Source of the DNA: Magnetococcales bacterium | GTDB lineage: Bacteria > Pseudomonadota > Magnetococcia > Magnetococcales > DC0425bin3 | Length of the DNA: 45,144 bases | Assembly: GCA_015231175.1 (NCBI GenBank) | Contig: JADGBZ010000020.1 | Coordinates: 1 to 45,144 of the forward strand | Direction of reading: 5' to 3' | In this document: positions 1 to 45,144 of the stretch, one piece after another | How positions within the stretch are numbered: position 1 is the first letter of the stretch | Layout: each line of letters opens with the position of its first letter | Position numbers and translations under genes: made by a program | Notes under the pieces: model-generated | The model's database searches: none | Told to the model about the DNA's origin: nothing | The model's input: the letters and a program-made list of their open reading frames with translations, nothing else

Positions 1-56
1 AGAGCGCGGCGGCGTTGGCCGATTGCGACCCGGTCGATGGCAATCATCCGGTTCAT
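1..56 (-). CDS. ParB-like protein, N-terminal fragment (runs off the window)
   Basis: Only the first 18 codons are visible, reading MNRMIAIDRVAIGQRRRA, and the gene continues beyond the left edge. The ATG overlaps the stop of the upstream gene in an ATGA junction, so translation is probably coupled. The IxIDRVxxGQRRR pattern resembles the start of ParB N-terminal domains, which open with a short strand and an Arg-rich turn. With so few residues the family is an inference. It would be the second ParB-fold gene in a row, as seen in plasmid- or phage-derived modules. Confidence 0.5.
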   Translation of the reverse strand, partial: MNRMIAIDRVAIGQRRRA

Positions 57-997
57 TGAGCCACCTCCGCAGATTCCGCTTCGTTTCTCGCGTGGACGTG
101 ATTCACCAGGACCGCGAGGGGGCGTTCGACCGCGCCTTTCCGGTAGGGCGTTCCGGCCAACTGGAATTGGGTGAAGGCGGTCAGCTTCAGCGCAGAGAGT
201 TGCCGACCCTGAACGAAGGCGTTCCAGGCCAGCGCCACGGCCTTGATGTGGTCCATGATGTTGCTGCCGCTGGCGGGCGTACTGGTCAGGTAGATCAGCA
301 GCGTCTTGCGGGGGTCGGTGCGGCGCAGGCCATCATCGGCGGCAATCCCGTTCCAGAAGTCGTAACCCTGGTTGGGTTGCCATTTGAGGGTCTCCAGGCC
401 GACCGCCATCACGGCGGCCCGCATCAGGACCTTCTGGTTCTGCTTGACCCCGCCGCCGATGGCCGTGTGGTAGGCCTCGATGTGCTCCCGGTAGAGGTCC
501 ATGGCGTCCAGGCGCAGATCCCGGGAATGGGCGATCTCCACATCGCGGCTGATGGGGCTGTCCAAACCGGACATGATGATGCGCAGCGCCGCCGAGGCCG
601 CGTTCTTGAAAGAGGCCGGAACGTTGATCTCGAGGTCGCTGGCCCGGATGGTGGCCGACCAATCCCGCCGCCGGTGAATGTCATGGCGGGCGTACAGCCG
701 TGCGACCGTCTTCATGTCGTCCACAGGGGTGGTGAGCACGGTCAGGGGAATGGTGACGCCGCTCTTCACCACGGCGTGGAGGGTGTGGTTCCCGTTGATC
801 AGGAACTTCTGCCGGCCAACCTGGGCGAAGTGGATGGTGGTGCCTTCGATGAAGCGGCCCCGGGCCATCTCCACGGCCAGGCGCTGGATATGCTGGTCCG
901 ACAGGTTGCGCTGCTTTTCGTAGGCGAAGGTCCGCAGCCAGGCATCGGCGTGTTGGGGGGTGACCAGAGTCAGTTCGCTGGTGACGTGCTCGTTCAT
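53..997 (-). CDS. ParB/Srx-fold protein of phage or plasmid type
   Basis: This 314-residue protein starts at an ATG preceded by a good AGGAGG site; a longer in-frame start 36 bases upstream has no such site. Around residues 25-90 it has the layout of a ParB/Srx nuclease-like domain: a stretch listing positions to avoid (LSDQHIQRLAVEMARGRF), then the central NGNHTLHAVVKSG motif that corresponds to the GQHRLxA box of ParB proteins. The rest, about 220 residues, is helical and I do not recognise it. Stand-alone proteins of this fold occur in prophages and integrated elements, where they act in DNA binding, nucleotide hydrolysis or nicking. The exact role is unknown. It overlaps the next ParB-like start by 4 bases. 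Confidence 0.6.
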   Translation of the reverse strand: MNEHVTSELTLVTPQHADAWLRTFAYEKQRNLSDQHIQRLAVEMARGRFIEGTTIHFAQVGRQKFLINGNHTLHAVVKSGVTIPLTVLTTPVDDMKTVARLYARHDIHRRRDWSATIRASDLEINVPASFKNAASAALRIIMSGLDSPISRDVEIAHSRDLRLDAMDLYREHIEAYHTAIGGGVKQNQKVLMRAAVMAVGLETLKWQPNQGYDFWNGIAADDGLRRTDPRKTLLIYLTSTPASGSNIMDHIKAVALAWNAFVQGRQLSALKLTAFTQFQLAGTPYRKGAVERPLAVLVNHVHARNEAESAEVAQ

Positions 998-1096
998 CTC
1001 TTCCTCCTGAAGAAGATCCTGGAAAATCCGCACGTCAGGCCCGCCAGGAATCGGGCTTTTCGGACCATGAATCCTAGACGTGCGGAACCGTGCCCT

Positions 1097-1462
1097 TCAG
1101 ATGGCCAGCAACATGGCCACTCGGGCGGGGCGTTGTTCGACCGGCCTGTTCAAGTGCCGGAGATAAAGCTCATCGATCTGCCGGGCGGCCTGTCCGGCAT
1201 CCACGCCCATCAGGTCGCAGATGAATCCGAAGCCGCCGGGCTCCATGGAACGGCAGCGGAAATACCGCTTCAGGTGGAGCACCTCGGAACGGAAGAGCGG
1301 GTTGGTCCACAGGTCCGGGTCCTTCTCCACCTTCTGCACCAGCGCCTTGGCGTCCTTCACCGCCTGGTTCAGCACCGCGATCCATAGCGCCTTCTCTGTT
1401 CCCGGGGTCCGGGCGATCTCACCAGCAGGAGGGCTGTTCACGGTGATCTGCTTGTCCTTCAT
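1097..1462 (-). CDS. Hypothetical protein of the accessory module
   Basis: A 121-residue protein if the ATG is used; a TTG at 1510 would add 16 residues. It has no signal peptide or membrane segment. The middle is helical and charged (LNQAVKDAKALVQKVEKDPDLW), and the C-terminus contains a possible helix-turn segment (FICDLMGVDAGQAARQI) such as is seen in small DNA-binding proteins. I do not recognise the family. It lies upstream of the two ParB-like genes on the same strand, about 100 bases away, so it is probably in the same operon. Confidence 0.5.
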   Translation of the reverse strand: MKDKQITVNSPPAGEIARTPGTEKALWIAVLNQAVKDAKALVQKVEKDPDLWTNPLFRSEVLHLKRYFRCRSMEPGGFGFICDLMGVDAGQAARQIDELYLRHLNRPVEQRPARVAMLLAI

Positions 1463-1510
1463 GGCCTTGGCCCCTTTGGGTTCAGGGTCGCTTGCGTTGC
1501 TGCTTTCCAA

Positions 1511-2020
1511 TCCCGGTTGGTTGTGATTGCGAGCCGGGTTTGCCCTCTATAGCGCAACCCCAATGCCAGATGACTTTTTGTCAATGAAAGCAGCTATTTG
1601 AATGCGTTTTTCCGGGCTTGGAACGGGGGCATTTTTGAGGGAGGGTGGGCTGGCGCTGGGAGGAATGCGAAATGGAACGGATGGCCTGCAAAACGGAATG
1701 GAATGGCAGCGAATTGGAACGCCATGACAACAAAATGGAACGCAAAAGCTGCAAATCGGAACGGCATGGCCCGCATGGTGGAATGGCCAAAATGCCTGGA
1801 ACAGGCCATGAACACTGCGCATTTCAGGCGGAGGGGGGCGATGGGCAATGCGGGCCACAGAATGGAACGCTGTGGCCTGCAATCTGGAACGGCATGGCCC
1901 GCATAACGGGCCGTTCTCACTTGAATGAAGGGAGGGCGGACTCAGAGATGGTCCGCTTTTTGATCTATGGAACGACGTGATTGCGAGCCGCTGATTGTTC
2001 CCACATCAGAGGTGATCGCC
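1511..2020. other. Noncoding divergent region with repeat block
   Basis: About 500 bases separate the minus-strand ParB-like operon from the plus-strand recombinase cassette, so promoters for both should lie here. The central part is filled by the degenerate repeat block described separately. Open frames through it on both strands consist only of the repeat and are not convincing genes. No clear sigma-70 promoter was identified. Confidence 0.6.
1669..1904. repeat. Degenerate 21-22-bp tandem repeats
   Basis: Roughly seven consecutive units of 21 or 22 bases run from 1669 to about 1820, and two more from about 1857 to 1904. Each carries a core like TGGAACGGcATGGC followed by a C/GC end, for example AATGGAACGGATGGCCTGC and TCGGAACGGCATGGCCCGC. 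The spacing keeps frame, so both strands translate into seven-residue repeats (such as VPFCCHG/VPIRCHS on minus). The lack of start signals and the two irregular units argue for a noncoding array. It could be a protein-binding (iteron-like) region near the ParB-like genes or a decayed repeat family. Confidence 0.6.
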
Positions 2021-2224
2021 ATGAGTGCATTGAAAGGAACCGGATTCCGCCCCCCCACGCCCGATCTGATGTCCGCCGAAGAGCGGTTGGACGAAGTGGC
2101 CGGCATCCTTGCGAAGGGTATGGCGCGGGTTCTGGAAAAGAGAAAAACCGAGCATTTACCACTGGATAAGACGCCAACCATACGCCCTTATGGTCCGAAA
2201 CCAACTCAAGGAGAAGGACCATGA
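2021..2224 (+). CDS. Small protein of the DUF2924/recombinase cassette
   Basis: A 67-residue protein starting at ATG after an AGAGGTGAT ribosome site. Its centre is one amphipathic helix (SAEERLDEVAGILAKGM). Short proteins with this RLDEVAxILAxG helix often stand directly ahead of DUF2924 and serine-recombinase genes in proteobacterial integrated elements; that is the reason for the call, and the biochemical role is not known. Its stop overlaps the ATG of the DUF2924 gene by 4 bases, so the two are probably translated together. Confidence 0.6.
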   Translation: MSALKGTGFRPPTPDLMSAEERLDEVAGILAKGMARVLEKRKTEHLPLDKTPTIRPYGPKPTQGEGP

Positions 2225-2673
2225 GCGACATCGATGTAATCAAACAGGTGGCCGCCCTGCCGGGGATGGCCACGCCGGAATTGAAAGCCCTGTGGACCAA
2301 GTACAACGAGACGGAGCCGCCTCCGTTCAACCGGACGTTTCTGGTGAAGCGACTGGCGTATCGAATCCAGGAACTGGCCTACGGCGGACTCTCGGAGGAG
2401 ACCGAGAAACGACTGGAGGAGATGTCTGCCGACAACGGCGAGGCCACGCCTGCGAAAGCGAACAGGGAGCAGCAGATCCTGCCCGGCACCCGGCTGGTCC
2501 GGGAGTACAAAGGCAAGGAATACGTCTGCACCGTGCTGGAAGACGGGTTTGAGTACCAGGGGCGGCGCTTCAAGAGCCTGACGGGGGTGGCCAACTTCAT
2601 CACCGGCACCCGGTGGAACGGCTACATTTTCTTCGGCCTCAAGAAGTACGTGGATCCCAGGAGGAAGTCATGA
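2221..2673 (+). CDS. DUF2924 family protein
   Basis: This 150-residue protein matches DUF2924 in length and order. The N-terminal half is helical with the typical PxFNRTFLVKRLAYRIQELAYGGL segment (residues about 38-61). The C-terminal half is a small beta domain with GTRLVREYKGKEYVCTVLEDGFEYQGRRFKSLTGVANFITG features (about 88-131), which resembles the RAMA/SH3-like modules found next to recombinases. The family function is not established; it almost always accompanies a large serine recombinase, so a DNA-binding accessory role is likely. ATGA overlaps join it to the genes on both sides. Confidence 0.8.
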   Translation: MSDIDVIKQVAALPGMATPELKALWTKYNETEPPPFNRTFLVKRLAYRIQELAYGGLSEETEKRLEEMSADNGEATPAKANREQQILPGTRLVREYKGKEYVCTVLEDGFEYQGRRFKSLTGVANFITGTRWNGYIFFGLKKYVDPRRKS

Positions 2674-3998
2674 GCCCTCGGAAAACGGTTACACCGAAGG
2701 TCCGGTGCGCCATCTACACCCGCAAATCGACCGACGAGGGGTTGGACATGGAGTTCAACTCCCTTGATGCCCAACGGGAATCCTGCGAGGCCTACATCGC
2801 CTCCCAGAAGTCCGAAGGCTGGTTCCTGGTTCCGGATCGCTACGACGACGGAGGTTTTTCCGGCGCGAACCTGGAGCGGCCCGCCTTGAAGAGGCTGCTC
2901 GAACAGGTCGAAGCCGGCCTCGTCAACGTGGTGGTGGTCTACAAAATCGACCGGCTGACCCGATCCCTTCTGGACTTCGCCAAGCTGGTTGAAACCTTCG
3001 ACCGGCATGAGGTCACCTTCGCCAGCGTTACCCAGTCGTTCAATACCACGACATCCATGGGGAGGCTCACGCTCAACGTGCTCTTGAGCTTCGCCCAGTT
3101 CGAGCGGGAAATCGCGGCGGAGCGGATCCGGGACAAGATCGCCGCCTCGAAACGGAAGGGGATCTGGATGGGTGGGCACGTTCCCATCGGATACATCGTC
3201 CGCGACCGCAAGCTGGAGGTGGTACCGGAAGAGGCCGAACTGATCCGGTTCATCTTCAAGCGGTACCTGGAGACAGGCTCCGCCCTCACCATTGTCGAGG
3301 AGTTGGATCTGGCTGGCGCGGTTGCCCGCAGTGGCAAGCCTTTTGACAAGGGCTACATCTACCGGATTCTCGGCAACCGCCACTACCTGGGCGAGATCCC
3401 CATGGGCGAACAGAGTTTCCCCGGGGAGCATGACGCGTTGGTGGATCAGGAAAGCTGGAACAAGGCCCAGGCGCTGCTTGCCTCCAACAACCGGCAGCGG
3501 GTTCGTCGGCGGCGCAGGAAGAGCCTGGCATTGCTGTGCGGAATCATCTACTGCCGCCACTGCGACCGCTCCATGAGCCCGACCTACGTTCGAAAGCGGG
3601 GGAAGGAATACCGCTACTACCTCTGTCAGGCGGCATCCAAGAACGGCCACAAGACCTGCGCGATCTGCAGCGTGGCCGCCAACGAGATCGAGTCGGTGGT
3701 GGTTCAGCAGGTCCGCACGGTGCTGCGTTCGCCGGAGGTGGTGGTCAAGACATGGCGGGCCGGGCGCAGGGCCGGAACCGAGATCCAGGAACGGGATGTC
3801 ACCGAGGCGCTGCAACGGCTCGATCCGGTTTGGGATGAGCTTTTCCCGGCGGAACAGCAACGCCTGATCCAGTTGCTGGTGGCCAAGGTGGACGTGTTCC
3901 CCGACGCGGTGAAGGTCCATCTGCGCGCCGAAGGGCTGAATACCCTGGCCCGTGAACTGAACGACCTTTGGAACCAGAAGAAGGAGAAAGCGGCATGA
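2670..3998 (+). CDS. Large serine recombinase
   Basis: The 442-residue protein begins with a resolvase/invertase catalytic domain. The nucleophile is probably Ser20 in YTRKS; further catalytic motifs include DDGGFSG and VYKIDRLTRS, followed by FERE and ERIRDKIAASK around the long E helix. A recombinase domain follows, then a zinc ribbon (CGIIYCRHC near residues 290-298, with a second Cys pair in the YYLCQ...KTC stretch) and a short C-terminal tail. Such enzymes catalyse site-specific integration, excision or inversion. The ATG is chosen because it overlaps the preceding stop (ATGA) and has a GGAGGAAG site. No att sites could be identified, so whether the surrounding DNA is still mobile is open. 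Confidence 0.9.
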   Translation: MSPRKTVTPKVRCAIYTRKSTDEGLDMEFNSLDAQRESCEAYIASQKSEGWFLVPDRYDDGGFSGANLERPALKRLLEQVEAGLVNVVVVYKIDRLTRSLLDFAKLVETFDRHEVTFASVTQSFNTTTSMGRLTLNVLLSFAQFEREIAAERIRDKIAASKRKGIWMGGHVPIGYIVRDRKLEVVPEEAELIRFIFKRYLETGSALTIVEELDLAGAVARSGKPFDKGYIYRILGNRHYLGEIPMGEQSFPGEHDALVDQESWNKAQALLASNNRQRVRRRRRKSLALLCGIIYCRHCDRSMSPTYVRKRGKEYRYYLCQAASKNGHKTCAICSVAANEIESVVVQQVRTVLRSPEVVVKTWRAGRRAGTEIQERDVTEALQRLDPVWDELFPAEQQRLIQLLVAKVDVFPDAVKVHLRAEGLNTLARELNDLWNQKKEKAA

Positions 3999-4402
3999 GA
4001 GCGGAACTGAGCAGGGACGGATCCACCATCGTCATCACCATCCCCATGCACATGCGTAAGAGAGGGGGGCGGAGGTTGATCACCGCCCCCAACGGCATGG
4101 ACGACCATCCCATTCAAACCAGGGACGACACCCTGGCCCGGCTGGTGGCCAAGGCCCATCGTTGGCTGAAGGACCTGGAGGCAGGCCGGGCGAGGTCCAT
4201 CCGGGCGCTGGCGGAACAGGAGAAGCTGGACGACTCCTACGTGGCCAAGGTCCTGCGCCTGACCCTGTTGGCCCCGGATATCGTGGAAACCATTCTCGAC
4301 GGCACCCAGCCGGACGTCCTGACCTGGCGGGAGTTGGCCAAGCCGTTTCCGCCGGAGTGGCCGAAGCAGCGGGAGCAGTGGGGCATCTATGCGCCGGCCT
4401 GA
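3995..4402 (+). CDS. HTH-like accessory protein of the recombinase cassette
   Basis: This 135-residue protein starts in an ATGA overlap with the recombinase stop. The N-terminus is a short strand-rich segment (residues 10-30, STIVITIPMHMRKRGGRR). The middle holds a KorB/ParB-like helix-turn-helix pattern, ARSIRALAEQEKLDDSYVAKVLRL in outline, which is typical of small proteins following DUF2924-linked recombinases. The end (TWRELAKPFPPEWPKQREQWG) is a conserved tail of that group. It probably binds DNA and may regulate or direct recombination; this is inferred from context and the HTH-like segment. Confidence 0.7.
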   Translation: MRAELSRDGSTIVITIPMHMRKRGGRRLITAPNGMDDHPIQTRDDTLARLVAKAHRWLKDLEAGRARSIRALAEQEKLDDSYVAKVLRLTLLAPDIVETILDGTQPDVLTWRELAKPFPPEWPKQREQWGIYAPA

Positions 4403-4412
4403 ACGCCGGCGC
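4391..4412. terminator. 8-bp hairpin at the end of the recombinase cassette
   Basis: GCGCCGGC, a 6-base loop and GCCGGCGC form a perfect stem, and the stop codon of the preceding gene lies in the loop. No T run follows on the plus strand, so intrinsic termination is uncertain; it could protect the mRNA end. A second GC-rich hairpin (CCCCGG/CCGGGG) follows at 4431-4449. Confidence 0.45.
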
Positions 4413-4702
4413 GTTCCCCTCGGCGGGACGCCCCGGTTTGGACCCGGGGTGATGTTGGAGACCAATGGCCGATTCGAACCGGGCATTCATAAGCAAATAC
4501 TGTTATTCATTGTAATTGCATATGAAAGAGTGAGTCCGAATTTCCCGGACTCACCGGGCCTGAGTCCACAGCTTTTTGAGAATATGGGCGGAGAGAGAAT
4601 AAAATGGGGGCGAGTGGCGGGGGCGAATCCGGCGACGGGTATGGCGGTCACTCCGCGCATGCATCCGCTAACCATTGGAAACATTGAAGAATTCAGGCAT
4701 GA
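4413..4702. other. Noncoding region between the recombinase cassette and the tRNA-rpoD operon
   Basis: Between the cassette and the converging tRNA operon there is no convincing gene. The AT-richer stretch near 4490-4540 contains no recognisable promoter. The right end of any element driven by the recombinase probably lies here, but I see no direct repeat that marks it. Confidence 0.5.
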
Positions 4703-4728
4703 AAAAACCGCCCCGAGAGGCGGTTCTT
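4703..4728 (-). terminator. Rho-independent terminator of the dnaG-rpoD-tRNA operon
   Basis: On the minus strand the sequence reads GAACCGCC, a TCTCGG loop, then GGCGGTTTTTTC: a 7-bp GC-rich stem followed by six T. It lies about 30 bases after the tRNA 3' end and is well formed. Confidence 0.9.
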
Positions 4729-4758
4729 CACCAGGGAGTTGGTCCCTGAGTTTTTGAA

Positions 4759-4834
4759 TGGTGGGCCCACCAGGATTCGAACCTGGGACCGACCGGTTAT
4801 GAGCCGGCGGCTCTGACCGCTGAGCTATGGGCCC
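4759..4834 (-). tRNA. tRNA-Ile2 (anticodon CAT)
   Basis: The 76-base cloverleaf is complete with encoded CCA: acceptor GGGCCCA/TGGGCCC, D arm GCTC/GAGC, anticodon loop CTCATAA, 5-base variable loop and TTCGAAT T loop. A CAT anticodon can be Met or Ile2. The acceptor stem has C4-G69, C5-G68 and C6-G67, which are features recognised by the lysidine synthetase TilS on tRNA-Ile2 and absent from typical elongator tRNA-Met. I therefore prefer Ile2, read as AUA after lysidine modification. It sits 30 bases after rpoD and is probably co-transcribed with it. Confidence 0.85.
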
Positions 4835-4864
4835 GCTTGGGGGGACATGATCGGGGCTTTTAGG

Positions 4865-6991
4865 TCAGGATTCAAGGAAACTCCTGAGTTTACGGGAGCG
4901 GGTGGGGTGGCGGAGCTTGCGCAGGGCTTTGGCTTCGATCTGGCGGATGCGCTCGCGGGTGACGTGAAACTGCTTGCCCACCTCTTCCAGGGTGTGATCG
5001 GTTTGCAGGCCGATGCCAAAGCGCATGCGCAGCACGTTCTCTTCGCGACCGGTGAGCGTTTTCAGGACGCGCCCGGTGGTGTCGCGCAGGTTGGACATGA
5101 TCGCCAGGTCGGACGGGGAGAGCATGGATTTGTCTTCGATGAAATCCCCCAGGTGGGAATCCTCCTCGTCGCCCACAGGGGTCTCCAGGGAGATGGGCTC
5201 CTTGGCAATCTTGAGCACCTTGCGCACCTTTTCCAGACTCATTTCCATCTGTTCGGCAATTTCTTCCGGGGTGGGTTCGCGACCGATCTCCTGCACCATC
5301 TGCCGACTGGTGCGCACCAGTTTGTTGATGGTTTCGATCATGTGGACCGGAATGCGGATGGTGCGGGCCTGATCGGCGATGGAACGGGTGATCGCCTGCC
5401 GGATCCACCAGGTGGCATAGGTGGAAAATTTATAGCCGCGCCGCCACTCGAATTTGTCCACGGCCTTCATCAGGCCAATGTTGCCCTCCTGGATCAGGTC
5501 GAGGAACTGCAACCCCCGGTTGGTGTATTTTTTGGCAATGGAGATGACCAGACGCAGGTTGGCCTCGACCATCTCCTTTTTGGCCTGGGCAGCCTTGCGT
5601 TCGCCGTTGAGAACCTTTTGATAGGTTGCCTTCAGATCGGGGATGCTTTGGTCAGCCTCGATCTCCAGTTGGCCCAGGGCACGCTGGATTTCCAAAATTT
5701 TTTCGGCATGCTGGATGAAGCGTTGCCAGGCCTGATCTGGATTGCCGGCCATTTGCCCCAGCCACTCCAGGTTGCTTTCATTGCCGGGGAAGCTGCTCAA
5801 CAAGGCGTTTTTGGAAACCCCGGTCTTTTCGACGATCTCCAAAATTTTGCCTTCCAGACCCCGGGCGCGATGGACAAAATTTTTAATCTTCTGCACCAAA
5901 CGATCGCGCTGTTTCTGGGAAAATTTGACTTCGGACACCACTTCGATAATGTGTTTTTTGCAGTCGTCATACTTTCTTTGCAGACGTTTCAGCTTGCGGA
6001 GATCCTCTTCAGCCTGGGCTTGTTCCATCTCCGCGAGGATCTGCTTGAGATTTTCATTTTCCCGCGCAATGGTGTCGAAAGTCTCCTGGGTCTGGCGGAT
6101 CAACTCCCGCATGCGGCCACCATCGTCTGCGGCGGGATGGTCGTGGGGAACGACATCATCGTCGACCAGATCGGCCAGGACATCCAGTTCATCGGGCTCC
6201 AGGGCTGCTTCCTTGATCTTGTCTTTGGTCGGGGTCTCCTCGGTACCCTTGGCGGCTGCCCCCTTCTCCGCCATGGGTTCCACACCCAGGACATCCAAAG
6301 ATGGGTCACCATCGGCATCGGGGGTGAGGGGCTCAATCCGAACATCGCCGTCGTCCCGATCCTCTTCTCCTTCTCCGTCTCCTTCTCCCTCCTCCTCTTC
6401 TTCCTCTTCCTCGTCAAGGCCGCCGCCCTCTTCCAGAGTGGGAGGCGCAATGTCGAGAATGTCACGCAGGGAGATTTGATTGTCCCGCAACTTTTCCGCC
6501 AGGCTGATCACCTCCTGGAAGGTGGAGGGGGCATCACAGATGGCCGCAATCACCTCATTGCAACCGGCCTCTATACGCTTGGCAATAACGATCTCACCCT
6601 CACGGGTGAGCAACTCCACAGACCCCATCTCTCGCAAATACATGCGCACCGGGTCATCGGTCTTACCCAGATCGATATCGTCGATACCGACTTCCAGCGG
6701 GGAGCGCTTGCCGGGGGAGTCGATATCATCGATCTCCATCTCCTCCCCTTCGAGTAATTTATCTTCACCGATTTTTTCCAGGTCTTCCGCTTTTTCCTCC
6801 AAGGAATCTTCAGGTTCATCGACCAGACTGATACCCATATTGTCCAGGAGGGCAACAACATCCTCGATCTGTTCCGCCGAGGTGATGTTGGTGGGGAGGA
6901 CATCATTGACCTCATCGAAGGTGAGAAAGCCCCGCTCCTTGCCGTGCTCAATGAGCCGCTTCATGTGGGTCCGGGAAATATCGTCACTCAT
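4865..6991 (-). CDS. rpoD: RNA polymerase primary sigma factor RpoD
   Basis: The 708-residue protein is the housekeeping sigma-70 that directs RNA polymerase to most promoters. Region 1.1 spans residues 1-80 and region 1.2 begins at [12 protein letters not shown] (112-123). A non-conserved region follows, then region 2 ([46 protein letters not shown]), region 3 and region 4.2 with the [24 protein letters not shown]. The ATG at 6991 fits the usual start of region 1.1; the frame upstream of it overlaps dnaG. The non-conserved region carries an unusually acidic insert (residues about 187-291) with a run of eight Glu. It is the last protein gene of the yqeY-dnaG-rpoD operon. Confidence 0.97.
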
Positions 6992-7043
6992 AGGGCCTGT
7001 CCACACTGGGGGGTTGTTGTTGCTGCGTGGTGAACCATGGCGA

Positions 7044-8927
7044 TCAATGCACAGTGGGTGCCATGGACCTTTTTTGATCAAGACGCGCCTTTTCTTTTTT
7101 GTACCCACTCAGCTGCATAAGTTCCTGATCGGTCCATACGCCCGTTGCTCGATTCTTTTCTTCCAGGCGTTGAATATCGCGGTCGATACGCCGGCGCAGG
7201 CAGGTATCCAGGCACCCCTCCAACTCTTTTTCAAGATCATGGGGCAAGGTCTCCTCCGCAGCCAGAACTGCTTGTGCCAGGGTGCGCAGTTCCAAAGTTG
7301 GAAGCGTTTCCAGGGCCAGGGGTGAGTCGTCATTCCACTCCAGTTCAAGGTGGATACACGCCTGCAACAGGGCATTCATATGCGGATTTTCCAATTCCAG
7401 TCGCTCCAGGTCATCCTGCAACTTTTGCATAAAAAATGGGCGACGGAGCAAAATGGCCAGCAGGGCCTGCTCAAAATTGCGCCCCGACATGGCCTGACGC
7501 GGAAAAAAGGCTGGGTGCCGACCCTCCTGCGGGGAGTGGCGGAAACGAGAGGGTTGCTCCCGGGAGAGCGTTCCGGGTGGGCGAACATGGGGAGCACCCA
7601 AAACCTGGGCTCCCGACAAACCGTAGCGTTGACCGACCTTGTCGGCAAACAGATCTCGCAAAAGCGGGTCGGCAACTTTAAGCAGTCGCTGGCGCACTTG
7701 GTGTACCAGGGCAGCCATCCCTTCCGGGGTGTCGATCTGGAGTCCCTGGCCGAGAGTTTCCAGCAAAAATTCGAGCAGGGGTTTGGCTTTGCGCAAACGT
7801 CCCTGAAATCCCTCGCTCCCTTCCCGGCGCACCACCTGATCGGGATCTTCTCCTTTGGGCAGAAAGATGAAATCGACGCGACGCGACGCTTCCAACCCAT
7901 CCATGACCTGTTCCAGGGCGCGCCAAGCCGCTTTCTTCCCGGCAACGTCGCCATCGAAGCAGAAGGTCAGATGGTGGCAACGCCGCCACAACAGACGCAG
8001 ATGATCCGGCGTCAGGGCGGTGCCCAAGGTTGCAACGGTGTTGCCGAAGCCATATTCGGCCAGGGTGATCAAATCCATGTACCCTTCGACCACAAGCACC
8101 CGTTTTTGCCGCTGGATCGCCTCCTGAGCCAGGTTCAGCCCATAGAGGACGTGGCCTTTTTGATAAAGTTCGGTTTCGGGGGTATTGATATATTTAGGTT
8201 CACCGGGTTCGAGCAGTCGACCGCCAAAACCCACCAGGCGCTGGCGGTGATCGTGGATGGGAAAGGTGATCCGGTTGCGAAACCGGTCGTAGCGATGTGG
8301 ATGAGTTCCCCGGGGGGGGGCTCCTTTGTTACGTTCAGGGGCGTGGGTCACACACAGGCCGATTTTTTCCAGGTTCGCCCCGGCAGCGGTCCCACCACCG
8401 AAATGATCCAGGAGGTTGCTCCACCCCGGAGGGGCGAATCCCAGACCGAATTTTTGGATGGTCACCTCTTTGACCCCCCGTCCGGCCAGATAGTTTCGCC
8501 CCACTTCCCCTGCCGGCGCCGCGAGTTGTGCTTGAAAGTAGCGATTCACAGCGGCGAGAAGCTCATGCAGTTGGTGCTGATGGGCTCGGTGCGCAGCGGC
8601 ATGCTGTTCCTGCCGGGCGGACAATGGATCCGGGTCCGGCAGTGCCAATCCCGCTTCGGCGGCGAGCATCTCCACAACGTCCTGGAAAGATGTTCCTTGG
8701 AGTTGCATAAGGAATTCAATGGCATCCCCTTTGACATCGCAGCCAAAGCACTTGAAAAAACCACGATCCCCCCGCACGTTGAAGGAGGGGGTCTTTTCCT
8801 GGTGAAAAGGACACAGTCCCACCCAACTGTTGCCTTTTTTTTTCAGGTGGACGTGCCGACCGATCAAGTCCACCAAGTCGATCCGCTCTTTGAGCCGGTC
8901 AAGAAAGCTGTCCGGGTAGCGCGCCAT
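7044..8927 (-). CDS. dnaG: DNA primase DnaG
   Basis: A 627-residue primase that makes RNA primers for replication. The N-terminal zinc-binding domain has Cys39, His42, Cys60 and Cys63 (CPFH...CFGC). The catalytic core shows YLAGRGV and NRITFPIHD, then the TOPRIM motifs VLVVEGYMD and [14 protein letters not shown]. The C-terminal third should bind the DnaB helicase. Length is slightly above the E. coli enzyme. The gene starts 22 bases after yqeY and ends 52 bases before rpoD, matching the macromolecular-synthesis operon order, although rpsU, often present at the head, is not seen. Confidence 0.97.
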
Positions 8928-8949
8928 CCTGGGGCAGCCCCCTACTGGT

Positions 8950-9399
8950 TCAGGAACCGGAAAGGGCGGTTTTGACCAGGGCGGAGATTTGACCCAGGTC
9001 AGCCCGTCCGGCCACCCGATCTTTCAAAATTTTCATGACACGTCCCATATCCTTGGGGCTGTTGGCTCCACTTGCCGAGATGACCTGTTTGACGAGCGCC
9101 GCCAGATCATCCGCTGCCATCATTTGGGGCAGATAGGACTCCAGGAGGCTGGCTTCGCGTTCTTCGCGTTCGGCCTGCTCTTCCCGACCTGCCTGGCGGA
9201 AAGCCGCGACAGACTCCCGGCGCTGCTTGATCAAGGTGCGTATGACGCCATACATGGCCGCTTCGCCGGTATCCGTCTGGCCAGACTTGTCGAGATTGAG
9301 GAGAGCGGCCCGCAACATGCGGATGGCAGAGAGGCGTTCCGCATCCTGTGCCTTCATGGCCTCTTTCAAATCCTGGGTGATACGCTGGCGAAGATCCAT
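8950..9399 (-). CDS. GatB/YqeY domain protein
   Basis: A 149-residue protein of the YqeY family, related to the C-terminal tRNA-binding domain of GatB amidotransferase subunits. Typical features are the start MDLRQRITQDLKEAMKAQD, the RMLRAAL helix, the EREASLLESYLPQ segment and the KDMGRVMKILKDRVAGRAD ending. The ATG is chosen because it has an AAGAGG site 5 bases upstream and gives the family start; 24 further upstream codons are unsupported. The family role is unclear but it is commonly found directly ahead of dnaG, as here. Confidence 0.92.
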   Translation of the reverse strand: MDLRQRITQDLKEAMKAQDAERLSAIRMLRAALLNLDKSGQTDTGEAAMYGVIRTLIKQRRESVAAFRQAGREEQAEREEREASLLESYLPQMMAADDLAALVKQVISASGANSPKDMGRVMKILKDRVAGRADLGQISALVKTALSGS

Positions 9400-9768
9400 A
9401 ACCTCTTGCCTTTTGCCCTCGTGAAGAAATATACAGGGCTGCACTGGTAAGGTGGCTGAGTCAGGCCGCATCCGGCAGCGGCAACCCCCGGCGACAACTC
9501 CGGCCTGATGCGCACTGCCAACAGGGTGGAAGCTTCAGGCTCCGTCGGCTCTGGGCGGTTCAGAATCTGCGATATTCTGCAATTCTTGAGCCATAATTGT
9601 TTCTCTTAAAGCACAAAAGCCCCTCTCCAGGGGCTTCCAATGAACCCCCTTGTCTACTCCCCCTTGTCAAGTTTGTCAAGTTTTTTAAGGAAGACCGGAG
9701 CCGCACCAAAGGTGGCTCCGGTCAAATTCCGGGGACGGGACAAAGTCACGCGCCCGGCGCCCACCAAA
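9400..9768. other. Noncoding region upstream of yqeY
   Basis: This 370-base gap should hold the promoter of yqeY-dnaG-rpoD. A 6-bp inverted repeat CAGAAT-7-ATTCTG lies at 9561-9579 and may be regulatory. A TATATT box at about 9428-9433 (minus strand) has no good -35 partner. The upstream part carries the hairpin at 9617-9636. There is no rpsU gene and no convincing coding frame. Confidence 0.5.
9617..9640 (-). terminator. Hairpin terminator downstream of the Ala/Pro-rich gene
   Basis: Minus-strand AAGCCCC, a six-base loop and GGGGCTTTT form a 7-bp stem with a short T run. It lies 130 bases beyond the stop of the minus-strand gene ending at 9769 and separates it from yqeY. Confidence 0.65.
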
Positions 9769-10281
9769 CTACCGGCGCTTCCAGGTCTCTGGGCTGAGGA
9801 AATCCTCTCCCTGCTCAATGCAATGTCCCTTCCAACCGGTTGTGCCATCCGGTTGCATCAAGCAAATAGTCGGCTTCTTCTCGTCCGCATAGGCTATGCC
9901 CATCACACCGCCAAGTTGGAACGCAACGCCCTTACTCTTACCTTCAGAATCCTGATAATTGACGTGAAAGGCCTCCCCTTTTTTGGTCACGCTGACGACG
10001 CCCTCAAACTTGCTCTTGTCTACGGCATCAACCCCAGTTACATCGTAACTTCCGGCAATATCGGCTGAAACGGCAGGGGCAGCAGCGGCGGCAGGGGCAG
10101 CAGCGGCGGCAGGGGCAGCAGCGGCGGCAGCAGCAGGAGCGGCAGCAGCAGGAGCGGCGGCAGGAGCGGCAGCAGGAGCGGCAGGAGCATCAGCGGCATC
10201 AACCCATGCCGGCATCGCATAAAGCCCCAGTGACAAAATTGCGGCAATCGAACAAAGCCGGGATTTTTGAATGCGCGTCAT
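9769..10281 (-). CDS. Exported Ala/Pro-rich protein
   Basis: A 170-residue protein starting at ATG with a GGGAGGA site 8 bases upstream. Residues 1-28 form a signal peptide (MTRIQKSR, hydrophobic stretch, AWVDAADA cleavage region). A low-complexity Ala/Pro linker of about 45 residues follows, made of AAPAAA-type units encoded by short GGCAGCAGC-like repeats. The C-terminal 95 residues form a compact domain beginning SYDVTGVD and ending near EDFLSPETWK, with alternating beta-strand pattern. The layout suggests a periplasmic domain held away from the export site by a flexible linker. I do not recognise the domain with certainty. Confidence 0.75.
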   Translation of the reverse strand: MTRIQKSRLCSIAAILSLGLYAMPAWVDAADAPAAPAAAPAAAPAAAAPAAAAAAAPAAAAAPAAAAAPAVSADIAGSYDVTGVDAVDKSKFEGVVSVTKKGEAFHVNYQDSEGKSKGVAFQLGGVMGIAYADEKKPTICLMQPDGTTGWKGHCIEQGEDFLSPETWKRR

Positions 10282-10564
10282 AAAAAGTATCCTCCCGTTG
10301 CATGGAAAATGTGGAACAACACCTCGAAAAATCGAAACCTGGCAAGGAATCAACGAAGCAATCAACCGATGCACCGGCGCATTCTGGCACGACAACACAC
10401 GCTTCAACAACCCCCGCCGATCCCGCCTGGTTGCCTTCGCAGGCGTCCTGGTCACGAACGCGGAGAGCACGATCACGGCGATTCAGTGAACATCTGCCCC
10501 TCTTGTCGCCGCAGCAGGACAAGACCACATGACGGGATGCCGGATGCAGCGATACAATTCTGTT

Positions 10565-11488
10565 CTACACTGGACTGAAAGCCTGCATAATGATCTTGCC
10601 AATCTCTGCAACGACCAGGTCACGGGACGCACCCTTGAGAGGCGATTCCGTATGGTAGACAGCAACGGCGATCGGTGCAGCATGGGGGGGCAGCATGATC
10701 CCGATATCGTTCCGGGTGCCATTGTCGCCTGACCCGGACTTGTCGCCTACATGCCAGTCACTCGGAAGTTTGGCTCGCAGGAGCGTACCGGTTATGGGGC
10801 TGTCCAGCAGCCAACCCTTGAGTCGTTCGCGCGATGCGTCGGACAGAGCCTTCCCGCAAAGCAGGCGGATGACGTTTTGCACCATGGCCTCTGGCGTTGT
10901 GGTATCGCGCTCATCGCCAGTCAAGGCGCTGTTCATATCGGGTTCACTGCGATCCAATCGCGTCGTTTCATCTCCAAGGGAACGGATGTATCTGGTCCAA
11001 CCCGCAGGACCACCCATCAATCCGAGCAACAAATTTGCAGCAGTATTATCGCTCCAGGTCGCCGCAGCCATGCAAACGTCTTCGAGCGTCATGAATCCAG
11101 CCGCAACGCTCTTGCGTGCAATCGGCGCATACTCCAGCACCTCCGCCTGGCTGAATGGAATGCGCTGGTCCAGTTTCAAGTATCCCCTGTCCACTAGGCT
11201 CAGGATCGCTGCGGCAGAGATCAATTTGTGGGTACTGCACATTGCAAAACGTTCGGTCGGACGCAACGCAATTCTGCCCCCCGACCCGGTGTCCAGTGCG
11301 ACCACACCCAACCTGCCGCCACTCTTCGCCGCAACGGCGGCGATGGCTTCCTGGGCCTGATCCACTCTTGCAGCGGATACGGACGCTGGCATGGCCGATG
11401 CCAGCCTGGCATGAAACCCTGTCACTCCATAAGCAGCGCCGGCCATGATCGCCATGGCGAAACGTCGCCGCGTGAGAGACATGGTCAT
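10565..11488 (-). CDS. Class A beta-lactamase, Tat-exported
   Basis: A 307-residue serine beta-lactamase that should hydrolyse the beta-lactam ring in the periplasm. The N-terminus LTRRRFAM is a twin-arginine signal with a likely cleavage after ASA near residue 32. Catalytic motifs are complete and correctly spaced: STHK (Ser85, Lys88), SDN (146-148), EPDMN (Glu182, Asn186, the omega-loop Glu166 and Asn170 equivalents) and KSG (250-252). A Cys precedes the active serine, as in several environmental and carbapenem-hydrolysing enzymes, but the position after KSG that forms the disulfide in KPC-type enzymes is Gly here. The substrate range cannot be read from sequence. It has a good AAGGAT ribosome site. 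No mobile element is adjacent, so it looks chromosomal and intrinsic. Confidence 0.95.
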   Translation of the reverse strand: MTMSLTRRRFAMAIMAGAAYGVTGFHARLASAMPASVSAARVDQAQEAIAAVAAKSGGRLGVVALDTGSGGRIALRPTERFAMCSTHKLISAAAILSLVDRGYLKLDQRIPFSQAEVLEYAPIARKSVAAGFMTLEDVCMAAATWSDNTAANLLLGLMGGPAGWTRYIRSLGDETTRLDRSEPDMNSALTGDERDTTTPEAMVQNVIRLLCGKALSDASRERLKGWLLDSPITGTLLRAKLPSDWHVGDKSGSGDNGTRNDIGIMLPPHAAPIAVAVYHTESPLKGASRDLVVAEIGKIIMQAFSPV

Positions 11489-11597
11489 GCAAGATCCTTC
11501 CCTCTTCGATGCCGAACCGCATCCATTTTGAAAAACATCGCTTTATTCGTTGCCGGGCAATGAAAGGCTGCCGGGCCGGAAACATGACAAGCCTCTT

Positions 11598-12416
11598 TCA
11601 TGGCGATTTCCGGGTCGGAATGTCCAGGACAACCCGGCGATTCTGGGCCCGGCCAACAGGGGTATCATTCGTGGCGACAGGTTGGGTCAGGCCAAACCCG
11701 GCAGCCTGCATACGCCCGGTGACCACCCCTTGCGCCACCAGGTGATTCAGTACAGCCTTGGCCCGTTTCAAGGAGAGATCCTGGTTGAACATCTCACCGC
11801 CCACGTTGTCGGTATGCCCTTGGATTGTCACACGCAAATCGGCATTCCGCTTGAGAATATCGACCACGTTGCGCAAACTCTCGTGGGTATGCGCGGGAAT
11901 GGTCCAGGATCCCGTGGCAAAATTCAAATTGGGTATGACCCAGCAACCCCGGGCGTCGACAACAGCCCCGATCGGCGTTCCCGGGCAGGCGTCCAGATGA
12001 TCCAGAACTCCATCCCCATCGCTGTCCAGGGGGCACCCCACTTTGTCGACAGCAACCCCATGAGGCGTATTCGGGCACTGGTCCTGGTCATCGATGACAC
12101 CATCACCATCGCTGTCGCGTGGACACCCCACAGCATCCACGGGAACACCATAGGGCGTACCCGGGCAACGATCATCATTTTCCAGCACGCCATCCCGGTC
12201 GCTGTCGATGGCACAACCGCGATTGTCGACCGCCGCTCCCGGAGGGGTTGGCGGGCAGTGATCACGCACCAGGGGAGTCTTATCCTGGTCCACATCGCTC
12301 CGACGCCAGTCGTCTCCCGCCTGCGAAGGATTGGGCGGGGCCGGATGACAGGCCGCCGTGAGAAGAGCCGATAACAGCCATGCTCCCAACAAAACCTTCC
12401 GGCTCGGCGTGACCAT
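11598..12416 (-). CDS. OmpA-family lipoprotein with thrombospondin type 3 repeats
   Basis: A 272-residue outer-membrane protein. The signal ends in LLTAAC with Cys23 as the probable lipidated residue, although the -3 position is not classical. Three 30-residue TSP3-like repeats follow (DSDRDGV, DSDGDGV, DSDGDGV with CPGTP/CPNTP and VGCP), preceded by a partial one; their Asp clusters should bind calcium. The C-terminal OmpA domain (about residues 165-268) has the peptidoglycan-binding signature TIQGHTDNVG and LSLKRAKAVLNHLV and ends NRRVVLDI. The family links outer membrane and cell wall. A GGAG site lies 7 bases before the ATG. Confidence 0.93.
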   Translation of the reverse strand: MVTPSRKVLLGAWLLSALLTAACHPAPPNPSQAGDDWRRSDVDQDKTPLVRDHCPPTPPGAAVDNRGCAIDSDRDGVLENDDRCPGTPYGVPVDAVGCPRDSDGDGVIDDQDQCPNTPHGVAVDKVGCPLDSDGDGVLDHLDACPGTPIGAVVDARGCWVIPNLNFATGSWTIPAHTHESLRNVVDILKRNADLRVTIQGHTDNVGGEMFNQDLSLKRAKAVLNHLVAQGVVTGRMQAAGFGLTQPVATNDTPVGRAQNRRVVLDIPTRKSP

Positions 12417-12667
12417 GCAGTGACTCCATGCGTGCTAAACGACAAGGTTGAACAGGGCTGTGGGATACTCCCTGATTTGGCCCTTACGGTCAAGCCTGTT
12501 GAGCCACTCTTTTTTGCCTCTGTTGATCACGGCCCCCCTGTTCGACGAATCCCGATATCCACATCAGCTTCGTGGAACACAGTCTTGAAGGGCGGGTGAG
12601 ATCCGCCAGACAATCCATTCTGGAACGACTGAAGCCCTGTGCGAACCGGATCCCGTTTCCGAATCGA

Positions 12668-13699
12668 TCACCCGCCAGCCTGTTTTCGATACATGGTTGC
12701 CAGCGGATGCCCCGGCTGCAAAGCCAGAATACGGTCAAAATCGGCCAGGGCTTCCCTGGAACGTCCCAACCTGGATGCGGCCATGCCCCGCCGCAGAAGA
12801 TATTCAATCTGGTCGGATCGTAAAGTCACAGCCTTGTCAAAAGCTTCCCATGCGGCCTGATAGTGTTCTCTGCCAAACAGGATGAGACCCCGACTGAAAT
12901 GGGCTGGAGCGGCATCGGGCTGAAGGTTAACCGCCCGGTCAAAATCCGCCAGTGCCGGATCATTCTGTCCCATCTTTTGGTAAAGTTCGGCGCGGCTTAC
13001 ATGGGCCTGGAACGAACCGGGAGCCAAGGTGATCGCCCGGGTATAGTCGGCGATGGCCTGGGCGTTGTTGCCCAGTTTTTGGGCCAAATCCGCCCGGGCC
13101 AGGAGTGGATCACTCTCCTCGGGGTTCAACCTGATCAGGTGTCCCAGGTCGGTGAGTGCCTGCTCGGGACGTTGCATGCCCACCCAAGCATGCGCCCGTT
13201 CTTTCAGCAACGACACGTTGTCCGGCTCAAGAGCGATGGCTTTGCTCAAATCACGTACCCTGGCCTCGGGATTGCCTTTGCGGTCCCAGTATTCGGCACG
13301 GCGCAGCAGCGGATTGATGTCACCCGGATGTGCTGCGACATCGCGATTGTACAAATCCAGTGCAACTCCGTAGTCCCTGTTGGCCAACTCCCTGCGACCC
13401 ATCCTTTCAAGGACCATGGCCCGGTTCTCAAAGGCCCGGGCCAACCAAAAGGGTTTCCGGGCAATGACAAAGGCAAATTTTTGTTCGGCATCCTTGACTT
13501 GTTCCAATTCCAGGGAATAGAGGCCACTGACCCAGACGTTGCGCAATTCCTGATCCGTTACCTCCTCACTCCGGGATGCAACAGCGCTCTCTTGCGCCTC
13601 CGCCATGCCTCCTGGCAAACAGGCAAGAGCCATCGTCAGAAGAAACATCCCTTGCAGGAAAGAGGGGAAAAGCCTTTGGCGATCGTGCATATGGAACAT
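12668..13699 (-). CDS. Exported TPR-repeat protein
   Basis: A 343-residue protein. Residues 1-36 are a signal peptide (QGMFLLTMALACLPGGMAEA). The rest is made of about seven tetratricopeptide repeats of 34 residues with the usual pattern, for example PLLARADLAQKLGNNAQAIADY and AHFSRGLILFGREHYQAAWEAF. TPR solenoids mediate protein-protein contacts, here in the periplasm. The ATG at 13699 starts the signal peptide; a second ATG three codons later is possible and neither has a strong ribosome site. It follows the decaheme cytochrome gene by about 220 bases on the same strand. A functional link with it is possible but unproven. Confidence 0.85.
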   Translation of the reverse strand: MFHMHDRQRLFPSFLQGMFLLTMALACLPGGMAEAQESAVASRSEEVTDQELRNVWVSGLYSLELEQVKDAEQKFAFVIARKPFWLARAFENRAMVLERMGRRELANRDYGVALDLYNRDVAAHPGDINPLLRRAEYWDRKGNPEARVRDLSKAIALEPDNVSLLKERAHAWVGMQRPEQALTDLGHLIRLNPEESDPLLARADLAQKLGNNAQAIADYTRAITLAPGSFQAHVSRAELYQKMGQNDPALADFDRAVNLQPDAAPAHFSRGLILFGREHYQAAWEAFDKAVTLRSDQIEYLLRRGMAASRLGRSREALADFDRILALQPGHPLATMYRKQAGG

Positions 13700-13917
13700 G
13701 ATGACAGCCGATTTATCCAAAAGTCGAAACAGCCCAAAAAAAAGGAAACGGATCCCCTCCCTGCCCTGCCCTGCCCTGCCGGGTATACCTGATATCCGCC
13801 AAACGAGACCGGAGAGCCAAACGAGGCCCAGAAAACTCAAGAGATCCGAGCACCGCCCCGGGGCTATTCTATCATATCGAATGTCGAGATTTGAAGTGGG
13901 TATATTTCCAACCCGAC

Positions 13918-16197
13918 TCACGGTGGGGAAGGTTTTGCCGGAGGTCTGGGCGTCACGGATTTTATTCCCACGTGATAGTTGTGGCATTCAAGGCAGGCAT
14001 CGCCTGCCTTGTTTGGCCGGTGACACTTGGAACAGGCACTCTTCTCCAATTGGGCAAAGCCGCTCAGGACGACGGGGAGTTGCCCTGCCGGACTGCCTTG
14101 GGCAAGGGTTTTGGAGAAGGGGTGGCAATCCTGGCACCGGGGTACCAGGCTCTGATGTGCCCGGTGAGAAAATTTGCGGAACCCTTTGGCATGGGGGTGG
14201 CTGACGCGCCCCTGCCAGACGGGAAAGGCCTGTTCGGAATCCGTGCTGGAACCAAAGTGACACTTGCCGCATTGTCCTGTGGCCTTTTCGGAGACAAACA
14301 TTTGAAAAAGGCGCTGCGCCGCCGCAGAAGCGTTTCGCCGGAAAAAGAGCGTGTCCAACCAGGCGCGCAGGAAACCATCTTCGTGACCGGTCGGCAGATA
14401 GTAGAGTGAAAAACCCTCCCGATACCATCCGCCCCCCTCGATCCAGGCATCACCCGCGAGAGGCCGCAGGGCAGGCGCCAAACCTGTCACCGGAGTATCA
14501 CGCCGGGTTCCTGGCTTCTTCCCGGAAATGGCGTTCTCCTTGTCATCACCCAGGAGCCCCCCTTTGTCATCACCCAGGAACAGCCCCCCCTTGTCACCCG
14601 AAAGTTCTCCCTGACCACCACCAGTCAGCCCCTTCTGCTGGCCAGAGGCATCTTTGGTTCCAACTTCGGGTTTGCTCCCACCCGCAGCGACCGGCGCGGG
14701 AAGCAAAACGGAATCCGCAACTGGAATGGGAACGGGTTTTCCCTGGCGATGCAGTGCGATCTCCTCCAACAGGTGGGGAAACCACTCCTTTTGGACCGAG
14801 CGGATCAACTCTGCCGACATTTGTCCGCTCAATTGCGCCAAAGAGTGATAATCAGGCCGTTCCCCCAGCAAATGCTGCAAACGATTGGCCAGCGCCGGGC
14901 GACCATGGGCCAACAAGTCAAAAACCAGCTCCTTGATGCTCCAAACCAGGGTGGAGATGGCGGTGATCTGGGCCTCCGTTGCCGAGGCAAGATTCATGGT
15001 GTCCACGTTGCTCAAAAGGGAAAAAGCTGCCATGAACTCGGGCGAACCGGAAAAAAAGCTGGGCATGAAGGGGGTCAATTCGCCATCGCTCGCCGTGGGC
15101 CACTCACCGATGGCCACCCCACGGCGCCGCAACGCATCCACATCCAAAGGCGGCAGGGAAAGGGCCTTCAACCCCTTTGGACCTGATTGAAAAACTTCAC
15201 GAATCTGGTCGATGTGACAGCTACCGCATGCTGGTTGAAAACGGATCGAGGAGACCATGTTGCCGACGTTGTTTTCAGGGTGGCACGTCTGGCAACGCTG
15301 AGGTGCCTTGTCGGCAAGTTTGCCTAAAAAATGTTTTTGAAAATGGCTCCGATGATCAAATTTGATGGAGGTCTGTTCCCGGTGGGGGTAGCCCACGAAT
15401 GGTGGGTGATCCTGGTCGAAACGAGCCGTCGCTTTGCGGTGGCAGGAGTTGCAACGATCCTGCCCCCACCAACTCTCCTGCAAGGATTGACCTTGATGCT
15501 CCTGATGACAAAGCCCACACTCCAGAGGCTTCTCATGGCCCAGATCCGAACCCAGCAAAGGCGCCGCCATGTGCAGGGTAACAGGCAAAACCGGGGGAGA
15601 AGGCCACTCGGAAACCCTGGGCTCAAGTTTTTTTAAAAACTGTGGATCCAGGCTGTGGGGCGATTGGGCATACTCCCCCAGGGGGTGGCATTTCAGGCAA
15701 CGCAAATTGTCGGGTTGAGGGTCTGATCGTCTCACAGCCAACCTGAGCCAGCTCCGCGGACCACGCTCGGCAGCCGCGTGACAGACAGAGCAATTTTCAA
15801 TGGAACTGTGAAACGGATTCAAATGCCCCGGAGAGATAAACTCCAGCACCTTGGGGCCGTAGGTCACGAAGAGGACAAGACCCAACGCAGTCAGCAAAGA
15901 CCAACGCACCAACACCCGGCGCCACCCATATAAATGGCGCAGTGGTTGGCAGGTGGGTAACGGACGACCACAATGGCCATCGGGCGATGGTCCCTCCTGA
16001 CACCCCCCCCCGGCAAAGGGGGGCCGGGCACAATACCACCTGTCACCCCGGCGAACGGGTTGACATTCGCTTTGGCCACCACAATGACCCCGTCGGTCCG
16101 GTCCAGAACGGCAGGCCTTTCCTTCCCGCGCACGACCGCAAACCCAGGCGTGACCTGGACGTTCGTAGCATTCCGGGCTCGATTGGGGGTCGTCCAT
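13918..16197 (-). CDS. Membrane-anchored decaheme cytochrome c
   Basis: A 759-residue protein with ten CxxCH heme motifs: residues 136, 167, 227, 249, 302 and 324 in the first half, and 643, 688, 722 and 735 at the end. A single transmembrane segment (about 94-116) anchors it, leaving the heme parts periplasmic. The first 90 residues, predicted cytoplasmic, hold two copies of a Cys motif, Cx2GPx3GHCGx4CQP[VL]R (29-49 and 66-87). Between the heme groups lies a 300-residue heme-free domain and a Gly/Asp-rich linker (528-556) built from a 24-base repeat. The start lies 4 bases after the cytochrome b stop. The pair probably moves electrons between the quinone pool and periplasmic partners; direction and substrate are unknown. 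Confidence 0.9.
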   Translation of the reverse strand: MDDPQSSPECYERPGHAWVCGRAREGKACRSGPDRRGHCGGQSECQPVRRGDRWYCARPPFAGGGCQEGPSPDGHCGRPLPTCQPLRHLYGWRRVLVRWSLLTALGLVLFVTYGPKVLEFISPGHLNPFHSSIENCSVCHAAAERGPRSWLRLAVRRSDPQPDNLRCLKCHPLGEYAQSPHSLDPQFLKKLEPRVSEWPSPPVLPVTLHMAAPLLGSDLGHEKPLECGLCHQEHQGQSLQESWWGQDRCNSCHRKATARFDQDHPPFVGYPHREQTSIKFDHRSHFQKHFLGKLADKAPQRCQTCHPENNVGNMVSSIRFQPACGSCHIDQIREVFQSGPKGLKALSLPPLDVDALRRRGVAIGEWPTASDGELTPFMPSFFSGSPEFMAAFSLLSNVDTMNLASATEAQITAISTLVWSIKELVFDLLAHGRPALANRLQHLLGERPDYHSLAQLSGQMSAELIRSVQKEWFPHLLEEIALHRQGKPVPIPVADSVLLPAPVAAGGSKPEVGTKDASGQQKGLTGGGQGELSGDKGGLFLGDDKGGLLGDDKENAISGKKPGTRRDTPVTGLAPALRPLAGDAWIEGGGWYREGFSLYYLPTGHEDGFLRAWLDTLFFRRNASAAAQRLFQMFVSEKATGQCGKCHFGSSTDSEQAFPVWQGRVSHPHAKGFRKFSHRAHQSLVPRCQDCHPFSKTLAQGSPAGQLPVVLSGFAQLEKSACSKCHRPNKAGDACLECHNYHVGIKSVTPRPPAKPSPP
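14541..14600. repeat. 24-bp tandem repeat inside the decaheme cytochrome gene
   Basis: The 15-base core TGTCATCACCCAGGA occurs at 14541 and 14565, each followed by a C run, with a third partial copy after it. It encodes the GGLFLGDDK/GGLLGDDK linker. The number of units may vary between strains through slippage. Confidence 0.7.
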
Positions 16198-16201
16198 GCG
16201 G

Positions 16202-17041
16202 TCAGCCCTGAAATCCCAGGACATTCAAAACGTGCCAGGCCACCAGGATCCACATGCCAAAGGTCAAGGGGAGATGAACAAGCAGCCAGATTTTCATGGC
16301 CCCCTGCAACGTGCAGTGGTAGTCCAGATCATCCTTGCGGAGGACCAACGCCTCGATACGTCCCAGCACCTCCATCTCCCGGGCATCAAGGTACCGTTCC
16401 AGGCTCTTGATCTCATTCAGGAGAACAAATCGGGAACGGTTCCAATCCAAGAGATGTTCGTGGGGGTTGCACACCCGGCTGAAAAAGTCCCGCAGGCGAA
16501 ATTCGTAAAATTCCGCCAGAGTGGTTGACCCGGTGGTATGGGCCAGGGAAACGACAGCCTGTTCCACCTCGCGCCTGGCCTCTTCCCGAAAGATGGAAAT
16601 TCGTTCCTGGATGACCTCGACGCCTCGACGGGTCAAACGTTTCGGCACATTCCTGTACAGGAGGAAGCCCACAACGCCACTGAGCGCCACGAACCAGAAA
16701 CAGAGCGCCAGGATGGTATCGAAAGCGCCACTGGGAATCCAATTGCCGACATGGAAGAAGAAGAGAGGCATGGTCACAGAACCCACCAGAATGTGCAGGC
16801 CAGTCCAACGATGCATGGCCCCAATCGGCAGCATGCTCAATCTTTTGCGAAGGGTGTGCAGAGTCAGCAGGAGAAGTGCGCCCAGCAGGATCCAGCCCGT
16901 GACATGGCTCGTGTTGCGCAGGCTGGCGCCAAGGAACCGCACCCCATAACCCATCAGGAGCAAAAACAAGATGGCAGGAAGCAACGTTCCGAACAGAAAA
17001 CGGAACAGGGGATGCCTGCGTTGCCATAGATTGCCCTTCAT
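16202..17041 (-). CDS. Membrane b-type cytochrome partner
   Basis: A 279-residue membrane protein starting at ATG with a GAGGTG site. It has about five hydrophobic helices: residues 14-34, 43-62, 78-96, 108-127 and a last one near 252-275. Histidines placed in or near helices could ligate two b hemes: His in TLHTL, MHRW, LHIL, FFFHVGNW, LLVHLPL and VAWHVLNV. A cytoplasmic coiled-coil-like stretch (about 140-240) separates the last helix. It resembles the di-heme cytochrome b subunits that pass electrons from quinol to multiheme cytochromes c. The decaheme gene starts 4 bases downstream, supporting a complex. Confidence 0.75.
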   Translation of the reverse strand: MKGNLWQRRHPLFRFLFGTLLPAILFLLLMGYGVRFLGASLRNTSHVTGWILLGALLLLTLHTLRKRLSMLPIGAMHRWTGLHILVGSVTMPLFFFHVGNWIPSGAFDTILALCFWFVALSGVVGFLLYRNVPKRLTRRGVEVIQERISIFREEARREVEQAVVSLAHTTGSTTLAEFYEFRLRDFFSRVCNPHEHLLDWNRSRFVLLNEIKSLERYLDAREMEVLGRIEALVLRKDDLDYHCTLQGAMKIWLLVHLPLTFGMWILVAWHVLNVLGFQG

Positions 17042-17383
17042 AATCACCTCGCCCGACTGCCCCCCATGGAAGCCTTTGGCAGGGCTACGCCCTGAACCCC
17101 ATGTATGGTCCACCCCGCATGCAAGGAATGAACTCTGTTCCGAACGCCAACTTTTTTCTATAGTGGAGCCCGTCGTCAAGACAATTTCATAGTGAACCCC
17201 AAAATCTGGGCAGCATGAGTGCAGTGATCCGTATTTGCCGGACTCCGTGCCTCAAAATAGCCTTGACGTCGGAATCCACTATGCTGAACGATGACAGGAA
17301 GCCCCCCTCCACCCTCGCCCGATGAAAGTCGCTGACGCAGCTTTCGCGGTAACGGCAACAGAAGAAAGCAGAAGGATCCCACA
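17042..17383. other. Divergent intergenic region
   Basis: This 340-base region separates the minus-strand cytochrome operon from the plus-strand PepSY-like gene. It contains a possible minus-strand promoter at 17157-17184 and a short copy of the interspersed repeat at 17068-17101, which includes the hairpin CAGGGC-TAC-GCCCTG. Confidence 0.5.
17157..17184 (-). promoter_or_regulatory. Possible promoter of the cytochrome b/decaheme operon
   Basis: Minus strand reads TTGTCT, a 16-base spacer and TATAGA, each matching the sigma-70 consensus at four of six positions. It lies about 115 bases ahead of the cytochrome b start. Confidence 0.35.
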
Positions 17384-17959
17384 ATGCAATGGTCAAACGT
17401 CATGCGTTCAGTGCACTCCTGGATGGGAATAATCGTTTTCCCGTTTGTGTTCCTGGCCGGGGTAACGGGTTTCTACCTCAGCAATGAAGACCTGTTTCCG
17501 ACATCCACAATGTTCGAACATATTGAGTCCGGAGAAGTAATATGGCCAGAAAAAAAAGATCCACTCTCCCTTGAAAAAGCGATCACTCTGGCCAACTCTC
17601 AATGGAAGAATGGCATAACCGGAAAGGTAACCAAAAAAAAGATTAACGATAGAAATCAATACATCCTCTGGGAGAAGGGAGGCAATCAACGGATCGTGAT
17701 CGATATTGACAATCACTCGTATTATGTAAAAACGAGCGATTACATTAAAAGACAATACACGCCTGACGGCATTCATCTGCATACGAAATTCTATATTTAT
17801 AACATCATTGAACACATACACAAAGGCAGGCTCATGCACTGGGGAGCATTCAAGGTGGCTGTGGATGTCACGAGTATTGCGCTGGTGCTTTTTGCCATAT
17901 CGGGGGTATATTTGTGGATTCGTCCACGTCTGAAGCGTTACTTCAGGAACAGGAGCTGA
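17384..17959 (+). CDS. PepSY-associated membrane protein
   Basis: A 191-residue protein with AAGGA 7 bases before its ATG. It has an N-terminal membrane helix (about 12-32, after the R-x2-HSWMG motif typical of PepSY_TM proteins) and a C-terminal helix (about 160-182, ending SGVYLWIRPRLKR). Between them is a periplasmic PepSY-like domain of 125 residues with the LEKAITLA helix and ILWEKGGNQRIVIDID strands. The HxxxH pairs (HLHTKF, IEHIHKGRLMHWG) are also typical and may bind heme or metal. Related proteins occur with iron uptake and ferric reductases. Its base composition is clearly more AT-rich than its neighbours, which may indicate transfer. Confidence 0.8.
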   Translation: MQWSNVMRSVHSWMGIIVFPFVFLAGVTGFYLSNEDLFPTSTMFEHIESGEVIWPEKKDPLSLEKAITLANSQWKNGITGKVTKKKINDRNQYILWEKGGNQRIVIDIDNHSYYVKTSDYIKRQYTPDGIHLHTKFYIYNIIEHIHKGRLMHWGAFKVAVDVTSIALVLFAISGVYLWIRPRLKRYFRNRS

Positions 17960-18264
17960 AGTTTCCTCTGCAAAAAAGTTTTTTCATGGATATTCACATC
18001 ATCTCCCATATGGGTGACGGGCCGGATGAACACCCGGGCGCCACCCTGTTTCATGGCTTTCGCGGCAGGGCAGCAGAAAAAATTCCGAAAATTCCCAACT
18101 TTTCTTTGCTCTCTTTTGCCGGGAAACCGATACTGTCACGGCGTATGCAGCTGGCAGCCCCGCCGATTGAGGAGTCTTCCCATTTTTTTCGCCTCTTCTT
18201 GACAGGGGGAACTCTCCTTTCTAGAGTCTCACAATCGTCCACTAAAACGTAACACCGGAGCCTT
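17960..18264. other. Noncoding leader of the alaC operon
   Basis: No convincing gene is present. The right end holds a strong promoter (18199-18227). A plus frame through the region overlaps the preceding gene and has no family resemblance. Confidence 0.5.
18199..18227 (+). promoter_or_regulatory. Sigma-70 promoter of the alaC-hom-recJ group
   Basis: TTGACA at 18199-18204, a 17-base spacer and TAGAGT at 18222-18227 form a near-consensus promoter. The start codon lies 37 bases after the -10 box, leaving a leader of about 30 bases. Confidence 0.85.
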
Positions 18265-19458
18265 ATGGAAGAGGAATTTTTTCGCATCAAGCGGTTGCCG
18301 CCCTATGTGTTTGCCGTCGTCAACGAGTTGAAGTCCCAGGCAAGGGCACGTGGGGAGGATATCATTGATTTCGGCATGGGAAATCCTGACCACCCAACGC
18401 CCCAGCACATCGTGGATCGTTTGAACGAGGCTGCCATGGAGGGCCGCAACCATCGCTACTCCCTCTCGAAGGGCATTCATGGTCTGCGCAAAGCGGTCTG
18501 CGGCTACTACAAGCGGCGGTTTGATGTGGAACTGGACCCGGACCGGGAAGCCATTGTCACCATCGGATCGAAAGAGGGTTTGTCGCACATGGCGTTGGCC
18601 ATCACCAACCCTGGGGTGACCGTCCTTGCGCCCAACCCGACCTATCCCATTCACGTCTATGCCTTCGTCATTGCCGGCGCCGACATTCTGCATGTGCCTC
18701 TGCTCAAGGCGGAAGATTTTTTCGATGCCCTGAAACATGCGGTCGAGCACACCTGGCCACGGCCCAAGACGCTGATGATCAACTTTCCGGCCAACCCCAC
18801 CGCCATGGTGGTCGATCTGGATTTTTACGTCAAGCTGGTGGCATTCGCCAAGGAACACGACCTGATCGTGTTGAGCGACGTGGCTTATGCCGAACTCTGT
18901 TTTGACGGTTACCTGGCCCCCAGCATTCTTCAGGTTCCTGGCGCCAAGGATGTCGCTGTGGAGTTCTACTCCATGTCCAAGACCTACAACATGCCTGGTT
19001 GGCGCGTCGGTTTTGCGGTGGGCAACCAGAGATTGATTCATGCCCTGACCCGGCTGAAGTCCTACCTCGATTATGGTTTGTTCCAGCCCATCCAGATTGC
19101 CGCCGCTGTTGGCCTCAATGGTCCACAAGAGTGCGTCGACGAGATTCGCGAACTGTACCGGAGTCGCCGGGATGTCCTGGTGGACGGTTTGGCACGCGCC
19201 GGATGGGTCGTCGACAAGCCCAAGGCCACCATGTTTGTCTGGGCCCGCATACCGGAAGAGTATCGCAAGATGGGTTCTCTGGAGTTTTCCAAGCTGCTTC
19301 TCCAGGAAGCTAAAATTGCCGTGGCCCCAGGGGTCGGCTTTGGTAAATATGGTGACGAGTTTGTGCGCATCGCCTTGATTGAAAATGAACATCGGACACG
19401 CCAGGCGCTGCGGGGCGTGCGAAAGTTTTTCAATGCCGGGGGAGATGTGCAAACCTGA
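18265..19458 (+). CDS. alaC: Aminotransferase AlaC (alanine/glutamate-pyruvate type)
   Basis: A 397-residue class I pyridoxal-phosphate aminotransferase. It has the typical [10 protein letters not shown] start of the substrate-binding arm, [10 protein letters not shown], the [10 protein letters not shown] segment, [11 protein letters not shown] with the cofactor Asp and Tyr, and [12 protein letters not shown] with Lys239 as the Schiff-base lysine. The C-terminus has [12 protein letters not shown] with the carboxylate-binding Arg. This pattern matches AlaC/YfdZ enzymes, which make alanine from pyruvate; some relatives act on other 2-oxo acids. In many bacteria this gene precedes hom, as here, suggesting a link to aspartate-family amino acids. 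Confidence 0.93.
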
Positions 19459-19566
19459 GGGGCATCGGAACGCCACGACGCAGTCGTAAAAGTTGTCTGA
19501 CGGCTCTCACGACAGGGAGGCAGAGGGGACTCCCTCGGCCCATGAACGCTGAAGAGGGTAAGAGTA

Positions 19567-20883
19567 TTGGACACGCTACGCATCGGCCTGCTGGGGCTGG
19601 GAACTGTCGGAACGGGAACGGTACGCCTGCTGCAAACCCACGAGCGCCTGCTTTGGGAAAGAACGGGCGTGCGCTTTCGATTGGTGCGTATCGCCGACCT
19701 GGATGTGCATCGTGACCGGGGAATCTCCCTGCACACCGTGGAGTTAACCCGGGATGCGCACGCTGTGGTCGTCGCAGATGACATTGATATCGTTGTCGAG
19801 TTGATTGGCGGCATCGATCCGGCACGAAACCTAGTGGAGTCGGCCCTGCGCCATGGCAAACATGTCGTAACCGCCAACAAGGCCCTGATCGCCCAGTACG
19901 GCAACGAGCTGTTGCTTGAAGCCGAAACGCAAAATTGTGAACTGGCCTTCGAGGCGGCTGTAGCCGGTGCCATTCCCATCATCAAGGCCCTGCGGGAGAG
20001 TCTGGCCGCCAATCAGATCGATCAGATTCATGGCATCCTCAACGGAACCTGCAATTACATCCTGACCGAGATGCGGGAAAAGGCCCTTCCCTTCGGCCAA
20101 GTCCTGAAGGCGGCCCAGGAAAAGGGGTACGCCGAGGCGGATCCTTCCTTCGACGTGGATGGCATCGACACGGCCCATAAGTTGGCCATTCTGTCGGCCA
20201 TTGCGTTTGGCACCCCCATCAACTTCAAGGGTATCAGCGTCGAAGGCATTCGCCAGGTCACGGAAGTCGATATCGCCTGGGCCAGGAAGATGGGGTATCG
20301 GATCAAGCTGTTGGCCATAGCCAAACGCAACCCGTCGGGGCTGGAACTTCGTGTCCATCCAGCCATGGTGGCGGCTGACAGCATGGTTGCCACCGTCGAG
20401 GGGGTCTTCAATGCGGTGTTTGTGAACGGCGACTTTTCCGGAACGACCATGCACTCTGGCCGCGGAGCCGGAGAGAAGCCCACGGCCAGCGCAGTGCTGG
20501 GTGACCTCGTTGACATGGCCCGCAATCTCAAGGCCGGCATACGGCGGCGGGTACCTCTGTTGTCCACACGCACGGAACACCTGCAAACCATGCCGGTTCT
20601 CTCCATGGATGACCTGATTGGAGAGTACTATCTCCGTCTGGCCGTTGTGGACGAGAGCGGCGTTCTCGCCGAGATTGCCGATGTGTTCCGCCGGCATGCC
20701 ATATCCATCAAGACCATCCATCAGGAGGGGCGTTCCAGCCAGGCGACGGTTCCTGTCCCTTTGGTGCTGGTCACCCATGAGACATCGGAACGGCGCATCC
20801 GCGCCGGATTGCAGGAGTTGGAGAGGATGGGATCAGTCCTGGAAAAACCGCATCTGATTCGCATCGAGAGCATTTTTGCCTGA
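19567..20883 (+). CDS. hom: Homoserine dehydrogenase
   Basis: A 438-residue enzyme that reduces aspartate semialdehyde to homoserine with NAD(P)H, feeding threonine and methionine synthesis. The N-terminus has the Rossmann motif GLLGLGTVGTGTV. The catalytic domain shows KHVVTANKALIA, GILNGTCNYIL, EADPSFDVDGIDTAHKL and SGRGAGEKPTASAV. A C-terminal ACT domain (about 355-430, YYLRLAVVDESGVLAEIADVF) should bind an amino-acid effector, probably threonine. The start is a TTG with a GAAGAGGG site; no in-frame ATG is available nearby. It ends inside the next gene's start region (8-base overlap). Confidence 0.96.
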   Translation: MDTLRIGLLGLGTVGTGTVRLLQTHERLLWERTGVRFRLVRIADLDVHRDRGISLHTVELTRDAHAVVVADDIDIVVELIGGIDPARNLVESALRHGKHVVTANKALIAQYGNELLLEAETQNCELAFEAAVAGAIPIIKALRESLAANQIDQIHGILNGTCNYILTEMREKALPFGQVLKAAQEKGYAEADPSFDVDGIDTAHKLAILSAIAFGTPINFKGISVEGIRQVTEVDIAWARKMGYRIKLLAIAKRNPSGLELRVHPAMVAADSMVATVEGVFNAVFVNGDFSGTTMHSGRGAGEKPTASAVLGDLVDMARNLKAGIRRRVPLLSTRTEHLQTMPVLSMDDLIGEYYLRLAVVDESGVLAEIADVFRRHAISIKTIHQEGRSSQATVPVPLVLVTHETSERRIRAGLQELERMGSVLEKPHLIRIESIFA

Positions 20884-22057
20884 GATCGCCAGGGAATCGG
20901 GTCGGACCGCCGTCGTCATTGTCATCGAAGGTTTGTCCGTCCAGGAAGATCCTCCCCTGCACACCCTATGCCCTCCGCTGGGCCGTTGGGTCTCCCGGGG
21001 TCGGCGTGGCATGTTGGCATGGCCTGCGGCAGGGTCGGATGCGACTCTGGAGAAACCGGGTCTGTTCGCCTTGTTCGGGTTGTTGCCGGAAGTTCTCTCT
21101 GGAAGGGATCTTCCGTCCGGGTATCACATGGCACGCGCCATGGGTCTGGCCGACGACGCAGGGCTGGGTTGGGCTGTCCTCGGCTTCACCCATCTGCGCC
21201 AGGTTCAGATGGATCTGCATGTCGTTTCCAGGCAGAGGACGGGACAGAACCAGGCGGAAGTCGCGGCCCTGGCACAGGCATTGGCGGAAGAGTACCTTCG
21301 GGAGGGTTGGCGGATTCATCCGGGCATGGGCATGGAGTTGCTGCTCTCGACAACGCTTCCTCTACAGGTTCGCACCTTCCCCTTGGCCCACCTGGAGGGG
21401 CGACGCACCCTGGATCTCCTGCCTCAGGGTGCCGATGCAGCTTCGTTACTCCGGCTTTTGACCACCGGGCAACTCATCCTCGCCCGTCACCCCCTGAATC
21501 AAGAACGCCAGGCGCAAGGTCGATTGCCCCTGAATACACCTTGGATCTGGGGCGTAGGCCGGGATCATGGGGAGAAAACGCCTCCCCCACCAACGACCCG
21601 GGGAGTATGCTGGAGTGCAGAACCTTTGGTGGCCAGTCTGGCACACAGCGACGGTTGGCGCCCCTGTCTCCTGGATGACGAAGAACAAGTGCCGACAGCG
21701 CTGCTCCCGGACATTTTGGACCAGGTTGCCCGAGGTGACCGTGCCCTGGTTCACCTCCAGGCGCCGGCCTTGCTGGTACAACACGGTTTGCCATCGCAAC
21801 GAAAAAATCATTTGCGCATGCTCGGCGATCTTTTGCTTGCGCCTTTGGCGGCTGCCTTGCGTCCGCTCGCCGTACCTCTGGTGGTTCTTTCCGGGCCATG
21901 CCTGGCGCCTGATGGGATGGTTCTCCCCGAACCATCACCCTGGCTCATGCCACCCGAGGAAACGAGATCCACAAGACCTTGGTTTTGGCCAAAATGGAGT
22001 GGGAGAAGAGGAGACATTCTCGCCATGGCAAACTTTCGACAAGCGTGGATGGCATGA
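20876..22057 (+). CDS. ApgM/homoserine-kinase-like protein, probably catalytically degenerate
   Basis: A 393-residue protein starting at TTG inside the end of hom. Its position and outline match the ApgM-type phosphoglycerate mutase family, whose hom-linked members are proposed to act as homoserine kinase. Recognisable parts are TAVVIVIEGLS at the N-terminus (usually IVLDGMGD), WSAEPLVASLA (usually SATDLLKGLA) and ALVHLQAPALLVQHG (usually VHVEAPDEAGH). Key metal ligands appear changed: the first Asp is Glu, the APDEAGH Asp is Ala, and the late DHPTP motif reads GPCLAPD. I infer a pseudoenzyme or a protein with altered chemistry. The alternative is that my alignment by eye has missed displaced ligands. 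Its stop overlaps recJ (ATGA). Confidence 0.65.
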   Translation: MPEIARESGRTAVVIVIEGLSVQEDPPLHTLCPPLGRWVSRGRRGMLAWPAAGSDATLEKPGLFALFGLLPEVLSGRDLPSGYHMARAMGLADDAGLGWAVLGFTHLRQVQMDLHVVSRQRTGQNQAEVAALAQALAEEYLREGWRIHPGMGMELLLSTTLPLQVRTFPLAHLEGRRTLDLLPQGADAASLLRLLTTGQLILARHPLNQERQAQGRLPLNTPWIWGVGRDHGEKTPPPPTTRGVCWSAEPLVASLAHSDGWRPCLLDDEEQVPTALLPDILDQVARGDRALVHLQAPALLVQHGLPSQRKNHLRMLGDLLLAPLAAALRPLAVPLVVLSGPCLAPDGMVLPEPSPWLMPPEETRSTRPWFWPKWSGRRGDILAMANFRQAWMA

Positions 22058-23844
22058 TCGACGATCCGGCCACAACGCCCGGCGCGTCATTTCAGGGGCG
22101 CCTCTGGGAACAGCGGGAGCGTGCCGGATTGCACCACGAACATGTGGCGCGGGAATTGGGTATGTCACCGCTCCTGGCGCCGCTTTTGGCCTCACGCCAG
22201 ATTGAGACCGTCGCGGGCGCCCAAAATTATTTACGGCCCGCCCTGGGCCAACTTGCAGACCCCTCTCTGCTGCGGGATATGGATCGTGCCGTCACCCGCG
22301 TGGCCCAGGCCCTACGGGAGAAGGAAGCCATCGCCATCTTTGGGGATTACGATGTGGATGGAGCCACATCCTCTGCGTTGCTGGTCCGCTATTTCCGGGC
22401 CCTGGGTGTATCTGTTCGTGTCTATGTTCCAGATCGGCTGGATGAGGGGTATGGACCCAACGTTCCCGCCATGCGGCAACTCGCCGCCGAGGGAACACGA
22501 CTGATCATCACCGTGGATTGTGGCATATCCTCCTTCGACGCCATGGAAGAGGCCTCCCGGTTGGGCATGGATATCGTTGTCACCGATCACCACCAACTGG
22601 TCGATGATCGGCTGCCGGTCGCTGTCGCGATCATCAATCCGAATCGACGAGACGATACCTTCGCCCACAAGGAGTTGGCGGGGGTCGGTCTGGCTTTTTA
22701 CCTGGTCATGGCCCTGAACCGGTATTTGCGCCAGCAGGGGTTGTTTGGCGGTCACCTCCCCGAACCCGACCTCAAACCTTTGCTGGAGTTGGTGGCCGTG
22801 GGAACAATAGCCGACGTGGCCCGCTTGACCGGCATGAATCGACTCCTGGTGGCCGTCGGCTTGCGGGACAGCGCCCGGATTCGCAACCCGGGGTTGCAGG
22901 CCCTGGTTCGCCAGGCGGGCCTCTCTCGAACTTCCGAGAAAGGGCTTTCGCCAGGACAGATCGGTTTTCAGCTGGGGCCACGCATCAATGCCGGGGGTCG
23001 CCTGGGTCAAGGCATACTCGGTTCGGAGCTGTTAAGCAGCGATGATCCGGAACGCATCGAGGAGATTGCCCATATTCTCGAAAGCGCCAATCGCGAACGG
23101 CAGGCCATCGAACAACGGATCCTGAACGAAGCCCTGACCATGATCGGCGAACAGGATCTGATCAACCGCCGGATGGGGTGGGTATTGGCAAGCCCGAACT
23201 GGCACCCCGGGGTGGTCGGTATCGTGGCATCACGCATCACCGAGCGCTTTTATCGACCCACCATGGTTGTCGCCCTGGACGCGACCAAGGGAGAGGGCAA
23301 AGGTTCGGGGCGCTCGGTGCGCGGGGTGAATTTGTTCGCCGCCGTTGCCGCTGCCGGCGGATTTTTACTGCGTTTTGGCGGACATCACGCCGCCGCCGGC
23401 CTGACCATCGCCCTGGAGCAACTTGACCCTTTCATCGAGGCCTTTGATCAGGCGGTGCGGACCCAAAATGATCCCAGACTGTTTCAACCCGTTCTCAAGT
23501 TTGATCTTCTCCTCTCCCCAACGGCCATGCAACAGGAGCTGATCCGGCACATGCAACGCTTTCAACCCTTCGGCATGGGCAATCCCGAACCGGTTGTCGT
23601 TCTGCCACAGATGCGCATCGAGTCATCGTCAGTCCTGAAGGAACGCCATGTCAAATGCCAGTTGGTCGACAACAAGGGGGGGCGCGTGGAAGCGCTCGGT
23701 TTTGGTTTGCTTCCAGGCCCTTTGGGAGAGCGGCTATTGACGGAACGCGGTACCGTCGATGTGGCAGGAACCCTTTCGATCAGCACGTTTCGAAATCGGG
23801 AAACGGTGCAATTGCACATCAAGGATGCACGTCTGGCCATGTGA
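22054..23844 (+). CDS. recJ: Single-stranded-DNA exonuclease RecJ
   Basis: A 596-residue 5'-3' exonuclease of the DHH superfamily used in recombination and mismatch or base-excision repair. Motifs are in order: IFGDYDVDGATSSAL (about 85-100), IITVDCGISS, IVVTDHHQ, GPRINAGGRLGQ, and the DHHA1 part with GVNLFAAVAAAGGFLLRFGGHHAAAGL. The C-terminal OB-fold ends TLSISTFRNRETVQLHIKDAR. The ATG at 22054 is chosen because it overlaps the preceding stop (ATGA); a longer frame begins inside the previous gene. Coupling of recJ to hom is common in several proteobacterial groups. Confidence 0.96.
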   Translation: MIDDPATTPGASFQGRLWEQRERAGLHHEHVARELGMSPLLAPLLASRQIETVAGAQNYLRPALGQLADPSLLRDMDRAVTRVAQALREKEAIAIFGDYDVDGATSSALLVRYFRALGVSVRVYVPDRLDEGYGPNVPAMRQLAAEGTRLIITVDCGISSFDAMEEASRLGMDIVVTDHHQLVDDRLPVAVAIINPNRRDDTFAHKELAGVGLAFYLVMALNRYLRQQGLFGGHLPEPDLKPLLELVAVGTIADVARLTGMNRLLVAVGLRDSARIRNPGLQALVRQAGLSRTSEKGLSPGQIGFQLGPRINAGGRLGQGILGSELLSSDDPERIEEIAHILESANRERQAIEQRILNEALTMIGEQDLINRRMGWVLASPNWHPGVVGIVASRITERFYRPTMVVALDATKGEGKGSGRSVRGVNLFAAVAAAGGFLLRFGGHHAAAGLTIALEQLDPFIEAFDQAVRTQNDPRLFQPVLKFDLLLSPTAMQQELIRHMQRFQPFGMGNPEPVVVLPQMRIESSSVLKERHVKCQLVDNKGGRVEALGFGLLPGPLGERLLTERGTVDVAGTLSISTFRNRETVQLHIKDARLAM

Positions 23845-23931
23845 CCATGTGCGTACCTGGCCAGGCAAGAGGGCCAGGCTTGAGAACCTTCCGGAAAGGG
23901 CTTACAGTGTCGACGGGAGATTTTGTCCGAT

Positions 23932-25257
23932 ATGATGACATCCGATGCACTGACCGCTTTTTTGCAGGATCAACAAACCACCTTGCAAGGACTGGCAGGC
24001 ACCCACCCCTTCCGTGTGGCCGGTTGGTTGCTGGTGGTCGGAATTGCCGTGCAAGTGGTGTTGTCCATTGCAGGGCAGATGCGTCGGTTGTCTCTCCAGG
24101 AGAAGCGGCAACGTGTCGAGATCAAACTCCTGGAGACACAGCTGGAAAAAGCAACGTCTCTGTACCACCTGGAGGTGGAGAGACAGGCCCGTTCCTGGAG
24201 CGGGGTGCGCAAGTTTCGCATCGACCGCAAGGTGCCCGAAACCCCCGGAGTCTGGTCTCTGTATCTGGTCCCACATGATGGCAAGCCTCTGCCGCCCTTC
24301 CTTCCTGGTCAGTATTTGACTTTTGTGGTGCGGGTTCCTGGTCGTGAGAAACCTGTCACCCGATGTTACTCTCTTTCCAGCCATCCCCAGCATTTGAACT
24401 CCTATCGCATGACGGTCAAGCAGGCCTTGGCCCCGCCGGGTACGCCGGGGGTTCCACCTGGAGAGGTTTCAACCTATCTTTGTACCCAGGCACAGGAAGG
24501 GGACATTTTGGATGTCAAACCCATCACGGGCCATTTCGTCCTGGATCCGGGTAAACAAAGGCCGGTGGTTCTGATTGGCGGGGGCATTGGGGTAACGCCG
24601 CAATTGAGCAAATTGATGTCCTTGTGCAGCGCCTTTGATGAGCGGGATGTCTGGTTTTTCCACGGGGTGCGCAACAGCCGGGACCATTTATTGCGGGGAG
24701 AGATTGAGGCGATCGCGGCCACATGTGACCACGTTCATGTTCGATTTTGCTACAGCCAGCCTTTGCCAAAGGATCAGCTGGGCAAGGATTTTCACCATGT
24801 TGGCCGCATCGACATGGCCCTGCTCAAGGCATCATTGCCCTCCAGCAATTACGAATTTCACATCTGCGGCACCCCCGGGATGATGCAAAATCTGGTGACC
24901 GGCTTGGCGCAATGGGGCGTACCGGATGATCATGTTCACTATGAAGCTTTTGGTCCCTCCAGCGTCAGCCGCACACCTCCAACCCCGTTGGCCGGAGCCG
25001 CGTCATTCACCGTCCTTTTTTCCCGCAGTGGCAGGCAGGTGACATGGCACCCGGAGGACGGATCCTTGTTGGATCTGGCGGAAAAAAACAACATCCCCCT
25101 GGATGGTGGCTGCCGAGCCGGAAATTGTGGCACCTGTGCGGTGGCCCTGAAATCGGGCCAAGTCAGCTACGTCCACGACCCGGGACAAACTCCCGATCGA
25201 GGCACCTGCCTGGCCTGTATCGCCGTACCCAAGGAAGATCTGGTCATCGATGCCTGA
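23932..25257 (+). CDS. Membrane-anchored flavin oxidoreductase with [2Fe-2S] domain
   Basis: A 441-residue protein. One N-terminal membrane helix (about 27-49) is followed by a coiled coil (about 52-85). The FAD-binding domain begins near residue 95 and has RCYSLSS; the NAD-binding domain has LIGGGIGVTPQLSKL and FHICGTPGMM. The C-terminal plant-type ferredoxin domain has LDGGCRAGNCGTC and a last Cys in TCLAC, binding one [2Fe-2S] cluster. This is the layout of Hcr-like NADH oxidoreductases and of reductase components of oxygenases, but the anchor plus coiled coil is unusual. Electron acceptor unknown. ATG 23932 is preferred over a TTG nine bases upstream because its distance to the GGGAG site is more acceptable. 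Confidence 0.88.
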   Translation: MMTSDALTAFLQDQQTTLQGLAGTHPFRVAGWLLVVGIAVQVVLSIAGQMRRLSLQEKRQRVEIKLLETQLEKATSLYHLEVERQARSWSGVRKFRIDRKVPETPGVWSLYLVPHDGKPLPPFLPGQYLTFVVRVPGREKPVTRCYSLSSHPQHLNSYRMTVKQALAPPGTPGVPPGEVSTYLCTQAQEGDILDVKPITGHFVLDPGKQRPVVLIGGGIGVTPQLSKLMSLCSAFDERDVWFFHGVRNSRDHLLRGEIEAIAATCDHVHVRFCYSQPLPKDQLGKDFHHVGRIDMALLKASLPSSNYEFHICGTPGMMQNLVTGLAQWGVPDDHVHYEAFGPSSVSRTPPTPLAGAASFTVLFSRSGRQVTWHPEDGSLLDLAEKNNIPLDGGCRAGNCGTCAVALKSGQVSYVHDPGQTPDRGTCLACIAVPKEDLVIDA

Positions 25258-25290
25258 GAAAGCGCCCCCCCCCCAAAGGCGCAACCATCC

Positions 25291-25393
25291 AGCACCCCTT
25301 CAAGAAATGCCCGAGCACGAGGGCCTTTATCAGGGCTTCGTCCCCAGCCCACCGGAACTCCGTCCCGGACCTGCCAGGGAGCCAGACCCCGAT
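25291..25393 (+). repeat. Interspersed repeat, copy A
   Basis: About 100 bases that align with 30375-30488 over nearly the whole length. Shared blocks include TCAGGGCTTCG and GACCTGCCAGGGAGCC. A reverse partial copy lies at 33905-33955 and a short one at 17068-17101. No gene is present between 25258 and 25458. Confidence 0.7.
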
Positions 25394-25458
25394 GCTTTGC
25401 CGGGCGCTGAGTCATGACCCAAAAACAAGGAATGAGTGGACGCAAGCAATTGTTTTAT

Positions 25459-25533
25459 TGGAGCCGCCTGTCGGAATTGAACCGACGACCTGCTCATTAC
25501 GAGTGAGCTGCTCTACCCCTGAGCTAAGGCGGC
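25459..25533 (-). tRNA. tRNA-Thr (anticodon CGT)
   Basis: A complete 75-base cloverleaf with encoded CCA: acceptor GCCGCCT/AGGCGGC, D arm GCTC/GAGC, anticodon arm GCTCA-CTCGTAA-TGAGC and T arm GTCGG/CCGAC. It reads ACG codons. A strong promoter lies directly upstream. Confidence 0.97.
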
Positions 25534-25544
25534 GAAACGCGGGC

Positions 25545-25573
25545 ATACTAAGCCCCGTCTCGCATCTGGTCAA
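25545..25573 (-). promoter_or_regulatory. Promoter of tRNA-Thr
   Basis: Minus strand: TTGACC (25573-25568), a 17-base spacer and TAGTAT (25550-25545). The -10 box ends 11 bases before the tRNA 5' end, which fits direct transcription of the tRNA. Confidence 0.85.
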
Positions 25574-25695
25574 GTGTTGCTCCTGCGTCAGCGGAAGAGA
25601 GAGGGTGAGAGCGTGGGTTGATCAACAGATGGAAAACGGGCAGAATGAAGGAGTGAGGGGGGAGGTGTCCACTATTTCCATGGTGATCGGTTTCC

Positions 25696-26211
25696 ATGAG
25701 TCAGACCACGCGCAGGCCCACACCGGAGAATCCTGAAGAGCCAACGATCAACCCGATTGGCATGGTCGAGGAGTATGTGATCGATCAGGATTGGCACGCT
25801 GAGCGGATTGATGAGTTTGAACTTTGGGCCGAGATTCCCACCCAATGGGGAAATTTCCGACTTTGGACCACCTACCATGAAAACACCGGGTTTTTGCAGT
25901 TCAACTGTTACCTGACCCTGAAAATTCCTCCCCGCCTCTGGGGCCGCACCGCCGAGACCATGGCTCTTATCAACGAACGTATCTGGGTCGGTCATTTTGA
26001 GGTTTGGAACGAAGAGATGACACCGGTGCTGCGGGTCGTTCTGCCCATGCGAGGGGCACCCCTCTCCGAAGAGCAGGTCGAGGATATCCTGACCTCCATC
26101 CACCAGGATGCCGATCGTTTCTTTCCGGCCCTACAGTGGGTGATCTGGGGTGGAAAAAAACCGGAAGAGGCTGTTGCCACCGCCATGATCGAAACCGAGG
26201 GCGAGGCTTGA
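25696..26211 (+). CDS. YbjN domain protein
   Basis: A 171-residue soluble protein. After a Pro-rich start of 20 residues it shows the YbjN fold, related to type III secretion chaperones: an N-terminal helix-strand unit, the strands NFRLWTTYHENTGFLQFNCYL, the region MALINERIWVGHFEVW and the C-terminal helix EEQVEDILTSIHQDADRFFPALQWVIWGGKKPEEAV. Members affect motility and stress responses in enterobacteria, but no biochemical activity is established. It stands alone between two tRNA genes on the plus strand. Confidence 0.85.
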   Translation: MSQTTRRPTPENPEEPTINPIGMVEEYVIDQDWHAERIDEFELWAEIPTQWGNFRLWTTYHENTGFLQFNCYLTLKIPPRLWGRTAETMALINERIWVGHFEVWNEEMTPVLRVVLPMRGAPLSEEQVEDILTSIHQDADRFFPALQWVIWGGKKPEEAVATAMIETEGEA

Positions 26212-26271
26212 TTTGTGACCCCGGTTTCCGCCCTGTACGCCACGTTGTGCATGGCGCACCGGGAAGAGGGG

Positions 26272-26300
26272 TTGACGGCACCAACAAATGGGACTAAGTT
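26272..26300 (+). promoter_or_regulatory. Possible promoter of tRNA-Val
   Basis: TTGACG, a 17-base spacer and TAAGTT; the -10 box is weak, but its end lies 12 bases before the tRNA, the same distance as for tRNA-Thr. Confidence 0.45.
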
Positions 26301-26312
26301 GGCATCCGCTTT

Positions 26313-26388
<76 letters not shown>

Positions 26389-26403
26389 TAAAAACAAACA
26401 GTT

Positions 26404-26430
26404 ACGGCCACTCGCAAGGTGGCCGTTTTT
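26404..26430 (+). terminator. Terminator of tRNA-Val, island-borne copy
   Basis: ACGGCCAC, a TCGCAAG loop and GTGGCCGTTTTT: a perfect 8-bp stem with a T run. It is identical in stem and loop to the copy at 30327-30354, although the DNA between att core and hairpin differs. Confidence 0.93.
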
Positions 26431-26435
26431 GTTCT

Positions 26436-26454
26436 AGTACCCACATAGTACCCA
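26436..26454. repeat. Arm-type repeat, left end
   Basis: AGTACCCACATAGTACCCA, two direct GTACCCA units separated by CATA. The identical 19 bases occur at 30139-30157. Paired short repeats near both ends are typical of arm binding sites of tyrosine integrases. Confidence 0.75.
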
Positions 26455-26487
26455 GTTGGAAGAAATTCACCGGACACACACGGAAAC

Positions 26488-26515
26488 AAAAAAAGGACCG
26501 GATCGCTCCGGCCCT
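26488..26515 (-). terminator. Terminator of the unknown island gene
   Basis: Minus strand shows GGCCGGA-GCGA-TCCGGTCC followed by seven T, about 45 bases beyond the gene's stop. Confidence 0.8.
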
Positions 26516-26560
26516 GTCTCGTGTCCTGGGAGGTGCCGTCCCTGGCATTCGTTGGTCAGG

Positions 26561-26932
26561 TCAAAGGACTTTCAGTTTCGGCCCCAGCCAGCGGTTGATC
26601 TCCATCTGCCTGATCGAAATCCCAAGGCTCACCTCGGACATGGTGGTTCCCGCCGACACCAACACGCGGTTGATGTCCTCCAGGAAAGGCAACAGTTCGT
26701 CCGGCGTGATCCCCTGACCCTGGTCCTGTCTGGCGTAAATCAACGCCTTCAACTCATCGATCAAAGCCTGGCCATCGTCGTATGTCCGCTCCTTTGAAAG
26801 CCGGTGCTTCTTCTGGTAAGGCTCCGCACCCTGGGGAGGCATCAAGTTGGCCTCAATCCAACGCATCTTGCCTTTGTCAGAAACCTGAATCGTGATGGTG
26901 CGGGGGGACTGTTTGGGTGTGCTCGTGGTCAT
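26561..26932 (-). CDS. Hypothetical island protein
   Basis: A 123-residue protein with AAGGAG 9 bases before its ATG and a terminator after its stop, so it is well supported as a gene. It begins with a Ser/Thr-rich stretch, then a strand (RTITIQV), a KMRWIEANLMPPQG segment and a helical C-terminal half (DGQALIDELKALIYARQ, LLPFLEDINRVLV). No signal peptide or membrane segment. I do not recognise the family. It is divergent from the toxin-antitoxin pair, with about 300 bases between them. Confidence 0.75.
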   Translation of the reverse strand: MTTSTPKQSPRTITIQVSDKGKMRWIEANLMPPQGAEPYQKKHRLSKERTYDDGQALIDELKALIYARQDQGQGITPDELLPFLEDINRVLVSAGTTMSEVSLGISIRQMEINRWLGPKLKVL

Positions 26933-27228
26933 GGCTGTTTGCTCCTTTTCGGGGATGGATGAAAAGACCGGGTGCCGAAAACCGCAAACAGTCGGCGGAC
27001 TTATTCCCCCGAGGGGTATTGTATTCGTCCACACCCGGCCATGACCAAGCACGCAAGGCGCGTACCCAGATTCAAGGCGCAAAAATACCGCTGGTCTGAC
27101 GGGTGCGGTGTCCGCTGTTTGGTGGGGTTTTCGGCCCCGTTCCAGGAACCTATTCCCTGCCAGGGAGGAATGCAAGTGGATTTCTGCGGATGTTGTGGGA
27201 TATCTTGAGACACAGGAGGGTACAAAAC
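26933..27228. other. Divergent intergenic region of the island
   Basis: About 300 bases between the unknown minus-strand gene and the plus-strand antitoxin. Both promoters should lie here; I could not assign clear -35/-10 pairs. No coding frame is convincing. Confidence 0.45.
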
Positions 27229-27687
27229 ATGAACGATGCCGCAGGAAACATCACTTGCCTTAACGTTGCCAACTACTTCCTTTCCCTTGCCGATGAAGAG
27301 GCAGGGGATTTGATCTCGAATATGAAACTGCAAAAGCTTGTCTATTACGCGCAAGGCTTCCACTTGGCCATGTTTGACAAGCCGCTCTTTGCGGAACCTG
27401 TTGCCGCTTGGACCCACGGTCCTGTCATTCCGTTGCTCTACCAGAAATTCAAAGAGTTTGGCTCAGGACCAATCCCAAGGCCTGAAAGGGTGCTCGCTGA
27501 CCGTTTCCCGAAGGAATTGTGCGATTTTTTGAATGAAGTCTACAACGAGTATGGCCAATATGACGCCTGGAAATTGCGCAATTTGACCCATGAGGAACCA
27601 CCATGGCGGGAAACCTACAACCGGGAGCCGGGGGGGTGCATCCCTCTTGATGCCATGAAGGATTACTTCAAGACCCAGCTTCAGTAG
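27229..27687 (+). CDS. Panacea (DUF4065/SocA-like) antitoxin
   Basis: A 152-residue protein with AGGAGGG 8 bases before its ATG. The central domain has the Panacea signature: VANYFLSLA, then MKLQKLVYYAQGFHLAMFDKPLF and EPVAAWTHGPVIPLLYQKF, and a C-terminal LRNLTHEEPPWRETY segment. Proteins of this family neutralise many unrelated toxins encoded next to them (Panacea TA systems) and include SocA of Caulobacter, which delivers its toxin to ClpXP. The next gene starts 9 bases downstream and is its likely toxin. Antitoxin first, toxin second is the usual order. Confidence 0.9.
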   Translation: MNDAAGNITCLNVANYFLSLADEEAGDLISNMKLQKLVYYAQGFHLAMFDKPLFAEPVAAWTHGPVIPLLYQKFKEFGSGPIPRPERVLADRFPKELCDFLNEVYNEYGQYDAWKLRNLTHEEPPWRETYNREPGGCIPLDAMKDYFKTQLQ

Positions 27688-27696
27688 TGGTTGGAT

Positions 27697-28098
27697 ATGA
27701 TCAAGCATCGCGGAGGTCAAGGGAAAAGGATCAAGCCGCCTCCAAAAGGGTCGGGGTCAACCAACCAGGAGAAGCCGGTATTCTCCCTGGTTCATCTCCA
27801 GGACGGCCACGCCCTGGATGAATGCAACCAGGAGGAAAAGGCGGCCTTTGCAGACACGCTTTACCGTCTTTCCCGGTTGACGTGGGGAGAGATTCAAAAC
27901 GCCCCTCGTCATGGTCTTGGGTCTGAAATTATTTCCCGCGACGCCATCAAAGTTGGCATCCCAAACGTTATCACGCCTGATGTTCGCATTATCGCGTTCC
28001 GATGTCATGGAAAGGCCCCCATGCTCGGATTCCGAGATGGCAGGGTGTTTCATGTGGTATGGATGGATCGTGGTTTTACTGTGTACAGCCATGGCTGA
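27697..28098 (+). CDS. Putative toxin partner of the Panacea antitoxin
   Basis: A 133-residue protein starting at ATG 9 bases after the antitoxin stop; a TTG two codons upstream is possible. After a basic, disordered-looking start (GGQGKRIKPPPKGSG) there is a compact domain: FSLVHLQDGHALDECNQEEKAAFADTLYRLSRLTW in outline, an invariant-looking APRHGLG box (about 66-72), and a strand-rich end RIIAFRCHGKAPMLGFRDGRVFHVVWMD. The end resembles the sheet of RelE-like RNases, but the catalytic set cannot be confirmed. Similar small proteins accompany Panacea antitoxins. Toxicity and target are inferred, not shown. Confidence 0.75.
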   Translation: MIKHRGGQGKRIKPPPKGSGSTNQEKPVFSLVHLQDGHALDECNQEEKAAFADTLYRLSRLTWGEIQNAPRHGLGSEIISRDAIKVGIPNVITPDVRIIAFRCHGKAPMLGFRDGRVFHVVWMDRGFTVYSHG

Positions 28099-28134
28099 AC
28101 CGTAATGATTGCTCCAGCCGCCCGCTCATTTCTG

Positions 28135-28551
28135 TCACCTACACCCGCACCCGCGAATTCCGCGTTCTAAACGCGGAATTGTCATCACTTGCTCGCGTTT
28201 CAAACGCGACCAAGCCAAACTCTTCCAAATCAGGCGGGGGGATGCTCCTCGATCATCTTCTGCAGCACTCCTGCCGCCGTGGCTCGAATGCGTCGCGTCT
28301 CCCGCAGCAACAGAGCCTGAATCTCGGCTTGGTTGGTCATGCCGGCCAACTCGGATGCCAAGCGACCCCCCAACCCGATAGTCTCCAACACGAAGTCGAT
28401 ACCCTCCACCCACCAATGTCCTGACGTTGGATGCCGACAAAGGATCATCCGCCAACCGGAACAGGGCAGCGACAATGCGTTCCCTCGCTCTTTTGTCCAG
28501 TGCATCAAGTTCCTTTTGTGCATGGGGTTCAATAACAACGCGCCAACTCAT
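28135..28551 (-). pseudogene. Broken RelE/ParE-family toxin gene
   Basis: The first 57 residues are a normal RelE/ParE start: MSWRVVIEPHAQKELDALD, a helix RARERIVAALFRLADDP, and the strand GGGYRLRVGDYRV. The usual following strands (a YxIxD segment and a VLxVxHRR-type ending with the active residues) are missing. Instead the frame runs through unrelated sequence for 80 residues. In the next frame, DNA from about 28380 to 28240 could encode another protein's tail (NQAEIQALLLRETRRIRATAAG), so a deletion or frameshift has probably joined two pieces. The start overlaps the antitoxin stop (ATGA). Confidence 0.75.
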
Positions 28552-28838
28552 CCAACGGGACCGATGCCACGGGAGCGGGCATAATCTTCAAGGGAAATCC
28601 CCGGACGGCCTTGGCGTTCCCATATCTCCAGCCTCTCCCGAATCAAACGGGAGTCTTCGGCATCCTCAACTGTTTGCTGTGCCGTATCCGCTGTTTGCTG
28701 TGCCGTATCCGCTTCGGTCAGCAGGTGGTGGAATACCATCAGGAGGTAATCTTCCAAGGTTTGCCCGCTCTTGTTGGCCATGGCCTTCAACCGAAGTTCC
28801 ATTTCGTCCGGCAACGTGACAGAAAACATGGTCTTCAT
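28548..28838 (-). CDS. RHH-type antitoxin
   Basis: A 96-residue protein whose first 45 residues form a ribbon-helix-helix DNA-binding domain (TMFSVTLPDEMELRLKAMANKSGQTLEDYLLMVFHHLL). Such proteins bind their own promoter and neutralise a RelE/ParE toxin through the C-terminal part. Here the linker contains a perfect duplication, ADTAQQT-ADTAQQT. The start overlaps the integrase stop and its stop overlaps the broken toxin start, both as ATGA, so the three genes form one transcript led by the integrase. Confidence 0.85.
   Translation of the reverse strand: MKTMFSVTLPDEMELRLKAMANKSGQTLEDYLLMVFHHLLTEADTAQQTADTAQQTVEDAEDSRLIRERLEIWERQGRPGISLEDYARSRGIGPVG
28670..28711. repeat. Perfect 2 x 21-bp tandem repeat in the antitoxin gene
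   Basis: Unit CTGTTTGCTGTGCCGTATCCG occurs at 28670-28690 and 28691-28711 in its two copies, adding seven residues in frame. The identity suggests a recent duplication. Confidence 0.9.
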
Positions 28839-30088
28839 CCTCCCTGGTTGGCACGAATCGAGATCACTTCGGCTTTTGGGGTGCCATTCAGTGCCGCAGC
28901 GATTTGACCAGAAATTCGGTCGGCGGCCACCTTGAGTGGATCGGCACTCAGATGGGCATAGCGTTGGGTTGTGCTGGCCTGGGTATGGCCCAGGAGTGCC
29001 CCCACGATGGGCAACCCCATTCCGGATACGACGCCAATGGAAGCAAACCCGTGGCGGGTGTCATGAATGCGAACGTCACTGAGTCCAGCCCTTTCCCGAA
29101 TTTTGCGCCAGATGCGGGGAAGTCCCACCAGAGGTTGGCCATGGATGGCACCAGGGAAGCAGAACGGTTGTCCCTCGATGCGTGGTAATCCAGCCAACAA
29201 TTCCAATGCCGCCGCCCCTACATGAACCACCTTGGCCCCCGTCTTGGAGTCTGGCAGACGCAGACAACCCCTTTCAAAATCGACATGCGACCATTGCAAA
29301 GTCAAAACCTCCCCCCGCCGCATGCCGGTCAACAACAGCAAACGTAACGCGGCAATGGCGGATGGATTCACCCCCTCTCGTTCAGCTTCCCTCAGTGCAT
29401 CTCCCAGGCGGGTGAGTTCCTCACCGGTCAAAAATCTTTCCCTGCGTTCTCCAGGGAATTTTTTGATTCCATGGGTCGGATTGTCTGCCCGGAATCCCCT
29501 CTCTGTCGCAAAGACAAAAATGGCACCCAATAAACCCATGCACCGGGTTGCAGTTCCCTTGCCTCCGGTCACGATGGCCCGGCCACGCAGACCTGTCTTG
29601 ATGTCGGCAGCTGTTTTGCCTTCGGCTACGGCACTCATGAAGCGTTGCGTGTCGGTGCGGGTAACCTGATCCACGCGCTTGCGTCCCAACAAGGGTTTGA
29701 TATGGCGTTCGATCCGCCCCCGGTCGATGGACAATGTAGACGCCTTTTTGGTTGCTGTTCCTTCTGCCATGTACAGGTCACACAATTCCGCCACGGATGG
29801 CATGGACTTGATTTGCGCCTTCACTTCAGCAGGGTCTTCCCCTTTTGCCACCATTCCCAGAAGTCGGACGGCTTCCGTTCTTGCCTGGTCGGGAGTCCAA
29901 GGGGAACCATGAACCCCGATCACCAACCGCCGTTTGTTCCCATTGATGCGATATTGGACCAGATAGACCTTGCGCCCGGAGGGAGTGACCTTGAGACCGA
30001 ATCCGGTCAGGTCTTCATCAAAAAGGAACAGGTCTTTGTCACCGGGTTGGGAAGCATCGACAGTGCGTTTATTCAATCTGGTGGCCAT
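28835..30088 (-). CDS. Tyrosine integrase of the island
   Basis: A 417-residue phage-type integrase. The N-terminal arm-binding domain (about 1-90, with LTGFGLKVTPSGRKVYLVQYR) belongs to the DUF4102 type. A core-binding domain follows (100-195). The catalytic domain has Arg257 in TGMRRGE, Lys282, His342 and Arg345 in IHDTRHG, His368 in LLGHTQ and the nucleophile Tyr377 in TQRYAHL; all are present. It should integrate and excise the island at tRNA-Val. Its end overlaps the RHH antitoxin start. Confidence 0.95.
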   Translation of the reverse strand: MATRLNKRTVDASQPGDKDLFLFDEDLTGFGLKVTPSGRKVYLVQYRINGNKRRLVIGVHGSPWTPDQARTEAVRLLGMVAKGEDPAEVKAQIKSMPSVAELCDLYMAEGTATKKASTLSIDRGRIERHIKPLLGRKRVDQVTRTDTQRFMSAVAEGKTAADIKTGLRGRAIVTGGKGTATRCMGLLGAIFVFATERGFRADNPTHGIKKFPGERRERFLTGEELTRLGDALREAEREGVNPSAIAALRLLLLTGMRRGEVLTLQWSHVDFERGCLRLPDSKTGAKVVHVGAAALELLAGLPRIEGQPFCFPGAIHGQPLVGLPRIWRKIRERAGLSDVRIHDTRHGFASIGVVSGMGLPIVGALLGHTQASTTQRYAHLSADPLKVAADRISGQIAAALNGTPKAEVISIRANQGG

Positions 30089-30138
30089 GAATTTTCCCTC
30101 TGGTATGGCGAAAAATCAGGGTATTGGGAATGAATTCC

Positions 30139-30157
30139 AGTACCCACATAGTACCCA
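30139..30157. repeat. Arm-type repeat, right end
   Basis: Identical 19-base copy of 26436-26454, located between the integrase start and attR, about 50 bases upstream of the integrase gene; it could also let integrase control its own promoter. Confidence 0.75.
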
Positions 30158-30264
30158 ACCAAAAGGAAATTAGCGAAAACAAGCAGCAACGTCAAGAAAG
30201 CAAATGATTGATATTGATGACATCATAGGGTGCGCGGAAACCACGGAAAACGGTATCCCTTGCT

Positions 30265-30310
30265 TTGACACGGTAGGGGTCAGAGGTTCAAATCCTCTAC
30301 CGCCCACCAT
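30265..30310 (+). repeat. attR core, displaced 3' end of tRNA-Val
   Basis: Identical 46-bp copy of 26343-26388. The bases before it do not form the 5' half of a tRNA, so this is a tRNA fragment left by integration. Confidence 0.95.
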
Positions 30311-30326
30311 CGGGAGCAATAAAATG

Positions 30327-30354
30327 ACGGCCACTCGCAAGGTGGCCGTTTTTT
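30327..30354 (+). terminator. Original tRNA-Val terminator, now beyond attR
   Basis: Same stem and loop as 26404-26430 with six T. It is separated from the att core by a different 16-base spacer. Confidence 0.9.
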
Positions 30355-30374
30355 GTTTCGATGGTGCAACTGTT

Positions 30375-30488
30375 CACCACCCTTGCAAGAAAAACCTGGA
30401 TATGAAAGCCTTTGTCAGGGCTTCGCCCCAAACCCCACCAGGACTCTGACCTGGACCTGCCAGGGAGCCACCCCCCTGGACCCCGAGC
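30375..30488 (+). repeat. Interspersed repeat, copy B
   Basis: About 110 bases related to copy A (25291-25393): ACCCTTGCAAGAAA, AAGCCTTTGTCAGGGCTTCG, GACCTGCCAGGGAGCC and CCCTGGACCCCGA blocks. It lies just outside the island's right end, between the terminator and the methyltransferase gene. Confidence 0.7.
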
Positions 30489-30529
30489 GTGGCCAAGTGG
30501 TGAATAGTGACTCAATGGCAACCATTCAC

Positions 30530-31465
30530 TCAGGGTTCTGTGTGGTTGCCACAGGTAAAGCTCATCGGTGTTGCCCATCCGGGTGGCACGTATTTCAGAA
30601 GACCGAGCAACCCGCACAAGCGCAACCCGCCAAGAATCCTGACGAGCATGCTCCCCCCAGGAGTGGCGTCATGACGCTTCCTGAACAACTCGTCCGTAAA
30701 GACGCGATCCATGAACCTGTGCATGAGTCCGGGCTGAAAAGTCACCTGGAGACCATGTCGATTGGCCACTCTCTGGATGCGATGGCTGGTGACAAAATTG
30801 AGAGACAGCCAAAGCTCTTGGTTTGACGATATTTTCTTGTCGAAAATCCTTCTTGTGATACCGGGAAAACCGGGAAGCAAAGGCACTCCGAAATGAGGCT
30901 CATAGGGAAAAACATAGTTGGGGCACACATGCATCATCCTCCCGCCTGGCGCAAGGCAGGCGACCATGGCGGCGCACGCTTGTTCAAGATGGTCGATATG
31001 TTCCAGAACGTTGAAGGAAAAAACGACATCAAAGCGGCCATGGGTTTCAGGGTCCAGTTGTTCTGCGGTCACATTCAAGGGCTCTCTTTTTCCACCCGCG
31101 AAACGCCGGACTTCCATGGCAATTTTGGCGAACAGGTCAAAGAATCCCGCATTGGGCTCGAGGGCGACCACGTCAAAGCCATGCAACTCGATCCAGAGGG
31201 AGAGAAAACCGATGCCGGAACCTATTTCAAGGATTCTGTGGTGTGGAGACATCTGAAGACGCACGTCAACATAATAAAAAAGCGCCTCATTCATGTACGT
31301 ATCCAGGATCGACAGCAGACTGGATTTTGGTTTGTCGCACAAAATCGCCAAGCCCGCGAGAAAATCGTCCTGACGAAATCTGTCAAGCCAGGCTGCAAAC
31401 TCCCCCGGTTCAGGGAGGATCTGCGTGCCGCATGAACAATGAGCGGCAGGATCATCAGCCATCAT
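30530..31465 (-). CDS. SAM-dependent methyltransferase
   Basis: A 311-residue protein of the class I methyltransferase fold. Motif I is ILEIGSGIGFLSLW (78-91), followed by the acidic DVVALEPN, then FDVVFSFNVLEHIDHLEQA and the post-motif LAPGGRMMHVCPNY. These are typical of small-molecule O- or N-methyltransferases (Methyltransf_11/12 type). The C-terminal part contains TPGGSMLVRILGGLRLCGLLGLL, which may touch the membrane. It is the last gene of the glycan cluster on this strand, so a sugar or lipid-linked sugar is a likely substrate. Two adjacent ATG codons at 31465 and 31462 are possible starts. Confidence 0.85.
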   Translation of the reverse strand: MMADDPAAHCSCGTQILPEPGEFAAWLDRFRQDDFLAGLAILCDKPKSSLLSILDTYMNEALFYYVDVRLQMSPHHRILEIGSGIGFLSLWIELHGFDVVALEPNAGFFDLFAKIAMEVRRFAGGKREPLNVTAEQLDPETHGRFDVVFSFNVLEHIDHLEQACAAMVACLAPGGRMMHVCPNYVFPYEPHFGVPLLPGFPGITRRIFDKKISSNQELWLSLNFVTSHRIQRVANRHGLQVTFQPGLMHRFMDRVFTDELFRKRHDATPGGSMLVRILGGLRLCGLLGLLKYVPPGWATPMSFTCGNHTEP

Positions 31466-31486
31466 GCCCCTCGATCCGGTTGCCCT

Positions 31487-31560
31487 GCAAACAGCGCATG
31501 ATCATTCTGGCAGTCCCTGCATCGCAAACAGCGCATGATCATTCTGGCACCCCCTGCATC
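31487..31560. repeat. 2 x 37-bp tandem repeat
   Basis: Two units of 37 bases (31487-31523 and 31524-31560), beginning GCAAACAGCGCATGATCATT, differ at only two positions. The repeat spans the junction between the glycosyltransferase end and the methyltransferase leader; the C-terminal residues of the glycosyltransferase lie in the second unit. Confidence 0.85.
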
Positions 31561-32534
31561 ACCTGGCTCTGATGGGCACCTTGATTGTCACAAGAATCGT
31601 CAAACCCGACAGTTTTCATGATGACATAGGGAGGTTTTCTTGTGCTATTGAAATGTGTGCGTGCCATATACTCCCCGATGATACCCAATATAAGAAGCTG
31701 GACACCAGAGAATATGGCAACAATCGAGGCAAGAAAGGTGAAACCAGGCACAACACTGCCAAAAAAGAGAAACCTGACCAGGACAAAACCCAGGACAAGC
31801 AGACCAAAAATAGCGAACAGAAACCCCATCAGACCTGCCAGCCGCAGAGGCAGGACGCTGAAGCCAATCAGCATACTCATGGCCAGATCCAACAGCTTGG
31901 TCAGGGAGTAGGTGCTTTGGCCGGACAAACGCCGGGCGTGCGCAACCGGTATGGCGGCAAATCGGGTTGTCCCCCAGGAGAGCAATACATCCAGCGAGAC
32001 ATTGGGAGCGGCAAAATCTTGAAAGGCCCGACACAGACGCGCACGAAACACGCGAAATGGACTGACGGACATGGCATTCTTTGCACCCAAAGCAGGAACC
32101 ATGGCACAACGCACCAGGGCTGAGGAGAACCGGCGCCATAAAGATTGTTGGTAATCCTGTGGGTAGCCATAAACCACGTCACAACCTTCTTCCATGGCCC
32201 TCAGCAATTTTTCCAACTCTTCTGGAGGATTTTGCAGGTCGTCATCCATGGTGGCGATCAGATCAAATCGGGCATGTCGGATGCCACACAGCAGGGTATT
32301 GTGTTGTCCAAAATTGCGGGACAGATGGATCCCTTTGATCCAATTGTGTTTTTTACACATGGCAACAACCACGTCCCACGTTTGATCGGGGGATGCGTCG
32401 TTGACCAGAATCAGTTCATAATCTTCCACAAGGTTCGGCAGAACCCCGGCCAGCCGCTCAACCAGGTGGGACAGAATGTTTTGGCTGCAATAAACCGGCA
32501 CCACGACCGAGAGGTTCGTTATTTTTTTTTGCAT
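31539..32534 (-). CDS. GT2 glycosyltransferase, polyprenyl-phosphate type
   Basis: A 331-residue enzyme. The GT-A domain starts SVVVPVYCSQN and has the nucleotide-binding LVNDASPDQTW (Asp46) and the metal-binding TMDDDLQNPPEEL (Asp97-99). FRVFRA and LSGQSTYSLTKL motifs precede two membrane helices (about 225-250 and 262-290) and end GIIGEYMAR. This is the plan of the DPM1/GtrB/ArnC group, which attaches a sugar to undecaprenyl phosphate on the cytoplasmic side. Partner genes in the cluster suggest a 4-amino-4,6-dideoxyhexose or another sugar as donor; sequence alone does not decide. The last residues are encoded in the 37-bp tandem repeat. Confidence 0.9.
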   Translation of the reverse strand: MQKKITNLSVVVPVYCSQNILSHLVERLAGVLPNLVEDYELILVNDASPDQTWDVVVAMCKKHNWIKGIHLSRNFGQHNTLLCGIRHARFDLIATMDDDLQNPPEELEKLLRAMEEGCDVVYGYPQDYQQSLWRRFSSALVRCAMVPALGAKNAMSVSPFRVFRARLCRAFQDFAAPNVSLDVLLSWGTTRFAAIPVAHARRLSGQSTYSLTKLLDLAMSMLIGFSVLPLRLAGLMGFLFAIFGLLVLGFVLVRFLFFGSVVPGFTFLASIVAIFSGVQLLILGIIGEYMARTHFNSTRKPPYVIMKTVGFDDSCDNQGAHQSQVMQGVPE

Positions 32535-32623
32535 CGCATCCCATCTCGCGCCAGAAAGTTGAAAATCACCTGTCTACGCATCCGTGCAAAAAACCATTTA
32601 TAACAAATACAAAGACGGCCATG

Positions 32624-33751
32624 TTATTTGAATGACAGGATCGTCGAAATCACCTTCTCCTGATCCGCCTCACTCAACGTTGAATAGAATGGCAACCTGG
32701 CCAATCGGTCACTCATCTTTTCGGCAACAGGACAGTCACCCGGTCTGGCGCCATATTTTTTCCCCATGGGCGAGAGGTGCAACGGGATATAGTGAAATAC
32801 ACTCATGATGTCATGATCGGCCAAATGTTTGAAAAATCTCTGGCGTGTTTCCATGTCCTGAAAAATTAAATAGTACATGTGATAGGCTTGTTGACAATAT
32901 TCTGGAACAAAAGGACGCTGCACACCCCTTGCATGGGCCCACGCTGCCAACTGTTGATCATACCTTGACCAAATGGCCTTGCGGGCGCTCATGATGTCAT
33001 GTCGTTGCTCGAATTGGGCATACAGAACGGCTGCCAGGGCATCGGCCAGGACATAACTCGAACCCAGGTCAACCCAGGTGTATTTATCGACCATCCCCCG
33101 AAAAAATTGTTGCCGATTGGTACCTTTCTCCAGCAATATTTCCGCACGCTCAACGAGTTCCTGATCGTTGATCAGCAGTGCCCCTCCCTCCCCGCAATTG
33201 AAATTTTTGGTTTCATGAAAGCTTTGGGTAGCCAGGATCCCCATGGTTCCCAAAGGCCTGCCCCGATAGCTTCCGAACAAACCATGGGCATTGTCTTCGA
33301 CAACCTTCACCCCGTGTTGCGCAGCGACAGAGATGATGTCGTCCATGTCACAACCCACACCGGCGTAATGGACCGCCACCACGGCCTTGGTGCGGGCCGA
33401 GATTTTTTGCATCCATTTTTTCTCGTCCAGATTCATGGTGTCAGGACGTATATCCGCAAAGATGATGTGGGCGCCACGCAACGAAAAAGCATTGGCAGTC
33501 GAGGTAAACGTGTAGGAAGGCACGATCACTTCGTCACCGGGTTGGATATCCAGCAACAGCGCAACCATCTCCAGGGCATCGGTGCATGAAGTGGTCAACA
33601 AGGCCCGATGGACGCCAAGTTCCCGCGCTAAAAATTGTTCGCAACACCGGGTGTAATAGCCACCGCCGGAAATATGGCCCCGTTCCACAGCATCCAACAG
33701 ATATTTTTTTTCATGACCCGTGAAGGAAGGACGATTGAATGGAATTCTCAT
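32624..33751 (-). CDS. wecE: dTDP-4-amino-4,6-dideoxygalactose transaminase (WecE-like)
   Basis: A 375-residue DegT/DnrJ/EryC1-family aminotransferase that transfers an amino group from glutamate to a dTDP-4-keto-6-deoxyhexose. Signatures are IPFNRPSFTGHE at the start, LTTSCTDALEMVALLL, GDEVIVPSYTFTSTANAF, VVEDNAHGLFGSYRG with the cofactor Asp, and SFHETKNFNCGEGGAL with Lys182 as the Schiff-base residue. This combination is specific to the WecE/RffA subgroup. The downstream chemistry would be acetylation by the WecD-like protein encoded nearby. RmlA/RmlB enzymes that make the substrate are not in this window. Confidence 0.92.
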   Translation of the reverse strand: MRIPFNRPSFTGHEKKYLLDAVERGHISGGGYYTRCCEQFLARELGVHRALLTTSCTDALEMVALLLDIQPGDEVIVPSYTFTSTANAFSLRGAHIIFADIRPDTMNLDEKKWMQKISARTKAVVAVHYAGVGCDMDDIISVAAQHGVKVVEDNAHGLFGSYRGRPLGTMGILATQSFHETKNFNCGEGGALLINDQELVERAEILLEKGTNRQQFFRGMVDKYTWVDLGSSYVLADALAAVLYAQFEQRHDIMSARKAIWSRYDQQLAAWAHARGVQRPFVPEYCQQAYHMYYLIFQDMETRQRFFKHLADHDIMSVFHYIPLHLSPMGKKYGARPGDCPVAEKMSDRLARLPFYSTLSEADQEKVISTILSFK

Positions 33752-33904
33752 GATGGTTGCCTGAAATCATACATCGATGTGTGCCACAAACCGGGGCGGA
33801 CCGGTCAAGGCCTGCGTGACGGACATCAAGCTACTGTCCCAGGCCGGGTGGGGAGTATGCACGCTATCAGCCCATTTATCCAGGACTCAAACCACCCGGC
33901 AACG

Positions 33905-33955
33905 AATCGGAATCCAGGGGGCTGGCTCCCTGGCAGGTCAAGGGCAGCGCCCCGT
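33905..33955 (-). repeat. Interspersed repeat, partial reverse copy C
   Basis: Read on the minus strand it contains GACCTGCCAGGGAGCCA and CCCCCTGGAT, matching the right half of copies A and B. Confidence 0.65.
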
Positions 33956-33993
33956 TTTGTTTTTGTACGCCCCCCTTCTCCCAGGCCTTTTTT

Positions 33994-34111
33994 GCGTTGT
34001 TTGCAAATAAGGCTCAAGGGGCGACGGGCAAGAATGCTGAAGGGGTGCTGAAGCGTTGTTTGCAAATAAGGCTCAAGGGGCGACGGGCAAGAATGCTGAA
34101 GGGGTGCTGAA
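33994..34111. repeat. Perfect 2 x 59-bp tandem repeat
   Basis: The unit begins GCGTTGTTTGCAAATAAGG and ends GGGTGCTGAA; copies lie at 33994-34052 and 34053-34111 without visible difference. It is a recent duplication in noncoding DNA. Confidence 0.92.
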
Positions 34112-34150
34112 AGCGAGGGTACTGAACGGCTACTCATTGGCAAGGCCGGC

Positions 34151-34858
34151 TCATATTTGTTTGTACCATTTATGATAGCACAACTCGGTTTGCTGCAATT
34201 TGAAACCGGCCTGTTGGTAGTAGTTTTGTGCGACACGATTGCGGCCTTGGGTCACAACCTGTGCGTGTCGGCAATGTGTGGCGGCAAAATGGTGCAGTGC
34301 TGTCGCGAGCAGACGGCTGCCCCATTTGTGGCCTGCAGCATAGGCCTTGACGCCCACCAGACCAATATGCCCGACCTCTTCCCGCACTTTGACCGTCATG
34401 AACCCCTCGCCCTGAGGCGTCATGAAGACAACATCATCAAATGCACCCGCAATTGATTTTTCAATCCACACCTTGTACAGCTCTTCCGCCTTGTCCCGAG
34501 GAAAATGGGGATCAACCTGGTATCGGGTCATGTTGAACAGGCCTTCGATGCCAGACAGAATGGTGGGGCAGTCCGCCGGCGTGGCGCGGCGAATCGCACC
34601 ATCCGCCGAAATGGGTTCCAATGGACGTGCAAAAGCCAGACGAACGTCCACACAGTGAAAACCATTTTGCTCGGCAAACCGAATACTCTGCTCCTCTGCA
34701 CAATCGCAGGCAAACTGGACCAACCGGACTCGATTTTCCTGACAAAATGGCTGGACGGCCTGCCAGTCATCCGGACTGTGGCAAGGAGGGCGCACCGCCG
34801 CCACGTTGAATCCAAAAAATTGGCAATCCCACTCCAGCAATTCAATCATATATTGCAT
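34151..34858 (-). CDS. WecD-like dTDP-aminosugar N-acetyltransferase (GNAT)
   Basis: A 235-residue protein starting MQYMIELLEWDCQFFGFNVA; the LxWDxxFFG start is characteristic of WecD/RffC, which acetylates dTDP-4-amino-4,6-dideoxygalactose. The N-terminal half is the family-specific domain. The C-terminal GNAT domain has IRRATPADCPTI, the acetyl-CoA loop VKAYAAGHKWGSRLLATALHH and the last strand NYYQQAGFKLQ. A second ATG three codons in (34849) is also possible and better placed for the GGGTG site. With wecE it should give dTDP-4-acetamido-4,6-dideoxyhexose. Confidence 0.85.
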   Translation of the reverse strand: MQYMIELLEWDCQFFGFNVAAVRPPCHSPDDWQAVQPFCQENRVRLVQFACDCAEEQSIRFAEQNGFHCVDVRLAFARPLEPISADGAIRRATPADCPTILSGIEGLFNMTRYQVDPHFPRDKAEELYKVWIEKSIAGAFDDVVFMTPQGEGFMTVKVREEVGHIGLVGVKAYAAGHKWGSRLLATALHHFAATHCRHAQVVTQGRNRVAQNYYQQAGFKLQQTELCYHKWYKQI

Positions 34859-34875
34859 CACCCTGTAAACTTGCC

Positions 34876-35274
34876 TCAATGCTCTACTGAAAAATATGGA
34901 ACAGTTTTTTTGCATCCTCGGTTGAACAGGCAACGCAAAATAAAATACATGCATATCCATAACACAATACCAAGAACAAAACCTCTCAGAGTCATCCTGC
35001 CGCTGATTTGCCATATCAGGATCGACATCATGACTACAACACTGAAGCCAGCAACGGACTTTAATATATACCCGATCAATTTTATAATTAACAGTATAGC
35101 GTAATGATCCCGCGCAACGTGACGATCATGTTTTCCTGCTTCCGTTAAACAGTCCGATCTCTTCATGATAAAATAAATAACGCCCAGAACGGCCAAAAAA
35201 AGAACCGACACCAAAATTTCTTTGAATAAAGCATCCAGCATATATTCAACAAAATAAATCACAAGACTCCCCAT
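34876..35274 (-). CDS. Small membrane protein of the glycan cluster
   Basis: A 132-residue protein with three hydrophobic helices (about 15-35, 58-85 with a short break, and 93-112) and a basic, Cys-containing C-terminus (RCLFNRGCKKTVPYF). I do not recognise the family. It is very AT-rich compared with the window. Its stop lies 17 bases before the WecD-like gene and its start about 95 bases after the YfhO-like gene, all on one strand, so it belongs to the same transcript. Start chosen at the first ATG that gives a membrane-protein N-terminus; the ribosome site is weak. Confidence 0.6.
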   Translation of the reverse strand: MGSLVIYFVEYMLDALFKEILVSVLFLAVLGVIYFIMKRSDCLTEAGKHDRHVARDHYAILLIIKLIGYILKSVAGFSVVVMMSILIWQISGRMTLRGFVLGIVLWICMYFILRCLFNRGCKKTVPYFSVEH

Positions 35275-35368
35275 GATATCCAAACAATTTGTTATGAACA
35301 ACACCTGACACTGCCAAAACGTCCCCGGACGCGGTACCCCACCACCCTCGGATATCCATCCTGTTCGG

Positions 35369-37459
35369 TTATGGCCATTTGGCAAATTTTACAAGATTGG
35401 ACCACTTGTATGGTGGATCGAACTGGAGAATCACCTCTCTGGCGTTGGCTGGTATGATCAGACCGGTCAGGGCGTGATAGACAGGGAATACAGGCGCACG
35501 ATTTCCATCGATGGACGCGACCCAAAACCGGTTGTAGGCCTGGGACCAGACCAGGATACCCGGCCCACCAGATCGAACGTGAAGCACAGTACGATCCGAG
35601 GCACGTTTGACAATGGTCACCTCACCACCCTGCACATCGAAGTGCGTTTTCTGCAACTCTTGCAAAACGGCCTGGCTCACATACTTGTTGCTTCCATCAA
35701 GCAAAACTTCCCGGCGCAGCTCATCGACACTCATGCCCTCCAAGGCATCCAGAAGCGACTTGGCATCCGGGAAAGTGCGCACATGATCAACCAGTCGAAA
35801 CCGGGGCAAAACAGACTTGTTCTCGGCAATAAAAAAGTGAGGGGAGCGACTGAAGGCCCGGTGCAGATTGTGGCGCCAACTTGCGGGGGTCGTTCCCCGC
35901 ATGATCGACTCCACATCCTGACCGGAACGCATCAGCAGGTCAGGATGATGCAAAGGGGTGAGGGAGATGAAGTATTTTATGTTCAGCAGGGAGAAAATGG
36001 GCAACCTGTACCTTTGGGAAAAATCCACCCCCTCTGATTGGCGCAAATCGCCATCCAGATCGAGATTCAACGTGGCCCCGATACCACGTTCCTTCAGGTC
36101 ACGATCGGCCCGCCACCACAGTTCGAGGATGGCCTGGGAGTGCATCAGGGCCGTACCCCCTGCCGTTTCCAATTTCAGGGCCTGCATATCGTCATGGATG
36201 ATCCAGTTGGAATTACTGACCCGAAAAGGGTGTTGCGACCTGTCAACATTTTCCTGCGCCAGGGCAAGAACACCAGGATCTTCAAATCGCGTAACGGCGC
36301 TTCCCGTCAGGTTCAATCGCCACGGAATATCGGACTTGGCACCCAAAGTCTTCAAAAAAATAAAGAACAAGCAAACCATGAGAACAAGCGCCTTGGGAAT
36401 ATCGAGCCCGATCCATTTCAATTTAAAAACAGGATCGGGAAGATTGTCATAGGCGGCGGCAGCACACACCGAGAGGAGAAAAAAGAAAGGGAAAAGCATG
36501 AAATAAAAACGGAACGAACGAACAAAATCCAGACTTTTCGGCATATCAGGTTGGATCAACTCCAACAACACAATGACAACAAAAACAGACAGCAGTGATG
36601 CGACAACTCTTTTAAAAACAGGGGATGTGCGAAACAGCCTCAGGCCCAACACAGACAAGATAACAACCCCTACCGCAACATGGGACACCAAAAAAAGATC
36701 TGTTGAAATGCTTTTCAAAAAAGAGTAATAAACATATTGTTCACTAACGCTTTTCCGGAAGGAGTCCTGGGAGTTCAGAACGAGATCGAAATAATCAGGC
36801 AGACGCACGACGAACACCATCACGGACATCAGAAGAAAGAGCACCCAAATCCTCCATCCTTTCTCCCGCTCCACGATCAAAAACCAAAAAAAAGCAAGAA
36901 ACAACGCCTGATTTTCAAGACCCGGATTGGTCAGCAATCCCATGACCGCCCCGAAACTCAGCGTGGACAAAATTTGCAAAGGCCACGAAGTCATCCTCTG
37001 AATATGGCCAAACCCCAGAAGCAAGAGGGGCAAAAAAATAGCATAGCCCCACAACATCTCGGGCATCTGGAGGTAGGAGGTGAAGAGCAACGCCCCCAGC
37101 GCCGATCCCATGGGATCCAACTTCAACCGCAACCCGACCAGATAAGTGCAATAAAGGGCAGCACCGTACTGCATGGCTTTGGTCAATGCATAGCTTAACC
37201 AAAAGGGCAAGACAGAAAAACCGAAAAAAAATTGGTCGAGACTCGAAGACAGTCGGGGAATTCCAGAAATATTCAACGGGTTCCAACGATCAGAGAATGA
37301 AAAATAATCCATGAATGGGGTCGTATCAAACAACGGAATGACAGAGTATGGACCAAGAATATAGTTTTCAAGAAGAATCCAGAGCAAATAAAGAAAAAGG
37401 AGCGCCACGGGCGACGGCCACCCTTCTGGCTTGCGTACATCGGCTGCCATCATTCTCAT
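35369..37459 (-). CDS. YfhO/DUF6044-like multi-pass membrane protein
   Basis: A 696-residue protein with about 12 membrane helices in the first 380 residues. The first extracytoplasmic loop carries acidic and aromatic residues (PLFDTTPFMDYFSFSDRWN) typical of GT-C-fold proteins. The last 310 residues form a periplasmic, mostly beta domain ending VILQFDPPYKW. The layout resembles YfhO-type proteins, which modify lipoteichoic acid or other surface polymers with sugars from a polyprenyl-phosphate carrier. Together with the GT2 enzyme it could be the outer-face transferase. Codon use is more AT-rich than in the flanking housekeeping genes. Confidence 0.7.
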   Translation of the reverse strand: MRMMAADVRKPEGWPSPVALLFLYLLWILLENYILGPYSVIPLFDTTPFMDYFSFSDRWNPLNISGIPRLSSSLDQFFFGFSVLPFWLSYALTKAMQYGAALYCTYLVGLRLKLDPMGSALGALLFTSYLQMPEMLWGYAIFLPLLLLGFGHIQRMTSWPLQILSTLSFGAVMGLLTNPGLENQALFLAFFWFLIVEREKGWRIWVLFLLMSVMVFVVRLPDYFDLVLNSQDSFRKSVSEQYVYYSFLKSISTDLFLVSHVAVGVVILSVLGLRLFRTSPVFKRVVASLLSVFVVIVLLELIQPDMPKSLDFVRSFRFYFMLFPFFFLLSVCAAAAYDNLPDPVFKLKWIGLDIPKALVLMVCLFFIFLKTLGAKSDIPWRLNLTGSAVTRFEDPGVLALAQENVDRSQHPFRVSNSNWIIHDDMQALKLETAGGTALMHSQAILELWWRADRDLKERGIGATLNLDLDGDLRQSEGVDFSQRYRLPIFSLLNIKYFISLTPLHHPDLLMRSGQDVESIMRGTTPASWRHNLHRAFSRSPHFFIAENKSVLPRFRLVDHVRTFPDAKSLLDALEGMSVDELRREVLLDGSNKYVSQAVLQELQKTHFDVQGGEVTIVKRASDRTVLHVRSGGPGILVWSQAYNRFWVASIDGNRAPVFPVYHALTGLIIPANAREVILQFDPPYKWSNLVKFAKWP

Positions 37460-37869
37460 AATCCCTTGCCAACGAGAGCGTCACCATGTAGAGCCCGTCA
37501 ACCCAAACTCAGAATCGATCGACTCCACCCCAAAGCTCGTGTTCAATCCTAACAAAGCGCATGCACCATTGTCAACTTGACGCCGTATCCGACCCGGGGC
37601 AATCGTTTGAACATCTCAGGCTCTCTGGAGAATGCTTTTCAGGAAGCTATCACTCCATGCAGCCATTTTCCTTTTCACCCGAAGGCTTTTCTTCGAAGGC
37701 GTCTGTCGTAGCAGGTTCATTGCCATCTGTTTGATAACGGTGAAATTTTCTGGCGAATGGTCTTTCCTTGTGCGGCACTGATCATCGGTAAAGACACAGA
37801 TCCATGAGCGCCTCCTCTGGTTGTTGCCAAAGTGCTCATTTTACCTCAAGCAACCCACATGAAACAGCG
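37460..37869. other. Noncoding region upstream of the glycan cluster
   Basis: Apart from a possible minus-strand promoter at 37546-37575, I see no gene or repeat here. Confidence 0.5.
37546..37575 (-). promoter_or_regulatory. Possible promoter of the glycan cluster
   Basis: Minus strand: consensus TTGACA (37575-37570), an 18-base spacer and TAGGAT (37551-37546), about 85 bases ahead of the YfhO-like start. Confidence 0.5.
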
Positions 37870-38193
37870 ATGAGCCAGCATAAGCTCCCGCACAACACCG
37901 TGGGCACAACGGATCAGCTTTGTTTCCGGGATGCCACCCATCGTTTGCGATGTCTTCTGCCAGAAGAGTTTTCGACACTGAATTCTCTGGTCAATCACGA
38001 CCCCAATCTTCTCATGCTGGTCGGCGTCCTCCTGCGGGAACGGGACTTTGGCCGGGATCTCTCCTTGAAGATCAATCGTGTCCAAGAGTTCAGCCCTCAT
38101 CATCCCGACAGTCCCACGTGGCATATCCCTCTACCCTTCGTCATCCCCACCCGTGAGGGCATGGTGCTGACTTTGGGTGATTCCCCACGGTGA
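37870..38193 (+). CDS. Hypothetical protein
   Basis: A 107-residue frame whose central part looks coding by composition (CLLPEEFSTLNSLVNHDPNLLMLVGVLLRERDFG in outline), ending in a strand-rich tail. An upstream ATG at 37804 would add 22 residues of less typical composition. No ribosome site is clear for either start and I do not recognise the family. It converges with the cNMP/ferredoxin gene. Confidence 0.4.
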   Translation: MSQHKLPHNTVGTTDQLCFRDATHRLRCLLPEEFSTLNSLVNHDPNLLMLVGVLLRERDFGRDLSLKINRVQEFSPHHPDSPTWHIPLPFVIPTREGMVLTLGDSPR

Positions 38194-38213
38194 CCCGGGG
38201 GGTGAAGGTCACC
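38189..38213. terminator. Inverted repeat between convergent genes
   Basis: GGTGACC, an 11-base loop and GGTCACC form a 7-bp stem at the stop of the plus-strand frame and 30 bases after the minus-strand gene's stop. No T run; it may act as a two-way transcription barrier. Confidence 0.35.
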
Positions 38214-38244
38214 ATGTGCCGGGTGCGTGGTGCCAGGGACTATG

Positions 38245-39957
38245 TTAACGCCACCCCATCCAGTGCCGCAAATTGCGGGTGTCCCACATGTTGGCCCGCA
38301 GCAGGGCATGGCGTGGACAGGCGCGTTGACAAGCCGGCCCACCCCACTGTTCCAGGCAAAGGTCACATTTGGTGGCCTTGAGGATGGGAAGTCCTGTCTC
38401 CCGGTTGTGCTGGAAACGGCCACGCGCGTCCCGGGTTTCCACCATCAGAATGGTTCCGTAAGGGCAACTGTTGGCGCATGTACCACAACCGATACAGGTC
38501 CGGTCGTTGATGAGAACCTCGCCTCCCCGTTCATGGCGATGAATGGCACCGGTCGGACAACCAATCATGCAGACCGGATCCAGGCAATGCATGCAAGCGG
38601 TGGCCACCATGACAGCGTCGTGGCGGCGTCCCTGGCGCACGAAACGGGGGTTGTTGTCGTGGGCGCGGGAACAGGCCCGGACACACTCGTCACACCGCAC
38701 ACAACGATCCAGGTTGATCAACATGGCCGCCGTTGCGTTGATGTAGTGATACTCCACCAAAAACTCTATCAGACCAACATCTTCCCTGTCCAAGCCCTCG
38801 AATACCGTGCCGCTGCGGGTGGTCAGCGCCGATGGGGCAAACTCGGGTGTAAGGTGTGGCAGAACATGGCTTTGCAAAATCTCATAAGGGATGCGTAGCG
38901 TCTGGACGTAACCAATGGCGCGCAACGAAAAAACGCTCGGCGCCGGTTGCCCGGTGCGCCAACGTTGCATCGCCTCGGCCAGACCGTACATACGGTTGCG
39001 GCCCAAAAAACCAACCGTCCGATGACCATGATTGAATCTTTGACTGATACGGGCAAATCCGGATTGAATCAGGATCAGGCCGTCGAACACTTCCCCCTCT
39101 GCGATGATCAGGGGTTCCTGGGCCAGGCGTTCACTGGGCGACTCCCCTTGCGGACGCCAAAACGGGTTGTTGGTGTCGGTTTCACCGTAGACCTCGGAGA
39201 GGGCAGCCTGTTCAAGGTCGGTCAACAAAGCCTGATCCAGGTGGCGACAGACTGGCGTTTCGCGGAGATGTGCCTTCAGGGAACGCTCACGATACAACTG
39301 GTTCATGTGCTCACGAAAACGGGCATCATGACGGCGAAAGTCCCGCAATCCTTGCCAACGGATCTCCAAAATCTCCACGTCCGTGGCTGCAACCACTGAG
39401 ACCGAGCGGGGGAATCGACCAAGGGCGCCAATCTCTCCGAACAAATCCCCATCTTTTAAAATGACGGTGGCATGTTTTTGCAGCAACTGATCCGTGTCGG
39501 CCAGATTGACCCGGATGACACCATGTCCATCGCCCGTGACGGCATGTGCGCCATCTCCTTCCCCCTGGAAAAGGTGGTGGGTGGCCTCCGGCATACGGGA
39601 GTCGTTCCAAATCTGTCGCAAGACCTGAAAGAGAGACTTGCGCTTGGGTGCGGCCCGCCCCAGACGTTCAGACGGCAACCCCGGCGGCAAAATAACCGCC
39701 ACATCTCCCTGGACCACAAGAAATGCCGAACTGCCGTAATCACCAGCGCGCACCACCAAATCGCCACGCCGATACTGGACCAACCGGGTCTCGTTGCGCA
39801 CCAATCTGGGCAATGAAACCAGAGTGGGGAAGCTTTCGGCATCCATATTACGAAACAGCGGCAAAGAGAGGATACGAGCAACCTGCTCCGGGGTCATTTC
39901 TGGATCCAGAGGGTTGTCCCACCGGTCCATTTGGTGAATATGGACTGTCCCGGCCAC
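38245..39957 (-). CDS. Cyclic-nucleotide-binding / four-cluster ferredoxin fusion protein
   Basis: A 570-residue protein without signal or membrane segment. The first 200 residues form a cNMP-binding domain interrupted by an insert: LPLFRNMDAESF, YRRGDLVVRAGDYGSSAFLVVQGDVAV, then KDGDLFGEIGALGRFPRSVSVVA. A second, less complete one follows (IIAEGEVFDGLILIQSGFARI). The C-terminal 160 residues carry four Cys groups for [4Fe-4S] clusters: CVRCDECVRAC, CMHCLDPVCMIGCP, CIGCGTCANSCP and CDLCLEQWGGPACQRACP. It probably is an electron-transfer subunit gated by a ligand. The start is GTG, one base overlapping the cytochrome stop; an ATG nine codons later is an alternative. Confidence 0.9.
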   Translation of the reverse strand: MAGTVHIHQMDRWDNPLDPEMTPEQVARILSLPLFRNMDAESFPTLVSLPRLVRNETRLVQYRRGDLVVRAGDYGSSAFLVVQGDVAVILPPGLPSERLGRAAPKRKSLFQVLRQIWNDSRMPEATHHLFQGEGDGAHAVTGDGHGVIRVNLADTDQLLQKHATVILKDGDLFGEIGALGRFPRSVSVVAATDVEILEIRWQGLRDFRRHDARFREHMNQLYRERSLKAHLRETPVCRHLDQALLTDLEQAALSEVYGETDTNNPFWRPQGESPSERLAQEPLIIAEGEVFDGLILIQSGFARISQRFNHGHRTVGFLGRNRMYGLAEAMQRWRTGQPAPSVFSLRAIGYVQTLRIPYEILQSHVLPHLTPEFAPSALTTRSGTVFEGLDREDVGLIEFLVEYHYINATAAMLINLDRCVRCDECVRACSRAHDNNPRFVRQGRRHDAVMVATACMHCLDPVCMIGCPTGAIHRHERGGEVLINDRTCIGCGTCANSCPYGTILMVETRDARGRFQHNRETGLPILKATKCDLCLEQWGGPACQRACPRHALLRANMWDTRNLRHWMGWR

Positions 39958-40973
39958 TATTTTTCCGGATACCAGGGGATGACCGCATCCACGGCGGCCA
40001 GTTGATTCCCATCGGCGCGGGCGACAAACTGTTTCCCCTGCGCAGCGATGGCATCGGCAATGGGATCGAGTTCACTGCTGTTGTTCAACTTCAATTTAAC
40101 CTTGCCCGCTTCGGCGACGATGGCTTTCACTTCGGGAATATCGGCCTTGTCGCTGACCTGCTTCATGCGTTGGGCAGCCTGCTTGGCCTGTTTGGCCATT
40201 TTTTGCACAAACAGCCCTTCCTGAGTTGCCCGCCCGATGGCCCGAATCGTATACTCCAGTTCCAACGCCAACCCCAGGACATACATGACACGACGCCGGG
40301 CCGGAGGCGCATAGCGGTTCTCCTTGCCCTGCATCAGATTGTGACGGATTGGCTTTCCTTCCTCACCCACCTTGCCCTGGGTCCAGGAGACCAGTTCGAT
40401 CAGGCTGCCAGGCACATGGCCGCCCGTATTGACAAGTTTTTCCTCAAACCCCAGATGGCAGTCGTAGCAGGCGCGCACCAGGGGGTAGAGATCAACAGGT
40501 CGCACCAACCCCGCAGCGGCGGATTTGGCCAGGCGCTGCTGTTTGTGCTCTGGTGTCTCCTGGTCACGTTTGACATCCTTGCCCCCAAAATCGCCATGAA
40601 TATCGATCCAATTTTTGGCCGGACGGTGACAGGCCTCGCAAGAAACGCCAGCGGTGGCTTGCGGATGACCGTTGACCATTTGCATCGTGTAGTGGCAACC
40701 CTGACAAGGTTCAGCCCGGCGCATGCTCCCTTTGAGACCCAGATTGGTCAAAATCTCGCCCACTTTCTTTTCCTGCTCCAGGGTACGAAACGACGCAGCG
40801 TGTTTGGTCTCGACCCAGACAGCGGATTCATCCTTGTGGCACTCCTTGCCACAGCTATCGGGGCCTTTGATCAAAGCCGGGTCGGGCGACCCTGGTCCGG
40901 CGAAGCTGGCTCCTGTCAACAAAAGGCACCCGCAAGCAAACAGCCAAGCCAGAAATTTTGCTGATTTTTTCAT
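39957..40973 (-). CDS. Exported tetraheme cytochrome c (c554-like)
   Basis: A 338-residue periplasmic protein with a signal peptide (MKKSAKFLAW, hydrophobic to about residue 25). It has four heme motifs: CGKECH (41-46, with three residues between the cysteines), CQGCH (90), CEACH (112) and CYDCH (169). The C-terminal 150 residues are heme-free and helical (GRATQEGLFVQKMAKQAKQAAQRMK in outline). The first part resembles cytochrome c554-family electron carriers. The gene precedes the cNMP/ferredoxin gene with a 1-base overlap, pointing to a redox pair across the membrane, although no membrane subunit is encoded here. Confidence 0.88.
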   Translation of the reverse strand: MKKSAKFLAWLFACGCLLLTGASFAGPGSPDPALIKGPDSCGKECHKDESAVWVETKHAASFRTLEQEKKVGEILTNLGLKGSMRRAEPCQGCHYTMQMVNGHPQATAGVSCEACHRPAKNWIDIHGDFGGKDVKRDQETPEHKQQRLAKSAAAGLVRPVDLYPLVRACYDCHLGFEEKLVNTGGHVPGSLIELVSWTQGKVGEEGKPIRHNLMQGKENRYAPPARRRVMYVLGLALELEYTIRAIGRATQEGLFVQKMAKQAKQAAQRMKQVSDKADIPEVKAIVAEAGKVKLKLNNSSELDPIADAIAAQGKQFVARADGNQLAAVDAVIPWYPEK

Positions 40974-41014
40974 GGTTACGGTCCATCTCGTTGGTGAAGG
41001 ATGCAGGGCGTCCT

Positions 41015-41044
41015 TTGATAACAAACTTTAGAACAGTTTGTAAA
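41015..41044 (-). promoter_or_regulatory. Promoter with operator-like palindrome, tetraheme cytochrome operon
   Basis: Minus strand: TTTACA (41044-41039), an 18-base spacer and TATCAA (41020-41015). The perfect inverted repeat ACAAACT-7-AGTTTGT (41021-41041) fills the spacer and touches the -35 box, where a bound regulator would block polymerase or alter its access. It lies 40 bases ahead of the cytochrome start. Confidence 0.55.
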
Positions 41045-41182
41045 GTATGACACGCGCCACAGTCTGGGCAATCGCATTTGAAGATTCGTTGCCGGGTGGT
41101 GAAGAGTGACCCATTTTTTTTCCATGGCAGTCAAGTCTTGTGGTACGCTGTCGCCGTCATCCATTTTGCTGGAGATCCAGAC

Positions 41183-41473
41183 ATGACCGCTGCCACTTTC
41201 GACACACATGCTTACGTCAAAAAGCTGCGAGCCGTCGGGTTCACCGAAGAACAGGCCGAGGTGCAGGCTGAGACCCTGTCCAGCATCTTCAAGACGAACC
41301 TGGATGAACTGGCCACGCGGAGGGATCTCAAAGAACTTGAATTGACCATCAAGGCTGAACTGCGCAAAGACATTGAAACGGCCAAGGCCGAAACCATCAA
41401 ATGGATGTTCGGTGTGGCTGCTGGGCAAGCGATTTTCATCTTCACCCTGCTCAAGATGTTCCCCGGCAAATAA
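41183..41473 (+). CDS. DUF1640 coiled-coil protein
   Basis: A 96-residue protein with GGAGAT 8 bases before its ATG. The N-terminal FDTHAYVKKLRAVGFTEEQAEVQAETL outline is typical of DUF1640. A coiled coil follows (DELATRRDLKELELTIKAELRKDIETAKAE in outline) and a C-terminal membrane helix (residues about 75-92, MFGVAAGQAIFIFTLL). The family is bacterial kin of mitochondrial MCUR1/CCDC90, with unknown role in bacteria. It lies 29 bases ahead of the mechanosensitive channel gene and may be co-transcribed with it. Confidence 0.85.
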   Translation: MTAATFDTHAYVKKLRAVGFTEEQAEVQAETLSSIFKTNLDELATRRDLKELELTIKAELRKDIETAKAETIKWMFGVAAGQAIFIFTLLKMFPGK

Positions 41474-41502
41474 TAATCCTGTTTTTCATTTTGTCCCTTG
41501 AA

Positions 41503-44500
41503 ATGGCTATGCAACACTTTTCATTCAGGAAGCTTTTTCTCCTCCTGGCAACATCGGGATTGCTTCTTCTTTCCGGGGTTGGGCAGGGCGCCGAAAAAAA
41601 AGTGCCCAGCGCAGGAAAGAGCGACGCGAAAACGTCTGTACCGAATGCAACTGACCCAAAGAAAAATGCCGCGACACCCGAACTGACGGCGACGACGCCC
41701 CTGTGGCGCTTCAAGGCGCCACAGGCGGAACAATTCAGTACGGTTCTGGGGCTGTTGGCCAAGGAACTCGAAGGGATCGCCGCTGATGCAGCGTCGGACA
41801 GCAAGGAGGGGCGGAGGCGCGTTGCCCTGCAAAAACGGAGCGAGCTTCTGGGCGGGTGGCAGGAGGTTCTGGCGCGTCGGCAGACCCTTGAGGCTTTGTC
41901 CAATATGGAGCCCGCCAACGTGACGGAAGCGGAGAAGCGGCTCCAGGAACTGAGAAACCATTCACCAACCACGCCGCCCGTACCGGAAAACCCAACCCCG
42001 GATGCGCTTGAAAAAATACAAGGCGCCCTGGCCGACCGCAGCCGGGATATCGAAGCCGCCGCCCTGTCGGTCAAACAGGCGCAGCAACTGTTGCAGGAGA
42101 CGCCACAAAAAATGGCGCAGGCCAAGGAAAAGGCCAAAGAGTCCGCAGAGTTGGCGACCAAAATTGCCAAAATGTCGGACAAGGCCCTGGAGAGTGGCAA
42201 GTCACTGACAGATTTGCAAACAGGCAACGCCGAACTTGAGCAAAGATTTGTCCAGGACCAAATAGCCCGTTTTCAGGCGGAGGAGATGTACGCCAAGCTC
42301 TCCCTGCCCAGGCGGGAAAAAAATTTGGAGGTGGCCCAGTTGCTCCTGGAATTGGAGCAAAAACGTTTCAACCTCTACCACGAGGCGCTGGATCTCCGCC
42401 TGGAGAGGGAGCGGCAGAACAGAGAGGCCGAACTCCAAAAAAAACTACAGGCCGAAGAAGAAGCCAACACCCCGCAACAAAAATTTTTAACCCGCCTGGA
42501 AACAGAAATTCTCCAGGTGCAGAGAAATATTGCCGATCTCCAACAACTGCGCTCGGGTGTCGTGCGGGAGATATCGGAACAGGAAAAACGCCTGCAAGCG
42601 GAAAAATCGGAGTTGGAAAATCTGAAGGCCCTGGTGCGCCAATACGGTTCGCAGGGACCGGCGGCTGAGCTGCTGAAAGGAACCTATCGTCTCCTGAAGC
42701 AGCGCCATCGCGATCTGCGGTCAACGATTCCGGTCCCTCTGGAAAAACAGCAGGAGCGACTCCAGGAACGACGCCTGGACCTTGCCACCCGGCAGGCCGC
42801 CGTGGACGATGAGTGGCTGCGGGAAAAAGATAACCTGCTCAGGCATCTGACGGAAAGGCAGCGGGAAGGGTTCGCCAGACAAAGCCAGAAATTGCTTGAT
42901 GATTATCACCACACCCTCAGCGAAGAGAAACGACTCGCTTTCGAGGTATCGATCGAGTGGCAACGCCTGGCCCTGCTGCCGCATGACCGGCAAGACGTTT
43001 TGGATGAACTGGAATCTTTTGTCCTGGCGAATGTTTTTTGGATCCAGGATGCCGATCCGTTCAGCGGCAAGCTGTTTCGTACCGCATGGCAGGAGGTGAT
43101 GGCGACGGACAATCCCCGCTCCCTGCGGCAGGAGTGGAGACGCCTGGCCGACCCGGAAAACTGGCAGGAGTTGGTACTCTCCCTGAAAACGGGACAGGGG
43201 GCTGTCATGTTGGGAAGCACCCTGGTCGTTCTACCCTGGATCCTTTTCTTCCTTTACGGGCGTCTGCAACGATCCGCCCGAAGTGTGCAAGAGCTGTCGA
43301 AGGTGCAACACGTCGTTCCATCCTTTCGCGAACATCCGTTCCTGATTGCCACCTTGCAGTCCACCTTGATGCCAGCCTGGTTGTTGTTGGTGCTTTTGTT
43401 GCTGCGGCCTTTCATCCAGGTCGTGGGTTATCAGGAACTTTTGGAAAGGGGGGTGATCCATCTGAGCCTCTTTCTCTTTCTGTGGTCCATGCAACGTCGT
43501 CTCCCGCAGCTGGTGGGTTGCACCCTGTACGGTTTCAGTATCCCGGAAGATTTGGTGCGATCGCTGCGCACAGCCGCACGCATTGTCTTGTGGGCTTTTT
43601 TACTTTTCATGTTGCCCCGGACGCTCCTGGATGGATCCCCGTTTGCTCTGCGGGTGTTGCCGCGCATCTTTTCGACCTTGTTCGCGATGGCCCTGGGGTT
43701 GGTTTTTTACCTGCTGGTGCGGCCAGGATCACCCTTGCTTCATCACACCCTGCAAGGGATTGCCCCTGCCAAAAGTCAGAGCGAGCAAAATGGGTCGTTG
43801 CGGCACCCCTGGATCAGTTGGGTGTGGTGGTCATTGATGGCAAGCGTCATCGGTTTGGATGTGACCGGGTACCGTTTCGGGGCCATGCACCTGGCGCGCA
43901 ATAGCATACTGACTTTGGCAACCGTGGTCATTTTCATGGGGATCAGCCGTTCATTGGACCGGATTCTGGAACGTCTGGATGAACGCCAGCGGGTCTCTTC
44001 ACCACCGCCTGACGACTCCGGAGCGGTGGCAGAGTCGCCCCACGCACACGGCAACGTGCGTCGTTTCGCCCGCCCGTTTCTGCTTTTGTCAGGGTTGTTT
44101 CTGATCGCTTCCTATTGGGGCGTGAATGAGCAGGCCTTGACGGCGCTGAGCCAGATCAATCTGTACAGCGTGACCGGGACGGAGGGTAAAATCGAATTCG
44201 TCACGGTGGCAGACCTCGTCCGCTTCGCTTTGACGTTGATTCTGACCTTCTGGTTGCTGGCCAACCTGTCGGGTCTGCTGCATTTTCTGATTTTCTCCCG
44301 TTGGCAGGTGGCGGAAGGATCGCGTTACGCCGTGGTGATGATCACCCGCTATACCATGTTCATCTTCGGCATTTTCATGGCTGTCTCCTGGATGCGACTG
44401 GATCCGGGACGTCTGGGCTGGCTCATGGCCGCCTTGGGTGTGGGGCTTGGTTTCGGTCTACAGGAGATCGTGGCCAATTTTGTCAGCGGCATCATTCTGC

Positions 44501-45000
44501 TCGTGGAACGTCCCATCCGCGTCAGCGACCTGATCACCGTTGGAGAGGTCACTGGCACGGTGACCCAAATCAACATTCGGGCCACCCGGGTACAAAATAT
44601 CGACAACCAGGAGATTTTGATCCCCAATCGGGAATTGATCACCCGTCAGGTGACCAATTGGACACTCTCCAACACCTCCATCCGGTTGACCGTTCCGGTC
44701 GGTGTGGCCTACGGCACTCCCATTGAAAAAGTTCGTGAAATCCTGTTGGCTTTGGCCCGACAACAACCGGAAGTGATGGCCACGCCACCGCCCCGTGCGC
44801 TGTTCATGAGCCACGGGGAGAGCTCCCTGAATTTTGAGCTGTGGGTTTTTCTTCCCCGGACGGACCTCAAGATTCCCATGCTGGACCGGCTCAACACCCT
44901 GATCAATGCGGCATTCGTGCGTGAGGGTATCGAGATTCCCTTTCCGCAAAGGGATATCCATGTACGATCATGGCCTGTGGCGTCGGGAGAGGCGTGCTGA
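41503..45000 (+). CDS. Large mechanosensitive channel, MscK-like
   Basis: A 1165-residue inner-membrane channel that opens on osmotic down-shock. It has a signal peptide (RKLFLLLATSGLLLLSGVGQGAE), then a periplasmic part of about 530 residues rich in coiled coil (many Gln/Glu/Lys/Arg heptads). About ten membrane helices follow from residue 570. The MscS core at the C-terminus has the pore helix and gate region (LGVGLGFGLQEIVANFVSGIILLVERPIRV in outline), the beta domain GTVTQINIRATRVQNIDNQEILIPN and the tail ending FPQRDIHVRSW. MscK of E. coli has the same plan and similar size. A second ATG two codons later is possible; the ribosome site is weak, perhaps because translation follows the DUF1640 gene. 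Confidence 0.93.
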   Translation: MAMQHFSFRKLFLLLATSGLLLLSGVGQGAEKKVPSAGKSDAKTSVPNATDPKKNAATPELTATTPLWRFKAPQAEQFSTVLGLLAKELEGIAADAASDSKEGRRRVALQKRSELLGGWQEVLARRQTLEALSNMEPANVTEAEKRLQELRNHSPTTPPVPENPTPDALEKIQGALADRSRDIEAAALSVKQAQQLLQETPQKMAQAKEKAKESAELATKIAKMSDKALESGKSLTDLQTGNAELEQRFVQDQIARFQAEEMYAKLSLPRREKNLEVAQLLLELEQKRFNLYHEALDLRLERERQNREAELQKKLQAEEEANTPQQKFLTRLETEILQVQRNIADLQQLRSGVVREISEQEKRLQAEKSELENLKALVRQYGSQGPAAELLKGTYRLLKQRHRDLRSTIPVPLEKQQERLQERRLDLATRQAAVDDEWLREKDNLLRHLTERQREGFARQSQKLLDDYHHTLSEEKRLAFEVSIEWQRLALLPHDRQDVLDELESFVLANVFWIQDADPFSGKLFRTAWQEVMATDNPRSLRQEWRRLADPENWQELVLSLKTGQGAVMLGSTLVVLPWILFFLYGRLQRSARSVQELSKVQHVVPSFREHPFLIATLQSTLMPAWLLLVLLLLRPFIQVVGYQELLERGVIHLSLFLFLWSMQRRLPQLVGCTLYGFSIPEDLVRSLRTAARIVLWAFLLFMLPRTLLDGSPFALRVLPRIFSTLFAMALGLVFYLLVRPGSPLLHHTLQGIAPAKSQSEQNGSLRHPWISWVWWSLMASVIGLDVTGYRFGAMHLARNSILTLATVVIFMGISRSLDRILERLDERQRVSSPPPDDSGAVAESPHAHGNVRRFARPFLLLSGLFLIASYWGVNEQALTALSQINLYSVTGTEGKIEFVTVADLVRFALTLILTFWLLANLSGLLHFLIFSRWQVAEGSRYAVVMITRYTMFIFGIFMAVSWMRLDPGRLGWLMAALGVGLGFGLQEIVANFVSGIILLVERPIRVSDLITVGEVTGTVTQINIRATRVQNIDNQEILIPNRELITRQVTNWTLSNTSIRLTVPVGVAYGTPIEKVREILLALARQQPEVMATPPPRALFMSHGESSLNFELWVFLPRTDLKIPMLDRLNTLINAAFVREGIEIPFPQRDIHVRSWPVASGEAC

Positions 45001-45144
45001 GAGGGGGGCTGGCCAAAACGATGACCAAGGCCTCGTTGTGTATCAGTTGGCCTGACATCTCTGGCCAGAGTATGTCTGCACCAGTCTCGGGTGGTGTCCT
45101 ACGTTGACCTAACTGGTCTAGCCGGGAACAAAACCCACTCTTCA
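45001..45144. other. Right edge, no gene visible
   Basis: The last 144 bases contain no coding frame that I can support and no clear terminator. Confidence 0.5.

Follow-up and report, generated by a model that had tools for sequence, protein, structure and literature searches.

The window, that is, the whole 45,144-nucleotide stretch of Magnetococcales DNA that was analysed (contig JADGBZ010000020.1), encodes a conserved set of five genes: an NAD(P)H/FAD/2Fe-2S reductase (F4), a cytochrome c554-like protein (F3), a cNMP/[4Fe-4S] protein (F2), a diheme cytochrome b (F1) and a decaheme cytochrome (F0), which is the last gene of the set in related genomes (Table 1). The five genes lie in three pieces, F1-F0 at 13918-17041, F2 and F3 at 38245-41024 and F4 at 23923-25257, and are contiguous in the same-genus genome G053. 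The three-way split is either a rearrangement or a misassembly of the contig. F4 is inverted to the + strand and adjoins a tRNA-Thr gene (25459-25533), and a tyrosine-recombinase-like open reading frame (ORF) is found at 28835-30088. Directly upstream of F1, on the opposite strand, lies a gene for a small membrane protein that is PepSY-like by eye (17384-17959). The open-access literature yielded no published description of the gene set; subscription journals lay outside that scope, so the absence carries little weight.

Table 1. Features of the five-gene set in the window
Feature	Coordinates	Strand	Evidence
F0 inner-membrane decaheme cytochrome, 759 aa	13918..16197	-	10 CxxCH; Cytochrome_C7 / class III cytochrome Pfam matches; homologues
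F0 cytoplasmic tail (predicted), residues 1-90	15928..16197	-	8 invariant Cys in 28 sequences; N-in topology; no Pfam/NCBIfam/PDB family
F0 Cys unit 1: W18...C20, C29, C39, C45...P47	16057..16146	-	alignments
F0 Cys unit 2: W54...C56, C66, C76, C83...R87	15937..16038	-	alignments; unit-to-unit score > 2000/2000 shuffles
F0 signal-anchor transmembrane helix, ~residues 95-113	15859..15915	-	hydropathy, charge asymmetry; AlphaFold helix 89-121
F0 periplasmic decaheme region	13921..15858	-	10 CxxCH
F1 membrane diheme cytochrome b, 279 aa, ~5 TM helices; invariant H83/H97, H256/H270	16202..17041	-	alignment; weak Ni_hydr_CYTB (b561) Pfam matches in 6/22
F2, two cNMP-binding domains + four [4Fe-4S] motifs (HybA/DmsB/NrfC-type)	38245..39957	-	family searches
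F3 cytochrome c554-like periplasmic multiheme protein	39957..41024	-	Cyt554 NCBIfam match; homologue matches PF13435
F4 membrane-anchored FAD/NAD(P)H reductase, C-terminal 2Fe-2S domain	23923..25257	+	by-eye counterpart of L017 F4

In F1, four histidines that are invariant in 22 sequences are placed on two helices as two H-x13-H pairs, as expected of a diheme cytochrome b. Matches to the Pfam b561 model (PF01292) at E<=0.1 are found for six of the 22 members (best 4e-4), the window member not being among them. F2 carries four cluster motifs, lacks an export signal and is predicted to be the cytoplasmic carrier. F3 is a tetraheme cytochrome, and homologues of the F4 at locus L017 match NAD_binding_1 and Fer2 or NqrF-like models. 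The usual gene order at loci whose F0 bears the N-terminal tail described below is F2-F1-F0. Next to the operon, many genomes also encode F10, a pentaheme c554-type protein, paired with F5, a barrel-like protein (L065 1820-5380, L024 353-3966, L127 14505-18394 and others). F5 reads like an outer-membrane barrel, given its signal-like start and C-terminal aromatic residue. F10 and F5 are a possible outer-membrane end of the conduit. In the gammaproteobacterium G543, a second ten-heme ORF of 1280 residues directly adjoins the operon (L062 11622-15464).

The F0 ORF extends in frame to 16224 (13918-16224, - strand), but the likely start is M10 of this ORF, the ATG at 16197. Four nucleotides separate this ATG from the stop codon of the upstream gene F1, and the identical spacing in G053 led us to reject a wrong start codon. 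The protein that begins there has an N-terminal tail, a single hydrophobic helix and a heme-bearing region. AlphaFold predicts a helix at residues 89-121 with pLDDT 90-96 over most of its length, and each of 28 homologous sequences has one hydrophobic helix between tail and hemes, the tail being otherwise free of hydrophobic stretches. The mean net charge around the helix is +4.4 on the tail side and -0.4 on the heme side, with the tail side the more positive in 27 of the 28 sequences. All 10 CxxCH motifs lie C-terminal to the helix, and heme c is attached in the periplasm. A cleaved signal peptide was rejected, as no consistent signal peptidase site follows the helix. Thus, the single transmembrane segment, the positive charge on the tail side and the necessarily periplasmic hemes place the tail, by prediction, in the cytoplasm. 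Both the cytoplasmic placement and the view that the tail cysteines are not heme motifs had been proposed in an earlier sequence-only reading of this DNA, and both are supported. A tail on the periplasmic side, held by four disulfides, would suit the cysteine spacing of the window's F0 (8-9-5-10-9-9-6, with no CxxC) and its W/G/P-rich style, which recall disulfide-rich secreted modules; the best PDB sequence match of the tail, which is not significant, is likewise to ephrin-A2. Such an arrangement is nevertheless very improbable given the lone membrane helix, the charge asymmetry and hemes that must lie in the periplasm.

The tail of about 90 residues consists of two tandem four-cysteine units of the form W-x-C-x8-C-x2-GP-x3-G-x-C-x5/6-C-x-P. 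The first unit reads W-x-C-x8-C-x9-C-x5-C-x-P and the second W-x-C-x9-C-x9-C-x6-C-x-P, so that each is longer than the motif of the sequence-only reading, whose two copies are nonetheless located correctly at residues 29-49 and 66-87. That motif had four residues before CQP in both copies, which is right for the first copy; the second has five. Counted from the 16197 start, the tail cysteines stand at 10, 20, 29, 39, 45, 56, 66, 76 and 83. C10, C20 and C56 had been listed as extra cysteines. This description fits C10, which is private to the F0 of the window, but C20 opens the cysteine series of the first unit and C56 that of the second. None of 2000 shuffles reached the alignment score of one half of the tail to the other, and a chance motif was rejected.

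Whole genomes were searched with protein sequences and profiles for homologues of the tail. A contig scan with the single sequence from the window returned no confirmed relatives and an alignment-based scan returned 11, while tblastn found no homologues on plasmids. Weak matches in G024, G099, G187, G482 and G545 were rejected, those inspected matching the helix and first heme only or unrelated genes. The resulting 28 sequences come from Magnetococcales, from Alpha- and Gammaproteobacteria, from one genome that resembles Zetaproteobacteria and from two MAGs whose labels name other phyla. In the alignment of these 28, all eight unit cysteines (20, 29, 39, 45, 56, 66, 76 and 83) are invariant, as are G21, P33, G37, P47, R58, G63, G64, G69, G74 and P85. 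The sequence-only reading had named cysteine conservation across homologues as one of its tests, which the eight cysteines pass and C10 does not. Between the window F0 and its two nearest relatives, identity is 75% and 65% in the tail and 72% and 54% in the ectodomain, and synonymous sites are near saturation, which indicates that strong purifying selection acts on the tail. In G049 (L027 about 8900-8960, G049:C5), a frame-shifting internal deletion fuses the two cysteine units of the tail, which marks either a pseudogene or an assembly error.

The distribution of the tail follows that of F2. Among approximately 298 genomes, the tail, F2 and the decaheme core are confined to the same 12 genomes. 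Once this sample is extended by sets of gamma- and alphaproteobacterial genomes and by three named contigs, both tail and F2 are present in 28 genomes, neither is present in three genomes that have the decaheme core, and no genome is discordant. The three (G368, G791 and G775) possess F3, F1 and a decaheme core with a short N-terminus in place of the tail; genome-wide searches did not find F2 in them and gave only weak ferredoxin-type matches in G775. In a maximum-likelihood tree of the core, the tail-less forms are nested, with moderate support, inside the tail-bearing forms and require two changes. A single change suffices in 6% of bootstrap trees and is all that the starred branches force, so loss of the tail may represent one or two independent events. 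Two of the three tail-less loci encode a different, differently arranged FAD/2Fe-2S reductase. The tail-less G368 locus is followed by a gene (L065 14234-17119) that resembles the alpha subunit gene of an NAD-type formate dehydrogenase, a hint that electrons may come from another source in that genome. By gene content, F2 is apparently an obligate companion of the tail in the genomes examined. Since the tail is lost together with F2, it is a candidate docking site for F2 and possibly also a relay.

No family in sequence searches of Pfam, NCBIfam and PDB covers the tail, in line with the original remark that no described domain has this motif. AlphaFold models of the tail, built with the transmembrane helix and alone, are of low confidence (pLDDT ~60-78), and Foldseek with these models gave no match at E<=0.001; VIA-align likewise returned nothing useful. 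CxxC is present in most zinc and Fe-S sites. The window tail contains neither a CxxC, as in rubredoxin or zinc ribbon knuckles, nor the ferredoxin motif CxxCxxCxxxC(P), and none of the 28 tails matches Fer4. The simplest reading of the eight invariant cysteines is a pair of putative tetracysteine metal sites. These could be purely structural, for instance two zinc-stabilised knuckles that help to assemble and stabilise F0, F1 and F2 outside electron transfer. The strict conservation of Cys, Gly, Pro and Trp suits a small metal-stabilised fold, F1 already supplies a transmembrane path and F2 the cytoplasmic clusters, and the co-occurrence of tail and F2 fits equally. However, the CxxC pattern of zinc knuckles is absent and matches to zinc-finger families in Pfam are isolated, weak and confined to single members, none rising above noise, so a purely structural role is judged rather unlikely. 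Eight thiols that follow no recognised cluster motif could also act as a redox or metal sensor, in which disulfides or loss of metal in an oxidising cytoplasm would gate the complex, perhaps together with F2, whose cyclic-nucleotide-type domains make regulation plausible. A sensor is improbable, since eight invariant cysteines out of eight exceed what a thiol switch usually needs.

Known systems share parts of this arrangement. Like the decaheme proteins MtrA and DmsE, F0 has ten periplasmic hemes, but those proteins are soluble or embedded in a porin whereas F0 is anchored in the membrane and carries a tail predicted to be cytoplasmic; the NCBIfam search gave no match of F0 to their model (TIGR03508) at E<=1. 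The Hmc, Qrc and DsrMKJOP complexes of sulfate reducers also combine a cytoplasmic- or membrane-facing four-cluster ferredoxin, a membrane b-type or anchor subunit and a periplasmic multiheme cytochrome c, and F2 scores weakly against models of HmcB, QrcC and DsrO. In contrast to these complexes, the F0-F4 set has no NrfD/HmcC-type anchor, F2 has two cNMP domains and F0 has the cysteine tail. HmcA is a 16-heme protein, and F0 scores 10.5 bits against the HmcA equivalog model, far below its cut-off of 400 bits. In Geobacter, CbcL combines b and c hemes. Together with ImcH, it is an inner-membrane cytochrome that delivers electrons from menaquinol to periplasmic multiheme carriers (PMC12307469). 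The set described here resembles these in its inner-membrane delivery to multiheme carriers but differs in encoding an NAD(P)H reductase and a [4Fe-4S] protein and in the cytoplasmic cysteine domain of F0.

The case for an electron conduit is based on sequence, conservation, predicted topology, the gene set and the co-occurrence of tail and F2. NAD(P)H would donate its electrons to the flavin/2Fe-2S reductase F4, which would hand them to F2, the four-[4Fe-4S] cNMP-binding carrier of the cytoplasm. The two b hemes of F1 would then carry them over the membrane to the ten periplasmic hemes of F0 and on to F3, beyond which, in many species, the pentaheme protein and outer-membrane barrel would follow. 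Electrons probably flow outward, with NAD(P)H as their source. The two four-cysteine units would hold F2 against F1 and F0. The idea that the tail itself gives direct electron input across the membrane is better modified, because the lone helix of F0 cannot conduct electrons and the two b hemes of F1, encoded in the same operon, can; the better reading is docking or relay with F1 and with F2, which accompanies the tail in every case. On balance, we lean towards a tail that docks F2 at the cytoplasmic side of an inner-membrane electron conduit and probably also relays electrons. The physical docking of tail and F2, the direction of flow and the metal content are what we infer from this evidence. 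More tentatively, and with considerable doubt, the tail could be a new cytoplasmic electron-transfer domain on a periplasmic wire, with two metal or Fe-S sites that dispense with CxxC, and could form with F1 and F2 an undescribed conduit from NAD(P)H to the periplasm that bypasses the quinone pool.

Judged from its genes, the set is a predicted variant of a transmembrane electron conduit, new in that it brings NAD(P)H and Fe-S input of its own and an undescribed cytoplasmic cysteine domain. The tail thereby represents a cysteine domain so far without annotation, for which F2 is the clear candidate partner. In most of the routes known to lead from metabolism to periplasmic multiheme wires, electrons pass via quinol. 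If the proposed route is true, the gene set would let electrons leave or enter directly in magnetotactic cocci and other proteobacteria, possibly under cNMP control.

Follow-up and report, generated by a model that had tools for sequence, protein, structure and literature searches.

The window analysed here, a 45,144-nucleotide stretch of DNA from a Magnetococcales bacterium, contains a Panacea gene followed by a short open reading frame (ORF) on a small mobile element, which raises the question whether these genes form a toxin-antitoxin (TA) pair and, if so, how the toxin might act. The first-pass annotation had described a DUF4065/Panacea antitoxin followed within 9 bases by a small protein, and both genes, designated panA and panT, were confirmed (Table 1). 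The panA gene starts with ATG behind the Shine-Dalgarno sequence CAGGAGG and ends with TAG (27685-27687); 9 bases separate it from panT, which also starts with ATG. An alternative TTG start for panT is located at 27691, yet MIK is also read in close relatives. The panA product scored 77.3 bits against PF13274 (SocA_Panacea) and thus exceeded the curated cut-off of 25.7; a Pfam search revealed no domain besides Panacea, and panA is the only Panacea gene of the whole genome. Just 5' of panA lies a leader (27170-27219), copies of which (82-88%) are present on two further contigs of this genome; it possibly represents a shared expression signal.

Table 1. Features of the integrative element and its ends in the window.
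Feature	Position	Strand	Evidence or remark
Att repeat within the tRNA-Val 3' end	26343..26388	+	46-bp perfect direct repeat; tRNA-Val 26313-26387 (ARAGORN)
123-aa ORF adjoining the panA-panT pair	26561..26932	-	no family match; 41% identity to L102
Rfam sRNA-Xcc1 match	26958-27040, with 26933-27145	-	62.9 bits; immediately 5' of the 123-aa ORF
panA, stand-alone Panacea (SocA-like) antitoxin, 152 aa	27229..27687	+	PF13274, E 2.2e-21
panT, candidate toxin, 133 aa	27697..28098	+	phrog_8366, E 1e-46; AlphaFold2 and Foldseek; no Pfam match
ParE-like toxin ORF, apparently truncated by frame change	28135..28551	-	PF05016 profile positions 1-67 of 89 only; frames inspected
RHH/ParD-RelB-like antitoxin, second TA-like pair	28548..28838	-	NF048017, E 6.8e-7; ParD, E 5e-4; both below cut-off
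Tyrosine integrase of the element	28835..30088	-	PF00589, E 1.3e-23; PF13356, E 3.1e-15
Att repeat, distal element end	30265..30310	+	46-bp perfect direct repeat, spacing 3922

All sequence motifs highlighted earlier, namely the APRHGLG box and the strand-rich end with AFRCHG and GFRDGRVFHVVWMD, are present in the PanT translation. Alignment of the family assigned H72, G75, E77, I79, R102, W122 and D124 to its invariant core, and the HGLGxExI box proved to be both invariant and specific to this family. Both genes are under purifying selection; with a dN/dS of 0.06-0.13 for panT and homologues (43-83% identity) spread over many taxa, a chance ORF can be dismissed.

The pair resides on an element bounded by perfect direct repeats of the tRNA-Val 3' end, and an integrase gene adjoins the right end. 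No transfer genes were found on its 3.9 kb, so that the element had been correctly described in this respect. Two further components are absent from the first-pass annotation. The first is a second TA-like pair (28135-28838, minus strand), whose RHH antitoxin gene contains a 21-bp tandem repeat and whose ParE-like toxin is probably inactive, because the profile match ends at position 67. As this second toxin looks truncated, PanAT may be the element's sole functional addiction module, and stabilisation of the island by PanAT is plausible. The second is a match to sRNA-Xcc1, and a search of 61 related genomes, that of the window among them, located the stretch 26933-27145 in 21, with no more than four matches each, a recurrence that resembles that of a dispersed element. 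The 123-aa ORF also occurs beside PanAT in the relative L102.

Searches with the PanT sequence assigned it to phrog_8366, a family without assigned function, over nearly its full length (profile positions 12-140 of 140), whereas Pfam profiles gave no match. The NCBIfam family MAG6450 (NF046006) scored 20.1 bits (E 7e-4) and did not reach its cut-off of 40 bits; MAG6450 is only a distant relative of PanT. A profile comparison nevertheless links PanT to a MAG6450-like set (98.2%), and members of this set are likewise located 3' of Panacea genes. The gene number of MAG6450 in Mycoplasma agalactiae immediately follows that of MAG6440, a "prophage protein ps3" (PMC3179502), and the same label is carried by a Panacea protein in the annotation of phage CF60a.

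Relatives of panT with 83%, 73% and 70% identity occur in related genomes, but the distribution is patchy: in the phylum sample of 299 genomes, 7 carry the toxin gene, that of the window included. Among phages, more distant relatives (26-52% identity) were found in those of P. aeruginosa and in P22-like phages infecting E. coli and Salmonella; the plasmids that carry such relatives come from Legionella, Pontibacter, E. coli and P. aeruginosa. Moreover, relatives are encoded on 64 viral contigs, and matches to the panA-panT pair were obtained in 82 of 5426 E. coli genomes. Among the more divergent loci is a prophage of E. coli UMNF18 (L019:3450-3872), where the toxin gene 3' of the Panacea gene is unannotated in the RefSeq record. 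In P. aeruginosa phages the pair sits near the integrase, and in phage Emek it occupies an accessory-gene position between an injection-protein gene and the mnt/arc/ant region. Carriage by an integrative island, prophages and plasmids would fit addiction or defence cargo, and these positions are compatible with both carrier stabilisation and phage exclusion.

The accessory-gene position in phage Emek could also indicate that the pair acts mainly against phages by abortive infection, so that its worth to the island would lie in defence over addiction. Such a role is further suggested by a match of the toxin domain to PADLOC NsnC (E 5e-6), which is confined to the C-terminal third of that protein (positions 184-280 of 284). 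NsnA, NsnB and full-length NsnC do not accompany the pair, which places it outside NsnABC, a system for which we found no description in the literature. As addiction explains carriage by elements of many life styles equally well, we regard a mainly anti-phage function as unlikely; it would differ from the TA reading in role and not in mechanism.

At each place examined in phages and plasmids a Panacea gene precedes the toxin gene, in some cases without being annotated as Panacea. This order is shared by phages of E. coli, Salmonella and P. aeruginosa and by plasmids of Legionella, Pontibacter, Rhizobium and P. aeruginosa. A profile search of viral contigs yielded 61 toxin loci, 59 of which carry PanA directly upstream on the same strand; three loci were added later, two of them with the same arrangement. 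Overall, this linkage holds for 61 of 64 viral loci, and one more toxin gene, the third of the late additions, is flanked by PanA genes. In the contig of the latter (L088:2438-4356), the toxin gene lies between a minus-strand Panacea gene and another complete Panacea-toxin pair, which belongs to the MAG6450-like branch.

Frequent occurrence of the toxin without its antitoxin had been named beforehand as the observation that would speak against a TA pair. This was not observed: the two viral loci that lack PanA, L056 and L074, are remnants in which the N-terminus of the toxin is missing, and further members without PanA are damaged as well, being a fragment (L009), frameshifted (L001) or devoid of the C-terminal end (L003). 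No intact toxin without antitoxin was detected among the family members examined, and a situation in which only degraded copies stand alone is what a toxin predicts. One of these loci, from a metagenome assembly (L001:4436-5285), comprises an ORF with a TIR_2 domain and then the toxin domain, which is split over two different frames; it may be a fusion broken by frameshifts or a product of decay, and despite its resemblance to a TIR fusion we did not use it as evidence. In a remote branch (L094 and L097, about 1483-2098, minus strand), the partner located 5' is an AbrB/DUF2080-like small protein and not Panacea, and relatives of this type were also found on Burkholderia, Alicyclobacillus and cyanobacterial plasmids. 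This suggests that the antitoxin was exchanged in this branch, the partner being assigned by inspection and one weak match.

The pairwise distances of PanA and PanT correlate with r = 0.71 (30 pairs), a value reached by none of 5000 permutations, and shared host ancestry contributes to this correlation, though the hosts are diverse. Co-divergence lends indirect support to a putative complex of both proteins. Theoretically, PanA and PanT could be two co-conserved phage accessory proteins that cooperate without toxicity, for instance in superinfection exclusion, and eight of the putative toxins in the published PanAT set were not toxic in E. coli (PMC8832971). Considering the decay of members without PanA and the RelE-like predicted fold described below, we judge this very improbable. 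Conserved adjacency and co-divergence, together with carriage on prophages, plasmids and the island, instead provide good support for a Panacea TA pair as island cargo.

The profile search and structure prediction suggested earlier were performed and gave the phrog_8366 assignment and a predicted RelE-type fold, respectively. An AlphaFold2 model computed from an alignment of 27 members reached a pLDDT of 86.8, with residues 1-16 disordered. Foldseek returned an archaeal RelE as its best PDB match (probability 0.91), and YoeB, HigB2, HigB, YafQ, RelJK and the RelE domain of Cami1 recurred in the list. A second model, built for a distant relative, was of low confidence (pLDDT 63); its best 50 Foldseek matches were nearly all members of the RelE superfamily or similar to RelE, with YoeB at the top (probability 0.99, E 6e-3). 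Neither model gave a match at E 0.001 or better, and they are not fully independent, since their alignments have most rows in common; a Foldseek search against viral models returned no usable match. Similarity to RelE, YoeB and YafQ was not seen by sequence profiles: PDB sequence searches with the single protein and with profiles A1 and A7 gave chance hits only, and hhalign to YafQ and YoeB profiles remained below 2% probability, without signal. As profiles show no link, it is the predicted fold by which PanT is tentatively placed in the RelE superfamily; the confident model and the weak one both point towards the fold of RelE, YoeB, HigB and YafQ. Because of this predicted fold, the earlier view of PanT as a toxin whose target is not described loses part of its force.

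In the family alignment, H72, E77, R102 and Y130 are invariant and H132 is nearly so, and these residues look catalytic. The predicted fold together with these conserved residues suggests a ribosome-dependent mRNase. RelE and ParE have one common fold, and among the matches of the second model were a ParE2 complex and an Agrobacterium YoeB/ParE toxin, so that PanT might act like ParE as a poison of DNA gyrase. The top fold matches are nevertheless the mRNases RelE, YoeB, HigB and YafQ, and the five apparently catalytic residues likewise argue against a gyrase poison, which we consider distinctly improbable. An RNase on a RelE-like scaffold could also cleave another substrate, e.g. free tRNA or rRNA, by means of its own HxxGxE motif; the HGLGxExI box peculiar to the family and the lack of a sequence link to known RelE proteins are consistent with this proposal, but it appears quite unlikely, as the fold matches favour ribosome-dependent mRNases. 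A broader version, which we regard as doubtful, would unite phrog_8366, MAG6450 and the NsnC C-terminal domain in one widespread effector domain, which would have a RelE-like scaffold with a separate HxxGxE active site, act on something else than mRNA in the A site and be partnered by Panacea, by AbrB/DUF2080-like antitoxins or, when fused, by defence proteins.

We therefore propose, as the probable reading, that PanAT is a type II pair in which a RelE-superfamily toxin, likely a ribosome-dependent mRNase, is held off by direct binding of Panacea. PanA, a stand-alone Panacea domain, would be made first and bind the 133-aa toxin, keeping it inactive. Control by direct binding is likely, because PanA consists of Panacea only and stand-alone Panacea domains can neutralise toxins via direct contact in published pairs (PMC10440598). 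The toxin would be freed when PanA is lost, as in a daughter cell without the element, or upon a trigger such as phage infection. With its predicted RelE-superfamily fold and N-terminal extension it would most likely enter the ribosomal A site and cleave mRNA, with H72, E77, R102, Y130 and H132 as candidate active-site residues, and translation would stop. A family annotated as unknown in prophages of E. coli, Salmonella and Pseudomonas, on plasmids and on this island thereby receives a testable prediction, namely a RelE-fold toxin with a stand-alone Panacea neutraliser, and the pairs of E. coli phages are easy to study. The predicted fold would furthermore connect classical toxins with the MAG6450 family of mycoplasmas and with a portion of PADLOC NsnC.

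The pairing of Panacea antitoxins with many toxin folds has already been published (PMC8832971, PMC10440598). The published PanAT pairs are likewise two-gene operons with a stand-alone Panacea antitoxin first and a small toxin, and they are, as here, kept across species and located on mobile DNA; at the present locus, a Panacea score above the curated cut-off, the 9-base gap and conservation of the pair in many taxa agree with this type. In the main texts of these studies, which describe 88 clusters and the NetFlax nodes, the phrog_8366 toxins are not mentioned by name. SocAB of Caulobacter, a type VI system, also contains a Panacea protein, SocA; PanA reached 72.6 bits with the SocA equivalog NF047745 and stayed below its cut-off of 190. 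SocB, compared here by its description, binds the sliding clamp, whereas PanT has a RelE-like predicted fold. RipAB of pneumococcus (PMC12795458) was dropped from the comparison, being a Rosmer-type pair without Panacea.

AarT of Acinetobacter guerrae (NetFlax node D3) has an mRNA-interferase fold, gives no HHpred hit and blocks translation (PMC10440598). It may be related to PanT, as judged by description, and differs in being paired with an AAA ATPase instead of Panacea; AAA-ATPase-paired relatives of this kind were not found in plasmids or viral contigs. The phrog_8366 and MAG6450 families share the same or a related domain with PanT, neither of them with an assigned function. With the mRNases RelE, YoeB, HigB and YafQ, PanT has the predicted fold in common, but it is longer, carries an N-terminal extension and its own HGLGxExI box, lacks similarity at the level of sequence profiles and is combined with Panacea rather than with an RHH, Phd or HTH antitoxin. 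The PanT family appears to be a useful new branch of a known kind of toxin and does not introduce a new principle.
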